From Psychrobacter raelei (lineage in GTDB: Bacteria; Pseudomonadota; Gammaproteobacteria; Pseudomonadales; Moraxellaceae): a stretch of DNA of 64,000 bases. Shown one piece after another: positions 1 to 64,000 of the stretch (position 1 is its first letter; the number at the start of each line of letters is the position of its first letter). The notes beneath the pieces were generated by a model. It saw only the letters and a list, made by a program, of their open reading frames with translations, made no database searches and had not been told where the DNA came from. Position numbers and translations under genes: made by a program. The stretch is from the NCBI RefSeq assembly GCF_022631235.3, contig NZ_CP093310.2, positions 2,232,001-2,296,000 on the forward strand, in the 5' to 3' direction.

Positions 1-928
1 TCCACTAGGCTTATTTAAGTCGTACTCATTATTTGGTGGTGCTACCGATGCTATGGTTCAGTGGTGGTATGGTCACAACGCAGTAGGCTTCTACTTAACG
101 GCAGCCTTCTTGGGTATGATGTACTACTTCGTACCGGTACAGATTGGCCGTCCTATTTATTCATACCGTCTATCTATTGTACACTTCTGGGCGCTTATCG
201 CCTCGTACATGTGGGCTGGTGGACACCATTTACACTATTCAGCACTTCCTGACTGGACTCAGTCTTTGGCGATGGTTTTCTCTGTTATCTTATTCGCACC
301 GTCATGGGGTGGTATGATTAACGGTGTACTAACGCTTTCCGGTAGCTGGGACAAATTACGTACTGACCCTATCATTCGCTTCTTGATTGTTGCTTTATCG
401 TTCTACGCGATGTCAACTTTCGAAGGCCCAATGATGTCTATCAAAACTGTGAATGCTTTATCGCATAACACTGACTGGACAGTAGGTCACGTACACTCAG
501 GTGCGCTAGGTTGGGTAGGTTTAATTACCATGGGTTCTTTATATGTGTTAATCCCACGCATATTTAATAAGCCTAAAATGTACTCTATTAGTTTAATTAA
601 TACTCACTTCTGGCTTGCAACTGCTGGTACGATTTTCTACATCGTTTCTATGTGGATTTCAGGTATTGGTCAAGGCATGATGTGGCGTCAAACAAACCCA
701 GATGGAACGCTTGCTTACAACTTTATTGAAACAGTAACGTTCTCACATTATCCGTACATCGGTCGTGCCTTTGGTGGTTTGTTATACGTCAGTGGTATGT
801 TTGTGATGGCTTATAATGCTTATAAGACGATCAAAATGCCAAGTGCTCGTCCTGTGGATGAAGCCGATCCAACAAATCATAGCCCCATCGTCAATGATGA
901 CGAAGACACTCAGCCTGTTAACGTGTAA
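1..928 (+). CDS. ccoN: cbb3-type cytochrome c oxidase subunit I CcoN (5' end outside window)
   Basis: Catalytic, multi-helix subunit of the cbb3 oxidase in the inner membrane; it reduces O2 to water at a haem b3-CuB centre. The reading frame is open from base 2, so the N-terminal part lies upstream. The visible 308 residues hold family landmarks: the WWYGHNA segment with a CuB histidine, the GGHHLHY pair that supplies the other CuB histidines, and [10 protein letters not shown] carrying the haem-ligand histidines. The C-terminus is a short acidic cytoplasmic tail. ccoO follows after 25 bases, giving the standard ccoNOQP order. The promoter, often an ANR/FNR target in this family, is not in view. 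Confidence 0.97.
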
Positions 929-953
929 ACCAGCAATCGCTTAAGGAGATATC

Positions 954-1592
954 ATGGCGGGTACAGCTCATGAAATAATTGAAAAAAACACAGGCTTGCT
1001 GGTCATCTTTATTGTTATTGCAATTAGCTTTGCAACACTAGTAGAGATCGTTCCACTAATTTTTGATACCAAGTCTGGTGAAGAAGGTGGGGTAAACCAA
1101 CCCCTCCCCACTATGCAACCTTGGACAGCGTTGGAGCTTGAGGGGCGTGACATTTATATCCGTGAAGGCTGTCATGTGTGTCACACACAAATGATTCGTC
1201 CTTTACGTGCAGAAGTGGAACGTTACGGACCTTACTCTCGCGCTGCTGAATCTGCTTGGGACCATCCATTCTTATGGGGCTCTAAGCGTACAGGTCCAGA
1301 CTTAGCACGTGTGGGTCAACGTTACTCTGACGATTGGCAGAAAAAACACTTAATCGACCCACGTTCATTGGTGCCTGAGTCAGTTATGCCTGGCTTCCCA
1401 TGGCTTGCTAAGCAAGAAGTGGATGGCAGCAAAGTACAAGATAAAATGCGCTTATTCCGTGACCGATTTGGTGTACCTTACACTGAAAAGGATATCGAGA
1501 ATGCGCCTGACCAAGTTTTAGGTGCAACAGAGCTTGATGCTCTTGTGGCTTATCTACAGCAGCTTGGTACTGCAATGGAGGGTCAACGCTAA
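954..1592 (+). CDS. ccoO: cbb3-type cytochrome c oxidase subunit II CcoO
   Basis: Membrane-anchored monohaem cytochrome c that passes electrons to CcoN. One N-terminal membrane helix (about residues 14-36) precedes a periplasmic domain with a single CXXCH haem site at residues 73-77 (CHVCH). The later segment [11 protein letters not shown] offers the probable axial methionine. At 212 aa the length is normal. The start is set by a strong AAGGAG five bases upstream of ATG. The stop codon overlaps the ccoQ start by one base, so the two genes are probably translationally coupled. Confidence 0.97.
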
Positions 1593-1774
1593 TGAGTATC
1601 AGTGACCTACAAATTATTGCAACTGTGACAGCATTTATTGCCTTCATCAGTATTGCATGGTGGGCCTATTCACCTAATAACAAGAAGCGTTTTGAAGAAG
1701 ATGCACAGCTTGCGTTGGATGATGAGCTGGTCAGCTCTTTAGCCGCTAATTCACGCAATAAGGATAAAAAATGA
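1592..1774 (+). CDS. ccoQ: cbb3-type oxidase small subunit CcoQ
   Basis: A 60-residue protein with one N-terminal membrane helix (about residues 7-26) followed by a charged cytoplasmic tail. It is typical of CcoQ, which stabilises the cbb3 complex but binds no cofactor. Identification rests mainly on size, topology and position between ccoO and ccoP, because CcoQ sequences are poorly conserved. It overlaps ccoO by one base and ccoP by an ATGA, so all three are probably translated as a coupled unit. Confidence 0.9.
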   Translation: MSISDLQIIATVTAFIAFISIAWWAYSPNNKKRFEEDAQLALDDELVSSLAANSRNKDKK

Positions 1775-2889
1775 GCATATTTTGGAGTTCATGGATTACC
1801 ATCTTAAGTTTTGGCTGCTGGCTATTCATTCTTGGTGTGCTCCTTTTCGTTCTGCGCAATAAGCCAGATCTTGCAGAAGACGGCACCACCGGTCACACTT
1901 ATGATGATGTTATTCAAGAATACGACAAGCCGCTACCTAAGTGGTGGCTGGTAATTTTCTTCGGTAGTATTGTTTGGGCACTAGCCTATTGGCTACTATT
2001 CCCAGCGATTTTCCCAAGCCATTTCCACGGTTTATCAACCGTAGAAGTTGAGGGCAAAACTGTGCCTTGGAGCTCACGTAACGAGCTTTATAGTGATTTA
2101 GAAGCCAACAATAAAATCTTTACCGACAACTTTAACACTAACTTTTTGCCTAACCCGACTGCCCAAAAGCAATTAGCCAGCCTTGCGGCATTGCAAGTAA
2201 AAGCTCCGGTTAAGTCTGAGCGTCCCTCTGAGCTTAACGATCAGATTGATGCAGGTATTGTGGCTTTAGCGCCTTATGTTACTGAGCTTTCAGGCAACCA
2301 AAAAGCGTTAATGGCAGGTGAGCGTTTGTTCTTACAGAACTGTGCAGTATGTCATGGTTCTACAGCGCAAGGTGCTCCTGGATATCCAAACTTAACAGAT
2401 AATGATTGGTTACATGGTGGCAAACCTGAAAACATCCTATTAACCCTACATAATGGTTGGCATGTTAACCTTGACCCTGCTCAGCCTCTACCTATGCCAG
2501 CTCAGCGTGCTGATCTTGGTGAACAAGGGGTTCGTGCTGCTGCTGAATATGTGTTATCAATCTCGAAAAACCAAGAAAAAGGTGAGCTTGATCCGGTTAA
2601 AGTGGCTCAAGGTAAAGCAATTTTTGATGAAAAATGTTTTATCTGTCACGGTGCAGATGCTAAAGGTACCATCGCAGCTGGTGCTCCTAACCTAACCGAC
2701 GGTATCTGGTTGTATGGCGGTGATCGCGAGACCATCCAAGAGACCATCCGTCACGGTCGTGGTGGTGTGATGCCTGAATGGGAAACTAAGCTAGGTAACG
2801 AGCGTATTATGCTATTGGCCGCTTATGTTTATTCACTGTCTCACAATAACGTGGTAGCCAACGCACCTGCAGCTGCTACTAGCAAATAG
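1771..2889 (+). CDS. ccoP: cbb3-type cytochrome c oxidase subunit III CcoP (dihaem)
   Basis: Dihaem c-type cytochrome, the electron entry subunit of cbb3 oxidase. Two N-terminal membrane helices (about 8-28 and 58-80) anchor a periplasmic part with two CXXCH sites at residues 191-195 and 289-293, the two cytochrome c domains expected of CcoP. The length is 372 aa, a little above the common 300-310; the extra sequence includes the linker between the second helix and the first haem domain. It starts in an ATGA overlap with ccoQ and is followed by a strong terminator, so the ccoNOQP operon ends here. Confidence 0.97.
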   Translation: MSIFWSSWITILSFGCWLFILGVLLFVLRNKPDLAEDGTTGHTYDDVIQEYDKPLPKWWLVIFFGSIVWALAYWLLFPAIFPSHFHGLSTVEVEGKTVPWSSRNELYSDLEANNKIFTDNFNTNFLPNPTAQKQLASLAALQVKAPVKSERPSELNDQIDAGIVALAPYVTELSGNQKALMAGERLFLQNCAVCHGSTAQGAPGYPNLTDNDWLHGGKPENILLTLHNGWHVNLDPAQPLPMPAQRADLGEQGVRAAAEYVLSISKNQEKGELDPVKVAQGKAIFDEKCFICHGADAKGTIAAGAPNLTDGIWLYGGDRETIQETIRHGRGGVMPEWETKLGNERIMLLAAYVYSLSHNNVVANAPAAATSK

Positions 2890-2935
2890 CTGTCAATTTT
2901 ATTAATTGTTAAATTGGTGTCAGAGACGAACACAT

Positions 2936-2966
2936 AAAGGGGGCTGTTAATACAGCCCCCTTTATT
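2936..2966 (+). terminator. Rho-independent terminator of ccoNOQP
   Basis: Perfect 11-bp stem, AAAGGGGGCTG / CAGCCCCCTTT, with a 6-base loop, ending in a T-rich stretch. It lies 47 bases after the ccoP stop. Confidence 0.9.
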
Positions 2967-3276
2967 GGTTTATGCGCTTTAAAACTTAATACACTCTTTG
3001 ACACTAAAAATAATAGGTTGCCCCTTCAACTTAAACATACATTTTGATTGTATTTTTAGAACAGAGTAACTATATAATAGTCACCTGAACAATAAAGGTC
3101 GGCCACACCAGCCCAATCAGTTATATCCATATGTATTAACAATCAACAAGTTAATTTGGCTTTTAAGCGAAACCTATGAATCAATGTTAAAATAGTATCT
3201 AAGGCTCTAGAGATATCCACTTTCTCGTTGCTTACCTTTTGCCAGCATAATGATTCTAAATATTAGAGGTACATTT
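2967..3276. other. Intergenic region between ccoP terminator and ccoG
   Basis: About 310 bases without a gene. A TATAAT at 3073-3078 could be a -10 box, but no good -35 sits 16-18 bases upstream. There is a half site TTGAT at 3044 but no TTGAT-N4-ATCAA ANR/FNR palindrome. The only clear element is AGAGGT at 3265-3270, the ribosome binding site of ccoG. Confidence 0.5.
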
Positions 3277-4683
3277 ATGTCAGCCCCCTCCCCCCAAAAA
3301 ATCCCAGTCCATGATGTAGATGCCACAAAAAAACGCATCCACCCCAGATTTACTGATGGTTTTTATCAGCGCATACGTCTTATTAGCATGTATGCGTTAT
3401 TAGCATTGTTTTTAATTTTACCGTGGCTAAAATACGATGGTCGCCAAGCCATCTGGTTCGACGTGCCAAGCCAGCATTACTATATTTTTGGCTTGACCTT
3501 ATTTCCACAAGATTTCTTCTTTGTGGCGGCCTTCTTCATTATTGCCGCCTTTACCCTGTTTATGGTCACTGTGTATGCTGGCCGCGTTTGGTGTGGTTAT
3601 GCTTGTCCTCAGACCATTTGGGTTCACCTTTTTCAGCATGTCGAAAAATGGGTTATTGGGGATAGAAACAAGCGTATCAAGTTCGATAAAGAGCCTAACT
3701 CTGGTAGTAAAATCTCTAAAAAACTGCTGATTTATCTGATTTGGTTCTTGATGTCAGTACTCACCGCCACGACCTTTGTCAGTTATGTGGCCGGTACTTC
3801 TGTCATGTACAGCAGTTGGCAGTCTTTAGGGGGCATTCCTTTTCCTGATTGGCCAGGTTGGGTTTGGGTATCGATGTTTATCTTTACCTTTGCCACTTAT
3901 GCTAATGCCGCCTATATGCGCGAGTTTATGTGTATCCACATCTGCCCTTACGGCCGCTTCCAAAGTGTTATGTTCGATAAAGACACGCTTATCGTATCGT
4001 ATGATTATAACCGTGGTGAACCGCGTGGAACCCGTAAAAAAGGCACCCATCCTGAGCACTTAGGTGACTGTATCGACTGTACGATGTGTGTACAAGTATG
4101 TCCTACAGGTATTGATATCCGCGATGGTCTGCAAGTCGAATGTATTCAATGTGCTGCTTGTGTCGATGCTTGTAATGAGGTCATGGATAAAGTGGGCTAT
4201 CCTCGTGGGCTTATTCGCTACACCACTGAGCGTCAATTGGTTGAAAAAGAGCCTAGTCGCTATTTACGCCCAAGACTATTTGCCTATTTACTGTTATTAT
4301 CTGTACTCGTTGGTGTTATGGCTTATGCACTTATTGGCCGTGTTCCACTACAAATTGATGTACGTGGTGACCGTAACCAGCTATCCTCAATGAATGCTGA
4401 AGGGCAAATTGTTAATAGCTATATCATTAAAGTGACTAACAAAACCCAGCAGTCTCACGAATACATGCTCTCTATCGATGCCCCTGAAGGCTTAAGCTTA
4501 GTTACCCGATTTGCAAGCTTACCTCTTGATGCCGGTGAAAGTTATGATATGCCAGTCAGTGTGGTGGCCGATCCTAAAGTACTCGACCAAAAAGAGATCC
4601 CTGTGGTATTTAATGTAGATAGTAAAGATGGTAATTATCATGCTTCGCGCACTAACGTCTTTACCTCTCAAGGTCAAAAGTAG
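3277..4683 (+). CDS. ccoG: Cytochrome c oxidase accessory protein CcoG (RdxA/FixG family)
   Basis: Membrane iron-sulfur protein needed for cbb3 assembly; family members act in copper delivery and are described as Cu(II) reductases. Several membrane helices in the first half carry CGYACPQTIW and CIHICPYGRF. They are followed by a bacterial ferredoxin-like pair of CX2CX2CX3C motifs (CIDCTMCVQVCP and CIQCAACVDACN) for two 4Fe-4S clusters, another helix, and a C-terminal immunoglobulin-like FixG domain. An in-frame ATG lies at 3250, but AGAGGT sits 7 bases before the ATG at 3277, which is the better start (468 aa). A FixH-type gene follows. Confidence 0.95.
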   Translation: MSAPSPQKIPVHDVDATKKRIHPRFTDGFYQRIRLISMYALLALFLILPWLKYDGRQAIWFDVPSQHYYIFGLTLFPQDFFFVAAFFIIAAFTLFMVTVYAGRVWCGYACPQTIWVHLFQHVEKWVIGDRNKRIKFDKEPNSGSKISKKLLIYLIWFLMSVLTATTFVSYVAGTSVMYSSWQSLGGIPFPDWPGWVWVSMFIFTFATYANAAYMREFMCIHICPYGRFQSVMFDKDTLIVSYDYNRGEPRGTRKKGTHPEHLGDCIDCTMCVQVCPTGIDIRDGLQVECIQCAACVDACNEVMDKVGYPRGLIRYTTERQLVEKEPSRYLRPRLFAYLLLLSVLVGVMAYALIGRVPLQIDVRGDRNQLSSMNAEGQIVNSYIIKVTNKTQQSHEYMLSIDAPEGLSLVTRFASLPLDAGESYDMPVSVVADPKVLDQKEIPVVFNVDSKDGNYHASRTNVFTSQGQK

Positions 4684-4717
4684 ACAGCCAATAACATTGT
4701 TAAATTAAAACAGCGCC

Positions 4718-4739
4718 GCTCAGCTCTCAGTAGCTGAGC
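4718..4739. other. Hairpin between ccoG and the FixH-type gene
   Basis: Perfect 8-bp inverted repeat GCTCAGCT / AGCTGAGC with a 6-base loop, 35 bases after ccoG. It has no T tract, so it is not a classical terminator; it might be an mRNA-processing or stabilising stem. Function unknown. Confidence 0.35.
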
Positions 4740-4823
4740 TAGTCGCTAAAAATCGCCAGCTTTATAGGCTTTGTGCTTATGGGTTGGCACTTTATTTTTA
4801 TGTATATGGATTAAGGTTGTGCT

Positions 4824-5411
4824 ATGAAAAAATCCACGTCTCCTGTCAAGTTTGGGCATCAAGATACTCAGCCTTGGTATAAGAACTACATGGTCCTCGT
4901 TTTTGTGATTGGCTTGCCATTGTTTGTCGTAGTGGCCTGTTTGTGGTTTGTGTATTACTCAGTACAAATCAAAGACACAGTGGTTCGTGATGACTGGTAT
5001 ATGGATGGTAAAACCTTATATCAGGATGTCTCTCGCGATAAGCTGGCTCATGACTTAGACTTAAGTGGTGATATGATTTTTGATAAAGATGGTACGGTTA
5101 CCTTCACCCTACACTACCCAAGTGATAGCCTAAAGTCAGGCAAACTGCATGATGGCACCCCACTTTATTATCCCAAAAAACTCAACCTATCCATCTCTCA
5201 TGCTACCGACATTAGCAAAGACAGAGATGGTGTACTAACCCACACTCAAGGCAACAAATATACCTCGCACATTGATCTTGATGGTCTAGAGTCGAAGTAC
5301 TATGTCCAAGTCAGTAACGAGGGCAAATTAAACTGGCGCTTAAGAGAAGTCGGCAAATTACCCCAAGCTGAGATTAGCTTTCAGCCGCTGCACTCTTTTG
5401 ATGAAAAATAA
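4824..5411 (+). CDS. FixH family protein
   Basis: A 195-residue protein with one membrane helix near the N-terminus (about residues 24-48) and a periplasmic domain. The GxPLFVVV helix followed by a conserved DDWYMDGKTLYQD stretch is characteristic of FixH proteins, which lie next to CcoG/FixG and are linked to cbb3 oxidase copper assembly. AAGG lies 7 bases before the ATG. It is 140 bases downstream of ccoG in the same direction. The copper-ATPase gene ccoI and ccoS, often next in such clusters, are not present; the next gene is on the other strand. Confidence 0.85.
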   Translation: MKKSTSPVKFGHQDTQPWYKNYMVLVFVIGLPLFVVVACLWFVYYSVQIKDTVVRDDWYMDGKTLYQDVSRDKLAHDLDLSGDMIFDKDGTVTFTLHYPSDSLKSGKLHDGTPLYYPKKLNLSISHATDISKDRDGVLTHTQGNKYTSHIDLDGLESKYYVQVSNEGKLNWRLREVGKLPQAEISFQPLHSFDEK

Positions 5412-5445
5412 CCAAGCCCTGTTTTTTCACAAAAATCTTAGCCAA

Positions 5446-5474
5446 AAAAAAGAGAGCCCAAGCTCTCTTTTTTC
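5446..5474. terminator. Bidirectional terminator between fixH-type gene and ttcA
   Basis: AGAGAGC / GCTCTCT stem with loop CCAA, flanked by an A run on the left and a T run on the right. It can therefore work for both convergent genes. Confidence 0.88.
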
Positions 5475-5526
5475 ATATTCATGAATACCCGCTCAAAACC
5501 TGTCCTCTGTCACTACAGGCCACTTA

Positions 5527-6633
5527 TTAATCGATAATAGGATTAATGGTCGGGATTTTTTTGGCGGCTGTTGCACTCTCAAAAGGCTTGATGTCAGGCT
5601 GAGTGGGTAGACCAATTTCAGCCAACTCATTGGCCACACCCACTTGAATATTATGGCCCTCAAAGTCTCTTTTTGAGTCATCTCTTTGTAGAGTTAGGCT
5701 CTCAAAGTCAAATAGCTCTCTATCTGCAAGCTGTGATGGCGCCACATTTTGCATCGCTTTAAAGATAGAGGCCAAACGCTGAGGATGCGCGTCATCCCAT
5801 TGACGCAGCATGTCATTAATCATGGCTCGCTGCAGATTTTCCTGAGAACCACATAAGTTGCATGGAATAATGGGAAACTCTTTATAGCGCGCATACTTAA
5901 TAATGTCTTTTTCTTCTACATAAGCCAAAGGACGGATCAATACATTTTGCTTATCATCACTTAATAGCTTCGGTGGCATGGCCTTAAGTGACCCACCATG
6001 GAATAAGTTTAAGAAAAAAGTAGCCAAAATATCATCACGATGATGACCTAAAGCAATTTTAGTTGCGCCAATTTGTTTGGCAAATCCGTATAAAGAGCCG
6101 CGGCGCAGACGTGAGCAAGCTGAGCAATAGGTCTTGCCCTCTGGCACCACACTTTTTACCACGCTATAGGTGTCTTTTTCTAAAATATAGTGCGGGATGC
6201 CCTGCTGCTGCAAATAATTTGGTAGCACCTCTTCGGGGTAACCCGGCTGTTTTTGGTCCAGGTTTACCGCCACCACGTCGAAGTTAATCGGAGCAATACG
6301 CTTTAAAAACAGCAAGATATCAAGCAGTGTATAGCTGTCTTTACCACCTGACACACACACCATCACCACATCGCCATCTTCGATCATATTGAAGTCACGG
6401 ATGGCATGAGAGACTTGTTTACGCAGCTTCTTTTGTAGCTTTTTAAAGCGTGCAGACTTTACCCCTTTATGGGCTATCTCTTGCTCATCGGATAACTCAA
6501 GATCCAAATCTAAATCTAAGTCTTCTTCGTCACTATCGAGGCTATCGACCATGTCATCTTGATTGTTATCTATAACATTACGGGTTATATCAGCAGGATT
6601 AAAGGTTTGTGGCTGTGAAAAATTAGTTTGCAT
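5527..6633 (-). CDS. ttcA: tRNA 2-thiocytidine(32) synthetase TtcA
   Basis: Iron-sulfur, ATP-dependent enzyme that thiolates cytidine 32 of tRNA. The PP-loop motif SGGKDS and the two cysteine pairs CSAC and CNLC that bind the [4Fe-4S] cluster are visible. The ATG at 6633 is preferred over the upstream TTG at 6639; the ribosome binding site is weak for both. At 368 aa it is longer than the roughly 310-aa E. coli enzyme. The extra length is an N-terminal region of about 60 residues rich in Asp and Glu, plus a C-terminal tail. It is divergent from the next gene and convergent with the FixH-type gene. Confidence 0.95.
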
Positions 6634-6919
6634 AATCAATCGCTATTCGCTGTCTGTATTTAAGGTGGGATTATATCAAATTGGTGGTTTTTGCGCTTGT
6701 TTGATTGGATTTTATGCGGCATTGCATTTTAATATGGCATAGGTTCTGGTTAAATATCAAACATGTCTTTTTATGAGTAACTTATGCAAAGCACATCAAA
6801 AAGACTACTATTTTTGGCTAACAATGTTGGCTGACAAAGCGCTCCATATGACAAATTAAGTCAAATATCATTAAGATGCGGTAGAATAAACCCTCGCATA
6901 CACAAGGAATTTACCATTC

Positions 6920-7711
6920 ATGTCCGCTAAAAAGTTCGATAAGTTTAAAAAATGGCTGCCGGCTCTTAGCTTGGCCGTTGTCATTCATCTGATACTCATT
7001 GCGGTGGTCATGAATAGCCAAAAACAAACTGTCATTACAGCAGATAACAGCTTAGTATCAACGCCTACAACCAATGTGGAGGCAGCTTTAATCAATGACG
7101 ATGAGCTGTTAAATGATACTGAGGTATTAACCACTTTAAGTGACACAAAAATCATTGAAAAGACCACACAGAGCACTGATAAGGCAGGCGATCAAGCACA
7201 GAATAAGCAAGCCGACCAAGATACGGGCAGTGCTACGCAGCAATCTGGCGCAAGTCAAGGCAATAGCGCCTCTAATATTGACAAGGCGTCAAGCAATACA
7301 AACACAGACTCTACCAGCCCTGCGCTTCAAGCTGAAGCCAACAAAACCTCTCAAATGGATAACGCCAATACCAATACCACTGCGACATATAGCAGTGCAA
7401 GCTCTGAGCCACCCTATCTAGAAAAAAATACCAGTAGCGCCAGCGATCAGCTGTTATTGTCTCGAGATTTGCCACAAGCAGAAGCCCATGGCTTGGCTGA
7501 GGAAAAAGGATTTAAGAGTACCGCTCAAGAAGTAGAGGCGCTCAATGACAAATTAGGCCGGATGGTCGATGAGGTAAAAGAACAAAAACTAAAAGAGATT
7601 GACGCGCAGCAACAGGCAAGCAAAGCTGCCTATCTTAGAGCCAGAAATATTCAGCTCAGTTCAACTGAGCAAAATCCAGCCGCGACTAAGGACGACCGGG
7701 GTGATGAGTAG
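6920..7711 (+). CDS. Unrecognised membrane-anchored low-complexity protein
   Basis: I do not recognise a family. The 263-residue product has a basic N-terminus, one membrane helix (about residues 13-31), then a long periplasmic region rich in Asn, Thr, Ser, Gln and Ala (about 35-175). A C-terminal segment (about 195-245) is rich in Glu, Lys, Gln and Ala and probably forms a coiled coil. The layout resembles TolA/TonB-like envelope linkers but no domain of those can be named. AAGGA is 11 bases upstream of the ATG. The 3' end overlaps the convergent murU gene by 26 bases. Confidence 0.75.
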   Translation: MSAKKFDKFKKWLPALSLAVVIHLILIAVVMNSQKQTVITADNSLVSTPTTNVEAALINDDELLNDTEVLTTLSDTKIIEKTTQSTDKAGDQAQNKQADQDTGSATQQSGASQGNSASNIDKASSNTNTDSTSPALQAEANKTSQMDNANTNTTATYSSASSEPPYLEKNTSSASDQLLLSRDLPQAEAHGLAEEKGFKSTAQEVEALNDKLGRMVDEVKEQKLKEIDAQQQASKAAYLRARNIQLSSTEQNPAATKDDRGDE

Positions 7712-8441
7712 TGCCTTGTATCTGTAGATTTTGGTTGATATCGTCTAAGCGCTCCGCTGTGCCCACATCTACCCAATTGGCCTGCATCACCTCAGCAGTC
7801 ACTTGAAATCCGAGCATGGCTTTTTTTAATAAAGGTGCTAATGCTGCCACCTGACCTTCAGCGATACCTTGTACCAAGGTCGGCGAAACCACGCTGATAC
7901 CCGCAAAGGTATACTTATCAGCACCTTCAACCGCGTGCTCGCCGGCCAACCCATTATTAATAGCAAAGTCACCTTTAAGATTATGCACAGGGTTATCAAT
8001 CATCAATAAGTGTGCGCGTTGATCGGCTGTCAACTGATACTCAGTCAGGCCAGATAAGTCATAATCACTCCACACATCACCATTAATCAAGATAAAAGGC
8101 TCAGATCGTAACGCTCCCTCTCTTAGCGCTTTGGCGATACCGCCGGCTGTTTCCAAAGGCTCACCCTCTTCTACCGACCAGTGAATGGTGACCCCATATT
8201 GTTCACCATTGCCCAAAGCTGACATCAGCTTGTCTGATAACCAAGAGGTATTAATGGCAATATCAGTGATACCTGCCGCTTTTAGAGCCTTAATATGCCA
8301 TACAATCAAAGGCTGACCACCCACCTCAACCAAGGGTTTAGGCGTGGTCAAGGTTAAAGGACGCAGCCGAGTGCCTTTACCTGCAGCCAAGATCATAGCT
8401 TGGGTAATATGAGGAGTTTGAGACATCTGCACAGTACTCAT
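7686..8441 (-). CDS. murU: N-acetylmuramate alpha-1-phosphate uridylyltransferase MurU
   Basis: Nucleotidyltransferase that makes UDP-MurNAc from MurNAc-1-phosphate and UTP in peptidoglycan recycling, bypassing de novo synthesis and the fosfomycin target MurA. The signature MILAAGKGTRLRPLT, followed by PKPLVEVGGQPLI, and the later NGDVW show the sugar-nucleotidyltransferase fold; 251 aa is near the size of characterised MurU. The assignment over other NTP transferases rests on the upstream amgK partner, 59 bases away on the same strand, and on lptD and surA next door, as in Pseudomonas. Confidence 0.9.
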   Translation of the reverse strand: MSTVQMSQTPHITQAMILAAGKGTRLRPLTLTTPKPLVEVGGQPLIVWHIKALKAAGITDIAINTSWLSDKLMSALGNGEQYGVTIHWSVEEGEPLETAGGIAKALREGALRSEPFILINGDVWSDYDLSGLTEYQLTADQRAHLLMIDNPVHNLKGDFAINNGLAGEHAVEGADKYTFAGISVVSPTLVQGIAEGQVAALAPLLKKAMLGFQVTAEVMQANWVDVGTAERLDDINQNLQIQGTTHHPGRP

Positions 8442-8500
8442 TGTGAACCTTATACTTGTGGGTAGTGTTAAAAGTGGCTTTTTTATTGCCGCAACTTGAC

Positions 8501-9655
8501 TTATTTTTCACCAAACTTTTGCTTAAATTTAGGCGCGATATGTTGCTGTAGCCACGTGGCAAACGGCGCAACCATTTCTTGAATTTGAGCATCAGCATGT
8601 TGAGACAGCCAGTCAAGCTCAACGACTAAATCTTGCCAAACTTTAGGAATATCAGATAAATAACGCGTTTTACCATCACGCTGAGCCAAGCGAATAAAGA
8701 TACCGAGCACTTTTAGATGGCGCTGTAAGCCCATCAAATTTACTTGTGCGGTAAAATAGGTAAGCTCAGCGGCACAGGGCAATCCCATCTGCTGGCACTG
8801 CTGCCAATAATATTCAATCCAGCCCGCTACCTGCTCTTCGCTCCAATCCACATAGGCATCACGTACCAAAGACACCAAGTCATAAGCATAGCTACCAATT
8901 AAAGCATCTTGAAAGTCAATCACCCCAAGATTCTTGCTGTGATACTGATCTTGCATCAGGTTGCGGCTGTGATAGTCTCTGTGTACCACGACATTAGGAT
9001 GCTGTAGTAACTGCTCAATCAGCCCATCTGTAAACTGCTGCCATAAAGCGTGTGTAGGCTCATCTAACGTCACCTCTATATAAGGTAAGAACCAGTCACT
9101 AAATAAAGTCATTTCACGCGCTAAAGTTGCCGCATCATAATCAGCCACGTTAAAGTCTTGTTTGGCCTTGGCCACATCCAAAGTCTGTAGCTGCAATAAG
9201 CTGTCAATGGCCCAGCGATACAGCTCGTCGATACGGCCTGTGTCCTGCTTTACTTTGGCCTCGGCAATCAAATGGGCAAATTCTGTACTGCCAAAATCTT
9301 GTAGCACCAAAAAGCCTTGCTCAATGTCTTGAGCCAGTAAGGTGGGCACGTTGATTTTTGGCGCCATTAATTTATCGATACGTACAAAGCTTTCGATAGA
9401 CTCTAATTGCGGCGGTGCATCCATGACGATATAACTTGGATCAAGCTGCGCATCATTTTGAAAATCTTGCTCTTTTTGCTGCAAATACACTCTATGATAA
9501 CGGCGAAAGCTGGCATCCCCTGGTAAGCTTTCGATGCGCAAGGTGTGCTGCGGAAACGCCGCTGCAATAAACTGACTCAACTGCTCGTAGCGCTTGGGGG
9601 TATGGTAAATCTCTGCCGCGTTAGCTTGAACGGGCTGGGGGGTGGTATTTGTCAT
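8501..9655 (-). CDS. amgK: N-acetylmuramate/N-acetylglucosamine kinase AmgK
   Basis: Aminoglycoside-phosphotransferase-fold sugar kinase that phosphorylates MurNAc at the anomeric position, giving the substrate of MurU. The catalytic loop HRDYHSRNLM and the metal-binding VIDFQDALIG are visible; 384 aa is slightly longer than Pseudomonas AmgK. It is the first gene of an amgK-murU operon, divergent from lptD. With the AmpG-like permease near 40 kb this suggests a functioning anabolic recycling route. Confidence 0.92.
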   Translation of the reverse strand: MTNTTPQPVQANAAEIYHTPKRYEQLSQFIAAAFPQHTLRIESLPGDASFRRYHRVYLQQKEQDFQNDAQLDPSYIVMDAPPQLESIESFVRIDKLMAPKINVPTLLAQDIEQGFLVLQDFGSTEFAHLIAEAKVKQDTGRIDELYRWAIDSLLQLQTLDVAKAKQDFNVADYDAATLAREMTLFSDWFLPYIEVTLDEPTHALWQQFTDGLIEQLLQHPNVVVHRDYHSRNLMQDQYHSKNLGVIDFQDALIGSYAYDLVSLVRDAYVDWSEEQVAGWIEYYWQQCQQMGLPCAAELTYFTAQVNLMGLQRHLKVLGIFIRLAQRDGKTRYLSDIPKVWQDLVVELDWLSQHADAQIQEMVAPFATWLQQHIAPKFKQKFGEK

Positions 9656-10043
9656 AATTTAAGCGACTTTTATCTATATGGCTATAATAAAGGAACTGAA
9701 GGACGGCACAATACGCTGCCTTCTAACACGTCTTCACTGGTATTTTTTGGGGCCTTGTGACTAGAATAATCAGTCAATGAGCCTGTGCTGATAATCAATG
9801 GCAAAATTTAAAGCATATAGTGTAGCTGATTTGCCTTTTTTTGACTATGATAAGATATTGCAAATTTATATCATCACTATAGCAGCGCAAGCCTATATAA
9901 TAGCCACAGGTTTTGGTACATTACACCATAAACATGGTTAATGCTAAATTGATGTAAGATAGATTCTGCTGGCCTATTTGCAGCTTAGTAAATACCGGTT
10001 AGGCTAAAATATATTTTTTAACTCAATATAATAAGGTAATCTC
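9656..10043. other. Divergent amgK / lptD promoter region
   Basis: A 388-base gene-free stretch that must hold promoters for both directions. It is AT-rich, with TATAAT-like words near 9895, but I cannot pair a -35 and -10 with good spacing. AAGG at 10033-10036 is the lptD ribosome binding site. Confidence 0.5.
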
Positions 10044-13000
10044 TTGCTGTACTCGCAACTCTATAGCAGTATTTTGCGTGCTTGCCGTGATTTTTCACGC
10101 CGTCCGCATACGACCACCCGCTTAGCCTTCAGCTTACCGCTGTTGATTAGCGTGCCCAGTGCTTACGGTGCTATCATTAGCCCGCAGGCCCAGCCCGACT
10201 CGTCTGTACAATCGGTTAAAGCGGTGCCTACTGCCAGCGTATCTCAAGCGTCAACTTTTGTAGAAGTGGCGACTTTAACTGATGCCTCAACCAAAACTTA
10301 CAAACGCCTAGATACGAAAACAGATACGACAACAGGCACTGCAGCTAACAAGCAAACCTCTGCAGCAGTCCGCCCTACCACTGTCAATAAAGCTGTAACA
10401 GAAGCTAGCGTAGATTTGCCAGCAGCTCCGCTTACTGCCGCAGCGAACAGTGCCAGTACTGAAGCTTTGCAAGCCGTGGGGCTTGAGAGTGAGCCACAGC
10501 CTGCCTTTTTTAATAAAGCGCCACTGACCAATAAAGACTTTGTTGCCAAGCAAGCCAAGGCCAATCAAGCGAGGGTGACCCAAAGCGCCAGCGCCAGTAT
10601 CGCCAAGGTCAACTCCTCTGAAGATGACTACATTCAAGTAAAAAGCGCTGATGACGGCCTCCCTACTGCCACAAATAATTCTGCGCCTAAAACTAATCCT
10701 GTGCCCCAAGCTAACGCTGATCTACGGGCACCAACTGTCCCAAGCACCCCTGCTGGCGCTACCCCCAATAGTGCCAAGCAAAGCAGTGGCCAAGCTGCCA
10801 TCAATAAAAATAAGCAAGCCTCCAGTATCGGTAAGCGGGTAGATGAATCAAAGAATCTGGCAGCAAGCTTCAAAGACGACAGCGTACAAAAAAGCTTAGA
10901 GCGTTTGGCGCAGTTTTATCAATTACAAGCAGAAGAGCTACGTGAGCGCGTCGAGCAAGGCCAAAGTGGCAGTGTTATTGAAGCACAGGCCATGGCACCC
11001 GTTGCTGCTCCGCAAATCTTCAACAGCCAATCTGACGGCGCTTCAGCGTATCGCTGTGAGGGCATCTGGGTGACACCTAGTAGTGCTGGCGCCGATGCCA
11101 ATTACCAACAGGCCATTCAAAGATCGCAGCAGCAAGATGGGCTGTCTTTAGCCAACGGCCTACCCTTATATGCTCAGTCCGATTATGCTTACTATGACAA
11201 CACCACTTATGTGGAGCTGGCCGGTAACGTTGAGGTGATGCAAGATGGCAAGATGGTCAGCGCCGACCAAATCGCGCTTGACTTAAATACCGGTATCGCC
11301 GGTGCCAAAGGTGGGGTGTTATTAGCGGAATCAGGCCCAAGCAACCCCAAAAATCAGCCCACCAGTCTTGAAAAACTGGCCATCAATCAAGATGCAAATG
11401 CCACAGATGGTTCAGGCATGATAGTGGTGGCAGATGAGCTGGCTTATAACACCAATAACAGTGCCGCCACAGCCTATGATGTGGCTTTTGCCAGCGTCCC
11501 CATGCAAGCACACGGCTATGCCAAGCGACTCAATAAGCCGGATAATACGCATTACGAGCTTGAAAAGGTGATGTTCTCAACCTGCCCCCCTGCCAACCGT
11601 AAGTGGCAGATTGAAGCACAAAACATTGATATCAACACCGAAACCGGCCGCGGTGAAGCTTATAACGCCACTTTCCGCTTAGGTAAAGTACCAGTGTTGT
11701 ATCTGCCTTACTTTAACTTCCCAGTTGATGACAGACGCAGCAGCGGCTTATTAACCCCGAATGCCCGCATCGATAGTGACAGCGGCCTAAAGCTTAGTGT
11801 GCCCTATTACCTAAACTTAGCGCCCAATTATGATGCGACGGTTACCACCGACATTTACAGTAACCGTAACCCCATGTTAACCGGTGAATTTCGTTATCTT
11901 ACTGAGGATTATGGTCAAGGTCAGCTGACCACCGCTTATATGCCCAAGGATAAAAAGTATGACGATGAAGACCGTACTGGCGTGTTTTATCAGCATCAAT
12001 GGGCTTCAAAAACCATTCCTATATTAACTGCTGATGCCGTCTACAGCTATGTATCTGACCCCGATTATCTCAATGACTTTGATGATTATGGTTTGGTAGA
12101 AAATCGTCTTAACCTGCCCAGACGTGGCCGTGTCAATTATTATGATGACTATATTAATGCGCAGCTCAAGGTAGAAACTTTTCAAAGCTTAGAAGCCACT
12201 GATGTCAACGGTAATATCATTCAAGACAAAGACAAGCCCTATTCTCGTCTGCCGCAATTGACAGTGGATTATCGCTTACCTACTTTGAATAATGCCTTAG
12301 ATAAGTTTGTCATTACTGGCGTGCATGACTCCGCCTACTTCAAAAAATCGATTGATGACGGCTCAGAGAATGAAAAAAGTGGTGTGCGCGTTTATAACGA
12401 GATCAATGCCAGCTACCCGATCGAAAAAACTTGGGGTTATGTGACACCCAAGGTAAGCTTGCAGCACTTGTACGCCGCTTTTGATGAAGAAAGCCGCCTA
12501 GAGAACAATGTGTCTAAAGATGATAACGATCAATCTGCTTTTGTGCCTAAATTTAGTATAGATTCAGGTTTGAATTTTTATCAGGCAGGCTCCCCCTTTG
12601 GTTGGTTTGATAACACCATGGGCGGCTATCAGCTGCTAACCCCTCGGGTGAAATACAGCTACTCACCTTTTGAAGACCAAAGCGCTATTCCTAACTTTGA
12701 TACTCGTTTTGCCTCAATTGATTATGATCAATTATTTGCAGACAGTTGGTTTTTAGGTCATGACCGTATCTCAGACAACAATAACGTCGCTGTGGGCCTA
12801 AATTATCGCTATATCGACTCGATGGGGGTTACCCGCTTCGACGGTGGTATTGGTGATCAGTTCTTTTTGAGTAAGCCAAAAGTCTTGCTAGATTTAGAGG
12901 ACGCTGGCTATGACTCACACTCAACTGGGGTTGCATGGCGCTCAAGTGTACAGCCTTATCGCAACCTATGGTTTGACTTCAACGGCGCACTGGACTCAAA

Positions 13001-13427
13001 TAACAACCTAAACTATATCGCCAGTCAGGTGCGTTATAACCCCACACCCAATAGTTTGGTGAATTTTGGGGTGATAGAACGCAAAGAAGATCGCCTCACC
13101 AACCAATCTGAGCTTTCTGCCTTAACGGCCGCTGCTATTGTGCCTATTAATGACAGTTGGCGCGTACTCGGCCAAGGTCAATACGACAGCCGTAACAACA
13201 AGTTTATCGATGCCACTTTAGGCTTAGATTATGAGGACTGCTGCTATGGATTTTCAATTTATGGCCGCAGTTACTATAATGATTTAAACTTAGATGACAA
13301 GCCGACACGCGCTATCATGGCTGAGTTTAGAATCAATGGCTTTGGCGATAGAAGCAGTCGATTAAGTAAGCACCTAAACGATAAAATACTTGGTTATGAG
13401 CCGGTAGACACACTTTGGAAAAAGTAA
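10044..13427 (+). CDS. lptD: LPS-assembly protein LptD (TTG start)
   Basis: Outer-membrane beta-barrel that inserts lipopolysaccharide into the outer leaflet with LptE. An in-frame TAA at 10032 and AAGG 7 bases upstream fix the TTG at 10044 as start; no in-frame ATG lies near. A signal sequence (to about residue 43) is followed by roughly 290 residues of Ala/Thr/Ser/Asn/Lys-rich low complexity, with a short coiled-coil-like stretch near 275-305. The OstA domain and barrel come next. Cysteines at 338, 514, 1066 and 1067 match the four-cysteine disulfide pattern of E. coli LptD. At 1127 aa it is about 340 residues longer than E. coli LptD, mostly because of the insertion. surA follows. Confidence 0.96.
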   Translation: MLYSQLYSSILRACRDFSRRPHTTTRLAFSLPLLISVPSAYGAIISPQAQPDSSVQSVKAVPTASVSQASTFVEVATLTDASTKTYKRLDTKTDTTTGTAANKQTSAAVRPTTVNKAVTEASVDLPAAPLTAAANSASTEALQAVGLESEPQPAFFNKAPLTNKDFVAKQAKANQARVTQSASASIAKVNSSEDDYIQVKSADDGLPTATNNSAPKTNPVPQANADLRAPTVPSTPAGATPNSAKQSSGQAAINKNKQASSIGKRVDESKNLAASFKDDSVQKSLERLAQFYQLQAEELRERVEQGQSGSVIEAQAMAPVAAPQIFNSQSDGASAYRCEGIWVTPSSAGADANYQQAIQRSQQQDGLSLANGLPLYAQSDYAYYDNTTYVELAGNVEVMQDGKMVSADQIALDLNTGIAGAKGGVLLAESGPSNPKNQPTSLEKLAINQDANATDGSGMIVVADELAYNTNNSAATAYDVAFASVPMQAHGYAKRLNKPDNTHYELEKVMFSTCPPANRKWQIEAQNIDINTETGRGEAYNATFRLGKVPVLYLPYFNFPVDDRRSSGLLTPNARIDSDSGLKLSVPYYLNLAPNYDATVTTDIYSNRNPMLTGEFRYLTEDYGQGQLTTAYMPKDKKYDDEDRTGVFYQHQWASKTIPILTADAVYSYVSDPDYLNDFDDYGLVENRLNLPRRGRVNYYDDYINAQLKVETFQSLEATDVNGNIIQDKDKPYSRLPQLTVDYRLPTLNNALDKFVITGVHDSAYFKKSIDDGSENEKSGVRVYNEINASYPIEKTWGYVTPKVSLQHLYAAFDEESRLENNVSKDDNDQSAFVPKFSIDSGLNFYQAGSPFGWFDNTMGGYQLLTPRVKYSYSPFEDQSAIPNFDTRFASIDYDQLFADSWFLGHDRISDNNNVAVGLNYRYIDSMGVTRFDGGIGDQFFLSKPKVLLDLEDAGYDSHSTGVAWRSSVQPYRNLWFDFNGALDSNNNLNYIASQVRYNPTPNSLVNFGVIERKEDRLTNQSELSALTAAAIVPINDSWRVLGQGQYDSRNNKFIDATLGLDYEDCCYGFSIYGRSYYNDLNLDDKPTRAIMAEFRINGFGDRSSRLSKHLNDKILGYEPVDTLWKK

Positions 13428-13552
13428 TCTAATCGGTGACAAAAGCGAAACTTTTGTGCTTAAAATTAATGATATCCTAGTGCAACCCTTATTGATAGTT
13501 AATCCATTTTTTACAGTAAAATACCCATACTCAGGCTAAAAACAGGCTCCTT

Positions 13553-15037
13553 ATGACAGTACTCACTACTTCGCGACTTGCAATTAAAAATGCTCGCAAT
13601 ATCACAGCAACTCCGGCGCATTCAGTGGCTCTAAAAAAGCTTACCCATACGTTAATGGTTTCGACCGTACTAGGTACGCTTGGCACCTTAAGCTTATCTG
13701 CGCAGGCGGCCGATGCTAAAACCGATACAACTGAGTCAAATACGGCTGCCATTGCTACCAGTACTGCCTCAGCCAACACCCCTGTCTCAGTCCGTGAAAG
13801 CACCAATGGCATGATTGCCCTGGTTAACGACACCCCTATTTTAAAAAGCCAGCTGGTTTCAGCGATGGCCACAGCGCAAGCCCGTATTCAAGCCAGTGGA
13901 CAGCCTGCTCCCAGTGCACAGCGTCTACAAAATGATGTATTAAACAGTTTGATTTTACGCCAGTTGCAGCTAGATATGGTCAAAAGAGCAGGTATCCGTC
14001 CTGATGCCGATGTGGTTAACCAAAGCTTGGCCCGTTTTGCACAGTCTCAAGGCCTAACCTCCTTATCACAATTACAGCAAACACTAGATGCCAAACAGCC
14101 TGGCAGCTATGCAAGCTTGCGCGCTCAAGTCATTGAAGAGGAATCTTTAAAAGCCCTACAACAAAGCCAAGTTGCCAACCGTGTGCGTATCACTGAGCAA
14201 GACATTGATGCCTTTTTGGCCTCCCCAGAAGCTCAGCGGTTACAAAGCGCAGAGTACCGTACCATCCACGTTCGAATTCCCTTTAGCGATGATTACAACC
14301 GCATTACCGAAAGCGAAAAACAAACGGCACTGCAAATCGCTCAACAAGCCAAAAATTTATTAATGAATACAGATGATGCTCAGTCTGTCTTAGATGAGCT
14401 ATCAGCAGGGATTGCCAAAAACTACGTAGCGCCAGTACAAGGCGGGGATATGGGCTATCATGAAGCCTCTGGCCTACCCACAGATATCGCCAAACAAATC
14501 ACGCCATTAAATGTCGGTCAAGTGACTGAGCCACAGATCACCCCAGAAGGTATTGATGTGGTGAAGCTGGTCGACAAGCGCAATAATGACAACATGATTA
14601 TTCCGCAGTGGAAAGTACGTCATATCTTAATCAAAACTGATGAACAAAACAGTGACGCGCTGGCAGAACAAAAAATCAATGACTTATACGAGCAGCTGCG
14701 CCATGATGCCGACTTCTCAGCGCTGGCCTCAACTTACTCAAATGACCCTGGCTCAGCCGGTCGTGGTGGGGACTTAGACTGGGTAGCTGAGGGTCAAATG
14801 GTGCCTGAATTTGAAGAGATGATGAAGCGCACCCCCAAAGGCGATTACTCCATTCCTTTCAAGTCGCAGTTCGGCTGGCATATTCTAAAAGTTGAAGATA
14901 CGCGTGAAAAAGATGTGAGCGATACGATCAAACGCAATCTTGCCCGTGAAGCTTTATATCAACGTTTAGCACCTCAGGCTCAAGAAGACTGGTTACAAGA
15001 GCTGCGTGCCAATGCCTACATTCAGATCTTTGACTAA
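13553..15037 (+). CDS. surA: Periplasmic chaperone / peptidyl-prolyl isomerase SurA
   Basis: Chaperone for outer-membrane proteins, LptD being a classic client; the gene directly follows lptD by 125 bases. A long signal region ends at about residue 53 (SLSAQAADA). It is followed by the SurA N-terminal domain starting at NGMIALVNDTPIL and two parvulin (rotamase) domains, about residues 220-345 and 350-455. The second is better conserved (VRHILIKT, FSNDPGSAGRGGDLDW-type motif, QFGWHILKV). At 494 aa it exceeds the E. coli protein (428), chiefly at the N-terminus. Confidence 0.95.
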   Translation: MTVLTTSRLAIKNARNITATPAHSVALKKLTHTLMVSTVLGTLGTLSLSAQAADAKTDTTESNTAAIATSTASANTPVSVRESTNGMIALVNDTPILKSQLVSAMATAQARIQASGQPAPSAQRLQNDVLNSLILRQLQLDMVKRAGIRPDADVVNQSLARFAQSQGLTSLSQLQQTLDAKQPGSYASLRAQVIEEESLKALQQSQVANRVRITEQDIDAFLASPEAQRLQSAEYRTIHVRIPFSDDYNRITESEKQTALQIAQQAKNLLMNTDDAQSVLDELSAGIAKNYVAPVQGGDMGYHEASGLPTDIAKQITPLNVGQVTEPQITPEGIDVVKLVDKRNNDNMIIPQWKVRHILIKTDEQNSDALAEQKINDLYEQLRHDADFSALASTYSNDPGSAGRGGDLDWVAEGQMVPEFEEMMKRTPKGDYSIPFKSQFGWHILKVEDTREKDVSDTIKRNLAREALYQRLAPQAQEDWLQELRANAYIQIFD

Positions 15038-15110
15038 TGGGCATTGATATGAGCTAATTTGGATGTAATTACCATGACATCCAAAGTAATCGGCCAGTAA
15101 ATAGCACAAT

Positions 15111-15146
15111 AAAAAACACCCCACTGACTCTTGGGGTGTTTTTTTT
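15111..15146. terminator. Bidirectional terminator between surA and the NlpD-like gene
   Basis: Stem AAAAAACACCCC / GGGGTGTTTTTT with a 10-base loop. The A run on one side and T run on the other serve both convergent genes. Confidence 0.9.
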
Positions 15147-15208
15147 GGGCTTATTATTCGTAAATAACATTAGGTGCTGATGACATATAAAATGCCTAGC
15201 TACAGCTA

Positions 15209-16027
15209 CTATAGCCCCAGTACTGCTCTTGGATCAATTGGTGTGCCATTTTCTCTAACTTGGAACTGCAAACCGACCTGATTGGTCTGGCCAGAATTCC
15301 CCATAGTAGCAATACGCTGGCCGGCTTGTACTTGATCACCCTCTTTTACCAGTAACTCATTATTATGAGCATACACTGTGATATAACGATCATCATGTCG
15401 AATCATAATAAGATTACCATACTCAGGCAAGCCATTACCTGCATAGAGTACTTGACCACCCTTACTGGCTAACACAGGGTCTCCTATACGGCCACTAAAC
15501 CACATCCCCATATCGCCTGCTGTAGCATTGAAGTTTTTAACCACTGGGTTGCTACTTGGGTAGCCATAGCCTTTGGTTGAGGTAGCGGTTGCATTGTAGC
15601 TTGGGGTAGTTGGTGTAGTCACGGGTGCAGGCGTGTTATAGACTGGGGTATTGTTTCGAGTATTGGTCACCACAGGTGCTGCAGCACCACCTTCCCACAA
15701 TTTTAACCACTGGCCAGCATAGATGGTGTATTTACTGTCTAAACGGTTTAAAGCCCCAATTTGACGATAATTTAGACCATAGCGCGCAGCAATATGACTG
15801 ACCGTATCCCCTGATTTCACTTGATAGTAGTTGGGTACACCGCGCGCATTAACTTGAACGCTGGGGCCTGAAGCTTGATAGGTAGGCTTAGTAGCGCAGC
15901 CTGCTAACATCAATACGCTGCCCAACACTGCCACGGTTAGCCCTTTAAACTTAACTGAGCTTACTGCCGGTTTAACACTTAGTGATTGCGTGGTTTTTCG
16001 TGTGTCTATAAAAGTGGTATTAGACAT
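15209..16027 (-). CDS. NlpD-like LysM/M23 lipoprotein (probably catalytically inactive)
   Basis: Lipoprotein of 272 aa with lipobox LAGC (Cys44), a LysM peptidoglycan-binding domain (about 67-111), a Thr/Pro/Asn-rich linker, and a C-terminal M23/LytM domain (about 168-272). The zinc ligands of active M23 peptidases are missing: no HxxxD in the first motif, and the usual HxHF-type motif reads GLQFQ. This pattern is typical of NlpD/EnvC proteins, which activate N-acetylmuramoyl-L-alanine amidases in cell separation instead of cutting peptidoglycan. GGGAGG precedes the ATG. In many gamma-proteobacteria nlpD lies by rpoS; here it lies by surA. Confidence 0.85.
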   Translation of the reverse strand: MSNTTFIDTRKTTQSLSVKPAVSSVKFKGLTVAVLGSVLMLAGCATKPTYQASGPSVQVNARGVPNYYQVKSGDTVSHIAARYGLNYRQIGALNRLDSKYTIYAGQWLKLWEGGAAAPVVTNTRNNTPVYNTPAPVTTPTTPSYNATATSTKGYGYPSSNPVVKNFNATAGDMGMWFSGRIGDPVLASKGGQVLYAGNGLPEYGNLIMIRHDDRYITVYAHNNELLVKEGDQVQAGQRIATMGNSGQTNQVGLQFQVRENGTPIDPRAVLGL

Positions 16028-16763
16028 GCCTGCCTCCCTATAAAATATTTACAATAGCAGCAGCAAGCGACAGCCATAAATTAGCCGACGCTTATCGCTG
16101 CGGACAACTAGAACAAGGTGTACAATACAAGCAAGTGCCTGCTCATTGTGACAAACACTAAGCCCACAGATGATGATTTAGATAGAGCATTACCCTATCA
16201 TAATAACTGATTATATACCTAACTAATGAGTATCCTAATCACTTGATTGCTTATGTCAATATACCGGCAAAGGATATAACGATTCTTTACATAGCGTAAA
16301 GGCTAGGTTAGGGTTAGCGCTGTTAAATCTGCTACAATAAATTAAGGCCTTATAGTAGGTCAGCTAAAAGGTGGGGAACATAAACCGACTCATAAAATCG
16401 CCTTGATTAGCCTTGGGTAACTAGAAACTCCCATAATATAGTTGGCGAATTCATCAGCCACAGCTGAATTATTACAGCCACTGGCGGTGCAGCAATACAA
16501 ATTACGCTTTAAAAAAATACGGTCACACTTGTTAAACATCACCCCCCTTAAACCGTGTGATAATAGCTATAGATAGTCTTATGGCTGACGCCCCGTTGGT
16601 CATTAAAGCGATAACGTGATCAAAACTAAAACTATAAAATAGACCTATCAAAATAAACGTTAAGTGGCGCGCTAGATTTGACCCAATTGTTTTCAATGTT
16701 TACTTTATTCTACAATCAATTTTTGACACTTAAGTTGATACATATGCCTTATCACTTAATAAG
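16028..16763. other. Long intergenic region, 736 bases
   Basis: No convincing gene, RNA or repeat family. A short inverted repeat CTTTAC / GTAAAG occurs near 16285-16301, and a TTGACA hexamer at 16723-16728 could be a -35 box for the next gene, although no good -10 is at the right distance. Confidence 0.45.
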
Positions 16764-17222
16764 ATGATGATGAAGATTATGAAAAACCTAATGACCCAAT
16801 GTTTGAGTGCTACCACTCTATCTAAGACATTAACCCATAGTGCACGCAAACTGATTTTCACCACGTTAATAGGCAGTGCTACTTTTTTTGCCTCAGCCCT
16901 TGTTCAAGCGGCTCAAACCACTATCCCTGTAGATTTAACCGGTGCTAATGCCACTAAGCATGAAATTGCCGTCTTACAAGTATTGTCTGAGGTGTGCCCG
17001 CCTATGTTAAATCGCCAGCAGCAAACTAACTTTCGTAGAACCTATAACAACCAATTAAAACAAATGCTGCCGTCTATTAAAAATCCAAAAGCAGCAATCC
17101 AATATTTATCTACGCAGCAAGATTACAAAGCCATTTTATCAAGTATGCGCGACTGGACATTGAGTTATTCACGTGATGAGAACTTAGCACTTTGTAAAGA
17201 CTTGGCCAATACTCGCTTTTAG
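16764..17222 (+). CDS. Unrecognised secreted protein
   Basis: A 152-residue protein with a signal peptide (hydrophobic core about residues 30-44, probable cleavage after VQAA near 50). The mature domain of about 100 residues has two cysteines (LSEVCPPML and LALCKDL) that could form a disulfide. No catalytic motif is visible and I cannot name a family with certainty; it resembles small periplasmic proteins restricted to Moraxellaceae. The start is ambiguous: ATG codons occur at 16764, 16767, 16770 and 16779, with only a weak ribosome binding site. It stands alone with its own terminator. Confidence 0.75.
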   Translation: MMMKIMKNLMTQCLSATTLSKTLTHSARKLIFTTLIGSATFFASALVQAAQTTIPVDLTGANATKHEIAVLQVLSEVCPPMLNRQQQTNFRRTYNNQLKQMLPSIKNPKAAIQYLSTQQDYKAILSSMRDWTLSYSRDENLALCKDLANTRF

Positions 17223-17268
17223 CCAATCACCTAAAATACATAGCCACATAACACTACATAGCACATAA

Positions 17269-17300
17269 AAAAAGGGTCGATAAATTATCGGCCCTTTTTT
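17269..17300 (+). terminator. Terminator after the secreted protein gene
   Basis: Stem AGGGTCGAT / ATCGGCCCT (one G-T pair) with a short AT loop, flanked by A and T runs. Confidence 0.87.
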
Positions 17301-17748
17301 ATTTTTATATCCGCTTTATAAGATAATGAATCCAAAATTAGAGCACAGAGGCTCTAAAGATAATAAATCATAAAAACAACCTTGCTGCTATCCTAAGGGT
17401 TTTAATTTAAAGGTTATTTGCTAATTTATTTGTTTAACCCATTTGTGCAATTTGTTAATATACACTCTCGTTTGACCTCAAGCTTTAGTAATGGGCGCTG
17501 TTTTTGCAACGGCACTTAATTAATAAAGCATCTGTGGCCAAACCTAACGCTTTGATTCTTCTGTTATGTGGTATTTTTAACATAGTAAACCTTTACCTCC
17601 AATTTAGATTCATTCAGATGTAGTCAAAAGCCTCTGATACCACTATGCTAGCTCGCCTACTGTGCCTCTGCTTTAAAAAATAAGCCACACATCTTGCCTG
17701 CGTCTGCTATTGGTTCATTGACAGGCCTACTCTACCACTGAATAACCT
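17301..17748. other. Intergenic region upstream of the D,D-carboxypeptidase gene
   Basis: About 450 bases, AT-rich. I see no gene or clear repeat, and no well-spaced promoter hexamers. Confidence 0.45.
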
Positions 17749-18990
17749 ATGACCAAATATGGTGTCTTAGATATGACTGCTCCTGTAACCCAGCTGTTAC
17801 CTATATTAGATAAAACTCAATCAGTAACCCGTTTATCAACGGCTAAATCTCTATTTTTAGGCTCTAGTATGCTGCTGCTATCTAGTGCCTCATTAGCAGC
17901 GACGGCTCCGGTACCCCCACCTGAAATGGACAACACCGCCTATATCTTGATGGACTATGATACGGGAGTCATTTTGGCAGAAAAAAATGCCGACCAGCCA
18001 CTTCCTCCAGCGTCACTTACCAAAATGATGACCAGTCACATCATTGAAAAGAAGCTGATGTCGGGTGAAATGAAAGAGACTGACCCCGTATTAATGACAG
18101 AAAGCGCCTGGTGTCGCGGTACCAGCGATCAGTCTTGTATGTATGTGCCGGTCAATAAAAGCGCCCCGGCTATTGATATGCTACGCGGTATTATTATCCA
18201 GTCAGGTAACGATGCCTCAAAGGCTATGGCTGAGCACATTGCTGGTAGCGAAAGTGCGTTCGCTCAAATCATGAACGCAGAAGCCAAAGCCTTAGGCATG
18301 ACCAACACCCATTTTGTCAACGCCACCGGTATGCCAGATGAAGGTCACAGAGCTTCTGCACGCGACTTGGCCATATTATCACGCGCTATTATCAAGCAAG
18401 GTGGTGATTACTATAAGCTTTACTCTGAAAAAGAGTTCACTTATAACAACATCACTCAAGGTAACCGTAACGCCCTATTGCGTACCGACCCCACTGTTGA
18501 TGGCCTAAAAACGGGGCATACCGATGCTGCTGGCTACTGTTTAGCCGCGTCAAGTAAGCGTAATGACATGCGTCTAATTTCTGTCATTATGGGCAGCAAA
18601 AGCATGCAGGCACGTGCCGATCAGTCACGTGAATTATTAAACTGGGGCTTTGGTCACTTCGACACTAAAGTCGTTGCACCTGCCAATCAGTTTGTAGACT
18701 CAGTGCCTGTTTATTTTGGCAAGCAAGATTCAGTAAAAGCAGCCACTGGTGAAGCATTAAAAGTATTAATCGCTAAGACCCAGACGGATAAAATCAGCAC
18801 TGTGGTAAACATCTCAGATAAAGTAGAAGCCCCCATCAAAAAAGGCCAAGAGATCGGCCGCATGATGGCAGTAGTAGATGGAAAGTCTGTGGCCTCTGTG
18901 CCTATCGTTGCCACTGAAGATGTGGAACAAGCTGGTATCTTTAAGCGTGCTTGGCAGCATGTGGTAAAATGGTTTAGCAACTTATTCTAA
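17749..18990 (+). CDS. D-alanyl-D-alanine carboxypeptidase (PBP5/6 family)
   Basis: Low-molecular-weight penicillin-binding protein that removes the terminal D-Ala from peptidoglycan stem peptides in the periplasm. A signal peptide (hydrophobic core about 33-50) is followed by the three active-site motifs: SLTK (Ser89, Lys92), SGN (152-154) and KTG (254-256). The C-terminal PBP5 domain ends in an amphipathic helix (FKRAWQHVVKWFSNLF), the usual membrane anchor. At 413 aa the length is normal. Two in-frame ATGs (17749, 17773) are possible and neither has a strong ribosome binding site. A beta-lactam target; it could be called dacA or dacC. Confidence 0.93.
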   Translation: MTKYGVLDMTAPVTQLLPILDKTQSVTRLSTAKSLFLGSSMLLLSSASLAATAPVPPPEMDNTAYILMDYDTGVILAEKNADQPLPPASLTKMMTSHIIEKKLMSGEMKETDPVLMTESAWCRGTSDQSCMYVPVNKSAPAIDMLRGIIIQSGNDASKAMAEHIAGSESAFAQIMNAEAKALGMTNTHFVNATGMPDEGHRASARDLAILSRAIIKQGGDYYKLYSEKEFTYNNITQGNRNALLRTDPTVDGLKTGHTDAAGYCLAASSKRNDMRLISVIMGSKSMQARADQSRELLNWGFGHFDTKVVAPANQFVDSVPVYFGKQDSVKAATGEALKVLIAKTQTDKISTVVNISDKVEAPIKKGQEIGRMMAVVDGKSVASVPIVATEDVEQAGIFKRAWQHVVKWFSNLF

Positions 18991-19012
18991 CGCGAGATAG
19001 AGCGTAACGCAC

Positions 19013-19047
19013 AAAAAAGGGGCGGTCTATGACCGCCCCTTTTTTTA
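19013..19047. terminator. Bidirectional terminator between the carboxypeptidase gene and der
   Basis: Perfect 15-bp stem AAAAAAGGGGCGGTC / GACCGCCCCTTTTTT with a TAT loop, one of the strongest hairpins in the window. Confidence 0.93.
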
Positions 19048-19067
19048 TACTTTAAAGCTCAAGGGTG

Positions 19068-20489
19068 CTACTTTTTATGCGAGCCTTTTTTGTACTTCAT
19101 GTTGCGGCGCTTTTGGCGGGCTTCGGAGACCCCAGGTCTTAGCTTCTTAGATGAAGTGGTCTTCTTGCCAGCATAAGGGTTGGTATTAAGCTTGAATTCA
19201 ACCTTTAATGGCGTGCCCTCTAGGTTAAACACCTTACGAAACTCATTTTCTAAATAACGCTGATAGCTTTTAGGCAGGGAGCCTGTCTGATTACCATGGA
19301 TAACGATAATCGGTGGATTATGACCACCCAAATGCGCATAACGTAGCTTAATACGGCGCCCACCTGACATAGGTGGCGGGTTTGCGGCCACAGCATCTTC
19401 TAGAATCTGAGTCAAACGATTGGTCGATACTTTGAACATCGATGAGGCATAAGCTTTATGAATCGATGGATATAGGTTACCGACGTTGGTACCATGTAGC
19501 GCTGAGATGAAGTGTACTTTGACATACGGAATGAAGTTAAATCGGCGATCAAGCTCGATGCGTATCATCTCTTTTTTGTCTTCTGATAGCCCATCCCATT
19601 TGTTAATTGCCACCACCATAGCCCGGCCAGCATCTAGCGCATAACCCAGCATATGTAAATCTTGATCGACAATACCTTCTTGGGCATCAATGACAGCGAC
19701 GACCACGTTGGCATCTTTAATGGCTTGTAGGGCTTTAATTACTGAGAATTTTTCAACTTTTTCATCAATACGGCCACGGCGACGTACACCGGCAGTATCA
19801 ATAAGTACGTAGTTTTTGCCATTGCGCTCAAAGGGGATATAAATACTGTCACGGGTGGTGCCTGGCATGTCATACACCACAACACGCTCTTCACCAAGCA
19901 TGCGGTTAACCAGCGTGGATTTACCCACGTTCGGGCGACCGATAATTGCAAGCTTCAGCCCCCCTTGATCTTCTTCTTCCACATCCTCTGGCATATCGGC
20001 AGTTAAGTCATCAAGTAAGTTGGCAATACCTCGGCCATGACTGGCTGTCATAGGGTATGGCTCACCCAATCCTAATGCATAAAACTCAGCGGGCGCAGCA
20101 TCATGGACGCCATCAATTTTGTTGGCCACCAGGTATACCGGCTTGCCTAAGGTATGCAGCATTTTACCAATTTCAGCATCAGCGCCAATCATACCGGCAC
20201 GAGCATCAACCACAAACACGAGAATATCTGCTTCATGGATGGCGGTATGCGATTGTGCGGACATATAGTCATCAATACTACCGCGGCCATCATCAGCCTC
20301 GCCAATACCGCCGGTATCAATCACAACAAAAGACTTATTGTTATACGTGGCATCACCATACTGTCTATCACGGGTGAGTCCGGACAGATCAGCGACTAAG
20401 GCTTGACGGGTTTTGGTCATTTGGTTAAATATTGTCGATTTACCCACATTTGGGCGACCTATTAAGGCAACGACAGGTTTCATGGACAT
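19068..20489 (-). CDS. der: Ribosome-associated GTPase Der (EngA)
   Basis: Essential GTPase for 50S subunit maturation. Two tandem GTPase domains are visible, each with a P-loop GRPNVGKS (residues 11-18 and 184-191), a DTGG/DTAG switch and an NKxD motif (NKID, NKWD). A C-terminal KH-like domain and a very basic tail follow. At 473 aa it is normal. It is convergent with the carboxypeptidase gene and stands alone; the upstream 470 bases hold its promoter. Confidence 0.97.
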
Positions 20490-20959
20490 CTTTTATCTCA
20501 CTTGGTTTTACAAGGCTTTAATGATTGAGGGTTAAATCAGAGTGCTTGATAGATTATTAAATTGGGGTTGATTAGGGGTTAGGGCAATTGATTCGATGCC
20601 AATTGCTATCATGACACCTAGCGCCTTAGCGCCAATCTGCACAGCGGCATCATCTCTTATAAAAATTAAAGTTGAGTTATCTCAACATAGTTCTTAAAAT
20701 AATTTCCAGTTTGTTAAAAAAGCCAATAATATGGACCCTATCATTCGCGCTTAAGTCGAATTTTATTGATTGGTCTGTATTGTGCTGTTTTTCTGGCCAC
20801 TACTGACAGGCTACTGTGAGATCACCACCACCCATAACCGGGGTAAAAGCTTATTATCTAGCGTATGTCGTCAAAATAATATAACAGACTAAACGCAATT
20901 AGATTGCTCGGCTATGATAACATGGTTTTAACCCTCTTAATAATGAACCTATATCAATT
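20490..20959. other. Divergent promoter region between der and an unknown gene
   Basis: 470 bases without a gene. It holds an inverted repeat GCAATTG (20584-20590) / CAATTGC (20600-20606), which could be a protein-binding site for the der side. No clear promoter pair could be assigned. Confidence 0.4.
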
Positions 20960-21667
20960 ATGTCAAGACGCTCTGCACCTTTTGTCGCTCCCGAAGATAT
21001 TATCCCAGATCCTTTATCTAAGGAGGGTAAATCACTTGCTAAAGAATTACTCTCAGGGTTGCAGGCAGATATTGCCGCGTTTCGTCATGACCAGTTTCCG
21101 CCAGATATTATAACTCAAGTGCGTGACATGCCCATTTATCAGGGCAATAAAGACGAAGTTGCCGCGTATCATGCACGATGGAAGCCGCTGATACAAAGAG
21201 CATTGCAGTTTTATCCGGCAGCCTATTTGCCGCCTGATAATCTGCCTTTGCCTGCAAGTTTAGAGATTCCACAATTTATCTATCACGTGCAGCGGCTACA
21301 TTTGACCAAAACTCGTGCCAAAGAATCCAAAAACTTTGGCTCGGTGGGCGCACTTATCGAAAAATGCGGTGAGTTTACTGAAAATGAGTATCTACGTCTA
21401 GAAAAAGTCTTGGCCAATGATGAAACGGCGCGGCTGGTTGCACATCGAGAGTTTATTGATCTGCGTGCTTATGTGTTTTGTCGCAATGACAAGGGCGAGC
21501 TGCTTGATCCTGAGCGTATTCGTTTTTATCGTACTGGACTTATTGTCCATGCCCTGCCGGACTTCAAGGTTGTCGATAGCCGTCAAAAACCCAGAAAAAA
21601 ACGCAATGATGCTTACAGTAATCCCCTAGCCGATAACGGCGTTTGGAAAGTATATCGCAAAAAATAG
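20960..21667 (+). CDS. Unrecognised conserved-looking cytoplasmic protein
   Basis: I do not recognise a family. The 235-residue product has no signal peptide or membrane helix. It is mixed charged, with a Pro-rich patch (YLPPDNLPLP, about 95-105) and a very basic C-terminus (PRKKRNDAYS then VYRKK). Codon use and gene spacing look like a real gene, and the whole length is coding in one frame without interruption. The ribosome binding site is poor. It precedes the Kef-type antiporter gene by 160 bases in the same direction, with no terminator between, so the two may be cotranscribed. Confidence 0.75.
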   Translation: MSRRSAPFVAPEDIIPDPLSKEGKSLAKELLSGLQADIAAFRHDQFPPDIITQVRDMPIYQGNKDEVAAYHARWKPLIQRALQFYPAAYLPPDNLPLPASLEIPQFIYHVQRLHLTKTRAKESKNFGSVGALIEKCGEFTENEYLRLEKVLANDETARLVAHREFIDLRAYVFCRNDKGELLDPERIRFYRTGLIVHALPDFKVVDSRQKPRKKRNDAYSNPLADNGVWKVYRKK

Positions 21668-21827
21668 CCCACTGTTTGTGGCTATTATTTCAATTTTTGA
21701 AGCACGCTTACGTTTTAAGAGGCTTTGAATAGTAACCATCACTGTTGCGACATACCTCTTTTATCACTTATTTTATCACTTGCTTGCCCTAAGCTTACCG
21801 CCACTGCTCTACAAATAAGGATCCTAC

Positions 21828-23678
21828 ATGATTGCAGCCTCCCTTGTTCAACCCAGTCTCATGTTACAAGCGACCATCTTTTTAGGTGCCGCCTTGTTAT
21901 TGGTACCTTTGGGCAAGCGGCTGCATATCTCAACTGTACTGGGTTATCTGATTACTGGCTTGCTGCTGGGTCCGAGTGTGTTTGATGTGGCCGGTGATGC
22001 CGAAAGCTTAATGCACTTTTCTGAGTTTGGGGTGGTCATGCTGTTGTTCGTCATCGGACTTGAGCTGCAGCCCTCACGGCTTTGGGCACTGCGTCACTCG
22101 ATTTTTGTGTTCGGGGGCTTGCAAGTTGGGGTGACAGGCTTATTGTTAATGGGGCTGCTGTATGAATTTAGCAGCTTAAAATTAGACACCGCCTTTATTG
22201 TCGGCTTTGGTCTGGCGTTGTCTTCTACTGCCTTTGTGCTACAAGTATTGACCGAAAAGGAGCAACTGTCGAGCACCCATGGACGCGAAGCCTTTACCAT
22301 CTTATTGTTCCAAGACATTGCGGTTATTCCTCTGCTGGCTGCCATTCCCTTCTTATCTGGGGTGCGTGAGCAGACTTATGACTTAATTTATTTTGGTAAA
22401 GTGGTGGCAGTGTTTGGCGGCTTATTCTTAGTCAGCCGTTATGTTGTACGCCCTTTTTTCAAGTTCGTGGCCTTAAGTGGTGCCAATGAGCTGCTGACCG
22501 CCGTGGCGCTATTTATTGTCATGGGCGTGTCTATTTTGATGGGGCAGATTGGCTTATCTATGGCATTGGGTGCTTTTTTGACCGGTGTACTACTGGCCGA
22601 CTCTGAATACCGCCATGAGCTTGAAGCCAGTATTGAGCCTTTTAAAGGCTTGCTGCTGGGTCTATTTTTTATGTCCGTTGGTATGCTCACCGACGTCAAA
22701 CTTATCTTGGCGCACCCCGCTTTTATCATTGGCGCGGCCATTGCCTTAATGGTGATTAAATTTGGGGTGATTACCATTATTGCCCGCTTATTAGGCAACC
22801 GCTTACCAACCAGTATTCGTCTGGGGGTGACTTTGGCTCAAGGCGGTGAGTTTGCTTTTGTGTTATTTAGCACGGCGGCCAATTCAAACGTACTGCGTCC
22901 AGAGCATGCCAATCTACTGACTTTGATTGTGACCATCTCTATGGCACTGACCCCTATTGGATTTATGCTGCTTGAAAAATTCGGTGAGCCCAGATTTGAT
23001 AAAGGTCAGCCAGACCGTGAATATGACAGCATCCCTGACCATGAGCATCCGGTAATTATCGCAGGCTTTGGCCGTGTCGGACAAATTATCGGCCGCGTAC
23101 TGCGCATGCATAATATCGAATTTACCGCCATTGAAAGCTCAGCCAACCAAGTGGATTTCGTGCGTAAGTTTGGTAACCAAGTTTATTATGGTAACCCGCA
23201 AAATCCGCAAATCTTGCGTACTGCCGGTATTGAGAAGGCACGCCTGTTTATCATTGCCATTGATGATATCGAGCGCTCTATTGCCACTGCCCGCTACTTG
23301 CATACCAATTATCCGCATCTTCAAATCCTAGTACGTGCGCGTAACCGGGCCCATTTTTACCGTTTGCGAGAGATTGGTATTACTCACATTTGGCGCGAAA
23401 CCTACTTATCCTCGCTAGATATGTCACGTGAGTCGCTTGAGCTGCTTGGTATTTCTCCTCAAAAAGCGCGCGAGACCATCACCGCCTTTCGTGATTATGA
23501 TGACAAACTGTTGGCACAGCAGCAGGCCATTTATGAAGATGAGGCCAAGATGATTGCCTCAGTACAGTCCTCTATGATGGAGCTTGAAAGCTTATTTGAC
23601 TCTGATCATTCAGAGGGCAAAAAGCTGGACTTAAATGAAATAGAAACCGCAGTGGGCATTCATAAATCCAGCTCTTAG
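21828..23678 (+). CDS. Kef-type monovalent cation:proton antiporter (CPA2)
   Basis: Inner-membrane antiporter of 616 aa: about twelve helices form the Na+/H+ exchanger domain (residues 1-390), followed by a cytoplasmic TrkA-N (RCK) nucleotide-binding domain. The latter's Rossmann motif GFGRVG is at residues 413-418. KefB/KefC relatives export potassium under glutathione control and protect against electrophiles; no ancillary KefF/KefG gene is adjacent, so the ligand is unknown. AAGGA lies before the ATG. The tail is acidic. It is convergent with the DUF2628 gene, 34 bases apart, without an obvious terminator. Confidence 0.9.
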   Translation: MIAASLVQPSLMLQATIFLGAALLLVPLGKRLHISTVLGYLITGLLLGPSVFDVAGDAESLMHFSEFGVVMLLFVIGLELQPSRLWALRHSIFVFGGLQVGVTGLLLMGLLYEFSSLKLDTAFIVGFGLALSSTAFVLQVLTEKEQLSSTHGREAFTILLFQDIAVIPLLAAIPFLSGVREQTYDLIYFGKVVAVFGGLFLVSRYVVRPFFKFVALSGANELLTAVALFIVMGVSILMGQIGLSMALGAFLTGVLLADSEYRHELEASIEPFKGLLLGLFFMSVGMLTDVKLILAHPAFIIGAAIALMVIKFGVITIIARLLGNRLPTSIRLGVTLAQGGEFAFVLFSTAANSNVLRPEHANLLTLIVTISMALTPIGFMLLEKFGEPRFDKGQPDREYDSIPDHEHPVIIAGFGRVGQIIGRVLRMHNIEFTAIESSANQVDFVRKFGNQVYYGNPQNPQILRTAGIEKARLFIIAIDDIERSIATARYLHTNYPHLQILVRARNRAHFYRLREIGITHIWRETYLSSLDMSRESLELLGISPQKARETITAFRDYDDKLLAQQQAIYEDEAKMIASVQSSMMELESLFDSDHSEGKKLDLNEIETAVGIHKSSS

Positions 23679-23712
23679 CAGGCCAGGTTGTCTGATTTTC
23701 AACTGGGTTTAT

Positions 23713-24678
23713 TTAGCTGCTTTGACATATCGCAGGGCGCTGCTTGTCATTTAAAGTACTGATGCATTGCCATTTGCCCTGCTTATCGGCTGAGGGACGA
23801 TACATAATAAAGCGCTGCCCATTAAGATTGCGATTGGGAAATGGCACCCCAGTGAGACTGGCCATCAATACGCAGCTACTGGATTTATTACCCAAGGCCG
23901 GGGTCTGCGCGACTACTTCAAAACGGATATTTTGTGCCATGCTGTCAACAGACATCCCGACCGGGCACTGGCCTTGGGCTTGATAAGCGGCTTCCACTTG
24001 GGCAGTGGCGACTCGGGTAAGCCCAAAGCTTTCTTGAATAATGCCTGTGGCTTTAGGCTTGGCATATAAGGGCAAAAACTGCTGCTGGATAACGGTTATT
24101 AGGAATAAAAACAGCCCAAAAGAGGCCGCCAGACCAACCACACTAACGCCGCCCTCCTTTTTTAAATGCGCTTTTTGCTGCTCAGGGGCTCGAGGATAAT
24201 CCTCTAATACATCCGCAATCTCTCGGCGCGCCATACGATAATAATAAGCATCGGCCCAGCGTGCGACCATCACTGACCAAAAAATCCAAATCGCCAACGC
24301 AATGAAAGCCCGCACCCCCATCTGATAGCCATGCGCCACAAGCGGCATAAACATATATTCAAAGGCAACCAACACAATAACCACATTAAGCTGAATAAAA
24401 GACCAGCCCGCTACGGTATATACGATACAATCCAAATAGCGCTTGCGATACAGCAGCCATCCAAAGGTGGCAATAAATGCCGCCCAGTTCCATTTGGGCG
24501 ACAAATAGCCTTGCTCATCAAACTGAGCAAAGCGTTTTAAATAATAAGCTTGCGATCGCTTACCAATGAACCATTTATCCAGCTGAGTACGCTGCTCAGC
24601 ACTAAGCTTAGGCTGATAAAATGGCGGTGGCGAGGTCTCTTCAATAAACAACATACCGGCTAAGCCTTGTATAAACAT
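23713..24678 (-). CDS. DUF2628 domain-containing membrane protein
   Basis: A 321-residue protein with several membrane helices in the region 60-225 and the sequence FNWxxF-like KWNWAAFIATFGWLLYRK, typical of DUF2628 proteins whose function is unknown. After the last helix a periplasmic C-terminal domain of about 110 residues has cysteines (CPVGM, SSCVL, WQCIS, AICQS) that may be disulfide-bonded. An alternative start lies at the methionine at 24654; neither start has a strong ribosome binding site. It is divergent from trmB. Confidence 0.75.
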   Translation of the reverse strand: MFIQGLAGMLFIEETSPPPFYQPKLSAEQRTQLDKWFIGKRSQAYYLKRFAQFDEQGYLSPKWNWAAFIATFGWLLYRKRYLDCIVYTVAGWSFIQLNVVIVLVAFEYMFMPLVAHGYQMGVRAFIALAIWIFWSVMVARWADAYYYRMARREIADVLEDYPRAPEQQKAHLKKEGGVSVVGLAASFGLFLFLITVIQQQFLPLYAKPKATGIIQESFGLTRVATAQVEAAYQAQGQCPVGMSVDSMAQNIRFEVVAQTPALGNKSSSCVLMASLTGVPFPNRNLNGQRFIMYRPSADKQGKWQCISTLNDKQRPAICQSS

Positions 24679-24854
24679 CTATCATGCTAAGTACACGCAA
24701 ACTATCGAGGTTTGCGCATCGTTTTATAGGGAGATAACCGTTATAATACGCCAAAATGACTGATTTTTTTAGCCAGGCTGTGGTTTTTCAACCGTCTTTG
24801 CCTGCTGCTAATATCTTTACTCTTATAACGCCAATAGTGGACGATTTTTTTAAT

Positions 24855-25646
24855 ATGAGCGCTGAGACTACCCCAAACACCCCAAATATAGACAACTCAC
24901 AAACCTCTGAAGCCAATGACGCCGCCTACCCGCGCCTCATCAAAACCTTTATGAAGCGCCGTACCCACCTTAACAAAAATGCCGAGCAAGCCCTAACTGA
25001 TCCTGTTTATGCCAAGTATATCGTCAATACGATGGATGACAGAGGCCAAGGCCTTATTGAGGACATCACAGACTTGCGCGCTTTATTTGCTGATACGCAA
25101 CAAACCCCTAACGGCCCAGATGCACCGCTGACCTTTGAGATTGGGTTTGGTATGGGGGGATCACTGATTGAGATGGCCAAAGCTGATCCCACGCGTAACT
25201 TCGTGGGCATTGAAGTGCATGAGCCGGGTATCGGTAAATGTGCCTTTACCGCTGACGAGGAAGGTCTAAGTAACCTTAAGATTATCAACGGTGATGCCAT
25301 CGCCCTAATGCAGCAGCTGCCTGAGAATCATATTGACCGTATTCAGCTGTACTTCCCCGATCCATGGCAAAAAAAGCGCCATTATAAACGCCGCTTTGTA
25401 AGCCCCAAGCGCATGCAAATTGTCACCCGAGTACTTAAAACCGGTGGCTGGTTCCATACGGCAACAGACTGGGAGCATTATGCGTTTTGGATGTTAGAGG
25501 TACTCGATAACTTTGAGGGGCTGACCAATACGGCAGGCGAAGGTAACTTTACGCCGCGCCCTGACTTTCGTCCTTTGACCAAATTTGAAAAACGTGGCAT
25601 CGATAGAGGTCATGGGGTATGGGATTTGATCTACACTAAAGACTAA
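24855..25646 (+). CDS. trmB: tRNA (guanine-N7-)-methyltransferase TrmB
   Basis: SAM-dependent enzyme that makes m7G46 in tRNA. Visible signatures are the SAM site [11 protein letters not shown], the acidic VGIEVHEPG strand, and the family motif [16 protein letters not shown], with YTKD at the C-terminus. The frame is open from an ATG at 24756, but that start falls about 9 bases after a TATAAT (24742-24747) and adds 33 untypical residues. The ATG at 24855 gives 263 aa, closer to the family, so I use it; the longer form cannot be excluded. The DnaA-box region lies downstream. Confidence 0.92.
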
Positions 25647-25716
25647 TACGCCATCGTTTTTAACCCATAAACAAAAAAAACAATTCACTTTTAGTATTGT
25701 CATCATCGTGAAACAT

Positions 25717-25774
25717 CTGCCAAAAATAGTCCTTAACAGCCTTGAAAATACTGGTTTTTTATATTTTTTGGCAG
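25717..25774. repeat. Imperfect inverted repeat downstream of trmB
   Basis: CTGCCAAAAATA (25717-25728) and TATTTTTTGGCAG (25762-25774) pair over 12 bp with one bulged base around a 33-base loop. It may be the trmB 3' end structure or part of the DnaA-box locus. Confidence 0.45.
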
Positions 25775-25874
25775 ATTTATTAATTTTTTGTAGCGCCATG
25801 CCATTTTTTCCAAACTTTGATAAGTTGCTTGTAAGCTATGCCAGACAAGGGCGTGCGGACTTTTCCCCATATGC

Positions 25875-25895
25875 TGTGGATAACTCTGTGGATAA
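25875..25895 (-). promoter_or_regulatory. Tandem perfect DnaA boxes
   Basis: Two copies of TGTGGATAA (reverse complement of the consensus TTATCCACA), at 25875-25883 and 25887-25895, 12 bases apart and in the same orientation. The spacing is close to one helical turn, which favours side-by-side DnaA binding. Confidence 0.8.
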
Positions 25896-25980
25896 CTGGG
25901 TGTTTGACAACTGATACCCTAGAGCCATTAGGGCTTTAGGTAAAATTGTTCATTTTTTATACAGTTATTTTTTACATAAA

Positions 25981-25993
25981 AATCAAATACTTA
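25981..25993 (+). promoter_or_regulatory. IHF-consensus site inside the DnaA-box region
   Basis: AATCAAATACTTA matches the IHF consensus WATCAANNNNTTR at every defined position. A second copy with one mismatch starts at 26021. Both lie in the AT-rich core between the tandem and the single DnaA boxes. Confidence 0.55.
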
Positions 25994-26095
25994 TGTAGAT
26001 AATTGTTTTTATGCTGTTCTAATCAAATTTTTTGGGCGCAAAATGTATAAAATAAGTTAATGTTTCACAGCTTGACCCATGGGTCTTTTTTTCTC

Positions 26096-26104
26096 TGTGG
26101 ATAA
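26096..26104 (-). promoter_or_regulatory. Third perfect DnaA box
   Basis: TGTGGATAA, followed by CTGG as at the second box, about 200 bases from the tandem pair and in the same orientation. Confidence 0.75.
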
Positions 26105-26359
26105 CTGGCTATTTTAGCGTTTGTCCGGTTGACTTTTTTCAGCGTATCAGCTTTGTGCGTTATTGGCTAATGATGATTAACTCGCTATTAAAAGCGGGTT
26201 AACTGACCTTTAAAACCGTAGGTTTTATTATTTCAATTGGCTTTAGGTATTGCTATGCATTGGCATGCATTGTTATGTTTTGATCAGTATGGCAGATATT
26301 GGAGTTTAGTACTCCCAGTTAGCTTGAGTGTTAGCACAAGGCTTAATTAAGGCTTTTTT

Positions 26360-26848
26360 ATGAAATTACGAATTCTAAGTGTCGGCAGTAAAATGCCTAA
26401 ATGGATTGATACTGGGTTTAATGAGTATCACAAACGTATTCAGCCGATGTTGACTACCGAAATGGTCGATTTGGCCGCTGCAAAACGCGCCAAAAACCCC
26501 TCAGAAGCCAATCTAGCGCAGTATCGTGAGCAGGAAGGAAAAGCCATTTTGGCCACCCATCAAAGTAACTCACGTGAGAAGCTTTGGGTGCTCGACGTTA
26601 AGGGTAAGATGCTATCGACCGAACAGTTAGCCGATAAGCTCAGTGAAGCGATGCAAGTTGGTGACGATGTGGCATTGGTGATTGGCGGTGCTGATGGGGT
26701 GTCACCTGAGGTACTGGCCGCAGCGGACTTTAAGTGGTCATTATCACCATTAACCCTGCCCCATCCCTTGGTACGTGTGGTATTGATGGAGCAGCTTTAT
26801 CGAGCAATGAGTATCAATAACAATCACCCTTATCACCGCGGTAATTAG
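26360..26848 (+). CDS. rlmH: 23S rRNA pseudouridine(1915)-N3-methyltransferase RlmH
   Basis: SPOUT-class methyltransferase acting on helix 69 of 23S rRNA in the assembled 70S ribosome. The start MKLRILSVGSKMPKWI, the SAM-knot motif GGADGVSPEV and the C-terminal NNNHPYHRGN are diagnostic of RlmH (YbeA). The 162 aa length is normal. AAGG lies before the ATG. In many bacteria it is linked to rsfS and nadD; here it lies alone beside the DnaA-box region. Confidence 0.96.
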   Translation: MKLRILSVGSKMPKWIDTGFNEYHKRIQPMLTTEMVDLAAAKRAKNPSEANLAQYREQEGKAILATHQSNSREKLWVLDVKGKMLSTEQLADKLSEAMQVGDDVALVIGGADGVSPEVLAAADFKWSLSPLTLPHPLVRVVLMEQLYRAMSINNNHPYHRGN

Positions 26849-26932
26849 CACTCAAAGAGCGCACGATCAAGGTAATGTATGGCAAACATCACCTCAACTT
26901 TAAAAAATGCTGCCCGCCCCCATAATTAGCTT

Positions 26933-27814
26933 ATGACACATTCAAATCGTACCCACAGCTCAACCTTTAGCCCAGTGACTGCCATCACAAGGCTCACAAG
27001 CTTTGAGCCAGTCACTAACAGTCACAAGCCAAAAGTGCGTTCTATGCAAGCGCTGGCCACATTGCCGGCGCTATTTATTTCGCATGGGGCGCCTACCTTT
27101 GCGCTTGAAAAAAGCGCCACCACAAATGCGCTGGCGCGTACTGGGCAAAACCTACCCAAACCCAAAGCTATTGTGATTATGTCAGCACACTGGGTCACTC
27201 AAACCCTTGAGATTGCCAGTAACCCTACACCGCAGACCTGGCATGATTTCTCAGGGTTTAGTCATGAGCTTAATCGCATTGAATACCCTGCTTTAGGCCA
27301 TCCTGAGCTGGCCGAGTCGCTATCAAATCAGCTTAATAAAATGGGCGTCATCAACAGTCTTAATCCACTGCGACCTTTAGATCACGGGGTATGGGTACCA
27401 CTTCTTCATCTATATCCAGAAGCTGATGTGCCCATTGTGCAGCTGTCATTACCCAAGCACTTCGACGCTTATGCCTGTTATCAATTGGGCATCTTGTTTG
27501 AGCAGCTTCGCCATGAGCAAATCTTAGTAATTGGTTCTGGCAGTATCACCCATAATCTGGCGGCCTTAAGTTGGAACGCTTCTAGTGAAGATGCCAGTGC
27601 CAAAGCCTTTAAAGTCTGGCTACTGCACCAGTTAAAGACGGACATTCCGTCGGCTTTAGATTGGCAGCAGTTCGCTCAAGTGGAGCAGGTTCACCCCAGT
27701 GCTGAGCATTTACTGCCCCTATTTTTTGCGCTGGGCTGCGGCCAACGGGTCTCGGTCATTCATGAAAGCATGTCACATCATAGCTTAGGCATGGATATGT
27801 ACCGTTTTGATTAA
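26933..27814 (+). CDS. Class III extradiol dioxygenase family protein (LigB/YgiD-like)
   Basis: Iron- or zinc-dependent ring-cleaving dioxygenase fold, related to bacterial 4,5-DOPA dioxygenases such as YgiD. The core begins LPALFISHGAPTFALE, followed by MSAHWVT, WHDFSGF, LDHGVWVPL and GSGSITHNL, which supply the metal-binding histidines. From the first ATG the protein has 293 aa with about 37 untypical N-terminal residues. The ATG at 27044 (256 aa) matches the family better, but neither start has a clear ribosome binding site. The natural substrate is unknown. Confidence 0.85.
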   Translation: MTHSNRTHSSTFSPVTAITRLTSFEPVTNSHKPKVRSMQALATLPALFISHGAPTFALEKSATTNALARTGQNLPKPKAIVIMSAHWVTQTLEIASNPTPQTWHDFSGFSHELNRIEYPALGHPELAESLSNQLNKMGVINSLNPLRPLDHGVWVPLLHLYPEADVPIVQLSLPKHFDAYACYQLGILFEQLRHEQILVIGSGSITHNLAALSWNASSEDASAKAFKVWLLHQLKTDIPSALDWQQFAQVEQVHPSAEHLLPLFFALGCGQRVSVIHESMSHHSLGMDMYRFD

Positions 27815-27934
27815 ACCCTGCCGGACAAGACACCCCCAGCGGCGTCATTTTTGTTAAAATAGACGGTTTTTATTGCCCCATTGTTATTTTAATAACTGCC
27901 ATTTTTAATTGTTTAAGCCTTTTAGGACACCCTT

Positions 27935-28705
27935 ATGACTGATGCCTCAGCAGATGCTTTAACCTCACCCTCTAACAGTGGCGCAAGCCAAGATACTTCT
28001 CAGCAAAACGCAGTGGTACTTCTCTCAGGCGGGCTAGACTCTGTCACTTGCTTATACTGGGCAAAAGCGCGCTATGCCAAAGTCACGGCTGTGAGTTTTA
28101 ACTATGGTCAACGTCATAACAGTGAATTGGTCGCAGCCAAAAGCATCGCTAGCCAAGCTGGCGTCAATCATAAAATCATCGATATCGATATTGCGCAGTT
28201 AGGCGGCTCTTCATTAACTGACCATGATATGACCGTTCCAGATGGCGATGCGGACAAATTCCCAACGCATACCGATGACATCGACAACCAAGCCATCCCG
28301 AACACCTATGTCCCTGCGCGCAACACCATATTTTTATCCTACGCGCTAGCTGTCGCAGAGGTTACCGATGCCAACCACATCGTCATTGGCGTAAGCTCAG
28401 TCGACTATTCAGGCTATCCAGATTGTCGCCCTGAATATATCGAAGCCTTTGAAGTGATGGCAAACTTAGCCACCAAAGCGGGAGTGACCGGCCACAAACT
28501 ACACATCCAGACACCACTACAAAAGCTTAGCAAAGCACAGACCATTCAGCTCGGCAACTCATTGGGTGTAGACTACTCGCAAACCATTTCGTGTTACAAA
28601 GCTGACAGCGAAGGCCGAGCTTGCGGTATCTGTGACAGCTGCACTCTGCGCAAAAGAGGCTTTAGTGATGCCGGATTGGCCGACCCTACCCGTTATGCCG
28701 GCTAA
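27935..28705 (+). CDS. queC: 7-cyano-7-deazaguanine synthase QueC
   Basis: ATP-dependent ligase that converts 7-carboxy-7-deazaguanine to preQ0 in queuosine biosynthesis. The PP-loop motif [10 protein letters not shown], the NTYVPARNT stretch and the C-terminal zinc site [14 protein letters not shown] are clear. At 256 aa it is slightly longer than E. coli QueC, with a Ser/Ala-rich N-terminus of about 25 residues. AGGA lies upstream of the ATG. No other que gene is in the window and no preQ1 riboswitch is seen in the leader, although a palindrome GTTATTTTAATAAC lies about 40 bases upstream. Confidence 0.95.
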
Positions 28706-28731
28706 TAAAATGGCTTTATCGCATTGGCGTT

Positions 28732-28749
28732 GGCCGTTATGTAACGGCC
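28732..28749. other. Short hairpin downstream of queC
   Basis: Perfect inverted repeat GGCCGTTA / TAACGGCC around a 2-base centre. No T run follows, so terminator function is doubtful. Confidence 0.35.
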
Positions 28750-28975
28750 TAGTAACATTTATTTGCAACTGGATAGCAAAATTCATTATCAATCTCACTA
28801 TGAGCTTGGTAAGGTATGCTGTTAGATTAGCTAGGCATAAGACCAAGCGGATTGCGGTCTTTATGCTGCAGTTATGTTATAAAAATTTAAGCAAAGAGGG
28901 TGTTGTACTGGCTAATCTTTCTTAAAACTGCGCTTTCTTTTAATACTACCTGTTGCCCTCAAAGGATTTTCGTTT

Positions 28976-29323
28976 ATGATGTTTATCACAAAAAAAGTAT
29001 TGCCTCTGTTCGCGCTTGGCGCTTCTGCGGCTATGTTTATCACGCCAGCTCAAGCCTTAGATATCAAGCAAGATCAAATTGATCAGTGCGTCAAAGGTAC
29101 AGTAAGTTATAAAGTAGCGGACAATGCCACAGCCAAAAAATTATGCAGCTGCACCGTCAATGTGCGCAGTAAAATGACTTTGGGTCAAATGTGGGAAATT
29201 GAGAGCTACGCACAAAGTGGTAAAGACCCCTCAAAGTTGTCTTATGCCAAAAACATGCAAAATGAATTACAACAGTGCACCAAAGGCTTAAAGCTTAATC
29301 CCCCTCAAAAACCAAAAGCGTAG
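28976..29323 (+). CDS. Unrecognised small secreted four-cysteine protein
   Basis: A 115-residue protein with a clear signal peptide (cleavage near PAQA-LD, about residue 28). The mature part of about 87 residues has four cysteines (QCVKG, LCSCT, QCTKG), suggesting two disulfides, and a basic Pro/Lys tail. No family is recognised. AAAGGA is 9 bases before the first of two adjacent ATGs. The gene stands alone and is followed by a strong terminator. Confidence 0.78.
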   Translation: MMFITKKVLPLFALGASAAMFITPAQALDIKQDQIDQCVKGTVSYKVADNATAKKLCSCTVNVRSKMTLGQMWEIESYAQSGKDPSKLSYAKNMQNELQQCTKGLKLNPPQKPKA

Positions 29324-29417
29324 TCTTTAAAGGCTAAGTCTTTATGGGCATAGCCTTTAGGGCTTTAATGCGCAGCTAAGCTGTGGATCATTTTTTGACT
29401 ATTGACCTGTTTTAATT

Positions 29418-29443
29418 AGGCTGACCTATGTCAGCCTTTTTTT
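29418..29443 (+). terminator. Terminator after the four-cysteine protein gene
   Basis: Stem AGGCTGAC / GTCAGCCT, loop CTAT, then a run of seven T. Confidence 0.9.
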
Positions 29444-29481
29444 ATACCTTAAAGGTTTACTTAACGCTTACACGCGACGCT

Positions 29482-29510
29482 TTGAGTCATTACTCAATCT
29501 TAGGTAAACT
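29482..29510 (+). promoter_or_regulatory. Possible promoter with overlapping palindrome upstream of bcp
   Basis: TTGAGT (29482-29487) and TAAACT (29505-29510) are 17 bases apart, each 4/6 to the sigma-70 boxes. The -35 overlaps a perfect palindrome TTGAGTcattACTCAA (29482-29497), which could be an operator. No regulator can be named. Confidence 0.35.
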
Positions 29511-29587
29511 ACTCTAAAAACAATAACTGCCTTTTAGATTAATAAATGTAGATGAATAAATTCATTTAAGTAAATAAGGAAAACAAA

Positions 29588-30082
29588 ATGGCCAAACCCA
29601 CTGACGAAATGATTACCCTACCTAACTTCCCAATGCCTATGGTACAAAGCATAGATGATGACATGGTAGAGAGCGAAGTAGTACTTGATCAGTTTGTTGA
29701 GAATATGGAGAAAGGCTTAATTATTTACTTCTATCCACGTGATAATACGCCCGGATGTACCACTCAGGCGACTGACTTTACCGCCAAACTTAGTGAATTT
29801 GATGCGCTTGGCTACGAGGTTATCGGGGTGTCTAGAGACAGTATTGAATCGCATAAGAAATTTATCGAAAAACACCATCTTCAAATTGCGCTCATCAGTG
29901 ATACAGATGAAAATCTTTGCCAGCACTTCGATGTGATTAAAGAAAAAAATATGTATGGCAAAAAAACTCTAGGCCTGGTGCGCTCTGCTTTTGTGTTTGA
30001 TAAAAATGGCACACTGACCCACGCTCAGCGTAATTTGCGTGCTAAGGACTATGCCGATAGACTTCTTGACACCTTATCGTAA
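29588..30082 (+). CDS. bcp: Peroxiredoxin of the Bcp/PrxQ type
   Basis: Thiol peroxidase that reduces hydrogen and organic peroxides. The peroxidatic cysteine is Cys57 in YPRDNTPGCTTQA. The resolving cysteine found five residues later in E. coli Bcp is absent; Cys111 (NLCQHFDV) is the only other cysteine seen and may serve instead. At 164 aa it is a little longer than E. coli Bcp at the N-terminus. AAGGA lies 7 bases before ATG. The oxidoreductase gene that follows after 116 bases may share its expression. Confidence 0.9.
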   Translation: MAKPTDEMITLPNFPMPMVQSIDDDMVESEVVLDQFVENMEKGLIIYFYPRDNTPGCTTQATDFTAKLSEFDALGYEVIGVSRDSIESHKKFIEKHHLQIALISDTDENLCQHFDVIKEKNMYGKKTLGLVRSAFVFDKNGTLTHAQRNLRAKDYADRLLDTLS

Positions 30083-30198
30083 TGGTTATCTTAAATACCT
30101 TGTTTAAGCACAATGCAGTCTTTATAAAAATCTAAGGTATTACCTGTGTTTGCGGCATAGCCTCCATAAATTATTTATAACCTAATACAAGGATTATC

Positions 30199-31746
30199 AT
30201 GACAAAACCTGCAATAGACTCTCAAAAATCCATTCGTTATGTTGATGCTGCTGTGATTGGTGCAGGTACGGCAGGCCATAATGCTTATCGTCAGATTAGC
30301 AAGGTAACAGACAATGTGGTCATCATTAACGAAGGTATCTGGTCAACAACTTGTACCACCATGGGCTGTATGCCCAGCAAGCTGTTAATTGCAGCTGCAG
30401 ATAGAGCGCATCACGCCAACCATTCAGAAGAATTCGGTATTGAAGGCCAAGCTATCATCAATGGCAAACAAGTCATGAAACGGGTGCAGTCAGAAAGAGA
30501 TCGCTTCTCAAGCTTTGCGCTTAAAAATGTCGAGAGTTGGGATGAGAATAATAAAATCTATGGCCGAGCTGTGTTCTTAGAAGATGGCCTGATCGAAGCA
30601 CATACCTCAACCGGCGAGACGCTATACATAAAGGCGGAGCATATTATTATTGCCACTGGCTCCAAACCTTTTGTGCCAGAAGGTTGGAAGCTAACTTTGG
30701 GCGATGCCCTTATCACCTCAGATACAATTTTTGAGCTACCCGATTTGCCAAAGTCGATGGCGGTCGTGGGTGCCGGTGCTATCGGCCTAGAGTTGGCACA
30801 AGCCATGAGCCGATTAGGCGTTGAGGTGGCTGTTTTTAATCGCAGCGAAAATGTCGGCGGTATCAAAGATGAGATTGTCAATCAAAAAGCAATAGACTGC
30901 TTTTCAAAACAGCTGGATTTGCGTCTGGCCACCAACATCCAGAGCGTATCGCGTGATGACAGTGCCAATAGCGCTCAGGCCATCATTAACTACACCGATG
31001 CCCAAGGTAATAGCCAAACTTGGCAAGGTGAAAAAGTTCTAGTAGCTACTGGCCGCCACAATACGTTAGATACTTTCGGCGTCGAGCACTTAGGGGTGCG
31101 TTTGGATGATAAAAATCGTCCGCAAGACATGGACACCATCACCGGCAGGATCAAAGATACCAATGTTTATATCGTTGGCGATGCCAATGCTTATATGCCC
31201 TTATTGCATGTCTCAAGTAATGAAGGTTATTTATCTGGCAAAGAGGTAGCGCTAAAGATCTCAGGGCTATCAGATAAAGTTAGTATGAGTGATGCCATTG
31301 AACACGACCCTGACAGTTCAAAAAACAGCACTCTTTTAAATGATATTGCCCCTGATAAATCACAAACTGTCACCACCCCCATGTCGGTTATATTTACCTC
31401 GCCTCAAATTATGTCGGTTGGACAGACTATAGATGAGATTGAAAAATCTGGCGAAGCTTATGTGGTGGGAGAGGTAAGCTTTGACAATCAAGGTCGTAGC
31501 CGTGTGATGGGCGTGAACTGCGGATTATTACGTATTTATAGCGCTGCCAACACCGGTCTTGTATTAGGCGCAAGTATGGTAGGGCCTGATGCTGAATATC
31601 TTGCCCATATTTTGGCGACCGCCATTACTAATAAAGTAGATATTGATGGCTTACTAGACAGCCCCTTCTACCACCCCACGATACTTGAAGGCCTACGCAC
31701 TGCACTGCGTAATGTCGCCGCTAAGCTAAGAGCCTACCAAGCCTAG
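30199..31746 (+). CDS. Dihydrolipoyl dehydrogenase-like pyridine nucleotide-disulfide oxidoreductase
   Basis: FAD flavoenzyme with the class I redox pair CTTMGC (Cys52, Cys57), an N-terminal FAD motif GAGTAG, a second NAD-binding VGAGAIGLELA, the FAD motif VYIVGDANA, and a C-terminal dimer domain with YHPTILEGL carrying the His-Glu catalytic pair. At 515 aa it is about 40 residues longer than E. coli Lpd. Part of the extra is a Ser/Asp-rich insertion before the dimer domain (about 360-395). No E1 or E2 genes are adjacent, so it may serve another disulfide substrate rather than a 2-oxoacid complex. It follows bcp, hinting at redox defence. Confidence 0.88.
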   Translation: MTKPAIDSQKSIRYVDAAVIGAGTAGHNAYRQISKVTDNVVIINEGIWSTTCTTMGCMPSKLLIAAADRAHHANHSEEFGIEGQAIINGKQVMKRVQSERDRFSSFALKNVESWDENNKIYGRAVFLEDGLIEAHTSTGETLYIKAEHIIIATGSKPFVPEGWKLTLGDALITSDTIFELPDLPKSMAVVGAGAIGLELAQAMSRLGVEVAVFNRSENVGGIKDEIVNQKAIDCFSKQLDLRLATNIQSVSRDDSANSAQAIINYTDAQGNSQTWQGEKVLVATGRHNTLDTFGVEHLGVRLDDKNRPQDMDTITGRIKDTNVYIVGDANAYMPLLHVSSNEGYLSGKEVALKISGLSDKVSMSDAIEHDPDSSKNSTLLNDIAPDKSQTVTTPMSVIFTSPQIMSVGQTIDEIEKSGEAYVVGEVSFDNQGRSRVMGVNCGLLRIYSAANTGLVLGASMVGPDAEYLAHILATAITNKVDIDGLLDSPFYHPTILEGLRTALRNVAAKLRAYQA

Positions 31747-31782
31747 TATAATAAACACGTATTGTGCTATTCTTGACTTCCT

Positions 31783-31802
31783 CCCCTCGCTAAACCGAGG
31801 GG
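31783..31802 (-). repeat. Right-end hairpin of the tnpB element
   Basis: CCCCTCG / CGAGGGG stem with a 6-base loop, overlapping the last codons of tnpB. In this family the region forms the scaffold end of the right-end (omega) guide RNA, so such an RNA probably starts inside tnpB and runs past this hairpin. Confidence 0.7.
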
Positions 31803-32896
31803 ATTCCTACAGCTAGACGGTCAAGCCCGACCGCAAGGATGTTCTTAGCAGCATTAATATCTCTATCATGCCATGTGCCACACTCAGCACACCTCCATCC
31901 TCTTATTCCAAGTCCCGCTCTACCTTTCGGACTACTATCACTTATTTTAAGACAGTGCGAACAGGTTTGGGTAGTGTAACTCTCATTTACTATCTCAAGC
32001 TGACAACCTGCATACTTGCATTTATAGTCCAGTTGTCTTTTGAGTTCAAACCATCCTGCATCGTATGTTGATTTAGCTAGGTTGGTTTTTTTACTAGTGA
32101 ATGAGCGTGATTTAACATCACCAACCACAATCAAGGTATTATCCTTAACTAATTGGGTGGTGAATTTGTGTATGGCATCTAATCTTGAGTTTTTGATTTT
32201 GGCGTGGATTGCTTTCACCCGCTGTTTGTTTTTCGCTCTTTGAGCTATTGCAAGCTTTTTAGCCCACTTTTGCGTTTGTTTGGTTGTCAGCTTGTCACCG
32301 TTTGAGGTGGTAGCAGATTCCTTTAAGCCTAAGTCAATACCAACGCTGCCTTTGCCACTTGCTTGTCTAGGAAAGTCTTTGACGGTAATACAGGCATACC
32401 AACGATGACGGCTGTCTTGCACTATCTCAAGCGTATTAATTTGATACAAAGACAAATTGTAGCTATCAAATACGTCTATGATTACCTTTTGACCTTTACA
32501 GAGCGATAGCTGTATGGTTGATTTCAGTGCCTTTTTGCCTGTCTGTCTTGTATGTAGATACTTGATAGCAGACTTTTTAAAAGGTATCCAACCAAGCGAT
32601 TTGCGTTTGGCATCGGGTCGGTTGGTGCGCCAATTAAGTTTGGCTTTTTTAAATTGTTTACGAGATTTGGCATGAGTCTCGTTAATGGCTTGCAAAGTTT
32701 GCGAGTGCAAGCCTAAATACTCACCACTGCCTTTGGTGTATTGGCTTAAATCATAGGCCGAAAAGTACTTACCTGTGCGTCTTAAATGCTCAAAGCTTAA
32801 CGCATTAACATAGTTCCACGCATAGTTAACACTCCCAGCTAGTTTGTTTAGCTGGTTTACGTGTTTGTCTTTGATGCGTAGCTTGAGGGTTTTCAT
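31790..32896 (-). CDS. tnpB: RNA-guided endonuclease TnpB
   Basis: Relative and ancestor type of Cas12. The 368-residue protein has the N-terminal helix-turn-helix/wedge region, a RuvC-I aspartate (GIDLG, Asp188), a zinc finger with cysteine pairs at 312/315 and 336/339, and RuvC-III DRDINAAKN (Asp346). The segment that usually reads xxxEDL here reads VVGD (Gly259-Asp260), so the standard RuvC-II glutamate is missing; Glu284 in WFELKRQL is a candidate replacement. The frame is intact. A TTGCAA-N17-CATACT promoter lies upstream. Confidence 0.93.
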   Translation of the reverse strand: MKTLKLRIKDKHVNQLNKLAGSVNYAWNYVNALSFEHLRRTGKYFSAYDLSQYTKGSGEYLGLHSQTLQAINETHAKSRKQFKKAKLNWRTNRPDAKRKSLGWIPFKKSAIKYLHTRQTGKKALKSTIQLSLCKGQKVIIDVFDSYNLSLYQINTLEIVQDSRHRWYACITVKDFPRQASGKGSVGIDLGLKESATTSNGDKLTTKQTQKWAKKLAIAQRAKNKQRVKAIHAKIKNSRLDAIHKFTTQLVKDNTLIVVGDVKSRSFTSKKTNLAKSTYDAGWFELKRQLDYKCKYAGCQLEIVNESYTTQTCSHCLKISDSSPKGRAGLGIRGWRCAECGTWHDRDINAAKNILAVGLDRLAVGIPSV

Positions 32897-32902
32897 AGGG
32901 TT

Positions 32903-32931
32903 AGTATGGCGAGGTTAATTTTAACTTGCAA
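32903..32931 (-). promoter_or_regulatory. Possible tnpB promoter
   Basis: On the minus strand TTGCAA (32931-32926) is 17 bases from CATACT (32908-32903), which ends 6 bases before the tnpB ATG. If used, tnpB mRNA would be nearly leaderless; no ribosome binding site is seen. Confidence 0.4.
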
Positions 32932-32960
32932 TACTTTAAGTACTAATCACGACAGTGTGT

Positions 32961-33004
32961 GTCGCCTTATATCCACCCCCTGAAGTAGGTGGTTTTAAGG
33001 CGAC
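32961..33004 (-). repeat. Left-end hairpin of the tnpB element
   Basis: Outer stem GTCGCCTTA / TAAGGCGAC and inner stem CCACC / GGTGG form a long imperfect hairpin, as expected at the left end of an IS200/IS605-family element. Confidence 0.75.
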
Positions 33005-33015
33005 CGGTGATAAAG

Positions 33016-33043
33016 ACACTCTAACTATAGGGTGTTTTTTTAT
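33016..33043 (+). terminator. Terminator probably belonging to the lipoamide-dehydrogenase-like gene
   Basis: Stem ACACTCTA / TAGGGTGT (one G-T pair), loop ACTA, then seven T. It sits just outside the left end of the tnpB element. The nearest upstream plus-strand gene ends at 31746, so without the element the hairpin would lie about 30-40 bases after that stop. Confidence 0.75.
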
Positions 33044-33193
33044 AGCAGGGTATTTTGTATAGCAGGATGTTTTTATAGATAGTGCATAAGCGCATCGCAA
33101 GATGGTCTCAACTTATCTCATTTTGTTGTATATTACTACTTTAAAACCAAGAATCCTAACTGCTCCAAATACTCACGATTTATAGGAAGTGCA

Positions 33194-34366
33194 ATGGCAA
33201 AAGAGACCGGCTCAAAGATTAGCGCATTTTTTCAAGAAATTATGCACGACTTATATTCGAGCTTATATCTTGCCATCGGTGGTGATCTAGAAGAAGAGAC
33301 CCATGACTGGGCATCACGTGGTGCTGAACTGGCCAGTACCACCATTAAGATTATTATCCTACTGGCTATTCTTGGCTGTCTATATTGGCTGTTTATCTAT
33401 ATGATTAAACACAATAAAGAGCGGTTAAAGCTTAGCGACAAGCGTATGAGTATTGCCCGCTCCACCATCCGCTACATTTGGGTGGTCAGCTGCCTTATAG
33501 CGGTAATGAGTCAGATTAATATTGAGCCATCCACTGTCAAAGCCACAGCCAAGGCCAGTATTTGGGCCGGTATCTATTATGTGCTATGGACCTCCTCTGA
33601 GCAGGTGATTAGCCGTGTGCTTAAGCATTACGGCCTCAATGCCTCTATTGAGCAATTGCTTAAAAATGTATTTTCTGTGCTTATTGTGGTATTAGGTCTG
33701 GCCAGCGTCATGGCACAGTTTGGTTTCGATATTGTCTCCTTGGTTGCAGGTTTAGGTATTGTCGGTTTGGCAGTGGGTTTTGCGGCGCAGTCTACGATTG
33801 CTAACTTTATTTCAGGTATTACCATCTTGCTTGAACAGTCCTTTCAGGTCGGTGACTGGATTAGTCTTGGTGATAAAGAAGGACGTGTGATTGTTATCTC
33901 CTTGCGTACGACTCATATTTTAACCCGGGATAACATTACAATTATCATCCCCAATGCGACAGTCGCCTCATCCGAGGTGACTAACTTAACCTCCAAAAAC
34001 TTTATTCGTTTTGATATTCAAGCTCGCATTGCCCTAGAAGCAGATATAGAAGCGGCACGCCAAGTCATTCTTAATGTTATCAGTGATATGGATAACATTC
34101 TTAAACGCCCTGAGCCGTCTGCTACCATTGATCATATTAGTGATTTTGGTGCGGTATTTATTGTGCGTTTTTGGGTCACGCCAGCAGCAGTACCACGTAT
34201 TCCGCGTATTAAAGAGGCGCTACATGAGCAAATCAAAACTCAGCTACAAGCGGCAGATATTGCTATCCCCTATCCGCATATGCGCATCTTAATGCCCAAA
34301 GATGTGGATTATCCCATTGATACCAAGCCCTTCGAGGTCACCACCCATATCAGCGATAAAAAATAG
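33194..34366 (+). CDS. MscS family mechanosensitive ion channel
   Basis: Inner-membrane channel of 390 aa that opens on hypo-osmotic stress. It has helices at about 48-70, 90-108 and 118-136, then the pore helix region with VAGLGIVGLAVGFAAQS, the Gly/Ala-packed MscS TM3 signature, continuing into the beta domain GDWISLGDKEGRVI and RTTHILTRDN, with a C-terminal alpha/beta domain. The N-terminal extension before the first helix is about 45 residues and charged. AGGAAG lies before the ATG. It stands alone downstream of the tnpB element. Confidence 0.93.
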   Translation: MAKETGSKISAFFQEIMHDLYSSLYLAIGGDLEEETHDWASRGAELASTTIKIIILLAILGCLYWLFIYMIKHNKERLKLSDKRMSIARSTIRYIWVVSCLIAVMSQINIEPSTVKATAKASIWAGIYYVLWTSSEQVISRVLKHYGLNASIEQLLKNVFSVLIVVLGLASVMAQFGFDIVSLVAGLGIVGLAVGFAAQSTIANFISGITILLEQSFQVGDWISLGDKEGRVIVISLRTTHILTRDNITIIIPNATVASSEVTNLTSKNFIRFDIQARIALEADIEAARQVILNVISDMDNILKRPEPSATIDHISDFGAVFIVRFWVTPAAVPRIPRIKEALHEQIKTQLQAADIAIPYPHMRILMPKDVDYPIDTKPFEVTTHISDKK

Positions 34367-34644
34367 CACAGCACATCAGTACAAAACAACGTGTCATGAC
34401 CTCTAAATAAAGGCAGGGAGGTTTTGCCCAAATGGGTGAAAAGTATGTCAACGGACAGATTAATTTGCAGTGCCTTGCCAGCGATTGTGTTAAAATCACT
34501 GACCATAAATACTGGTTTAAATCACCACACCCCTTATAACAACCTCTTAGCTTAACTCATACTTTAAATCTGCATCCTCTCGTCAATTCAATATCATTGA
34601 ATGGGCTGGTGCATGACTAAGCAACACAAACGTAAAGGCCACCT

Positions 34645-37065
34645 ATGTCCACCCCTACATCCGAAAATACCCCCTTAACCACCAACGCAACAGACGATAC
34701 TCCATCCAGCACACGCTATGATATTGTTATCACTTGTGCCGACGGCTTAGAAGCACCTTTGCAAACAGAGCTGAGTCACATGGATATCGTCAGTGACATC
34801 AAAAGTACGGGGCGTCTGAGTGTCTCGGCCACGTTAGAGCAGGTGTATCGTATATGTCTGTGGTCACGTGTCGCCTCACGGGTATTACTACCACTCAAAA
34901 AGCGTAATATTAATAAAGAATACGATGTTGCTGAGCAGCTAAATGGCCTTGCAAAGACCATTGATTGGACCCAGTGGTTTGGGCTCGATAATACCTTTGC
35001 GATTCGCATGAGCGTTGATAAAAGAGTTCAAGTGAGCCAGCAGTTTGCGATGCTGCGTATCAAAGATGCCATTGCCGATACATTCACCGAGAAGCTCGAT
35101 GCCCGCCCTGATGTTGACAGCAATCATCCAGATTTTCCGATTTATGCCACGGTGAATGACAAACAGGCAGAGATTTTTTTAGACTTATCGGGTACCAGCT
35201 TGCACCGCCGTGGCTACCGTGTCGCCATGACAGATGCACCGCTAAAAGAGAACTTAGCTGCAGGCCTACTGTACAGCGTGGGCTGGCATAAAACCAAAAA
35301 CAGCTACAGCGCTCTCATTGACCCGATGTGTGGCTCAGGTACCTTTATTATCGAAGCGCTACTGATGCAGTGCGACTATGCGGTGGGCATCGATAAAGCA
35401 GAATCACAATTTGGTTTTTATCACTGGCATGAGCACAACTCTGAGCTGTGGCAGCAGTGTGTCAATGAGGCACAACAGCGCTTTCATACGGGCTTAGAAA
35501 AAGCCGCCTCAGGTAAATTGCCAACGATTATGGGCTTCGATGCTGATGCTGGCGCGATTAAAGCCACCCACAAAAACTTAATTGCCGCAGGCCTTATTGA
35601 GATTATTCCACATTTGACCTTAGAGCAGCGTCCGCTGTCACAGCTAAAGATAGCTTTGGCCAAACCGCTATTAGACCGTAAGCTAAAACGTCCTTTGGTG
35701 ATTACCAACCCGCCTTATGGCGAGCGTTTGGGCGAAAGTGACTTTATTAAGCCCTTGTATCAAGGCCTAGGTTTGACTTTAAAAGAGATTTTTGCCAAAC
35801 AAAAATATCAACCTATTCTGGGTCTGCTTGCCGCTCATGTCGAACAAGCTGACGTGCTGCCTATTGAAGACCCGCAAACTTTGCGCTGTCATAATGGCGC
35901 CATTACCGTGTATTTCCGTCATGGTCAGCTGATCCGCAAAGAGGGCGAAAGCCTAATCACCCGCTTTGAGAAAACCGAAATTAAAGTGGATGAAGCGCAA
36001 GATTTCGTCAACCGTCTTCAAAAGAATGTGAACCATCTAAAAAAACTGGCTGCCAAAGAAGATGTGACCAACTTGCGTGTTTATGATGCAGATTTGCCCG
36101 ACTATAAAGTGGCCATTGATGTTTATGGCGACTATGTCCATGTGCAAGAGTGGGCTCCGCCGAAGAGTATTCCACCAGAAACTGCTCGCAAACGCTTTAA
36201 TCTTGCGCTCATGGGTATCCGTGAAGTGTTTGGCATCAACCGAGAGCAAATCTTTATCAAGACCCGTGCTCGACAAGTGGGTAACACTCAATATGGCAAC
36301 CCTGAAGCCAGCGCTCAATCTAAAGAGTCAAAAAATGCCCCAGAGCTTAAAAAGGACAACCGCAATCGCTATAAAGGCAATAAGTTTCAGCAAGCCCGTG
36401 AAGAGGCCAAGCGCCAAGAAGCTCAGCGTCTGGCACAAAAGAAACGTAAAATGCATGTGGTGCAAGAAGACGGCGCTTACTTTTATGTTAACTTCACCGA
36501 TTATCTAGATACCGGCCTGTTTATTGACCACAGAAATATGCGTAGTATGATTCGCTCTGCTAGCCGCGGTGCGGATGTATTAAACTTATTTGCTTATACC
36601 TGTACTGCCAGTGTTCACGCCGCACTTGGCGGGGCAAAATCAGTGACCAGTGTCGATTTATCGCAAAACTATCTGGACTGGGGCAAACAAAACTTTGCGC
36701 TAAATGGTCTAGATGTGACCACCAGCCGTTATCAGTTTATTGCCTCTGATATCTTTGACTGGATTAAAGACAATACCGATCAGTTTGATGTGATATTTAT
36801 CGATCCACCAACGTTCTCAAACTCAAAGAAGTTCCAAGGGACATTTGATGTGCAACGTGACCACACAGCACTGATTAACCGTGCCATGAACCGTTTGGCT
36901 AATGGTGGTGTGATTTACTTCTCTAATAACTTTACTAAGTTTGAGTTAGATGAAACGCTGTATGATCGTTATGAAGTCACTGAGATTACCAGTGAAACCA
37001 TTGGTTTTGACTTTAATCCCAAAAAGCCAATTCACCACAGTTTTGAGATTCGTCATAAGCTTTAA
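34645..37065 (+). CDS. rlmL: Bifunctional 23S rRNA methyltransferase RlmKL
   Basis: Fusion enzyme that makes m2G2445 and m7G2069 in 23S rRNA. The N-terminal half has a THUMP domain (about 55-170) and the RlmL methyltransferase with DPMCGSGTF and NPPYGER (Asn355). The C-terminal half is the RlmK methyltransferase with VLNLFAYTC, VDLS and DPPTFSNSKK (Asp720). A basic hinge of about 45 residues rich in Lys, Arg and Gln lies around 545-600. At 806 aa it is about 100 longer than E. coli RlmL. The ATG follows AAGG. Confidence 0.96.
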   Translation: MSTPTSENTPLTTNATDDTPSSTRYDIVITCADGLEAPLQTELSHMDIVSDIKSTGRLSVSATLEQVYRICLWSRVASRVLLPLKKRNINKEYDVAEQLNGLAKTIDWTQWFGLDNTFAIRMSVDKRVQVSQQFAMLRIKDAIADTFTEKLDARPDVDSNHPDFPIYATVNDKQAEIFLDLSGTSLHRRGYRVAMTDAPLKENLAAGLLYSVGWHKTKNSYSALIDPMCGSGTFIIEALLMQCDYAVGIDKAESQFGFYHWHEHNSELWQQCVNEAQQRFHTGLEKAASGKLPTIMGFDADAGAIKATHKNLIAAGLIEIIPHLTLEQRPLSQLKIALAKPLLDRKLKRPLVITNPPYGERLGESDFIKPLYQGLGLTLKEIFAKQKYQPILGLLAAHVEQADVLPIEDPQTLRCHNGAITVYFRHGQLIRKEGESLITRFEKTEIKVDEAQDFVNRLQKNVNHLKKLAAKEDVTNLRVYDADLPDYKVAIDVYGDYVHVQEWAPPKSIPPETARKRFNLALMGIREVFGINREQIFIKTRARQVGNTQYGNPEASAQSKESKNAPELKKDNRNRYKGNKFQQAREEAKRQEAQRLAQKKRKMHVVQEDGAYFYVNFTDYLDTGLFIDHRNMRSMIRSASRGADVLNLFAYTCTASVHAALGGAKSVTSVDLSQNYLDWGKQNFALNGLDVTTSRYQFIASDIFDWIKDNTDQFDVIFIDPPTFSNSKKFQGTFDVQRDHTALINRAMNRLANGGVIYFSNNFTKFELDETLYDRYEVTEITSETIGFDFNPKKPIHHSFEIRHKL

Positions 37066-37095
37066 AAATTGGTGATAGCACTTTACACATAAATA

Positions 37096-37126
37096 AAGCC
37101 CCGTTAGTTAGCTAGCGGGGCTTCTT
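37096..37126 (+). terminator. Terminator after rlmKL
   Basis: 12-bp stem AAGCCCCGTTAG / CTAGCGGGGCTT (one G-T pair), loop TTAG, followed by CTTTA. Confidence 0.83.
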
Positions 37127-37224
37127 TAGCTTTGTGATGACCATATCTGTTATTCATGCGATTATATTTGTTTTAATAATAATGTATTCTAGGCTCATTG
37201 CTATGATTCGCTAGGAATACTTTT

Positions 37225-38007
37225 ATGAGTAACGCACCTCCGCCACAGCGCTTATTTATTCGAACCTATGGTCAGCAGCCAAAGGGGCATAGTCACCGCC
37301 ATCTGCAAATCACTATTCCTCTCACCGGCACCATCAACATGATAATGAACGATGAGGTGCTTAACGTTCATTATGGTGAAGCAGTGATTATACCTAGCCA
37401 CATGTTCCATCAGTTTAAGGCACAAGAGGATTTTCGTTTTCTGGTCATGGACTTACCTCAAACGCTCAATCTGAATCATTTCCTACGAAATAATTCTCAA
37501 GGCATCAATGACAACTATCAAGCTAATAACTATAAAAATAGTGATTTACACATTCCTCTTGATGAGAAGACACTGTTGTTTATACAGTTTATTGAAAAAC
37601 AATTAACCACTGCTGGCAATACTACAATTGAAGCGCTTATGCTTGAACTATTAACTGAACTCATTAGCTCTCTCGATAGGCCTTACCGTCCAGACTCTCG
37701 GATTACCAAAGTCATTAACAGAATAGACCAAGATATTGCAGCCCCTCATTGCATTGCATCTTTGGCAGAGGTTGCCTGCCTCAGTCCTAGCCAATTTAAG
37801 GCTGTGTTTAAGCACCAACTGGGATGTTTGCCAAATGATTATATTACCGAAAAACGTATGCAAAAAGCACTAGGACTTATCTTAGATACAGATTTGCCAA
37901 TCGCTATTATTGCCGAACAATGTGGTTATCGTAGTGTACCTGCCTTTATAAGACGATTTAAACAAACATACAATCAAACGCCTAATAAAATGCGTATCAA
38001 TTCATAG
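37225..38007 (+). CDS. AraC family transcriptional regulator
   Basis: A 260-residue regulator with an N-terminal cupin (HSHRHLQITIPLTG and GEAVIIPSHMFHQF) and a C-terminal double helix-turn-helix of the AraC/XylS type (about 165-258; CLSPSQFKAVFKHQLG, QCGYRSVPAFIRRFKQTYNQTPNKMR). It converges on the small DMT permease gene, 28 bases away, which may be its target, although the shared promoter region usual for such pairs is absent. The effector is unknown. Confidence 0.92.
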   Translation: MSNAPPPQRLFIRTYGQQPKGHSHRHLQITIPLTGTINMIMNDEVLNVHYGEAVIIPSHMFHQFKAQEDFRFLVMDLPQTLNLNHFLRNNSQGINDNYQANNYKNSDLHIPLDEKTLLFIQFIEKQLTTAGNTTIEALMLELLTELISSLDRPYRPDSRITKVINRIDQDIAAPHCIASLAEVACLSPSQFKAVFKHQLGCLPNDYITEKRMQKALGLILDTDLPIAIIAEQCGYRSVPAFIRRFKQTYNQTPNKMRINS

Positions 38008-38035
38008 CACAAATGGGTTTTAATTTGTCTAATTA

Positions 38036-38494
38036 TTACTTTTTAGATTCACCATAAATCATAATTAACCCACCTAACGTTACTAACAAAAGGCCTGATA
38101 ATTTATAAACATCAATTTGTCTAATTTCAAGCCCAAACAGACCTGTTTGGCTTAGAATTATCGCAAAATACATCTGTCCAAGAAATACCCATAATAGCGT
38201 ATTACCCGATCCTATCTTTGGTGCAGCAATAAACATAAATAAAATATAAAGACTACCAAGAAACCCTGGAGACCACATCCACCAACTTGCATTTGCGACC
38301 TCTGGAGGTTTAATACCACCACTTATAAGATACGACATTATTAACGAGGCAGCTGTACCACCAAGATACAAATAGAAAGTAGCTTGAATTTGTGAAGCTT
38401 GGGTGCTTTCTCTAAAAGCATTTACAATGGCGAGTTGTAGCGGCACAATAGCGCCACCTAATAAACTGATAATCACATAAGGTAAAATATTCAT
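38036..38494 (-). CDS. Small DMT superfamily permease (DUF606/YdcZ type)
   Basis: A 152-residue inner-membrane protein with five predicted helices and the start LLGGAIVPLQLAIVNAFRE, characteristic of DUF606/YdcZ proteins. These are half-length DMT members that probably work as dimers, with unknown substrates. Glutamine and asparagine in the first helix, typical of the family, are seen. The upstream 228 bases to prmC hold no other gene. Confidence 0.85.
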   Translation of the reverse strand: MNILPYVIISLLGGAIVPLQLAIVNAFRESTQASQIQATFYLYLGGTAASLIMSYLISGGIKPPEVANASWWMWSPGFLGSLYILFMFIAAPKIGSGNTLLWVFLGQMYFAIILSQTGLFGLEIRQIDVYKLSGLLLVTLGGLIMIYGESKK

Positions 38495-38722
38495 AACTTA
38501 ACGCCTGTGCGGTTACTTTATAAAAAAGTATGCCGATACAGGCGAAAATAAAGCAAGAAAACTACCTTTTTGGGATATAAAACAAGCCGTTCAGGTAATA
38601 AAGTAATATCTTTCCTAAAAATAACTTAGCGCTGTCAAAATCATTTAACATACGAGATGTATAGTTCTCACTCGGTTTTCTTGCTATGTTAATTTTTAGA
38701 TTCGGTATAAGCGTTACGATAG

Positions 38723-39652
38723 TTAAAGATAAACCCCCATCGTCACTCTATCATTGCCGCCATAATCTTGAACGGTCTTAACCTGTGTATAGCCAAAGTC
38801 AGTGAATATTTGACGCAACGCCTCGCCTTGGTCATAGCCATGCTCAACCGCTAACAGACCGCCACTTACCAAATAGCCTCTCGCCTGCTCAGCTATCTGC
38901 CTAATATCAGCCAGCCCATTATCAGGCGCAACCAAAGCCGATAACGGCTCAGCTTTAAGCTTGTCTAGGTGCTCATCATTGTCAACGATATAAGGCGGAT
39001 TGGAGACGATGACATCGAAGCGTGGCGACTCTTTATTTGTATTATCTGCCTCTAATGCGCTAAACCAATCGCTTTGGATAAACTCAATATTGGTGATGTT
39101 ATTTAAAGCCGCATTGCGTCTAGCAACCTCTAAAGCAGGGTTAGAGTAATCAATCGCGGTCACTTGCCACTGACTGGCTGTATGATTGGGCGCTAACATT
39201 TGCAGCTCATGCGCAACACTAATGGCGATACAGCCTGAGCCTGTGCCTAAGTCCAATAACCGCTTGGGCAACTTGTTGGCATCATTGATATCATCGGCAT
39301 CATCGTTCTGAACTTGGGCATAATGCGTATCAATCCAAGCTAATACCTGCTCTATCAACACCTCCGTATCTGGTCTTGGTATGAGTGTGTGCTCATTAAC
39401 GAAGAAGTCTAGCGACCAAAATGCTTGCTTGCCAGTCAGATAAGCCAGCGGTGTGCCAAAGTGCATCTGCTCGATACCAGACTCAAAATGCGCTTGCTCA
39501 GCGTCAGTAAGCTTATACTCTGCATCAGTAATCAAAAATGAGGCAGGCTTTTGTAACACATATAGTAGCCAGTCAGCGACCCAGTGTTCAGGCAAATCAC
39601 CGTAATCATTTTTTTTCATTTGGCTGATGCTCAACCGCTGCTGTGCCGTCAT
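38723..39652 (-). CDS. prmC: Release factor glutamine N5-methyltransferase PrmC
   Basis: Methylates the glutamine of the GGQ motif in RF1 and RF2. It has the N-terminal helical domain, the SAM motif LLDLGTGSGCIAISVA, and the catalytic NPPY (VSNPPYIVDN). At 309 aa it is somewhat longer than E. coli PrmC (277), with an insertion of Asp/Asn between domains near residues 113-122. It lies 17 bases after the ampG-like gene and is probably cotranscribed with it; prfA, the usual partner, is not here. Confidence 0.95.
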   Translation of the reverse strand: MTAQQRLSISQMKKNDYGDLPEHWVADWLLYVLQKPASFLITDAEYKLTDAEQAHFESGIEQMHFGTPLAYLTGKQAFWSLDFFVNEHTLIPRPDTEVLIEQVLAWIDTHYAQVQNDDADDINDANKLPKRLLDLGTGSGCIAISVAHELQMLAPNHTASQWQVTAIDYSNPALEVARRNAALNNITNIEFIQSDWFSALEADNTNKESPRFDVIVSNPPYIVDNDEHLDKLKAEPLSALVAPDNGLADIRQIAEQARGYLVSGGLLAVEHGYDQGEALRQIFTDFGYTQVKTVQDYGGNDRVTMGVYL

Positions 39653-39669
39653 TGCTATCCTACCTTGGG

Positions 39670-41562
39670 TTATTTTTTGCTTTCAGGCTGAGTGTTGGCA
39701 GTATCATCAAGCGCCAGCTGACTGGCTGCTACATCGTCGCCATAAATGTCATCATTGCCGCCAATCACGATATACTTATCTACCAAATAGATCAGCACTA
39801 AAATCGGAATACCAATAACAAAGGTAAAGGTAAAGAAGAACGGCCAGCTGGTCGCCTCTACAATAGAGCCTGAATAGCCACCCATTACCTTAGGAATTAG
39901 GGTCATAATCGATGAAAAAATCGCGTACTGAACCGCCGTAAATTTAATCGAGGTTAACGCCGATAAGAAGGCAATAAACACCATACTGGCAAAGCCTGAT
40001 GCCAAGTTATCGACAATGACCGCAAAATACATATACTCAACACTGCCTTGATGGTAAGTCAGTAAGATGAATAACAAGTTGGTAGAGGACGCCAAGATAG
40101 CACCGAGCATCATCACCTGCATGATGCGCATTCTTTGAGCCAACATACCGCCTAAGAAGCCGCCGACAATCGCCATAATAACCCCAACTAACTTCACCGC
40201 ATCGGCGATTTGGGTTTTATCAAAGCCCATCTCTTGATAAAACACGTTTGAGATGACGCCAGCGACGATATCTGAGATACGATACAGGCCAATTAGTGCC
40301 AAAAGTAGCAAGGCCTTTTTGCCATAGCGGCGGAAAAAATCTAAGATAGGATTAATCCAAGTGGCCATCGCCACTTCTTTTTTGACCAGGCCCACTTTTA
40401 CCAACAATAAACCGCTGATAATTGCCAATCCTAAGCTTGCCAATAAGCGAAGTGTGGCGATTAAAAAGGCCGCCAGCGCATCTTCGAACTCAGGAAGTAC
40501 TTTACCAATAAGGTTATAACCGGCCACGAATACCACCACGGATAGTACAAATACCAATACCAATCTGAGATAGTCGTTTTTGGACTCGGTCACAGTGGGC
40601 GCTTTATTAATAATTTTTGGCTGATTGATAAACAAAAACAGCAATAACAAAGGTGCAGCCGCGATGGCCACAGCAAAATAGTTATTTAGTAGCGGATAAA
40701 CCGTTTTAGGCACCAACACCATACTGCTACCTGACAGTCTGTTATACAAGGTTTCTATTAAATACGGCAGCCCAATTAAAGTACCTGGTACCAATAAAAT
40801 GGCCGAGTAAATAGAGAACAGCTTGAGGTTAAGCTGTTGTTTTTTGATCTGTAAAATCTCAGCGGTCGGCTCGTAGCCGGCAAAGGTCGTCAGTAAAGGT
40901 AGGGTCATGATCAGCGCCATAACATAGTAAGTATTACGCCATGCCTCATAGCTATATGCCGTTTCAGTAGAGCCAAAGTATACGGCCAGATATAAAGATC
41001 CAGCACCGGCGACAATCATACCGATGCGGTAGCCGGTAACATAGATAGAGGACAATACCGGCTGCATTTCAGGCGGGGCAAGCTCAATACGGTACGCATC
41101 AATGACGATATCTTGCGTTGCTGCGGAGAATCCTAAAAGTACGGATCCTGCTGCCATTAAATGCAGCACATTGACCTCAGCAGGGTTGACGCTGGCCATC
41201 AAATAAATGGCCAAAATAATCAGCAACTGCGCGACCACCATCCATGCTCGGCGACGCCCTAACCAGTTGGTCAGTATTGGTACAGGGATTGCATCAATAA
41301 GCGGCGCCCAGATGAATTTAAACGCATAGCCAAGACCTGCCCAACTAAACATGGTGATGATACTCAGATCCACACCTGCTTCATTCAGCCAAAGCCCCAA
41401 GCTTGAGAAAATCAGCATAATGGGCAAGCCGGCGGCGAACCCTAAAAAGAACATAATAAGGACGCGCAGGTCTTTAAAAGCCTTTAAAGAGTCAATCCAA
41501 GATTTTTTGGCAGGGGACAACTCAGCTTTTGAGCTGCGTTTAGTAGGGGTCGATACAGACAT
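39670..41562 (-). CDS. AmpG-type muropeptide MFS transporter
   Basis: Inner-membrane permease of 630 aa with about 14 helices. The first part, GFAAGLPIMLIFSSLGLWLNEAGVDL-like (residues 41-65), is close to AmpG, which imports GlcNAc-anhydroMurNAc peptides for recycling. The protein is longer than E. coli AmpG (491) because of an extra middle section with helices and loops (about 235-400). Assignment is by the N-terminal motif and topology; another AmpG-family substrate is possible. The presence of amgK-murU in the window agrees with muropeptide import. It is divergent from the CysB-like regulator. Confidence 0.82.
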   Translation of the reverse strand: MSVSTPTKRSSKAELSPAKKSWIDSLKAFKDLRVLIMFFLGFAAGLPIMLIFSSLGLWLNEAGVDLSIITMFSWAGLGYAFKFIWAPLIDAIPVPILTNWLGRRRAWMVVAQLLIILAIYLMASVNPAEVNVLHLMAAGSVLLGFSAATQDIVIDAYRIELAPPEMQPVLSSIYVTGYRIGMIVAGAGSLYLAVYFGSTETAYSYEAWRNTYYVMALIMTLPLLTTFAGYEPTAEILQIKKQQLNLKLFSIYSAILLVPGTLIGLPYLIETLYNRLSGSSMVLVPKTVYPLLNNYFAVAIAAAPLLLLFLFINQPKIINKAPTVTESKNDYLRLVLVFVLSVVVFVAGYNLIGKVLPEFEDALAAFLIATLRLLASLGLAIISGLLLVKVGLVKKEVAMATWINPILDFFRRYGKKALLLLALIGLYRISDIVAGVISNVFYQEMGFDKTQIADAVKLVGVIMAIVGGFLGGMLAQRMRIMQVMMLGAILASSTNLLFILLTYHQGSVEYMYFAVIVDNLASGFASMVFIAFLSALTSIKFTAVQYAIFSSIMTLIPKVMGGYSGSIVEATSWPFFFTFTFVIGIPILVLIYLVDKYIVIGGNDDIYGDDVAASQLALDDTANTQPESKK

Positions 41563-41878
41563 AGCAGACCTATAGTTATAAAATCAGAAAACCGTTATGT
41601 TACTTTAGAATGGCAGGCTTGACTAGCCGTATCGTATTGCGCGTACAATACAGTCGGCAGTTGGTGCACTGAAACTGGGCATATGTTACCAAATAGCGGT
41701 ATAATGTTTGGGTTAAATGGTGTGCCCTCTTTATAATAAATTAAGTTAATAAATTCAGCTGATAGCTTTGGCTTATTGTGCAGGCTCTTTATATGTTTAG
41801 TAGGCTAAATTTGCTTTGGCCACTGACGTGTTTTGAGTGAGCTTTTTAAGTGTTGCTGAAGTGATATAGGAAAAATTT
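41563..41878. other. Divergent region between ampG-like gene and CysB-like regulator
   Basis: 316 bases. Contains GTATTG-N6-CAATAC (41634-41651), a perfect inverted repeat, overlapping TACAAT (41644-41649) with TTGACT 19 bases upstream (41619-41624). This looks like a regulated promoter, possibly autoregulated by the LysR protein. Confidence 0.45.
41619..41651 (+). promoter_or_regulatory. Possible promoter and operator before the CysB-like regulator
   Basis: TTGACT, 19-base spacer, TACAAT, with the inverted repeat GTATTG-N6-CAATAC across the -10. The long spacer would suit an activator- or repressor-controlled promoter. Confidence 0.35.
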
Positions 41879-42808
41879 ATGGCCATTGATGTCATCGTCA
41901 ATCAAAGACATTTACAAATTCAGCTTAAACAGTTAGAGACGGTATGGCATACCGTAATTAATGGCTATAACTTAAGCCAAGCGGCGCAAGTGCTACATAC
42001 TAGCCAATCAAGCCTGTCAAAGCACATCTCCGCTTTAGAAAACCAATTAAAAGCCGAAGTCTTCGTGCGCCAAGGCAAGCGCTTAACCGGACTGACCCCT
42101 GTCGGTGAAGCGCTACTGCCCCATATTGAGGCAATTTTTACCGAAATTCGCACCATTGAGAATATCAGCCTTGATTACAACAACCCACAGACTGGTACAC
42201 TAACCCTAGCCACCACCCATACCCAAGCACGCTATGTACTGCCAGATATTATCAAGCAGTTTAAGCAGCAGTTCCCTAAGGTGCAGCTGGTGCTACAGCA
42301 AGCCGATCCGCAAACGATTGCCAATATGGTCATTCGAGGTCAAGCCGATATCGGTATTGCTACTGAAGCACTGCTACAAAACTCTTATCTACGCTGCTAC
42401 CGTTATTATGATTGGTCTCACCGTGTTATCGTGCCTAAAGACCATGAACTGGCAGAATTAGACAGTATTGATTTGCCGACTCTTGCCAGCTATCCTTTGG
42501 TCACCTATCACGGCGGCTTCACAGGTCGCAGTGCCATTGATAAGACCTTCCACGATGCCGGTCTTGAGCCTGAAATTGTCCTTGCTGCTCTCGATGCCGA
42601 TGTGATTAGTACCTATGTTGGGGCAGGCCTTGGTGTGGGTATTATTGCTGAAATGGCCTTTGAGCCTGGTCATTACCAGAATCTGACTGCCATTCCTGTT
42701 GATCATTTTGGCCGCTTTACCAGTTGGATTGCGGTGCGAGATGACGCTGAGATTCGCCACTTTGGGCAGGCATTTATTCAGCTTTGCCAACAGCAATTTA
42801 GCAGCTAA
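41879..42808 (+). CDS. CysB-like LysR family regulator
   Basis: A 309-residue LysR protein. The N-terminal winged helix-turn-helix reads NLSQAAQVLHTSQSSLSKHISALENQL, and the effector domain has TTHTQARYVLPDIIKQF, the signature of CysB/Cbl proteins that sense acetylserine or sulfate-derived signals. CysB controls sulfur assimilation. No cys genes are near, so it may act in trans. It is a little shorter than E. coli CysB (324). Confidence 0.9.
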   Translation: MAIDVIVNQRHLQIQLKQLETVWHTVINGYNLSQAAQVLHTSQSSLSKHISALENQLKAEVFVRQGKRLTGLTPVGEALLPHIEAIFTEIRTIENISLDYNNPQTGTLTLATTHTQARYVLPDIIKQFKQQFPKVQLVLQQADPQTIANMVIRGQADIGIATEALLQNSYLRCYRYYDWSHRVIVPKDHELAELDSIDLPTLASYPLVTYHGGFTGRSAIDKTFHDAGLEPEIVLAALDADVISTYVGAGLGVGIIAEMAFEPGHYQNLTAIPVDHFGRFTSWIAVRDDAEIRHFGQAFIQLCQQQFSS

Positions 42809-42890
42809 CTGCTCTTTGAAAACCCTCGGTTGATATCAAACTTGCGTTGACTCACAACCTTAATTTTCTTTTCATTGATACACGCTTTTT

Positions 42891-42925
42891 ACTCTTGCAC
42901 CTTGATGGCGCAAGAGTTTTTTTGC
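42891..42925 (+). terminator. Terminator after the CysB-like gene
   Basis: ACTCTTGC / GCAAGAGT stem with a CC/GG inner pair and AT loop, followed by a T run. Confidence 0.87.
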
Positions 42926-43127
42926 TTTTTGTAACTGCTAATAGCCGCCGTGATAAACTAGCAACAGCTTTAAGCAAGCTATCTTTACATTAGATACTTT
43001 ATTGTTAGATCCCTTCCCTCTATCTATGCTTTATAAGTAATTTAAGCCTTCAAGGACAGAAGGATCACTTAGGCGATAAGCCGACTTTGATTTTTGTTAA
43101 TCATATTCACGCATAAGGTAACCTCTC
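42926..43127. other. Leader region of the PQQ dehydrogenase gene
   Basis: 202 bases. AAGGTAAC (43115-43122) is the ribosome binding site; no regulatory site is clear. Confidence 0.4.
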
Positions 43128-45692
43128 ATGCAAAAATTTCTGGCTATTTTGATGGCATTGTTTGCGCTGCCCTTGCTTATTGGCGGCGGCTACTTGCTAT
43201 CCTTAGGAGGCAGCCCCTATTATGTGATCGCGGGCATAATGATGCTACTGACCGCATGGCTACTGCTAAAAAGACATTGGGGGGCTTATGCCCTCTATAG
43301 CCTGTTTATCATTGGCTCAGTTATTTGGGCGGTATGGGAAGCAGGCTTTTATTGGTGGGCGTTGGCCACGCGCCTAGGCTTCCCACTTATCTTCGGTCTA
43401 CTCATGCTGCTGCCTTGGGTCGCTAAGAAGATGGGAGATCATAAATCCAAAATCTTGACTGCGCCTGCCGGCAACACCCTGCATACCCCCTCAAGCACAG
43501 GTGCCGCTCAAGTACAGCCGCCTGTATCCCAGCCGCTGACTTCTGCGCCAGCCGATACCGATAATAAGGGTAACCCACTTTATTATTGGGGCTTATTGGC
43601 ATCAGTAGTGGCCGGTGCTGCGGTATCTTTTGGTAGTATGGCCAACAATCCCACTGACAAATTGGGCCGCTTAGATCTAAATACCAGTACGTCAGACACT
43701 ACAGCCAACTTAGGCGACGCCTTATCGAACGGTCAACAGACCCCTGAAGGAGATTGGAGTGCTTATGGCCGTACCGATTATGGTCAGCGCTATTCACCCC
43801 TGAGTCAAATTAATACCGAAAACGTCAAAAATCTAGAAGTGGCTTGGCAGATCCAAACCGATGATGTCAAAGGCCCTAAAGATATCGGTGAAACCACATA
43901 TCAAGCCACACCACTGAAGATTGGCAATGCGCTATATCTATGTACCCCTCACAACTGGGTAATGGCACTAGATGCGGATACGGGTGAGAGTCTATGGACC
44001 TTTGATCCTAAGGTGGGTGAAAACCAAAAGCGCCAGCACCAAACGTGTCGCGGCGTCTCTTTTTATGCCGGCTCACAATCGCCAGTGAATGCCATTCAAG
44101 CTTCAGCCGCCACCTCGGCTAACAATACGACACTTACAGCGCAAAAAATCGAGGGCAATACCTTTAATAATGCGCCTGTGCAGTGTGATGCTCGCATCTT
44201 TATTCCTACCTCAGATGCTAAGCTTTATGCACTAAATCCTGAGACCGGACAACGCTGTGCAGACTTTGGCGATAACGGCGCGCTTGATTTGATGCACAAT
44301 ATGCCATTTAAACAAGCCGGTTTTTATTACTCAACGTCACCACCTGTTGTGGCCGGTAACCTGGTTATCGTAGCCGGTGCAGTCAATGACAACTATGATA
44401 TTAACTCACCTTCTGGTGTTATCCGTGCTTATGATGTGCGTACAGGTGAGCTTAAGTGGAACTGGGACTCTGGTAACCCACAACAAACTGCGCCGCTGGA
44501 TGTCAACGATCCCAATCAAGTGTACAAGACCAGTTCACCCAACTCTTGGTCTATTGCCACAGCTGATGAAAAGTTAGGCTTGGCTTATTTCCCAATGGGT
44601 AACCGTACCCCTGATCAGTTAGGTGTTTATCGCACCTCTGAAGAAGAAAAGTATGCCACCTCTGTGGTTGCCTTAGATCTAAAAACCGGACAAGCACGCT
44701 GGGTACAGCAGTTCGTACACCATGACTTGTGGGATATGGACACCCCTGCTCAGCCGACATTATTGGACTTAAAAACCGATAAAGGCGTGCAGCCTGCGCT
44801 TGTGGTTCCGACTAAGCAAGGTGATGTTTATGTGTTAAACCGTGCTACGGGTGAGCCTATCTTACCGATTAAAGAGCGCCCTGCACCGCAAGGTGACTTG
44901 ATAGCAGGGGAACATGCTGCTCCCACTCAGCCTTACTCAGCACTAAGCTTTGAGCCAAAACGCTTAACTGAAAAAGACATGTGGGGGGCAAGCTTAATCG
45001 ACCAAATGATGTGTCGTATTGAGTTTAATAAGCTGAACTATGAGGGCCGCTACACGCCACCTTCGCTCAATGGGACGTTGGTATATCCAGGTAACTTTGG
45101 TACCTTTAACTGGGGCAGCTTGGCGGTTGATCCAGAAAGTGGTGTCATGTTTGGTATGCCCACTTATTTGGCCTTCACCTCCAAGCTTATTCCTAAACAC
45201 AGCTTAGGTGACGTGGAGACCAACAAAGGTGAGCAAGGGGTTAACGCCAACGAAGGCGCCGATTATGCCGTAGAGATGGGGCCTTTCTTATCGCCACTTG
45301 GCGTGCCTTGCCAGCAGCCACCTTGGGGCACGATTGCTGCCGCCAACTTAAGCACAGGCGACATCGCTTATCAGCGCAAAAACGGTACCGTACAAGACCT
45401 ATCGCCTTTACCATTGAAGTTTGAGCTGGGTGTACCGGGTATTGGTGGTCCTATCATCACTAAAGGCGGCGTGGCCTTCTTATCAGCTGCAACTGAAAAC
45501 AACTTCAGAGCTTATGACTTAGCAACCGGTGATGTGCTTTGGAACCAGCGTATACCGGCAGGTGGCCAAGCCACACCTATGACTTACTTAAACTCAAAAG
45601 GTGAGCAGATGGTGGTATTGGTAGCCGGTGGTCACGGCTCAGTCGGAACCAAAATTGGTGATTATGTGATTGCATATAAACTGGCCAAATAA
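43128..45692 (+). CDS. Membrane-bound PQQ-dependent dehydrogenase (glucose/quinate/shikimate family)
   Basis: Quinoprotein that oxidises a sugar or cyclic polyol in the periplasm and feeds electrons to ubiquinone. Four N-terminal helices (about 3-105) are followed by a Thr/Ser/Pro-rich linker, a fifth helix (about 148-170) and an eight-bladed PQQ propeller starting at WSAYGRTDYGQRYSPL. The 854 aa length exceeds the usual 800, mainly through the linker. Glucose versus quinate/shikimate specificity cannot be read. No PQQ biosynthesis genes are in the window, so the cofactor must be made elsewhere or taken up. Confidence 0.92.
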   Translation: MQKFLAILMALFALPLLIGGGYLLSLGGSPYYVIAGIMMLLTAWLLLKRHWGAYALYSLFIIGSVIWAVWEAGFYWWALATRLGFPLIFGLLMLLPWVAKKMGDHKSKILTAPAGNTLHTPSSTGAAQVQPPVSQPLTSAPADTDNKGNPLYYWGLLASVVAGAAVSFGSMANNPTDKLGRLDLNTSTSDTTANLGDALSNGQQTPEGDWSAYGRTDYGQRYSPLSQINTENVKNLEVAWQIQTDDVKGPKDIGETTYQATPLKIGNALYLCTPHNWVMALDADTGESLWTFDPKVGENQKRQHQTCRGVSFYAGSQSPVNAIQASAATSANNTTLTAQKIEGNTFNNAPVQCDARIFIPTSDAKLYALNPETGQRCADFGDNGALDLMHNMPFKQAGFYYSTSPPVVAGNLVIVAGAVNDNYDINSPSGVIRAYDVRTGELKWNWDSGNPQQTAPLDVNDPNQVYKTSSPNSWSIATADEKLGLAYFPMGNRTPDQLGVYRTSEEEKYATSVVALDLKTGQARWVQQFVHHDLWDMDTPAQPTLLDLKTDKGVQPALVVPTKQGDVYVLNRATGEPILPIKERPAPQGDLIAGEHAAPTQPYSALSFEPKRLTEKDMWGASLIDQMMCRIEFNKLNYEGRYTPPSLNGTLVYPGNFGTFNWGSLAVDPESGVMFGMPTYLAFTSKLIPKHSLGDVETNKGEQGVNANEGADYAVEMGPFLSPLGVPCQQPPWGTIAAANLSTGDIAYQRKNGTVQDLSPLPLKFELGVPGIGGPIITKGGVAFLSAATENNFRAYDLATGDVLWNQRIPAGGQATPMTYLNSKGEQMVVLVAGGHGSVGTKIGDYVIAYKLAK

Positions 45693-45760
45693 ACCTGCTC
45701 AATCAACATATTTACTTGGTTAATGTTACTTGGTTAATTTAATTGGTTAATAACGATATA

Positions 45761-45793
45761 AAAATAAGGTGCCCTAGGGTGCCTTATTTTTTT
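45761..45793 (+). terminator. Terminator after the PQQ dehydrogenase gene
   Basis: Stem AATAAGGTGCCC / GGGTGCCTTATT (two G-T pairs), 2-base centre, then a T run. Confidence 0.87.
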
Positions 45794-46020
45794 GGATCGT
45801 ACTGTTACAATACCCCAAGATGAAGCCTAGATTAATGATGGCACTGATGTGTTAAGTAGCCTTGTTATTAGTTTATTAATATTCAACCGGTCTACTTGAA
45901 ACTTAAGCAGCCAAGGCTCATATCAACCATTAGCACACCATCAAAAAATTTATTAATAAGCAATAAATAAACTCTTTTGCTTCTGCTTAAGGCTTTATTG
46001 ACTCTGCTAATGGATGACTT
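45794..46020. other. Gap between terminator and LLM oxidoreductase gene
   Basis: 227 bases; nothing beyond AT-rich sequence was recognised. Confidence 0.4.
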
Positions 46021-47022
46021 ATGAGCGCAACTCCTTTATCTTTTTTAGACTTAGCCCCTATCCCTGAGGGTCAAACCACTGCTCAGGGCGTGGCTTATAC
46101 CGTGGATATGGCACAAAAGGCAGAAGCCATTGGCCTAAACCGCTTTTGGATGGCAGAACATCACAATATGCCTGGTATCGCCAGTGCCGCAACGTCAGTA
46201 CTGCTCTCGCATATTGGTGCTAAAACCAACAAAATCCGTATCGGCTCAGGTGGTGTCATGCTGCCAAACCACGCGCCATTGGTGATAGCTGAGCAGTTCG
46301 GTACACTGCATGCTTTATATGGGGATCGTATTGACTTGGGATTGGGCCGTGCGCCTGGCACAGATGGGGCAACCTTTCGAGCACTGCGCCGTCAGATGCA
46401 CGATGCCGATCGCTTTCCACAAGATGTGCAGGAGCTGATGTTCTTTTTGGGTAGCGACTCAGACAACAGTCCGGTTCAGTCCTTCCCAGGTGCTCATAGC
46501 AAGGTGCCAGTTTGGATTTTAGGCTCCTCACTGTTTGGTGCCACCTTAGCGGCTAAGCTTGGCTTGCCTTATTCATTTGCCTCACATTTTGCGCCGCGTA
46601 TGATGACGCAGGCCATTACCACGTATCGCGAAAACTTTGAACCCTCACAGTATTTGGATAAGCCGTATGTGATGCTTGCGGCCAATATGCTACTTGCAGA
46701 TGATGATGCCACGGCTCGCTATCATTTTACCTCTGCACAGCAAAGCTTTGTGCGCTTACGCCGTGGTGGCCGTGGTCAAGTACCCGCGCCCGTAGAGTCG
46801 ATGGACAGTATCTGGAGCGCCCCTGAAAAAGCCATGGTCGATGATGCCTTAGCGGTATCTTTTATTGGCAGTGTTGGACGCGTGCGTCCTCTATTACAGC
46901 ATTTCTTGGAGGAGCATAAGCCTGATGAGCTGATGGTCACTGCTAATATTTATGATCAGCAGGCGCGCCTGCACTCTTTGGACTTGGTACCTGAGCTTGA
47001 GATTTTCGATTTAAATCCCTAA
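46021..47022 (+). CDS. LLM-class flavin-dependent oxidoreductase
   Basis: Luciferase-like FMN-dependent TIM-barrel monooxygenase, YhbW-type. The start [15 protein letters not shown] and the segments [33 protein letters not shown] and [11 protein letters not shown] are typical of this subgroup. At 333 aa it is normal. Substrate and reductase partner are unknown. It ends at a strong bidirectional terminator. Confidence 0.92.
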
Positions 47023-47055
47023 GCGTAAGTCATCAAGCATAATAGGCAAAGAAAT

Positions 47056-47091
47056 AAAAAAGCCGATATCTACAGATATCGGCTTTTTTAA
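47056..47091. terminator. Bidirectional terminator between LLM gene and secreted paralogue
   Basis: Perfect 15-bp stem AAAAAAGCCGATATC / GATATCGGCTTTTTT with loop TACA. Confidence 0.93.
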
Positions 47092-47116
47092 TAGGTAAGG
47101 CTTAAGACTGCACATG

Positions 47117-47464
47117 TTAATAAACACAAAACTCTACCGTATGAAAGCCTGAGCCTACTACTCTGATGGTATGTTCACCCTTATTGTGAGTGACATAGCG
47201 ATAATCATACTCGCCTTGATCAGGCAAAATTTTGCCTTTACTGTCTCTAACTGAGCGAACATCAGCGTCAGTATTAATCACCAACTCTTGATTGGCGCCC
47301 AAAAAGATCTTAAATAAACGCGTATTTTGTAAGCTACCGGTATAACTGCCACAATAGCTGCCTTTGGCAAAAGTCACCTGAGTAGTGGGCAATGCTTGCG
47401 CGGCCACAGACAGTGACACCGCCAAAGCTAATACGCTGCCTTTGATAAACCATTTTGATTTCAT
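47117..47464 (-). CDS. Unrecognised small secreted protein, paralogue A
   Basis: A 115-residue secreted protein: signal peptide ending AAQA-LP, then a mature domain of about 90 residues with the opening ALPTTQVTFAKGSYCGSYTG and the closing VEFCVY, two cysteines that probably bond. The ATG at 47464 follows GGGAG and is preferred over a GTG at 47488. It is closely related to the gene just upstream (47.6-48 kb). The fold looks all-beta with a repeated VTDSKG/VRDSKGKIL stretch; no family is recognised. Confidence 0.78.
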   Translation of the reverse strand: MKSKWFIKGSVLALAVSLSVAAQALPTTQVTFAKGSYCGSYTGSLQNTRLFKIFLGANQELVINTDADVRSVRDSKGKILPDQGEYDYRYVTHNKGEHTIRVVGSGFHTVEFCVY

Positions 47465-47612
47465 AGTGCCATACTCCCTGTCGCCCACTATAGTTTGATA
47501 AAATGCTGTGAAACTTTTTAAACAGTTAATTTCAGTCCTTTATATTAATTAATATAGCACTCAAGTTAGGGGCACACAATGGTTAACTGTCTTTTTTCAA
47601 AGGCGCTGTACT

Positions 47613-47960
47613 TTATTGCAACACACAAAATTCTACTTGGCTTTCAACGCGGCCAACCAGCTTAATAGTATGTGTACCAGAGCTCTTAGCAACGTAACGA
47701 TAATTGGCACCGCCTTCATCATTAAGCAGCCGCCCTTTGCTATCGGTCACACTTTGTACATGACCATCGGTCTTCACAACTAGCGTCTGGTTAGCCGTCA
47801 TTTCAACACTAAACATTCGGCCTGTGGTTAAATCACCTTGATACTGTCCACAATCACTGCCTTTGGCAAAAATCACTTCACTGGTGGGCAACGCTTGAGC
47901 AGGCAGTGCCATTAACATAGCACTCACCCAGCACACTTGAGTGCTGATTTTTTTGATCAT
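47613..47960 (-). CDS. Unrecognised small secreted protein, paralogue B
   Basis: Also 115 residues from the ATG at 47960 (a GTG at 47966 is the alternative). Signal peptide ending PAQA-LP, then ALPTSEVIFAKGSDCGQYQG and VEFCVLQ at the end. It shares with paralogue A the order ALPT-V-FAKGS-CG-Y-G, a DSKG stretch, YRYV and the terminal VEFCV, so the two are tandem duplicates. The gap of 148 bases has no terminator, so both may be on one mRNA. Confidence 0.78.
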   Translation of the reverse strand: MIKKISTQVCWVSAMLMALPAQALPTSEVIFAKGSDCGQYQGDLTTGRMFSVEMTANQTLVVKTDGHVQSVTDSKGRLLNDEGGANYRYVAKSSGTHTIKLVGRVESQVEFCVLQ

Positions 47961-48093
47961 AATCACAAATTCACTGTATACGGATTAAAACAATTGACGC
48001 GTAGGCCACAGGCGCAAAACTGTAACATTATCAATGCACAATGACAAGGTTGGCTAGCCGTTAGCTGTTATTAATGGCATCCGTCTTTTAGCC

Positions 48094-49074
48094 TTACATC
48101 CACCCAAGCCCACGTAAAATGGCCGCCCCTATTGCCATCCCAAACAAGGAGAAGACAGTGGTAAAAGCTAGGATATTGGCAGCAAGCACTTCATTGCCTC
48201 CCATAGCCTTGGCCATGACATAGCTGGCTGCGGCTGTCGGTGATGCAACCATCAAAAATAAAACACCTAAGTGCACCCCAGTGAGCCCAAACGCAAGTCC
48301 TACCAATACTGCTAAGACAGGTGCGATAACAATACGGCCCACACTGGCCTGCATAGATAGCCCAGATAAGGCAAGCATAGAGCGCATATCAATAGTGGCA
48401 CCAGCACAAATCAGTGCCAAAGGCAGAGATAATGCAGCCAGAAGTGAGCCGGTCTGAGTCACCACATTGGGTAGTTGAGGAAGGTTTAAAGAGGCAGCCA
48501 AAGCTTTGTAAGCAAAGGCGGCCAATAAGGAGAGAATTAATGGATTGGTAACTATTTTTTTACCCAGCATAAGGGCGTAGCCACGCTGACGGGCTTGCGG
48601 CTTTGATTCGCCTGTTGGGGTACGGGTTAAAGTAATCACTGCAAGCACGTTAAATACCAGAGTAATCACCCCCATATAAACAGCACCGATACTCAGCCCC
48701 TCATTGCCATAAGCGTTGGCCACTGTGGCCAAGCCAATAATGGCCATGTTACTGCGAAAGACGCCTTGGACGAATACACCTTTATCTTCATTACGCTCAA
48801 TAAAGTACTTAGCATAAATTTCTGAGCCAAAAAATAACACTAACGTCACCAGCAGACCTGCCGCAATTAGGTTTAACTGCTCAGCAAAGTCCACCTTACT
48901 TTTTATGACGCTAAAAAACAGCAAACAAGGCAAAGCATAGTTAAATACCAGCTTTGAGGCTTGATCAATAAAGGCTTTACTAATTTGACCCTGTTTATAC
49001 ATAAAAAAGCCCAACCCCATCAGTATCAGGTTGGGCAGTACAATATTTAAAGCAAAGACAATGGCGTCAATCAT
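48094..49074 (-). CDS. AEC family permease
   Basis: Inner-membrane transporter of 326 aa with about ten helices in two similar halves, typical of the auxin efflux carrier family. Bacterial members move malonate, malate or other small acids. Visible hallmarks are LPNLILMGLGFFMYKQG at the start, NYALPCLLFF, and LALICAGATIDMRSM in the second half. Substrate cannot be inferred from neighbours. Confidence 0.9.
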   Translation of the reverse strand: MIDAIVFALNIVLPNLILMGLGFFMYKQGQISKAFIDQASKLVFNYALPCLLFFSVIKSKVDFAEQLNLIAAGLLVTLVLFFGSEIYAKYFIERNEDKGVFVQGVFRSNMAIIGLATVANAYGNEGLSIGAVYMGVITLVFNVLAVITLTRTPTGESKPQARQRGYALMLGKKIVTNPLILSLLAAFAYKALAASLNLPQLPNVVTQTGSLLAALSLPLALICAGATIDMRSMLALSGLSMQASVGRIVIAPVLAVLVGLAFGLTGVHLGVLFLMVASPTAAASYVMAKAMGGNEVLAANILAFTTVFSLFGMAIGAAILRGLGWM

Positions 49075-49207
49075 GGCTCTCTCAAAGCTTGGTTATAGCT
49101 AGCGGTTGAGTTCATCATAATTGCCGCACAATTTTTTGTCTAGCACTTAGCACTAAGTAAGCCTAGGCGCTAAGTGAGCCTCGCCAGTGCTCAGTGCGAC
49201 TAGGCTA

Positions 49208-51136
49208 CTAGATATCTAACGCCGCTTTGGCTTTTTTCTGTTTTTTCAACGTCATACCCAAAAGCTGAATGGCAGCTGGGGTAACCCCGCTGATGCGGCT
49301 GGCCTGGGCCAAAGTTGCCGGACGAATATCATTGAGCTTTTGTACAATCTCATTGGACAGACCTGATACCGCTTTATAATCAAAATCAGCAGGCAGCTGC
49401 GTATTCTCTAAGCGCTTCATCTGATCAATGTCTTCTTGCTGACGATCGATATAGCCTGCATATTTGACTGAGATTTCAATCTGTTCACCCACATCAGCCG
49501 CCACTTGTGCACCCGTGACCGCAGCGATGTCGTTAAAGCCCACATTGGGACGCTTTAATAAGTCATAAGCGGTGGCCTCTTTTGACAACACTTCACCGGT
49601 TTGCTCAGTGAATTTTTTGCCAAGCTCGTTGTGCGGTGTGGCCCACAAGTCTTTTAGACGCGCAGATTCAGTGGCCATCGATTCCATTTTTTGCTGATAA
49701 GCCTGCCAGCGGGTGTCATCCACTAAGCCAAGCTTGCGACCAATTTCAGTCAAACGCTGATCGGCATTGTCTTCACGCAGCAATAGGCGGTATTCGGCGC
49801 GGCTGGTGAACATACGATACGGCTCTTTTGTCCCGTGGGTAATTAAGTCATCGACCAACACGCCCAGATACGCTTGGTCACGGCGTGGTGTCCAGCTGTC
49901 CATTACTGGATTGTCTTGGGTAGATAAGGCGGCGTTGACCCCGGCCAATAACCCCTGCACGCCAGCTTCTTCATAGCCTGTGGTACCATTAATTTGACCG
50001 GCAAAGTATAAGCTATCAATAGACTTGGTTTCTAACGTGGGCTTAAGATTTTGCGGATTAAAGTAATCATACTCGATGGCATAGCCTGGGCGAGTAATAT
50101 GTGCATTCTCTAGACCGGCCATGGTACGAATAAACTCAAGCTGCACGTCAAAGGGCAGACTGGTTGAGATACCATTTGGGTATAGCTCATGGGTGGTCAA
50201 GCCTTCTGGCTCAATAAAAATCTGATGGCTATTTTTGTCCGCAAAACGGTGGATTTTATCCTCAATGGAGGGACAATAGCGCGGACCTACCCCTTCAATA
50301 GTACCTGAAAACAGAGGTGAGCGGTCTAGATGCTTACGGATAATGTCGTGCGTCTTTTCATTGGTATGGGTGATAAAGCAGTTCACCTGCTCAGGATGCA
50401 TATCCACATTACCCATAAAGCTCATGACAGGTAGCGGCGTATCCCCTGGCTGCGTCTGCATCACACTGAAGTCTACCGTGCGTGCATCGATACGCGCAGG
50501 TGTCCCTGTCTTTAATCGCCCCACAGGCAGCTTTAATTCACGCAAACGCTCAGCCAATTTGATTGAGGGCTGGTCGCCGGCACGTCCGCCTTTAGAGTTA
50601 TCTAAGCCAATGTGGATCACACCGCCTAAGAAAGTGCCTGACGTCAGCACCACTGTCTTGGTTCGAAAGATAATACCCGTCGCCGTTACTACCGCACAGG
50701 CTTTGCCATTTTCGACCAAAATATCATCAGCGCCTTGCTGAAATAAATCTAAGTTAGGCTGATTTTCTAGCGTATGGCGAATGGCGGCTTTGTACAAAAT
50801 ACGATCGGCTTGAGCTCGGGTGGCACGCACTGCAGCCCCTTTACGGCTGTTTAATACCCGAAACTGGATACCTGCCTTATCAGTGGCCAAAGCCATAGCG
50901 CCGCCTAACGCATCAATCTCACGTACCAAGTGCGATTTGCCAATACCCCCAATGGCTGGGTTACAGCTCATCTGTCCTAATGTCTCAATATTATGGGTCA
51001 GCAATAGCGTTTGTGCGCCCATACGCGCAGCCGCCAATGCTGCTTCGGTACCGGCATGTCCCCCACCAATGACAACAACGTCATAGGCCTTAGGATAAGT
51101 GATACCAGCGGTATTCGATGTGGAAGTAGATGACAT
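49208..51136 (-). CDS. mnmG: tRNA uridine-5-carboxymethylaminomethyl modification enzyme MnmG (GidA)
   Basis: FAD-dependent partner of MnmE; modifies the wobble uridine 34 of several tRNAs. The FAD site [19 protein letters not shown], the [12 protein letters not shown] stretch with a catalytic cysteine, [11 protein letters not shown], and the C-terminal helical domain ending [13 protein letters not shown] are diagnostic. At 642 aa it is near the usual 630. In many gamma-proteobacteria mnmG borders oriC; here no DnaA box is next to it. The leader has two hairpins. Confidence 0.97.
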
Positions 51137-51148
51137 AAACGCCTCGCC

Positions 51149-51164
51149 TGCTGTTTAACCAGCA
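51149..51164 (-). other. Small hairpin just upstream of mnmG
   Basis: TGCTG / CAGCA stem with a 6-base loop, 13 bases from the mnmG start; it could occlude or shape the ribosome binding region. Confidence 0.4.
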
Positions 51165-51179
51165 CATTACTAAAAGGGA

Positions 51180-51223
51180 GGGTCTTTTTGATTCGCTATA
51201 ACACTGCCCTCATCAAAAGACCC
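51180..51223 (-). promoter_or_regulatory. Hairpin in the mnmG leader, possible attenuator
   Basis: On the minus strand GGGTCTTTTGAT pairs with ATCAAAAAGACCC (one bulge) around a 19-base loop and is followed by TCCCTTTT. The shape is that of a weak intrinsic terminator 43 bases before mnmG. Confidence 0.4.
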
Positions 51224-51633
51224 ACTAATCGGGAAAGACACTCGGGTGGCAGTCGCCACAAAAGCTCAAACTTACTAAAAATAGGGTAACGGATAATTAT
51301 AGCAAAATTCAGCCACCAGCTGTAGTGAAACCAAAGCCACTATACAATTAGGGTTATGACGGTATGGGTTATCACTATTGATACTGTATTGATATAGGCG
51401 TCAGCAGAACATCCATCTGCTAAAACCGCGCAAAATACCATCATCGCGTGCCAACAATAAAGATTGGGTAATAAAAGTTCACATTATAGGCATATGACAA
51501 CGGTGCCAATAACGCTACCCTATGCTATCTATAGCTATAATAATTAAAATCAACCCCATACTAATGATTTTATTGCTCTATTGAACAGCCTATAGGTTAT
51601 AACACCTTTTTAAACCGATAACTTGAGGACTGC

Positions 51634-53226
51634 ATGAAAACTGATTTTTTAACCCATTGCCCAGCAACCGGCCATCACACTTCATCAAATTCACACCCAA
51701 CCCTTGCCTCATCACCCCAAGCCTCACCTCATGCGGGTATCAAGCGCCTCAAGCTGAGCGTATTGGCGGCAATGACCATCACAGCGCTGGCCGCTTGCAG
51801 TAGCTTACCGGCAGCCCAAAGTGACACAGATAACAAGGCTGCCCGTCCCGCTGTATCCTCAGCGGACACACACTTTGCTGATGATGATAGCCGTCATGAA
51901 TATCAACTAGATAATGGGTTAAAAGTCATCATTAAAGAGGACCACAGAGCGCCGGTTGCCATGACTCAAATTTGGTATGGTGTGGGGTCAACCGATGAGC
52001 CTAAGGACAAAGGCGGTATCTCACATCTGCTTGAACACATGATGTTTAAAGGTACCAAAAAAGTCTCAGGTGCCGACTTTGATCGCTTAATTGCCAAGTT
52101 TGGCGGCGATCATAATGCCTTTACCAGCTATGACTACACCGGCTACTATGAGATGTTTCCAGTAAATCGCCTTGATTTGGCATTAGAGCTTGAGTCTGAT
52201 CGCATGGTGAATCTGCGCTTTGACAGTGATGAATTTGTCCAAGAATTTGCCCAAGAGCGCAACGTGGTGATGGAGGAGCGCCGCCAACGTACCGATGACA
52301 ATCCTTTGGCGCGCGCCTTTGAAAAGTTTCGCAAAATGGCCCTGCCTGATAGCCCCAAAGGCGAGTCCGTCATTGGCCCGATGGATGAGATTGCCAATAC
52401 CGATATCAAAGACTTACAACAGTGGTATGACACCTGGTATGCCCCAAACAACGCCACCTTGGTTATCGTGGGTGATGTCAATCCTAAAGAGACCCTAAAA
52501 AAAGTTGAGCATTATTTTGGGTCGATCAAGCACAAACCCATTCCTCAGCGTCCCTCAGTACAGCAGCAAGCTTTTCGCGGATATCAGCAGCAGACTGTAA
52601 AAGAAACGGTCAATGTTCCCACCTTAATTATGGCATTTAATGTGCCCACTCTGCCCAGCGCCATAACCGCTAACAGCTCTGATAAAGAGGTCTATGAGCT
52701 GTTAATGCTGCAATATATTATGGATGGCGGCTATGCTGCACGCTTCGAAAAAAACTTAGTGCGCAAGCAAGGTTTACTGGCCTCAGTGGTGGCTTATTAT
52801 GATGCTTATGAACGGGGTGATGGGCTGTTTATGGTGCAAGCCACTCCTCGTGAGGGAGTAAGCTTGGCTCAAGCACAAAAAGCAATTATAGATGAGATGG
52901 ATACATTAAAAACCCAGACCATCAGCAAGCAAGAACTTGAGCGGGCTCGCAACAACGCAATAAATGGTTTTGTGTTCTCGCAAGACAGTATGGCCGGTCA
53001 AGCCAATATGATAGGCAGCTTACAAGTACGCGGTTTGGATGATCGTTTGGTCACCACTTTACCTGATAAGTTGGCCAAAGTAACCAGCGCAGATGTCAAT
53101 GCAGCTGCAAGCAAATATTTAGTTAATAATAACTTAAATGTGATGTATGTAGAGCCTGCTGAGACACGTAGCGGCCTGCCTGCCTCTAATTCTATGCCAG
53201 ATCAGCCCATGCCAGCTAAACCATAA
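51634..53226 (+). CDS. M16 family zinc metallopeptidase, active subunit (lipoprotein)
   Basis: Processing-peptidase-like protein with the inverted zinc motif HLLEH (His131, Glu134, His135) and a distal glutamate in the LELESDRM stretch. A long N-terminal region of about 35 residues precedes a lipobox LAAC (Cys55), so it is predicted to be a periplasm-facing lipoprotein. At 530 aa it has two M16 half domains. The downstream gene encodes the partner without the zinc motif. Active/inactive M16 pairs often form heterodimers; the substrate is unknown. Confidence 0.92.
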   Translation: MKTDFLTHCPATGHHTSSNSHPTLASSPQASPHAGIKRLKLSVLAAMTITALAACSSLPAAQSDTDNKAARPAVSSADTHFADDDSRHEYQLDNGLKVIIKEDHRAPVAMTQIWYGVGSTDEPKDKGGISHLLEHMMFKGTKKVSGADFDRLIAKFGGDHNAFTSYDYTGYYEMFPVNRLDLALELESDRMVNLRFDSDEFVQEFAQERNVVMEERRQRTDDNPLARAFEKFRKMALPDSPKGESVIGPMDEIANTDIKDLQQWYDTWYAPNNATLVIVGDVNPKETLKKVEHYFGSIKHKPIPQRPSVQQQAFRGYQQQTVKETVNVPTLIMAFNVPTLPSAITANSSDKEVYELLMLQYIMDGGYAARFEKNLVRKQGLLASVVAYYDAYERGDGLFMVQATPREGVSLAQAQKAIIDEMDTLKTQTISKQELERARNNAINGFVFSQDSMAGQANMIGSLQVRGLDDRLVTTLPDKLAKVTSADVNAAASKYLVNNNLNVMYVEPAETRSGLPASNSMPDQPMPAKP

Positions 53227-53324
53227 AACCGCTAATTATGCGCCAATAAATGCCAGACCAATTGCCATTGACCACCAATAAAACACCCTTTTTAAAAATA
53301 TAAAACCTAATTACGGATTTTGTT

Positions 53325-54839
53325 ATGAAAGCACATGTGCCGCCTTTTTTATCTGTTAAACCGGCTTTACTTACCACCGCCTTGTTGGCCACATTCACCA
53401 TGGGCGCCGCTTCTGCTCAAGCTGCCACAGAGATGCCCAGCGGTGAGCATGCCAGCGCTGATGTGGACATCACGCAGCCAATCAAAGCCATCGATAAGCT
53501 TGAGAGCTTAAAAAACGAGCAAAAGCTTAGCCTATCCATTCCCAAGTTTCAGCACTTCACCACCAGTAACGGTGTCCCTGTGATATTCGTCCAGACCAAG
53601 CAGCTGCCCATTGTCGATGTGGATTTGCGCTTTAACGCAGGCAGTGCCCGTGATGAGAGTATTCGCAAACAAGGCTTTGGGCTGGCCAGCATGGTCGCCG
53701 ACTTACTCACCAAAGGCACCAAAGATCTTGATGAGACGGCATTCGCTGAAGCGACTGAGCAGCTTGGGATTGAGCTATCCAGCGCCGCTTACAAAGACCA
53801 ATTTGTGGTAAATTTGCGCAGCTTATCTGACGCTGAGCATCTAGACCCTGCCTTGTCCTTGATGAGCAGTATCATCACCCAGCCGCGCTTTGATGCGCAA
53901 GTGCTCGAGCGCAGTAAGGCCCAGCAAGTACTGGCGCTCAAACAAATGATGCAAAACCCCTCCTATTTAGCCAGTACCACCTTTAGCCAGACCCTGTACG
54001 GCTCGCATCCTTATGCCCACTCCCCTTATGGCACGCAGCAAAGCATTCCTGCTTTGACCCGTAATGATTTACAGAAGTTTCATGACACCTACTTTGTGGC
54101 GCAAAACGCCACTTTAAGTCTTACTGGAGATCTAAGCTTATCGCAGGCAAAACAGGCAGCAGAAGCCATTACCCAAGCACTGCCTCAAGGTAAGCCGGCG
54201 CCCAAATTACCCAATCCTACCCCCATTAAACAAAGCAAGTGGGTGCATGTCGATTATGACAGCGACCAAACCTCAGTGATGATCGGTCAACAAGGCTATC
54301 GCATAGACCCTAGTGCCAAGGGCATACAGCGTGGCACTGACTTTAGTATAGGTAATGAAGTGCTCGCCGGTAGTGGCTTTAGCTCACGCCTCATGGGTAA
54401 AGTGCGCAAGGAGCTTGGTTATACCTATGGTATTTATGGCAGTATGACCCCGATGCAAGCACCAGGCCCTTATACCATCCGTTTCTCAACCCGCAATGAA
54501 AAAGCCGATGAGGCCATCGCCGCCACATTACAGACGGTCAATGACACCTTAAAACAAGGCATCACCGCTCAAGAATTTAAACTGACCCAAGAGAGTCTGA
54601 TTAACAGCTATCCGATGGGCTTTGCCAGTAATGCCGGTATCAACGGTATGCTGGGTGTGCTTAATTTTAATAAGCTGCCTGACTCGTATATTACTGACTA
54701 CATCAATAGAGTCGAAGGTGCACGTATCGACCAGGTCAATACTGCCCTACGTGACACCCTGACCCCAGATAAATTTATCATCGTCACTGTGGGCAAGCCC
54801 GACATTGCAAAAAACTCACAACTACAAAAGCTTAAGTAA
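53325..54839 (+). CDS. M16 family peptidase-like protein, inactive partner
   Basis: A 504-residue secreted protein with a signal peptide (cleavage near ASAQA-AT, about residue 33). The M16 fold is clear, but at the place of the zinc motif the sequence reads LASMVADLLTKGT with no histidines. The C-terminal half keeps the RLMGKVRKELGYTYGIYG substrate-binding Arg/Tyr region, typical of the non-catalytic partner. It starts 98 bases after the active subunit and ends at a strong terminator, so the two form an operon. Confidence 0.92.
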   Translation: MKAHVPPFLSVKPALLTTALLATFTMGAASAQAATEMPSGEHASADVDITQPIKAIDKLESLKNEQKLSLSIPKFQHFTTSNGVPVIFVQTKQLPIVDVDLRFNAGSARDESIRKQGFGLASMVADLLTKGTKDLDETAFAEATEQLGIELSSAAYKDQFVVNLRSLSDAEHLDPALSLMSSIITQPRFDAQVLERSKAQQVLALKQMMQNPSYLASTTFSQTLYGSHPYAHSPYGTQQSIPALTRNDLQKFHDTYFVAQNATLSLTGDLSLSQAKQAAEAITQALPQGKPAPKLPNPTPIKQSKWVHVDYDSDQTSVMIGQQGYRIDPSAKGIQRGTDFSIGNEVLAGSGFSSRLMGKVRKELGYTYGIYGSMTPMQAPGPYTIRFSTRNEKADEAIAATLQTVNDTLKQGITAQEFKLTQESLINSYPMGFASNAGINGMLGVLNFNKLPDSYITDYINRVEGARIDQVNTALRDTLTPDKFIIVTVGKPDIAKNSQLQKLK

Positions 54840-54879
54840 AGTACTGCCTTTTATTGGCGCTCTTTATATGTCTAAGCGC

Positions 54880-54917
54880 AAAAAAAAGACACCCGCTTTA
54901 CGTGGGTGTCTTTTTTT
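54880..54917. terminator. Bidirectional terminator after the M16 pair
   Basis: Stem AAAAAAGACACCC / GGGTGTCTTTTTT with a 9-base loop; it also serves the convergent pseudogene. Confidence 0.9.
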
Positions 54918-54975
54918 GTGGGGAGGCTGCTTAAATTGTTAGGTTCAGACGGTCAATCCAGTAAAGGGTTTATGG

Positions 54976-55592
54976 CTACTGAAGATTAATAGTCACCTCA
55001 CCTTGCTGCTGATCTAACGGATAAGCCATGCCTGCAAACTTCAATCGAACCACATATTTGTCAGCTTGTTCCACAAGCACCGCACCATTATCGAAATCAT
55101 GCTGCATAGGAGAAATCAAATAGGCTTTGATGCTTCTAGGCTCAGTATGTACGGAAAGAGTTTGACCTTTGTCAGGATATAAATAGTAGTCACAAGAGTT
55201 GCTGGCTGATGCGTTGAAATCTCGCTCAATCTGGACCGCATCAAGTTCAGATTCGACAAGCTTTGGGCAGAGATCTTTGTCTCCTTGACCATACTCTCCT
55301 TGACCATACTTAGTAGAAAGCTTGGTTCTATCAGCACCAATAGGCTCAGGCAGATTGTGCAGCGAGAAGCTGTCTTGATGAGATAGATTTGCCTCGTCAC
55401 CGATCAATTCAATTTTTTGACTAAATGCAAACCAATAGGAGTGATAGCAGGCAAGCCGGTATCCGTAATGTCTCGCCACTCTTCGGCCTTGGTCTGACTA
55501 AACAAAGTATCTGTCGGTTTGCAAGCAACGATAGGCGTTGCCATTATAAAACAGCTTAACACTGCCAGATACGATGATGATGTTATTTTCAA
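54976..55592 (-). pseudogene. Frameshifted lipoprotein gene, family unknown
   Basis: The first part (55592 to 55404) begins at a TTG preceded by GAGG, has a signal peptide with lipobox IVAC, and reads to GLHLVKKLN then stop. The rest (to 54976) continues in the -1 frame as KIELIGDEANLSH and onward. The break is at an A6 run on the coding strand (55418-55413); seven A would give one open frame of about 205 residues. A -1 ribosomal slip or slippery transcription at the same run could also restore it. No homologous family is recognised. A 15-base tandem repeat lies inside. Confidence 0.7.
55280..55309 (-). repeat. 15-bp perfect tandem duplication
   Basis: Two copies of TCTCCTTGACCATAC in the frameshifted gene, encoding YGQGE and YGQGD in sequence. 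The copy number change keeps frame. Confidence 0.85.
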
Positions 55593-55900
55593 TGCTTATG
55601 CCTCAAATGGTGTCTACCCTCTATACCGCTCATGAATAATTATTACTTTCGTTCACCCAGCGCTAAGCGCTGTTAATTATGCAAAAAGCATGAACCTAAA
55701 GTTCATCCGGCAAACCGAGGCTAATTATCATACACAAAGAAGTGTGGCGTAGAGAGTATTCAAGAAATTGACAGAGGATAATATTAAGCCCTGATACAAG
55801 TGTTAACTCATTTGTTAAGATAGGGCTTAAGACCAGGACCGTACATATTATACACCATTTTTACATAAGTAATAAGAATATTATCAATATTCCGGTTGAC
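55593..55900. other. Gap between the frameshifted gene and the M15-like peptidase gene
   Basis: 308 bases, AT-rich; no gene, promoter pair or terminator identified. Confidence 0.4.
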
Positions 55901-56725
55901 TTAATTTATATAGCGGCAATAAGAGTTAGGGTCTGAGTACTGAGCGCCCCAGGTACGATAGCCTTGGGTATCTAGATGTATGGCGCCTGTGGAATATAAC
56001 CCCAAACCAAAGTTATAGGCCTCACCTTGACTTGACCAAAACTGACACAGTTTATCTTGCATACCGCTCTTATACCAAGGCTGCGACTCATACTCAGGCA
56101 CCCAGATATCAATGGCGCCATTGGTCATGTGTTTACTGGCCCCTGCTCCGCCAGCACAAGCATTTAAGCCAGGTGAACGATAAGTGGAGCGAATCTCAGC
56201 GGTGGCTGGAATGACCCCTTGTTTTTTGAGCTGATCATATAGCCGTAGGGTCGGTATCATATTCGACCACAGCTCACGCGGCGGTAACTGATACTGCTCA
56301 TATCCACATTTTTCCCAGCTGCGCGCTGTGGTCAATAACTGATCAAGCGGTGGCACACTATTGCTACCCACATAACCGGCTAAGTATCGCTGGTATTGCC
56401 CCACATCACCTGCCCGATAAGAGGCGCTATTTAACCACTGGGTGAAGCTGTAATTTTGTTCACCAAATCCAGTATTATAATTAGGCTGATTGGGATAATG
56501 ATTGGTATTGGCTGGACGAATGGTGGTGCTTTGCTCAATAGTCAGCTCTTTAGTGCGAATAAGATTGCCTAGCGCATCGGTTTGGGTATTACCAGCACTC
56601 ACGGGCCTGATTTTTCTTTGCTCATTAATGCTTGCGCCTGAGGTCTCAGCCATACTCGTACAGCTGGTGGCTAATAAGAGGGCGGCAGCGGTTACACCTA
56701 GCGGGAATTTTAAGGGGCTGTTCAT
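55901..56725 (-). CDS. M15-like zinc D,D-peptidase
   Basis: A 274-residue exported protein. The C-terminal part has RSTYRSP, SKHMTNGAIDIWVPE and GAIHLDTQG: His199, Asp206 and His250 match the zinc ligands of M15 peptidases, which cut D-Ala-containing peptide bonds in peptidoglycan. The N-terminal half is family-specific, with a hydrophobic signal and Cys22 (ATSC) that may be lipidated. The assignment is by motif pattern; substrate not proven. It is divergent from rodA. Confidence 0.8.
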   Translation of the reverse strand: MNSPLKFPLGVTAAALLLATSCTSMAETSGASINEQRKIRPVSAGNTQTDALGNLIRTKELTIEQSTTIRPANTNHYPNQPNYNTGFGEQNYSFTQWLNSASYRAGDVGQYQRYLAGYVGSNSVPPLDQLLTTARSWEKCGYEQYQLPPRELWSNMIPTLRLYDQLKKQGVIPATAEIRSTYRSPGLNACAGGAGASKHMTNGAIDIWVPEYESQPWYKSGMQDKLCQFWSSQGEAYNFGLGLYSTGAIHLDTQGYRTWGAQYSDPNSYCRYIN

Positions 56726-57136
56726 AGTGGTGCGGTATCCAGTAAAGGTTGTATCAAACTTAAGATAAATTAATCAAGGTTTTAATTGATAGCACGTTGC
56801 AATTTATAGCAGGTTAATCGATCTGTCGTTACTTAATTGTTATGTCAGATTAGCGCGCATCGGCAGCTGTGCTTATAAGAAGCAGGTTTGCTCATCATAC
56901 AAAAAATTAGAGATAAAGTTGGTACATTGATACTATCAAATTTGCCATAGTCACGCTAAACTATAGCGTCCCACTTCTTACCAAACTATTGCTCGTGTTT
57001 AGATTATTTGCTATTGAGCTGTCAGGTTTGTCAAAAACGCAGCAACACTAGATAATTGATGGCTTAATTGAGTGGTTTAACTCAATATCGCTACGATGCA
57101 CGCCCCCTTTACTAACTTCAGTAAAAAAACCGCCCT
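56726..57136. other. Divergent region between M15-like peptidase gene and rodA
   Basis: 411 bases. It has ATCAA-N8-TTGAT at 56773-56790 and a perfect inverted repeat ACGCTA-N5-TAGCGT at 56953-56969. These could be operators for either gene, but no promoter is certain. Confidence 0.45.
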
Positions 57137-58279
57137 ATGTCAAAGAACCAACAATATCGATTTTCTCGGCAAACACATCATTTTGGCCGAGATGACAACA
57201 TTAGTATCTGGCAACGCATACACATTGACCCTTGGTTGATGTTGCTGCTTTTGACCGTCTGTTTTATTGGTCTGGCCATTTTATACAGTGCTTCAACCCA
57301 AGATGTGGCGATGGTAACCCGTCAGATGGTCAGCTATCTAATCGCTTTTTCGGTGATGATAGGTATGGCGCAGATACCGCCTGGGATGTATCGTGATTTC
57401 ACGCCGTTTTTTTATGTGATAGGCCTGTTCTCTTTGATATTGGTCGACCTCATCGGCGAGGTGCGTATGGGTGCTCAGCGCTGGATTGCCATTCCTGGTT
57501 TCGGTAGCGTGCAGCCTTCAGAGTTTATGAAGCTTGGCTTACCTATGATGTGTGCTTGGTATCTGTCACGCCGCGATTTGCCGCCCAACTTGATAACAGT
57601 GGCCTCGACATTGGCCATTATTGTTGTGCCAGTATTACTCATTGCTAAAGAGCCAGATTTGGGCACCTCGCTATTGGTTGCCGCCAGTGGCTTTTTTGTG
57701 CTGTTTTTAGCCGGTCTACCTTGGTGGATGATTGGCTCAGCCATTGGTTTGATGATTCCGCTGGTCTGGGCCGGTTGGATGTTCTTTATGCACGACTATC
57801 AAAAACAGCGGGTATTGACCCTGTTAAACCCCGAGGCGGATATGCTGGGTGCGGGATGGAACATCACTCAGTCTAAGACAGCCATCGGTGCTGGCGGGCT
57901 GACAGGTAAAGGCTATCTAGAGGGGACTCAATCACATCTGCACTTCTTGCCGGAAGGACATACTGATTTTATTATTGCTGCTTTTTCAGAAGAGTTTGGG
58001 CTGCTTGGCGTCAGCGTGCTGATGTTTTTATATGCCTGTATTTTGGTGCGCTCACTGTTTATCGCCTCTGTGCATGTCGATACTTACGGCAGACTGCTTG
58101 CCGGCGCCATTGGTATGTCATTTTTTGTGTATGTGTTCGTCAATATTGGTATGGTGGGCGGTATCTTGCCAATCGTTGGGGTACCGCTGCCGCTGATCAG
58201 TTACGGCGGCACGGCCATTATCACCTTGATGGCAGGTTTCGGTCTGTTAATGTCGGTATATACCCACAATACCAAGTAA
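57137..58279 (+). CDS. rodA: Peptidoglycan glycosyltransferase RodA (SEDS)
   Basis: Polytopic SEDS glycosyltransferase of the elongation machinery that keeps rod shape. At 380 aa with ten helices it has family landmarks GAQRWI, EPDLGTSLL, the loop GTQSHLHFLPEGHTDFIIAAFSEEFG, and GVPLPLISYGGTA. It differs from FtsW in length and in these loops. The usual neighbour mrdA (PBP2) is not in view downstream; a radical-SAM gene follows after 160 bases. Confidence 0.95.
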   Translation: MSKNQQYRFSRQTHHFGRDDNISIWQRIHIDPWLMLLLLTVCFIGLAILYSASTQDVAMVTRQMVSYLIAFSVMIGMAQIPPGMYRDFTPFFYVIGLFSLILVDLIGEVRMGAQRWIAIPGFGSVQPSEFMKLGLPMMCAWYLSRRDLPPNLITVASTLAIIVVPVLLIAKEPDLGTSLLVAASGFFVLFLAGLPWWMIGSAIGLMIPLVWAGWMFFMHDYQKQRVLTLLNPEADMLGAGWNITQSKTAIGAGGLTGKGYLEGTQSHLHFLPEGHTDFIIAAFSEEFGLLGVSVLMFLYACILVRSLFIASVHVDTYGRLLAGAIGMSFFVYVFVNIGMVGGILPIVGVPLPLISYGGTAIITLMAGFGLLMSVYTHNTK

Positions 58280-58438
58280 TTAAAATGGCTTATTTTTGGG
58301 CGCTGATGCAAAGGTCTATAACGACACTAGCTGTCGTATAAAACTGCGTTTTGGCCGATAATCCCTTAAGTCTCTGGTTAAGTTTGTTATCATAAAGGGG
58401 CGGTATTCTTTAGATAACAGCGAGTAAAGTAGAGGCTT

Positions 58439-59707
58439 ATGGGTTCGATTAATTACGACAAATTACAGGCCAAATTAAATATCTTAGCCGATGCGGCCAA
58501 GTATGACGTGTCTTGCTCCTCCTCAGGTGGCAATCGAAAAAACCAAGGCGGCGCTTTGGGAGACGCCTCAAAAAGTGGCATTTGCCACAGCTATACCGAA
58601 GATGGCCGCTGCGTTAGTCTACTCAAAATCCTACTCACCAATCACTGCATTTATGACTGCGCGTATTGTACCTCAAGGCGCAGTAACGACACTGTGCGTG
58701 CCGCTTTTACGGTCGAGGAAGTGGTTGAGTTAACCATGCAGTTTTATCGGCGTAATTATATAGAAGGGCTATTTTTAAGCTCAGGCATCTTCAAAAGTGG
58801 CGACCATACTATGGAGCGCTTGGTAGCAGTGGCCAAGCTGTTGCGCACTCGAGAAGGCTTTAATGGCTATATTCACCTAAAGACCATACCCGGTGCCAGC
58901 AAAGAGCTGTTATATCAAGCCGGCCTATATGCTGATCGTCTAAGTGTCAATATCGAGATACCCACCAAGTCTGGCCTTGCGCTATTGGCACCTGAAAAGA
59001 ATCATGCTGAGCTGCAAGCACCCATGCAGACGGTAAAAGATAACATCATTACCATTAAAGAGAGCCGAAAAAAGCACAAGTCCGCTCCCAAATTCACCCC
59101 AGCTGGCCAAACCAGTCAAATGATAGTAGGCGCCAGTCAAGAGACCGACTTGCAAGTCATTCAACTGTCAAACCACTTTTATAAAAAGTATGATCTTAAG
59201 CGGGTGTATTACTCAGGCTATGTGCCTATGTTGTCCGATAGCCGCCTGCCCGCGATCGGCACCCCAGTGCCCTTAGTACGTGAAAACCGCTTGTATCAAG
59301 CCGACTGGTTGATGCGCTTTTATGGCTTTGCTGCTCATGAGATTGTAGAACCGCAGTCGCCATTTTTAGATTTAGACTGCGACCCAAAGCTTGCCTGGGC
59401 CATTCGTCACCGTGAGCATTTTCCGGTCAATATCCAGACCGCCCCTTATGAAGTTATCTTACGCGTGCCTGGTATTGGGGTAAAAACTGCCAAAAAAATC
59501 ATCAAAGCCCGCCGCTTTAATCAGATTACCTTGGATCATCTAAAAAAAATGGGAGCCGCGGTCAATCGCGCCAAGTATTTTATTGCCACCACAGGTAAAA
59601 ACGAACACCTAGCGCACTTAACTCGTGATAACTTCCGTCAATTTGTGCTGGGGCAAACCCAAACCAAGTTTGGCGATCAGCGCAGTGGCCAACTGGCGCT
59701 ATTTTAG
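58439..59707 (+). CDS. Radical SAM protein, putative DNA modification/repair type
   Basis: A 422-residue radical SAM enzyme. The cluster motif is CIYDCAYC (Cys70, Cys74, Cys77). A helix-hairpin-helix VPGIGVKTAKKI (about 343-354) suggests DNA binding. The N-terminus (KLNILADAAKYDVSCSSSGG) and the pairing with the next gene match the family annotated TIGR03916, named putative DNA modification/repair radical SAM protein. The reaction is unknown. The next gene begins 25 bases later, so they form an operon. Confidence 0.9.
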   Translation: MGSINYDKLQAKLNILADAAKYDVSCSSSGGNRKNQGGALGDASKSGICHSYTEDGRCVSLLKILLTNHCIYDCAYCTSRRSNDTVRAAFTVEEVVELTMQFYRRNYIEGLFLSSGIFKSGDHTMERLVAVAKLLRTREGFNGYIHLKTIPGASKELLYQAGLYADRLSVNIEIPTKSGLALLAPEKNHAELQAPMQTVKDNIITIKESRKKHKSAPKFTPAGQTSQMIVGASQETDLQVIQLSNHFYKKYDLKRVYYSGYVPMLSDSRLPAIGTPVPLVRENRLYQADWLMRFYGFAAHEIVEPQSPFLDLDCDPKLAWAIRHREHFPVNIQTAPYEVILRVPGIGVKTAKKIIKARRFNQITLDHLKKMGAAVNRAKYFIATTGKNEHLAHLTRDNFRQFVLGQTQTKFGDQRSGQLALF

Positions 59708-59732
59708 ACAGCCCACTTGATGAAATAGATAG

Positions 59733-60593
59733 GTGACACCTATGACCCAATCCCTCATCACCAACACCGCGCCTATTATTGTGTACCCTTCAAGCTTTGA
59801 GGGGTGGCTTAGCGCAGTTTTTTATGTGTATGAGCAGCGACTGCAAAATCAGCCTTATTTGCAGTGGGCCGACCAGCGCAGCTACCAGCTGTCACTTATT
59901 GATACTGCTCACTACGTTGATTTCGATGAAGATAAGGCACAGCGGGTGTTAGTTAAGCTCCATGCTTTATTCGGCCACTCAGGTATGCGCCAAATTTTAT
60001 GGGGGTTTTTATCAGAGCAGTCCGATATTGGCGCTGTATTGTTCCAAGTGATTAAATATGCGCTAGATTTTCCTGCTCGGCAAGTACTACAAGATTTGGG
60101 GCATATGGCGGTACTTGAGCTGTCCAAAATTGTAAAATCTGTGGGGCGTGAAAAACACCGAATGGAGGCGTTTGTACGCTTTGAGCATACGACAGAAGAT
60201 ATTTATTTTTCGCGCGTAGAGCCGGACTTTAATGTCCTACCACTGATTGGAGAGCACTTTCGGCAGCGCTATCAAGATCAAAACTGGGCCATCTATGATT
60301 TGGTGCGTGGTTATGGTATTTATTATGACAAAAGCCAATCGACGCAAGCGGGCCCCGCACCCTTACAGCTTGTCTCAGAGCTTGATGATCAAGTGATACA
60401 CAATCCTGCCAGTATTCACAGTGAACAAGAGCTGCGTTATCAAAGGTTTTGGCAAGGCTATTTTGCCAATGTGACCATTAAAGAGCGCAAAAACCCTCGG
60501 CTACACAAGCAGTATTTGCCGCAGCGTTACTGGAAATACCTCACTGAAAAACAAGTGTTGCCAACGGCGGCTCATTTGTCCGAATCACGTTAG
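59733..60593 (+). CDS. TIGR03915/DUF4130-type partner of the radical SAM protein
   Basis: A 286-residue cytoplasmic protein, 25 bases after the radical-SAM gene. It has the features of the SAM-associated DUF4130 family: an N-terminal YPSSFEGWLSAVFYVYEQRL, a middle VGREKHRMEAFVRFEHT, and a C-terminal NPRLHKQYLPQRYWKYLTE. The DUF4130 name and the pairing suggest a DNA-repair role, with a possible uracil-glycosylase-like relation; direct evidence is absent. The start is the ATG at 59733 or the one at 59742. Confidence 0.87.
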   Translation: MTPMTQSLITNTAPIIVYPSSFEGWLSAVFYVYEQRLQNQPYLQWADQRSYQLSLIDTAHYVDFDEDKAQRVLVKLHALFGHSGMRQILWGFLSEQSDIGAVLFQVIKYALDFPARQVLQDLGHMAVLELSKIVKSVGREKHRMEAFVRFEHTTEDIYFSRVEPDFNVLPLIGEHFRQRYQDQNWAIYDLVRGYGIYYDKSQSTQAGPAPLQLVSELDDQVIHNPASIHSEQELRYQRFWQGYFANVTIKERKNPRLHKQYLPQRYWKYLTEKQVLPTAAHLSESR

Positions 60594-60846
60594 CCTGATA
60601 AGTTTTATTGGTCGTCTCAGCCTTGTTTTTTGGTGCATTTTGACTGACAATGTGGCCGGCTATTCATTAGACGCTTTCAATTGCGTCCGCCACTTATTTT
60701 GACTCGGTTTTTAGGGTATTATTGATTTAGTACCATTAATAAATGCCCAGTGTTCTAAACACCATATAAGGGGCTCCAATCAAAAGCCTTAAAACCCTAT
60801 ATGGTTTACTCAATCGTTCAATTACTCCACTGACTCAGTTGCCCTT

Positions 60847-62037
60847 ATGAAAGTGATGCGCCTGCTCTCTTCTTTAAAGCACGATGAATCCGAACGAGGG
60901 ATTTTTCATCTTGGCCGCGCCTTGGTAAAACGGGGACACACCTCGATTATTATCTCCTCAGCTGACAAAGAGCACGATTTGGTCAAGCGCCTTGAGCGTG
61001 ATGGTAACATCTATAATCAGCTGTCTTTAGAAAAAAAGTCTTGGCTGGCGCTACGCCAAGTGCTGCCGCTTCGCAGGCTTATTGAGAAGCATCAGCCGGA
61101 TATTATTCATATCCATTCACGCACGCCGGCTTGGATATTGCATTGGGCGTTAAAAGGCGCCAAGGTTAAGCGAAAACCTAAGCTTGTGGCGACCATGTAT
61201 GGCTTTTATCCACTTAATAATTACTCGCGCGCCCTGCTTAATGTCGACCGTTTAATTACCGTCTCTGATAGCGTCAGTGATTATCTGATGCAGGGACTCA
61301 AAGAGCTCAAAAACCCACCCCGCTCTATTACTCGTATCTATCGAGGCGTCGATACCCGCAGCTTTCCTTACCGTTACAACCCTTCTGTGTACTGGCTACG
61401 CCGCACTTTTGCTGAATATCCTGAGCTTGAGCACAAAAAGTGGCTACTGTTTCCCACCATCATAGGGCAAGAGTATGGACAAGAGTGGCTGATAGATGTG
61501 GTAGGTAATTTGGGTGAGGCTTTTCCCAATATTCATATTATTATTATGGATGATGAGTCGCGTCATGGTGTGGTGCACGATGAATTTTTACAGCGGGTTA
61601 ATGCGTTAGAGCTTCAAGATAAGTTCACCTTCATTGGCTCTAAACGCAATGACATGCGTGAGTGGCTGGCAGCGGCCAACTTAGTGCTGGGCCTTGCCAA
61701 TCAACCTGAATCTATTGGTATTAATATCTTACAAGCCATTCACTTAGGCACGCCTGTAGTGGGCTGGAACAAAGCCGCTTTTAATGAGATTTTGCGTCCT
61801 TTATACCCGCAAGGTTTGGTCAAAGAAAATACAGCCTACGCACTGTGTAAAGTTATTCGCAGCCAATTAGAGAATGTGATGCGCCCCTCTATCACAGATA
61901 AATTCACCATGCAGCAAATGATTGATGAGACTTTAGAGGTGTATAGCACGTTATATGATGCCAACCAGCTCAGCTACAGTGATACGTTTATTGAAAAAAA
62001 GCGGCTGAAAAAAAAGGCGCAGCAAAACTTACGATGA
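60847..62037 (+). CDS. Glycosyltransferase, GT4/GT-B fold
   Basis: A 396-residue enzyme of the GT-B fold. The N-terminal acceptor half has PDIIHIHSRTPAWIL, and the C-terminal donor half has FIGSKRNDMREWLAAANLVL then NQPESIGINILQAIHLGTPVVGWN. The usual EX7E signature has Gln at the second position (ESIGINILQ). It may act on lipopolysaccharide or another glycan, but no lps gene cluster is near. The C-terminus is basic. Confidence 0.88.
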   Translation: MKVMRLLSSLKHDESERGIFHLGRALVKRGHTSIIISSADKEHDLVKRLERDGNIYNQLSLEKKSWLALRQVLPLRRLIEKHQPDIIHIHSRTPAWILHWALKGAKVKRKPKLVATMYGFYPLNNYSRALLNVDRLITVSDSVSDYLMQGLKELKNPPRSITRIYRGVDTRSFPYRYNPSVYWLRRTFAEYPELEHKKWLLFPTIIGQEYGQEWLIDVVGNLGEAFPNIHIIIMDDESRHGVVHDEFLQRVNALELQDKFTFIGSKRNDMREWLAAANLVLGLANQPESIGINILQAIHLGTPVVGWNKAAFNEILRPLYPQGLVKENTAYALCKVIRSQLENVMRPSITDKFTMQQMIDETLEVYSTLYDANQLSYSDTFIEKKRLKKKAQQNLR

Positions 62038-62448
62038 CAAGGATAGCAGAAGAATAGTAGAAGGAGAGTAGACAGCTACTTAGTTTGAATGTGAGTGTCT
62101 GTTGAGTCAACAAGCCGATGCTTATTAAAGTTCACGCTGACTACAAATGGTAGATAAGAAAAAACCCAAGTCTAGGGCAGAGACTTGGGTCTTGGGGCGC
62201 GATTTATTATTATTATTTCCTTTTTAGACTCTTCCTTAGTCTAATAAATAACCTAAATGAGAAGTTTTAGTGAGTTTACAGGGCAATAAACCAATAAAAC
62301 TTGCTGAAATCTCTAACAGCACAGTTAAGTTATTTAATCAACACTGCTATCCGTGCCATCCTTGTGTTGATGTGCCCATTGTATGCTCAACTCACTTGGC
62401 TGCATAGCAGGCAAAAGCCCATTTTAGCGTAAGCATTTGCTTACAAGC
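62038..62448. other. Gap between convergent glycosyltransferase and EEP genes
   Basis: 411 bases. Besides the hairpin above it has an inverted repeat TTAGACT / AGTCTAA (62224-62244) and a run of ATT repeats. No gene is seen. Confidence 0.45.
62163..62192 (+). terminator. Weak terminator-like hairpin after the glycosyltransferase gene
   Basis: Stem ACCCAAGTCT / AGACTTGGGT with a 7-base loop, preceded by A. Only a short pyrimidine tract follows, so termination is uncertain. Confidence 0.55.
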
Positions 62449-63612
62449 TTAAGGCCTCTGCGGTGGTGGTGTGGTCGTCATCTCCGCTTCCGTATTATCC
62501 TCATTTTGCTGCTCGGCATGCTCCTCAGATAAACGCACCCCCTCTTTTTTGCCCTCTTCAATTTTCTCTGCGGTTTCTTGCTTATCTTTAAGCGTGGCAG
62601 AGGTGGCATTTTGCTCTTGCTCCACTTGAGCGCAATGTTCATATTGTAATGTGGTCAATACTGGAAAATGATCGGAGCCGATAGAGGGCAAGCGCTCAAT
62701 ATTCACTAAGGTAAAGCAGGGACTATGAAAAATATGGTCTAAGGCCCAGCGCAAAAACGGATAGTTGACATGAAAGGTGTTGATAAAAAAGCGCCCGATA
62801 CGCGGATCTAACAGCCCCGAGATACGCTGGAACATTAAGGTGGTTTTTGACCAAGCCACATCGTTTAAGTCTCCCGCCAAAATCGCAGTCTGGTCATTGG
62901 CCTTAATATGACGGCCCACTATTAATAACTCTGCATCTCGCGTGGTGGACTTATCGGCCTCAGTTGGACTGGGCGGCATAGGATGCAAACAATACAGCCA
63001 AATCACCTCATCATTACTGAGCCGCACTTGAGTATGAATAGAGGGGATATCGTCGATGAGCAGATACTTCACTTCAGGGTCAATCAGCTCAAGCTTGGAG
63101 TACAAATGCATGCCATATAAGTTATCTAATGGCACCTTTACCGTATAAGGATACTCAGGCTCAATGGCTTCAAGTGCCCGCTCCCACTTCTTATCTGACT
63201 CTAAGGTGATTAAAATATCGGGCTGTTTTTGACTCACTAAATCTACCAACGCTTGGGTATTGTTGTTGGGCGTGAGCACATTAGAGACCATCAGCTTCAC
63301 TTGTACCGGATTGTCCATCGCCTTAGCCAATAGCACCTCTTGCTTCCATAGCCGAGTATAAGGCAATACCATACGCAGCTGAAAGCCTATGGCCAGTACC
63401 AAGGCTATTATCAATGCAATCTCAGGCCACTGCCAGTCTGGCGTTAGTAGCAACAAGCCTATTAAGCTTACCACCCCAATAACCAAAAACTGAATCCTAG
63501 GAAAATCTACCCCCCTCACCCACCAGTTATCCAGCGGCAATAGCCCCCAAGCACTGGCAAAGATAATCAGACCTGCCAATATTTGAAACGTAGTATGTAA
63601 TATATCGAGCAT
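62449..63612 (-). CDS. Endonuclease/exonuclease/phosphatase family membrane protein
   Basis: A 387-residue protein with three N-terminal helices (about 5-24, 40-57, 62-85) and an EEP domain. Catalytic positions are Asn111 (SNVLTPN), Glu138 (ITLESD), AGDLNDV and GSDHFPVL. The EEP fold can be a nuclease or a phosphodiesterase/phosphatase; with the membrane anchor the domain probably faces the periplasm. The last 60 residues are Glu/Lys/Gln-rich low complexity. Substrate unknown. Confidence 0.88.
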   Translation of the reverse strand: MLDILHTTFQILAGLIIFASAWGLLPLDNWWVRGVDFPRIQFLVIGVVSLIGLLLLTPDWQWPEIALIIALVLAIGFQLRMVLPYTRLWKQEVLLAKAMDNPVQVKLMVSNVLTPNNNTQALVDLVSQKQPDILITLESDKKWERALEAIEPEYPYTVKVPLDNLYGMHLYSKLELIDPEVKYLLIDDIPSIHTQVRLSNDEVIWLYCLHPMPPSPTEADKSTTRDAELLIVGRHIKANDQTAILAGDLNDVAWSKTTLMFQRISGLLDPRIGRFFINTFHVNYPFLRWALDHIFHSPCFTLVNIERLPSIGSDHFPVLTTLQYEHCAQVEQEQNATSATLKDKQETAEKIEEGKKEGVRLSEEHAEQQNEDNTEAEMTTTPPPQRP

Positions 63613-63981
63613 AAAGTATCCAGTGGGTGGAAAGTTAGAGAATAAAAACCAAGGTATTCACAATAAGGGTATCAAAAACAAAGGTATCAACAATCACGCT
63701 GTATCAAATTGGGCTAAAAACACCTGCCAATACAACAGCTAAGCGGCGCAAAACCAATCTTGATAAAAAAAAGCATAAAAATTAAGCCGCTGCTCTTGCA
63801 TTTTATATCATATCAAGGCAATGTAATCGGTTGCGTATAAGTTATTTCGTTTGTAATTAAAGGCAAACAAGTAACTTGGCTACTGTATTTTGTAGCCAAG
63901 CTCTGCCGCTTATTGAGCAAATCTGAGCACAGCGTTATTCATTAAATAAATCATTTTAGGCGAATACACAAGGGGTATTTC
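63613..63981. other. Divergent gap before the last gene
   Basis: 369 bases, AT-rich with A runs. AGGGG at 63971-63975 is the ribosome binding site for the next gene; no clear promoter. Confidence 0.4.
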
Positions 63982-64000
63982 ATGAGTCAATTAAAAGTAG
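63982..64000 (+). CDS. Start of a truncated gene (first six codons)
   Basis: ATG at 63982 with AGGGG six bases upstream, reading MSQLKV to the edge of the window. Too short to identify. Confidence 0.55.

Follow-up and report, generated by a model that had tools for sequence, protein, structure and literature searches.

The window analysed here is a 64,000-nucleotide stretch (C1:2232001-2296000) of the 3,129,790-bp chromosome of Psychrobacter raelei, which has dnaA at its start. A non-coding region within this window contains a conserved cluster of putative binding sites with the following features (window coordinates).

24756-25646, plus strand: trmB (TIGR00091), the constant upstream neighbour in Psychrobacter
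25847-26000, plus strand: conserved non-coding DARS-like element, a conservation island among 21 aligned relatives with a weaker tail to about 26140
25847-25996, plus strand: match to model R1 (106.6 bits)
25861-25869, plus strand: putative DnaA box I, TTTTCCCCA, differing from TTWTNCACA at one position and facing box II head to head
25875-25883, minus strand: DnaA box II, TTATCCACA, 5 bp from box I
25887-25895, minus strand: DnaA box III, TTATCCACA, 3 bp from box II
25904-25909, plus strand: conserved TTGACA, near the same place in 47 of 50 Psychrobacter elements
25948-25962, no strand assigned: Fis-consensus dyad GTTCATTTTTTATAC (GnnYAnnnnnTRnnC), the sole perfect match within 25840-26125
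25981-25993, plus strand: IHF-consensus site AATCAAATACTTA, a perfect match to the consensus
26060-26069, plus strand: ATGTTTCACA block, which reads ATGTTTCACA or ATGTTTCACG in 48 of the 50 primary elements of the genus
26096-26104, minus strand: accessory DnaA box, TGTGGATAA or TGTGGACAA across the genus, in 43 of 50 primary elements at 218-221 bp from box II
26360-26848, plus strand: rlmH (NCBIfam RlmH), the downstream neighbour in 10 of 46 loci

Along the window, the order of sites is TTTTCCCCA (25861) - 5 bp - TGTGGATAA (25875) - 3 bp - TGTGGATAA (25887) - GTTCATTTTTTATAC (25948) - AATCAAATACTTA (25981). The earlier note on this sequence had listed three perfect DnaA boxes (at 25875, 25887 and 26096) and a perfect IHF match, placed between trmB and rlmH; all of these sites were present, the three boxes on the minus strand, and the gene calls bore out their placement. 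A near-perfect box at 25994 (TTATCTACA) was also found as described but was not conserved, being restricted to the window among 50 primary elements. The tandem pair of boxes spaced by 12 bp recurs in relatives, but this description was incomplete, as the inverted box I had been overlooked together with the Fis-consensus dyad. With box I in place, the tandem pair becomes the core geometry of the DnaA-reactivating sites (DARS) of E. coli, the decisive features of the element being this head-to-head box and the Fis site.

The IHF consensus was used with a looser last base (R). Consensus sequences were otherwise those given in PMC8682772 (Fis and IHF) and PMC4585315 (Fis). The number of TTATNCACA matches in the window was ordinary (4 observed against 3.5 expected) and clustering, not box number, is the striking feature. 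Exact TTATCCACA occurred 54 times in 3.17 Mb of the genome, and by a Poisson estimate three exact copies inside 230 bp are expected about a few times 1e-4 per genome. IHF matches in the window were somewhat many (9 against 4.3 expected), a number reached by 2 of 100 shuffles. The ATGTTTCACA block is nearly invariant in the genus and may represent either an inverted DnaA box of weak match or, by its likeness to parS words, a ParB half-site. Shortly downstream of trmB, at 25715-25776, lies a perfect inverted repeat whose 12-bp arms are 38 nt apart.

Conservation and neighbours in Psychrobacter

The closest named relatives, judged by the element locus, are P. pasteurii, P. piechaudii, P. phenylpyruvicus and P. 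lutiphocae. Box spacings of 12 and 209 bp were identical in all four and at the same place, and a fifth relative (MAG bin11) carried the first two boxes only. A BLAST search of the 105 genomes of the genus with a 286-bp query (E <= 0.001) found matches in 102, part-length in some cases. Two of the genomes missed by BLAST (G064 and G098) were recovered by the model and one (G081) was not, giving a total of 104 of 105 that includes one genome (G086) matched over just 38 positions.

Neighbouring genes were examined for the best matches and for selected near-complete genomes. Of 46 primary loci, seven of them repeats of a place already counted, 45 had trmB ahead of the element; recA followed in 34, rlmH in 10, a contig end in one and other neighbours in one (L153), with the identity of RecA being confirmed at one locus. 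A perfect box within 2.5 kb upstream of rlmH was absent from 49 of 54 Psychrobacter rlmH loci. A tie of the element to rlmH was rejected on the basis that boxes occurred upstream of this gene in only 5 of 54 loci, trmB being the constant neighbour. Outside the window, at C1:2395151-2395300 (L160:4152-4301), the P. raelei genome has a second copy that is more diverged and is flanked by genes for a histidine phosphatase and a pfkB-type kinase. This copy was in the same place in three relatives, and a fourth relative (G046) also has a second copy.

Sites were counted in a set of 50 Psychrobacter elements, made up of 45 primary and five second copies, with distances to the Fis and IHF sites measured as gaps after box III. 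Box III fitted TTWTNCACA in all 50 elements, and the putative box I had one mismatch in 17 and two mismatches in 33. A perfect Fis consensus at +52 bp was present in 46 elements (shuffled mean 0.8) and a perfect IHF consensus in 42, with one mismatch in seven more (shuffled mean 0.1); the shuffling control used the portion of sequence after box III. The distances of 52 bp to the Fis site and 85 bp to the IHF site were kept in nearly all of the 50 elements. Mean identity in 30-bp intervals of 21 aligned recA-type loci was 0.85-0.88 for the core and the Fis dyad, 0.67 for the stretch between them and 0.64 for the IHF site. The tail, to about +270, had values of 0.5-0.6; sequence outside had 0.2-0.6, except for a 0.71 block at +360. 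A conserved small protein was rejected as the alignment contained indels and its conservation was motif-like.

Matches beyond the genus

A sequence-only model, termed R1, was built from 50 of 55 distinct Psychrobacter elements. As a negative control, 302,293 bases of the P. raelei genome, including the window, were searched: the two copies scored 107 and 93 bits and the rest no more than 18 bits. R1 matched 74 of 77 chosen genomes at E <= 0.1 (seven of the 77 being Psychrobacter), including all 16 genera drawn from the family. Among the 70 non-Psychrobacter genomes, 46 had an E of 1e-10 or better, as counted from the match table. An even draw of the order (Pseudomonadales in GTDB) gave matches at E <= 1e-4 in 162 of 194 genomes and 82 of 96 genera, and a draw of the class gave matches at the same threshold in 125 of 185 genomes and 120 of 177 genera; the P. 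raelei genome and a few relatives sit in both draws. At this threshold, 32 of the order genomes and 60 of the class genomes had no R1 match. Downstream neighbours outside of the genus included a transglycosylase, a metallo-hydrolase and others. The TTGACA motif was retained in most rows from the family and was mostly gone from the remaining order-level rows.

Box I was closer to the DnaA consensus in these matches than in the genus. The training rows of R1 had TTCTCCCCA or TTTTCCCCA at this position in 43 of 50 cases, and relatives carried TTTTCCACA, TTGTCCACA or TTATCCACA. Mismatches numbered zero in 12, one in 27 and two in four of 43 order-level matches (one of which, L226, is an outlying Psychrobacter), and zero in 10 and one in four of 14 class-level matches. 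Thus 39 of 43 and 14 of 14, respectively, had no more than one mismatch as compared to 0.15% of random 9-mers. As R1 was built on mostly TTCTCCCCA and TTTTCCCCA, this shift towards the consensus was not driven by the model. Among the 14 class-level matches, the Fis consensus was perfect in 10 and the IHF consensus in nine, and all 14 had the Fis site at 50-51 bp; the Fis and IHF counts at both levels are partly selected, since only the best-scoring matches were aligned (41 order-level and 13 class-level loci). Four family loci (L217, L218 and L219 of genus g15; L220 of genus g5) had a near-symmetric core with an extra box before box I and were matched by R1 on the opposite strand too.

The Fis dyad was further examined in the 43 order-level rows, on one of which it had itself been positioned. 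Dyad positions paired in 79% of cells as compared to 22-53% for slid versions, and the G-C pair of the Fis motif was invariant in 43 of 43 rows. The number of double-change cells and the covariation score exceeded shuffled alignments (reached by 3 and 0 of 500, respectively). Two of the five measures did not exceed shuffling, i.e. the number of pairs with double changes (411 of 500) and the number of pair types (150 of 500).

The P. raelei genome encodes DnaA, IHF alpha and IHF beta, two HU-like proteins and one Fis that is 45% identical to E. coli Fis. A Fis gene was present in 25 of 26 genomes searched, including that of P. raelei, the sole genome without a match being G151. This family genome also lacked an R1 match, and another (G154) kept Fis and had no R1 match.

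Chromosomal position and fork orientation

The element is located 873 kb from dnaA, i.e. 0.279 of the chromosome and mid-replichore. GC skew, sampled in stretches rather than over the whole genome, was positive in 16 of 17 stretches between 0 and 1.46 Mb and negative in 22 of 25 between 1.55 and 3.13 Mb. Within these samples the skew turned at dnaA, with a second turn near 1.5 Mb and none at the element. A cluster of DnaA boxes lies directly upstream of dnaA. Neither the skew turn nor the head-to-tail boxes of an oriC were found at the element, and the oriC possibility raised by the earlier note was rejected on GC skew as far as the sampled stretches tell. The note had named as evidence against its own reading a skew minimum and a coverage peak at dnaA combined with boxes that are not conserved between related species. 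The sampled skew turn does lie at dnaA; the boxes are kept across the genus and beyond, so that the second part fails.

The distance of the element from dnaA was 0.177-0.279 of the chromosome in 21 Psychrobacter genomes, and the IHF side faced the oncoming fork in all 21, on either arm. In 25 other genomes the element was found at 0.216-0.474 of the chromosome with the IHF side towards the fork in 22; the exceptions were G114, G265 and G423, and 14 of 17 genera conformed. No best match in these 46 genomes was nearer to dnaA than 0.177 of the chromosome. Orientation was counted for the best match per genome only (a second match in G113 would point the opposite way), with contigs treated as circular, many lengths rounded and relatives that are non-independent. 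The arm is uncertain for G377, in which the element is close to the far side of the chromosome.

Two other occurrences of DnaA boxes were noted on the chromosome. At C1:4036-4058 (L092), inside the recF reading frame, two perfect boxes face each other head to head across the 5-bp gap seen in DARS. A duplicated reading frame at C1:2601500-2602100 (L094), integrase-like by eye, contains two of the 54 exact boxes, illustrating that isolated DnaA boxes can be coding.

A putative compact DARS and its relation to E. coli sites

DARS boxes I and II are described as head to head, which is characteristic of DARS, and as essential, with box III assisting (PMC10380432 and PMC8682772). The element has this three-box core, with boxes I and II head to head and box III beside box II. 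The E. coli cores are TTATCCACT - 5 - TGTGGATAA - 3 - TGTGTATTA for DARS1 and TTATTCACC - 5 - TGTGGATAG - 3 - TGTGAAGAA for DARS2, with one mismatch in box I. A loose geometry rule (i.e. DARS gaps with up to 2, 1 and 2 mismatches in boxes I, II and III) was passed by one place each in the E. coli DARS1 and DARS2 regions, by no place in the E. coli datA region and, within the window, by this element only. A strict form of the rule gave one match in the 64-kb window and none in 238,293 sampled bases elsewhere in the genome, the second copy escaping due to two mismatches in box I. Sixty Markov sequences of 64 kb produced two loose and no strict matches.

R1 was applied to five other stretches (three from E. 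coli and two from P. raelei). The top match was DARS1 at 23 bits with the boxes in register. The DARS2 core scored 13.0 bits, below the recF pair of P. raelei (17.6 bits), another part of DARS2 (17.0), datA (14.4) and the P. raelei origin region (13.9). The geometry rule, and not R1, separates DARS from these others.

DARS2 requires IHF at IBS1-2 and Fis at FBS2-3 and exhibits position effects (PMC4245941). An IHF site downstream of the core and a Fis site are both present in the element as consensus sequences. Judged by its sequence, the element passes the structural definition of a DARS and appears to carry both of the helper sites by which the DARS2 type is defined. We consider it probable (roughly 0.78) that the element is a DARS2-type DnaA-reactivating site in a compact form with the order core-Fis-IHF. 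This reading draws on the orientation and spacing of the boxes, the Fis and IHF consensus sites, the wide conservation, the mid-replichore location and the presence of genes for DnaA, Fis and IHF. Protein binding, ADP release and an effect on initiation are predicted as follows. ADP-DnaA would occupy boxes I and II in a head-to-head arrangement, the protomer on box II being supported by box III, and Fis and IHF, bound at 52 and 85 bp after box III, would bend the DNA and shape the complex. ADP would then be released from DnaA, and the freed protein would rebind ATP and gain competence for initiation at the origin, which lies 873 kb from the element. Several observations count against the DARS2 reading: box I is weak in Psychrobacter, with one or two mismatches as compared to one in E. 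coli; the order of the IHF and Fis sites is swapped, and the E. coli DARS2 system is position-sensitive (PMC4245941); R1 does not single out the DARS2 core; 32 order and 60 class genomes gave no R1 match at E <= 1e-4; two of the five dyad measures did not exceed shuffling; and the order- and class-level Fis and IHF counts are partly selected.

The earlier note had named a 'datA/DARS-like control site' as a good alternative to oriC, of which the DARS half stands, as the core geometry rule was passed, and the datA half is disfavoured, as the datA region fails this rule. A datA-like site, at which an IHF site flanked by DnaA boxes promotes hydrolysis of DnaA-ATP or the cluster titrates DnaA, is an unlikely identity for the element. 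The minimal set for ATP hydrolysis at datA consists of boxes 2, 3 and 7 with one IHF site. The boxes at 25887 and 26096 flank the IHF site in the same relative orientation as the two perfect datA boxes, and datA contains a weak 14-bit R1 match. One of the two spacings differs (start-to-start box-IHF distances are 94 and 115 bp here and 97 and 65 bp in the datA region), and the box at 26096 is absent in 7 of 50 Psychrobacter elements and lies outside of the segment covered by R1 and detected outside of Psychrobacter. The conserved heart of the element is instead the head-to-head core with the Fis site. A legend of PMC10380432 describes datA with DnaA boxes and an IHF site and names no Fis site.

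Still less likely is an unannotated small RNA or a region through which DnaA, Fis and IHF control recA, rlmH or trmB. All three proteins act as promoter regulators, the element is upstream of recA or rlmH, and the TTGACA that follows the core is conserved in 47 of 50 elements. The downstream gene, however, varies (recA, rlmH and others, or a kinase at the second copy) whilst the element is constant, the best-conserved blocks are binding-site motifs at fixed spacing, and conservation, which drops after about +270, recovers only in discrete blocks closer to recA. A known RNA family was rejected, as an Rfam search of 25600-26400 was empty up to an E of 1. A second or cryptic replication origin, which the DnaA boxes, AT-rich stretch and IHF site resemble, is very improbable given that the sampled skew turns at dnaA, directly upstream of which there is a box cluster, and not at the element, and that the boxes are head to head, those of oriC being head to tail (PMC10380432).

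If the element is a DARS2-type site, replication timing may be controlled through DARS well beyond E. coli, in which DnaA recharging was worked out. A 150-bp module with a fixed DnaA/Fis/IHF geometry, matched in 162 of 194 order and 125 of 185 class genomes, would make DARS a general cell-cycle part in these bacteria. Its small size would also suit this module as a substrate for structural studies of the DnaA-IHF-Fis complex, and it would allow direct tests of DARS function in non-enteric bacteria, and the common fork orientation is a new and checkable constraint. A tentative extension, to which we give somewhat less than even odds, is that the compact core-Fis-IHF form is the ancestral and commonest gammaproteobacterial DARS, with DARS1 and DARS2 as rearranged or reduced descendants; its single fork orientation (IHF side first) and location away from the origin could allow fork passage or late duplication to help time recharging. 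As DARS have already been published for a number of gammaproteobacteria (PMC4451416 and PMC10380432), novelty is claimed for the compact variant and not for DARS in gammaproteobacteria as such. No description of this module was found in titles and abstracts of the open-licence literature on DARS, or on DARS or DnaA boxes in Acinetobacter, Pseudomonas and Psychrobacter. A 2014 paper gives the DARS2 core as specific to relatives of E. coli (PMC4245941).

Of the E. coli sites compared, DARS2 (rppH/mutH) shares with the element a non-coding core of box I, 5 bp, inverted box II, 3 bp and box III, a downstream IHF-like site in the same orientation, a Fis site and outlying extra DnaA boxes. On the E. 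coli map, DARS2 also has a similar relative distance from the origin (~0.2) and the same orientation to the fork, so fitting the IHF-side-to-fork pattern. The element differs from DARS2 in its weaker box I in Psychrobacter, in its neighbours (trmB/rlmH or trmB/recA) and in having core, Fis and IHF sites in this order within ~135 bp, whereas a sequence scan of E. coli DARS2 gave the order core-IHF-Fis over a longer region (IHF-like sites at 58 and 74 bp after box III, and a single perfect Fis match at 110 bp). DARS1 (bioD/uvrB) has the same core geometry but no perfect Fis or IHF consensus by scan, and on the E. coli map has the opposite orientation to the fork and does not fit the pattern. As in the element, the IHF site of datA is flanked by DnaA boxes, but datA lacks a place with the DARS core geometry. 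As the order core-Fis-IHF is not the E. coli order, the element is filed as a putative DARS2-type DARS and not as DARS2 itself.
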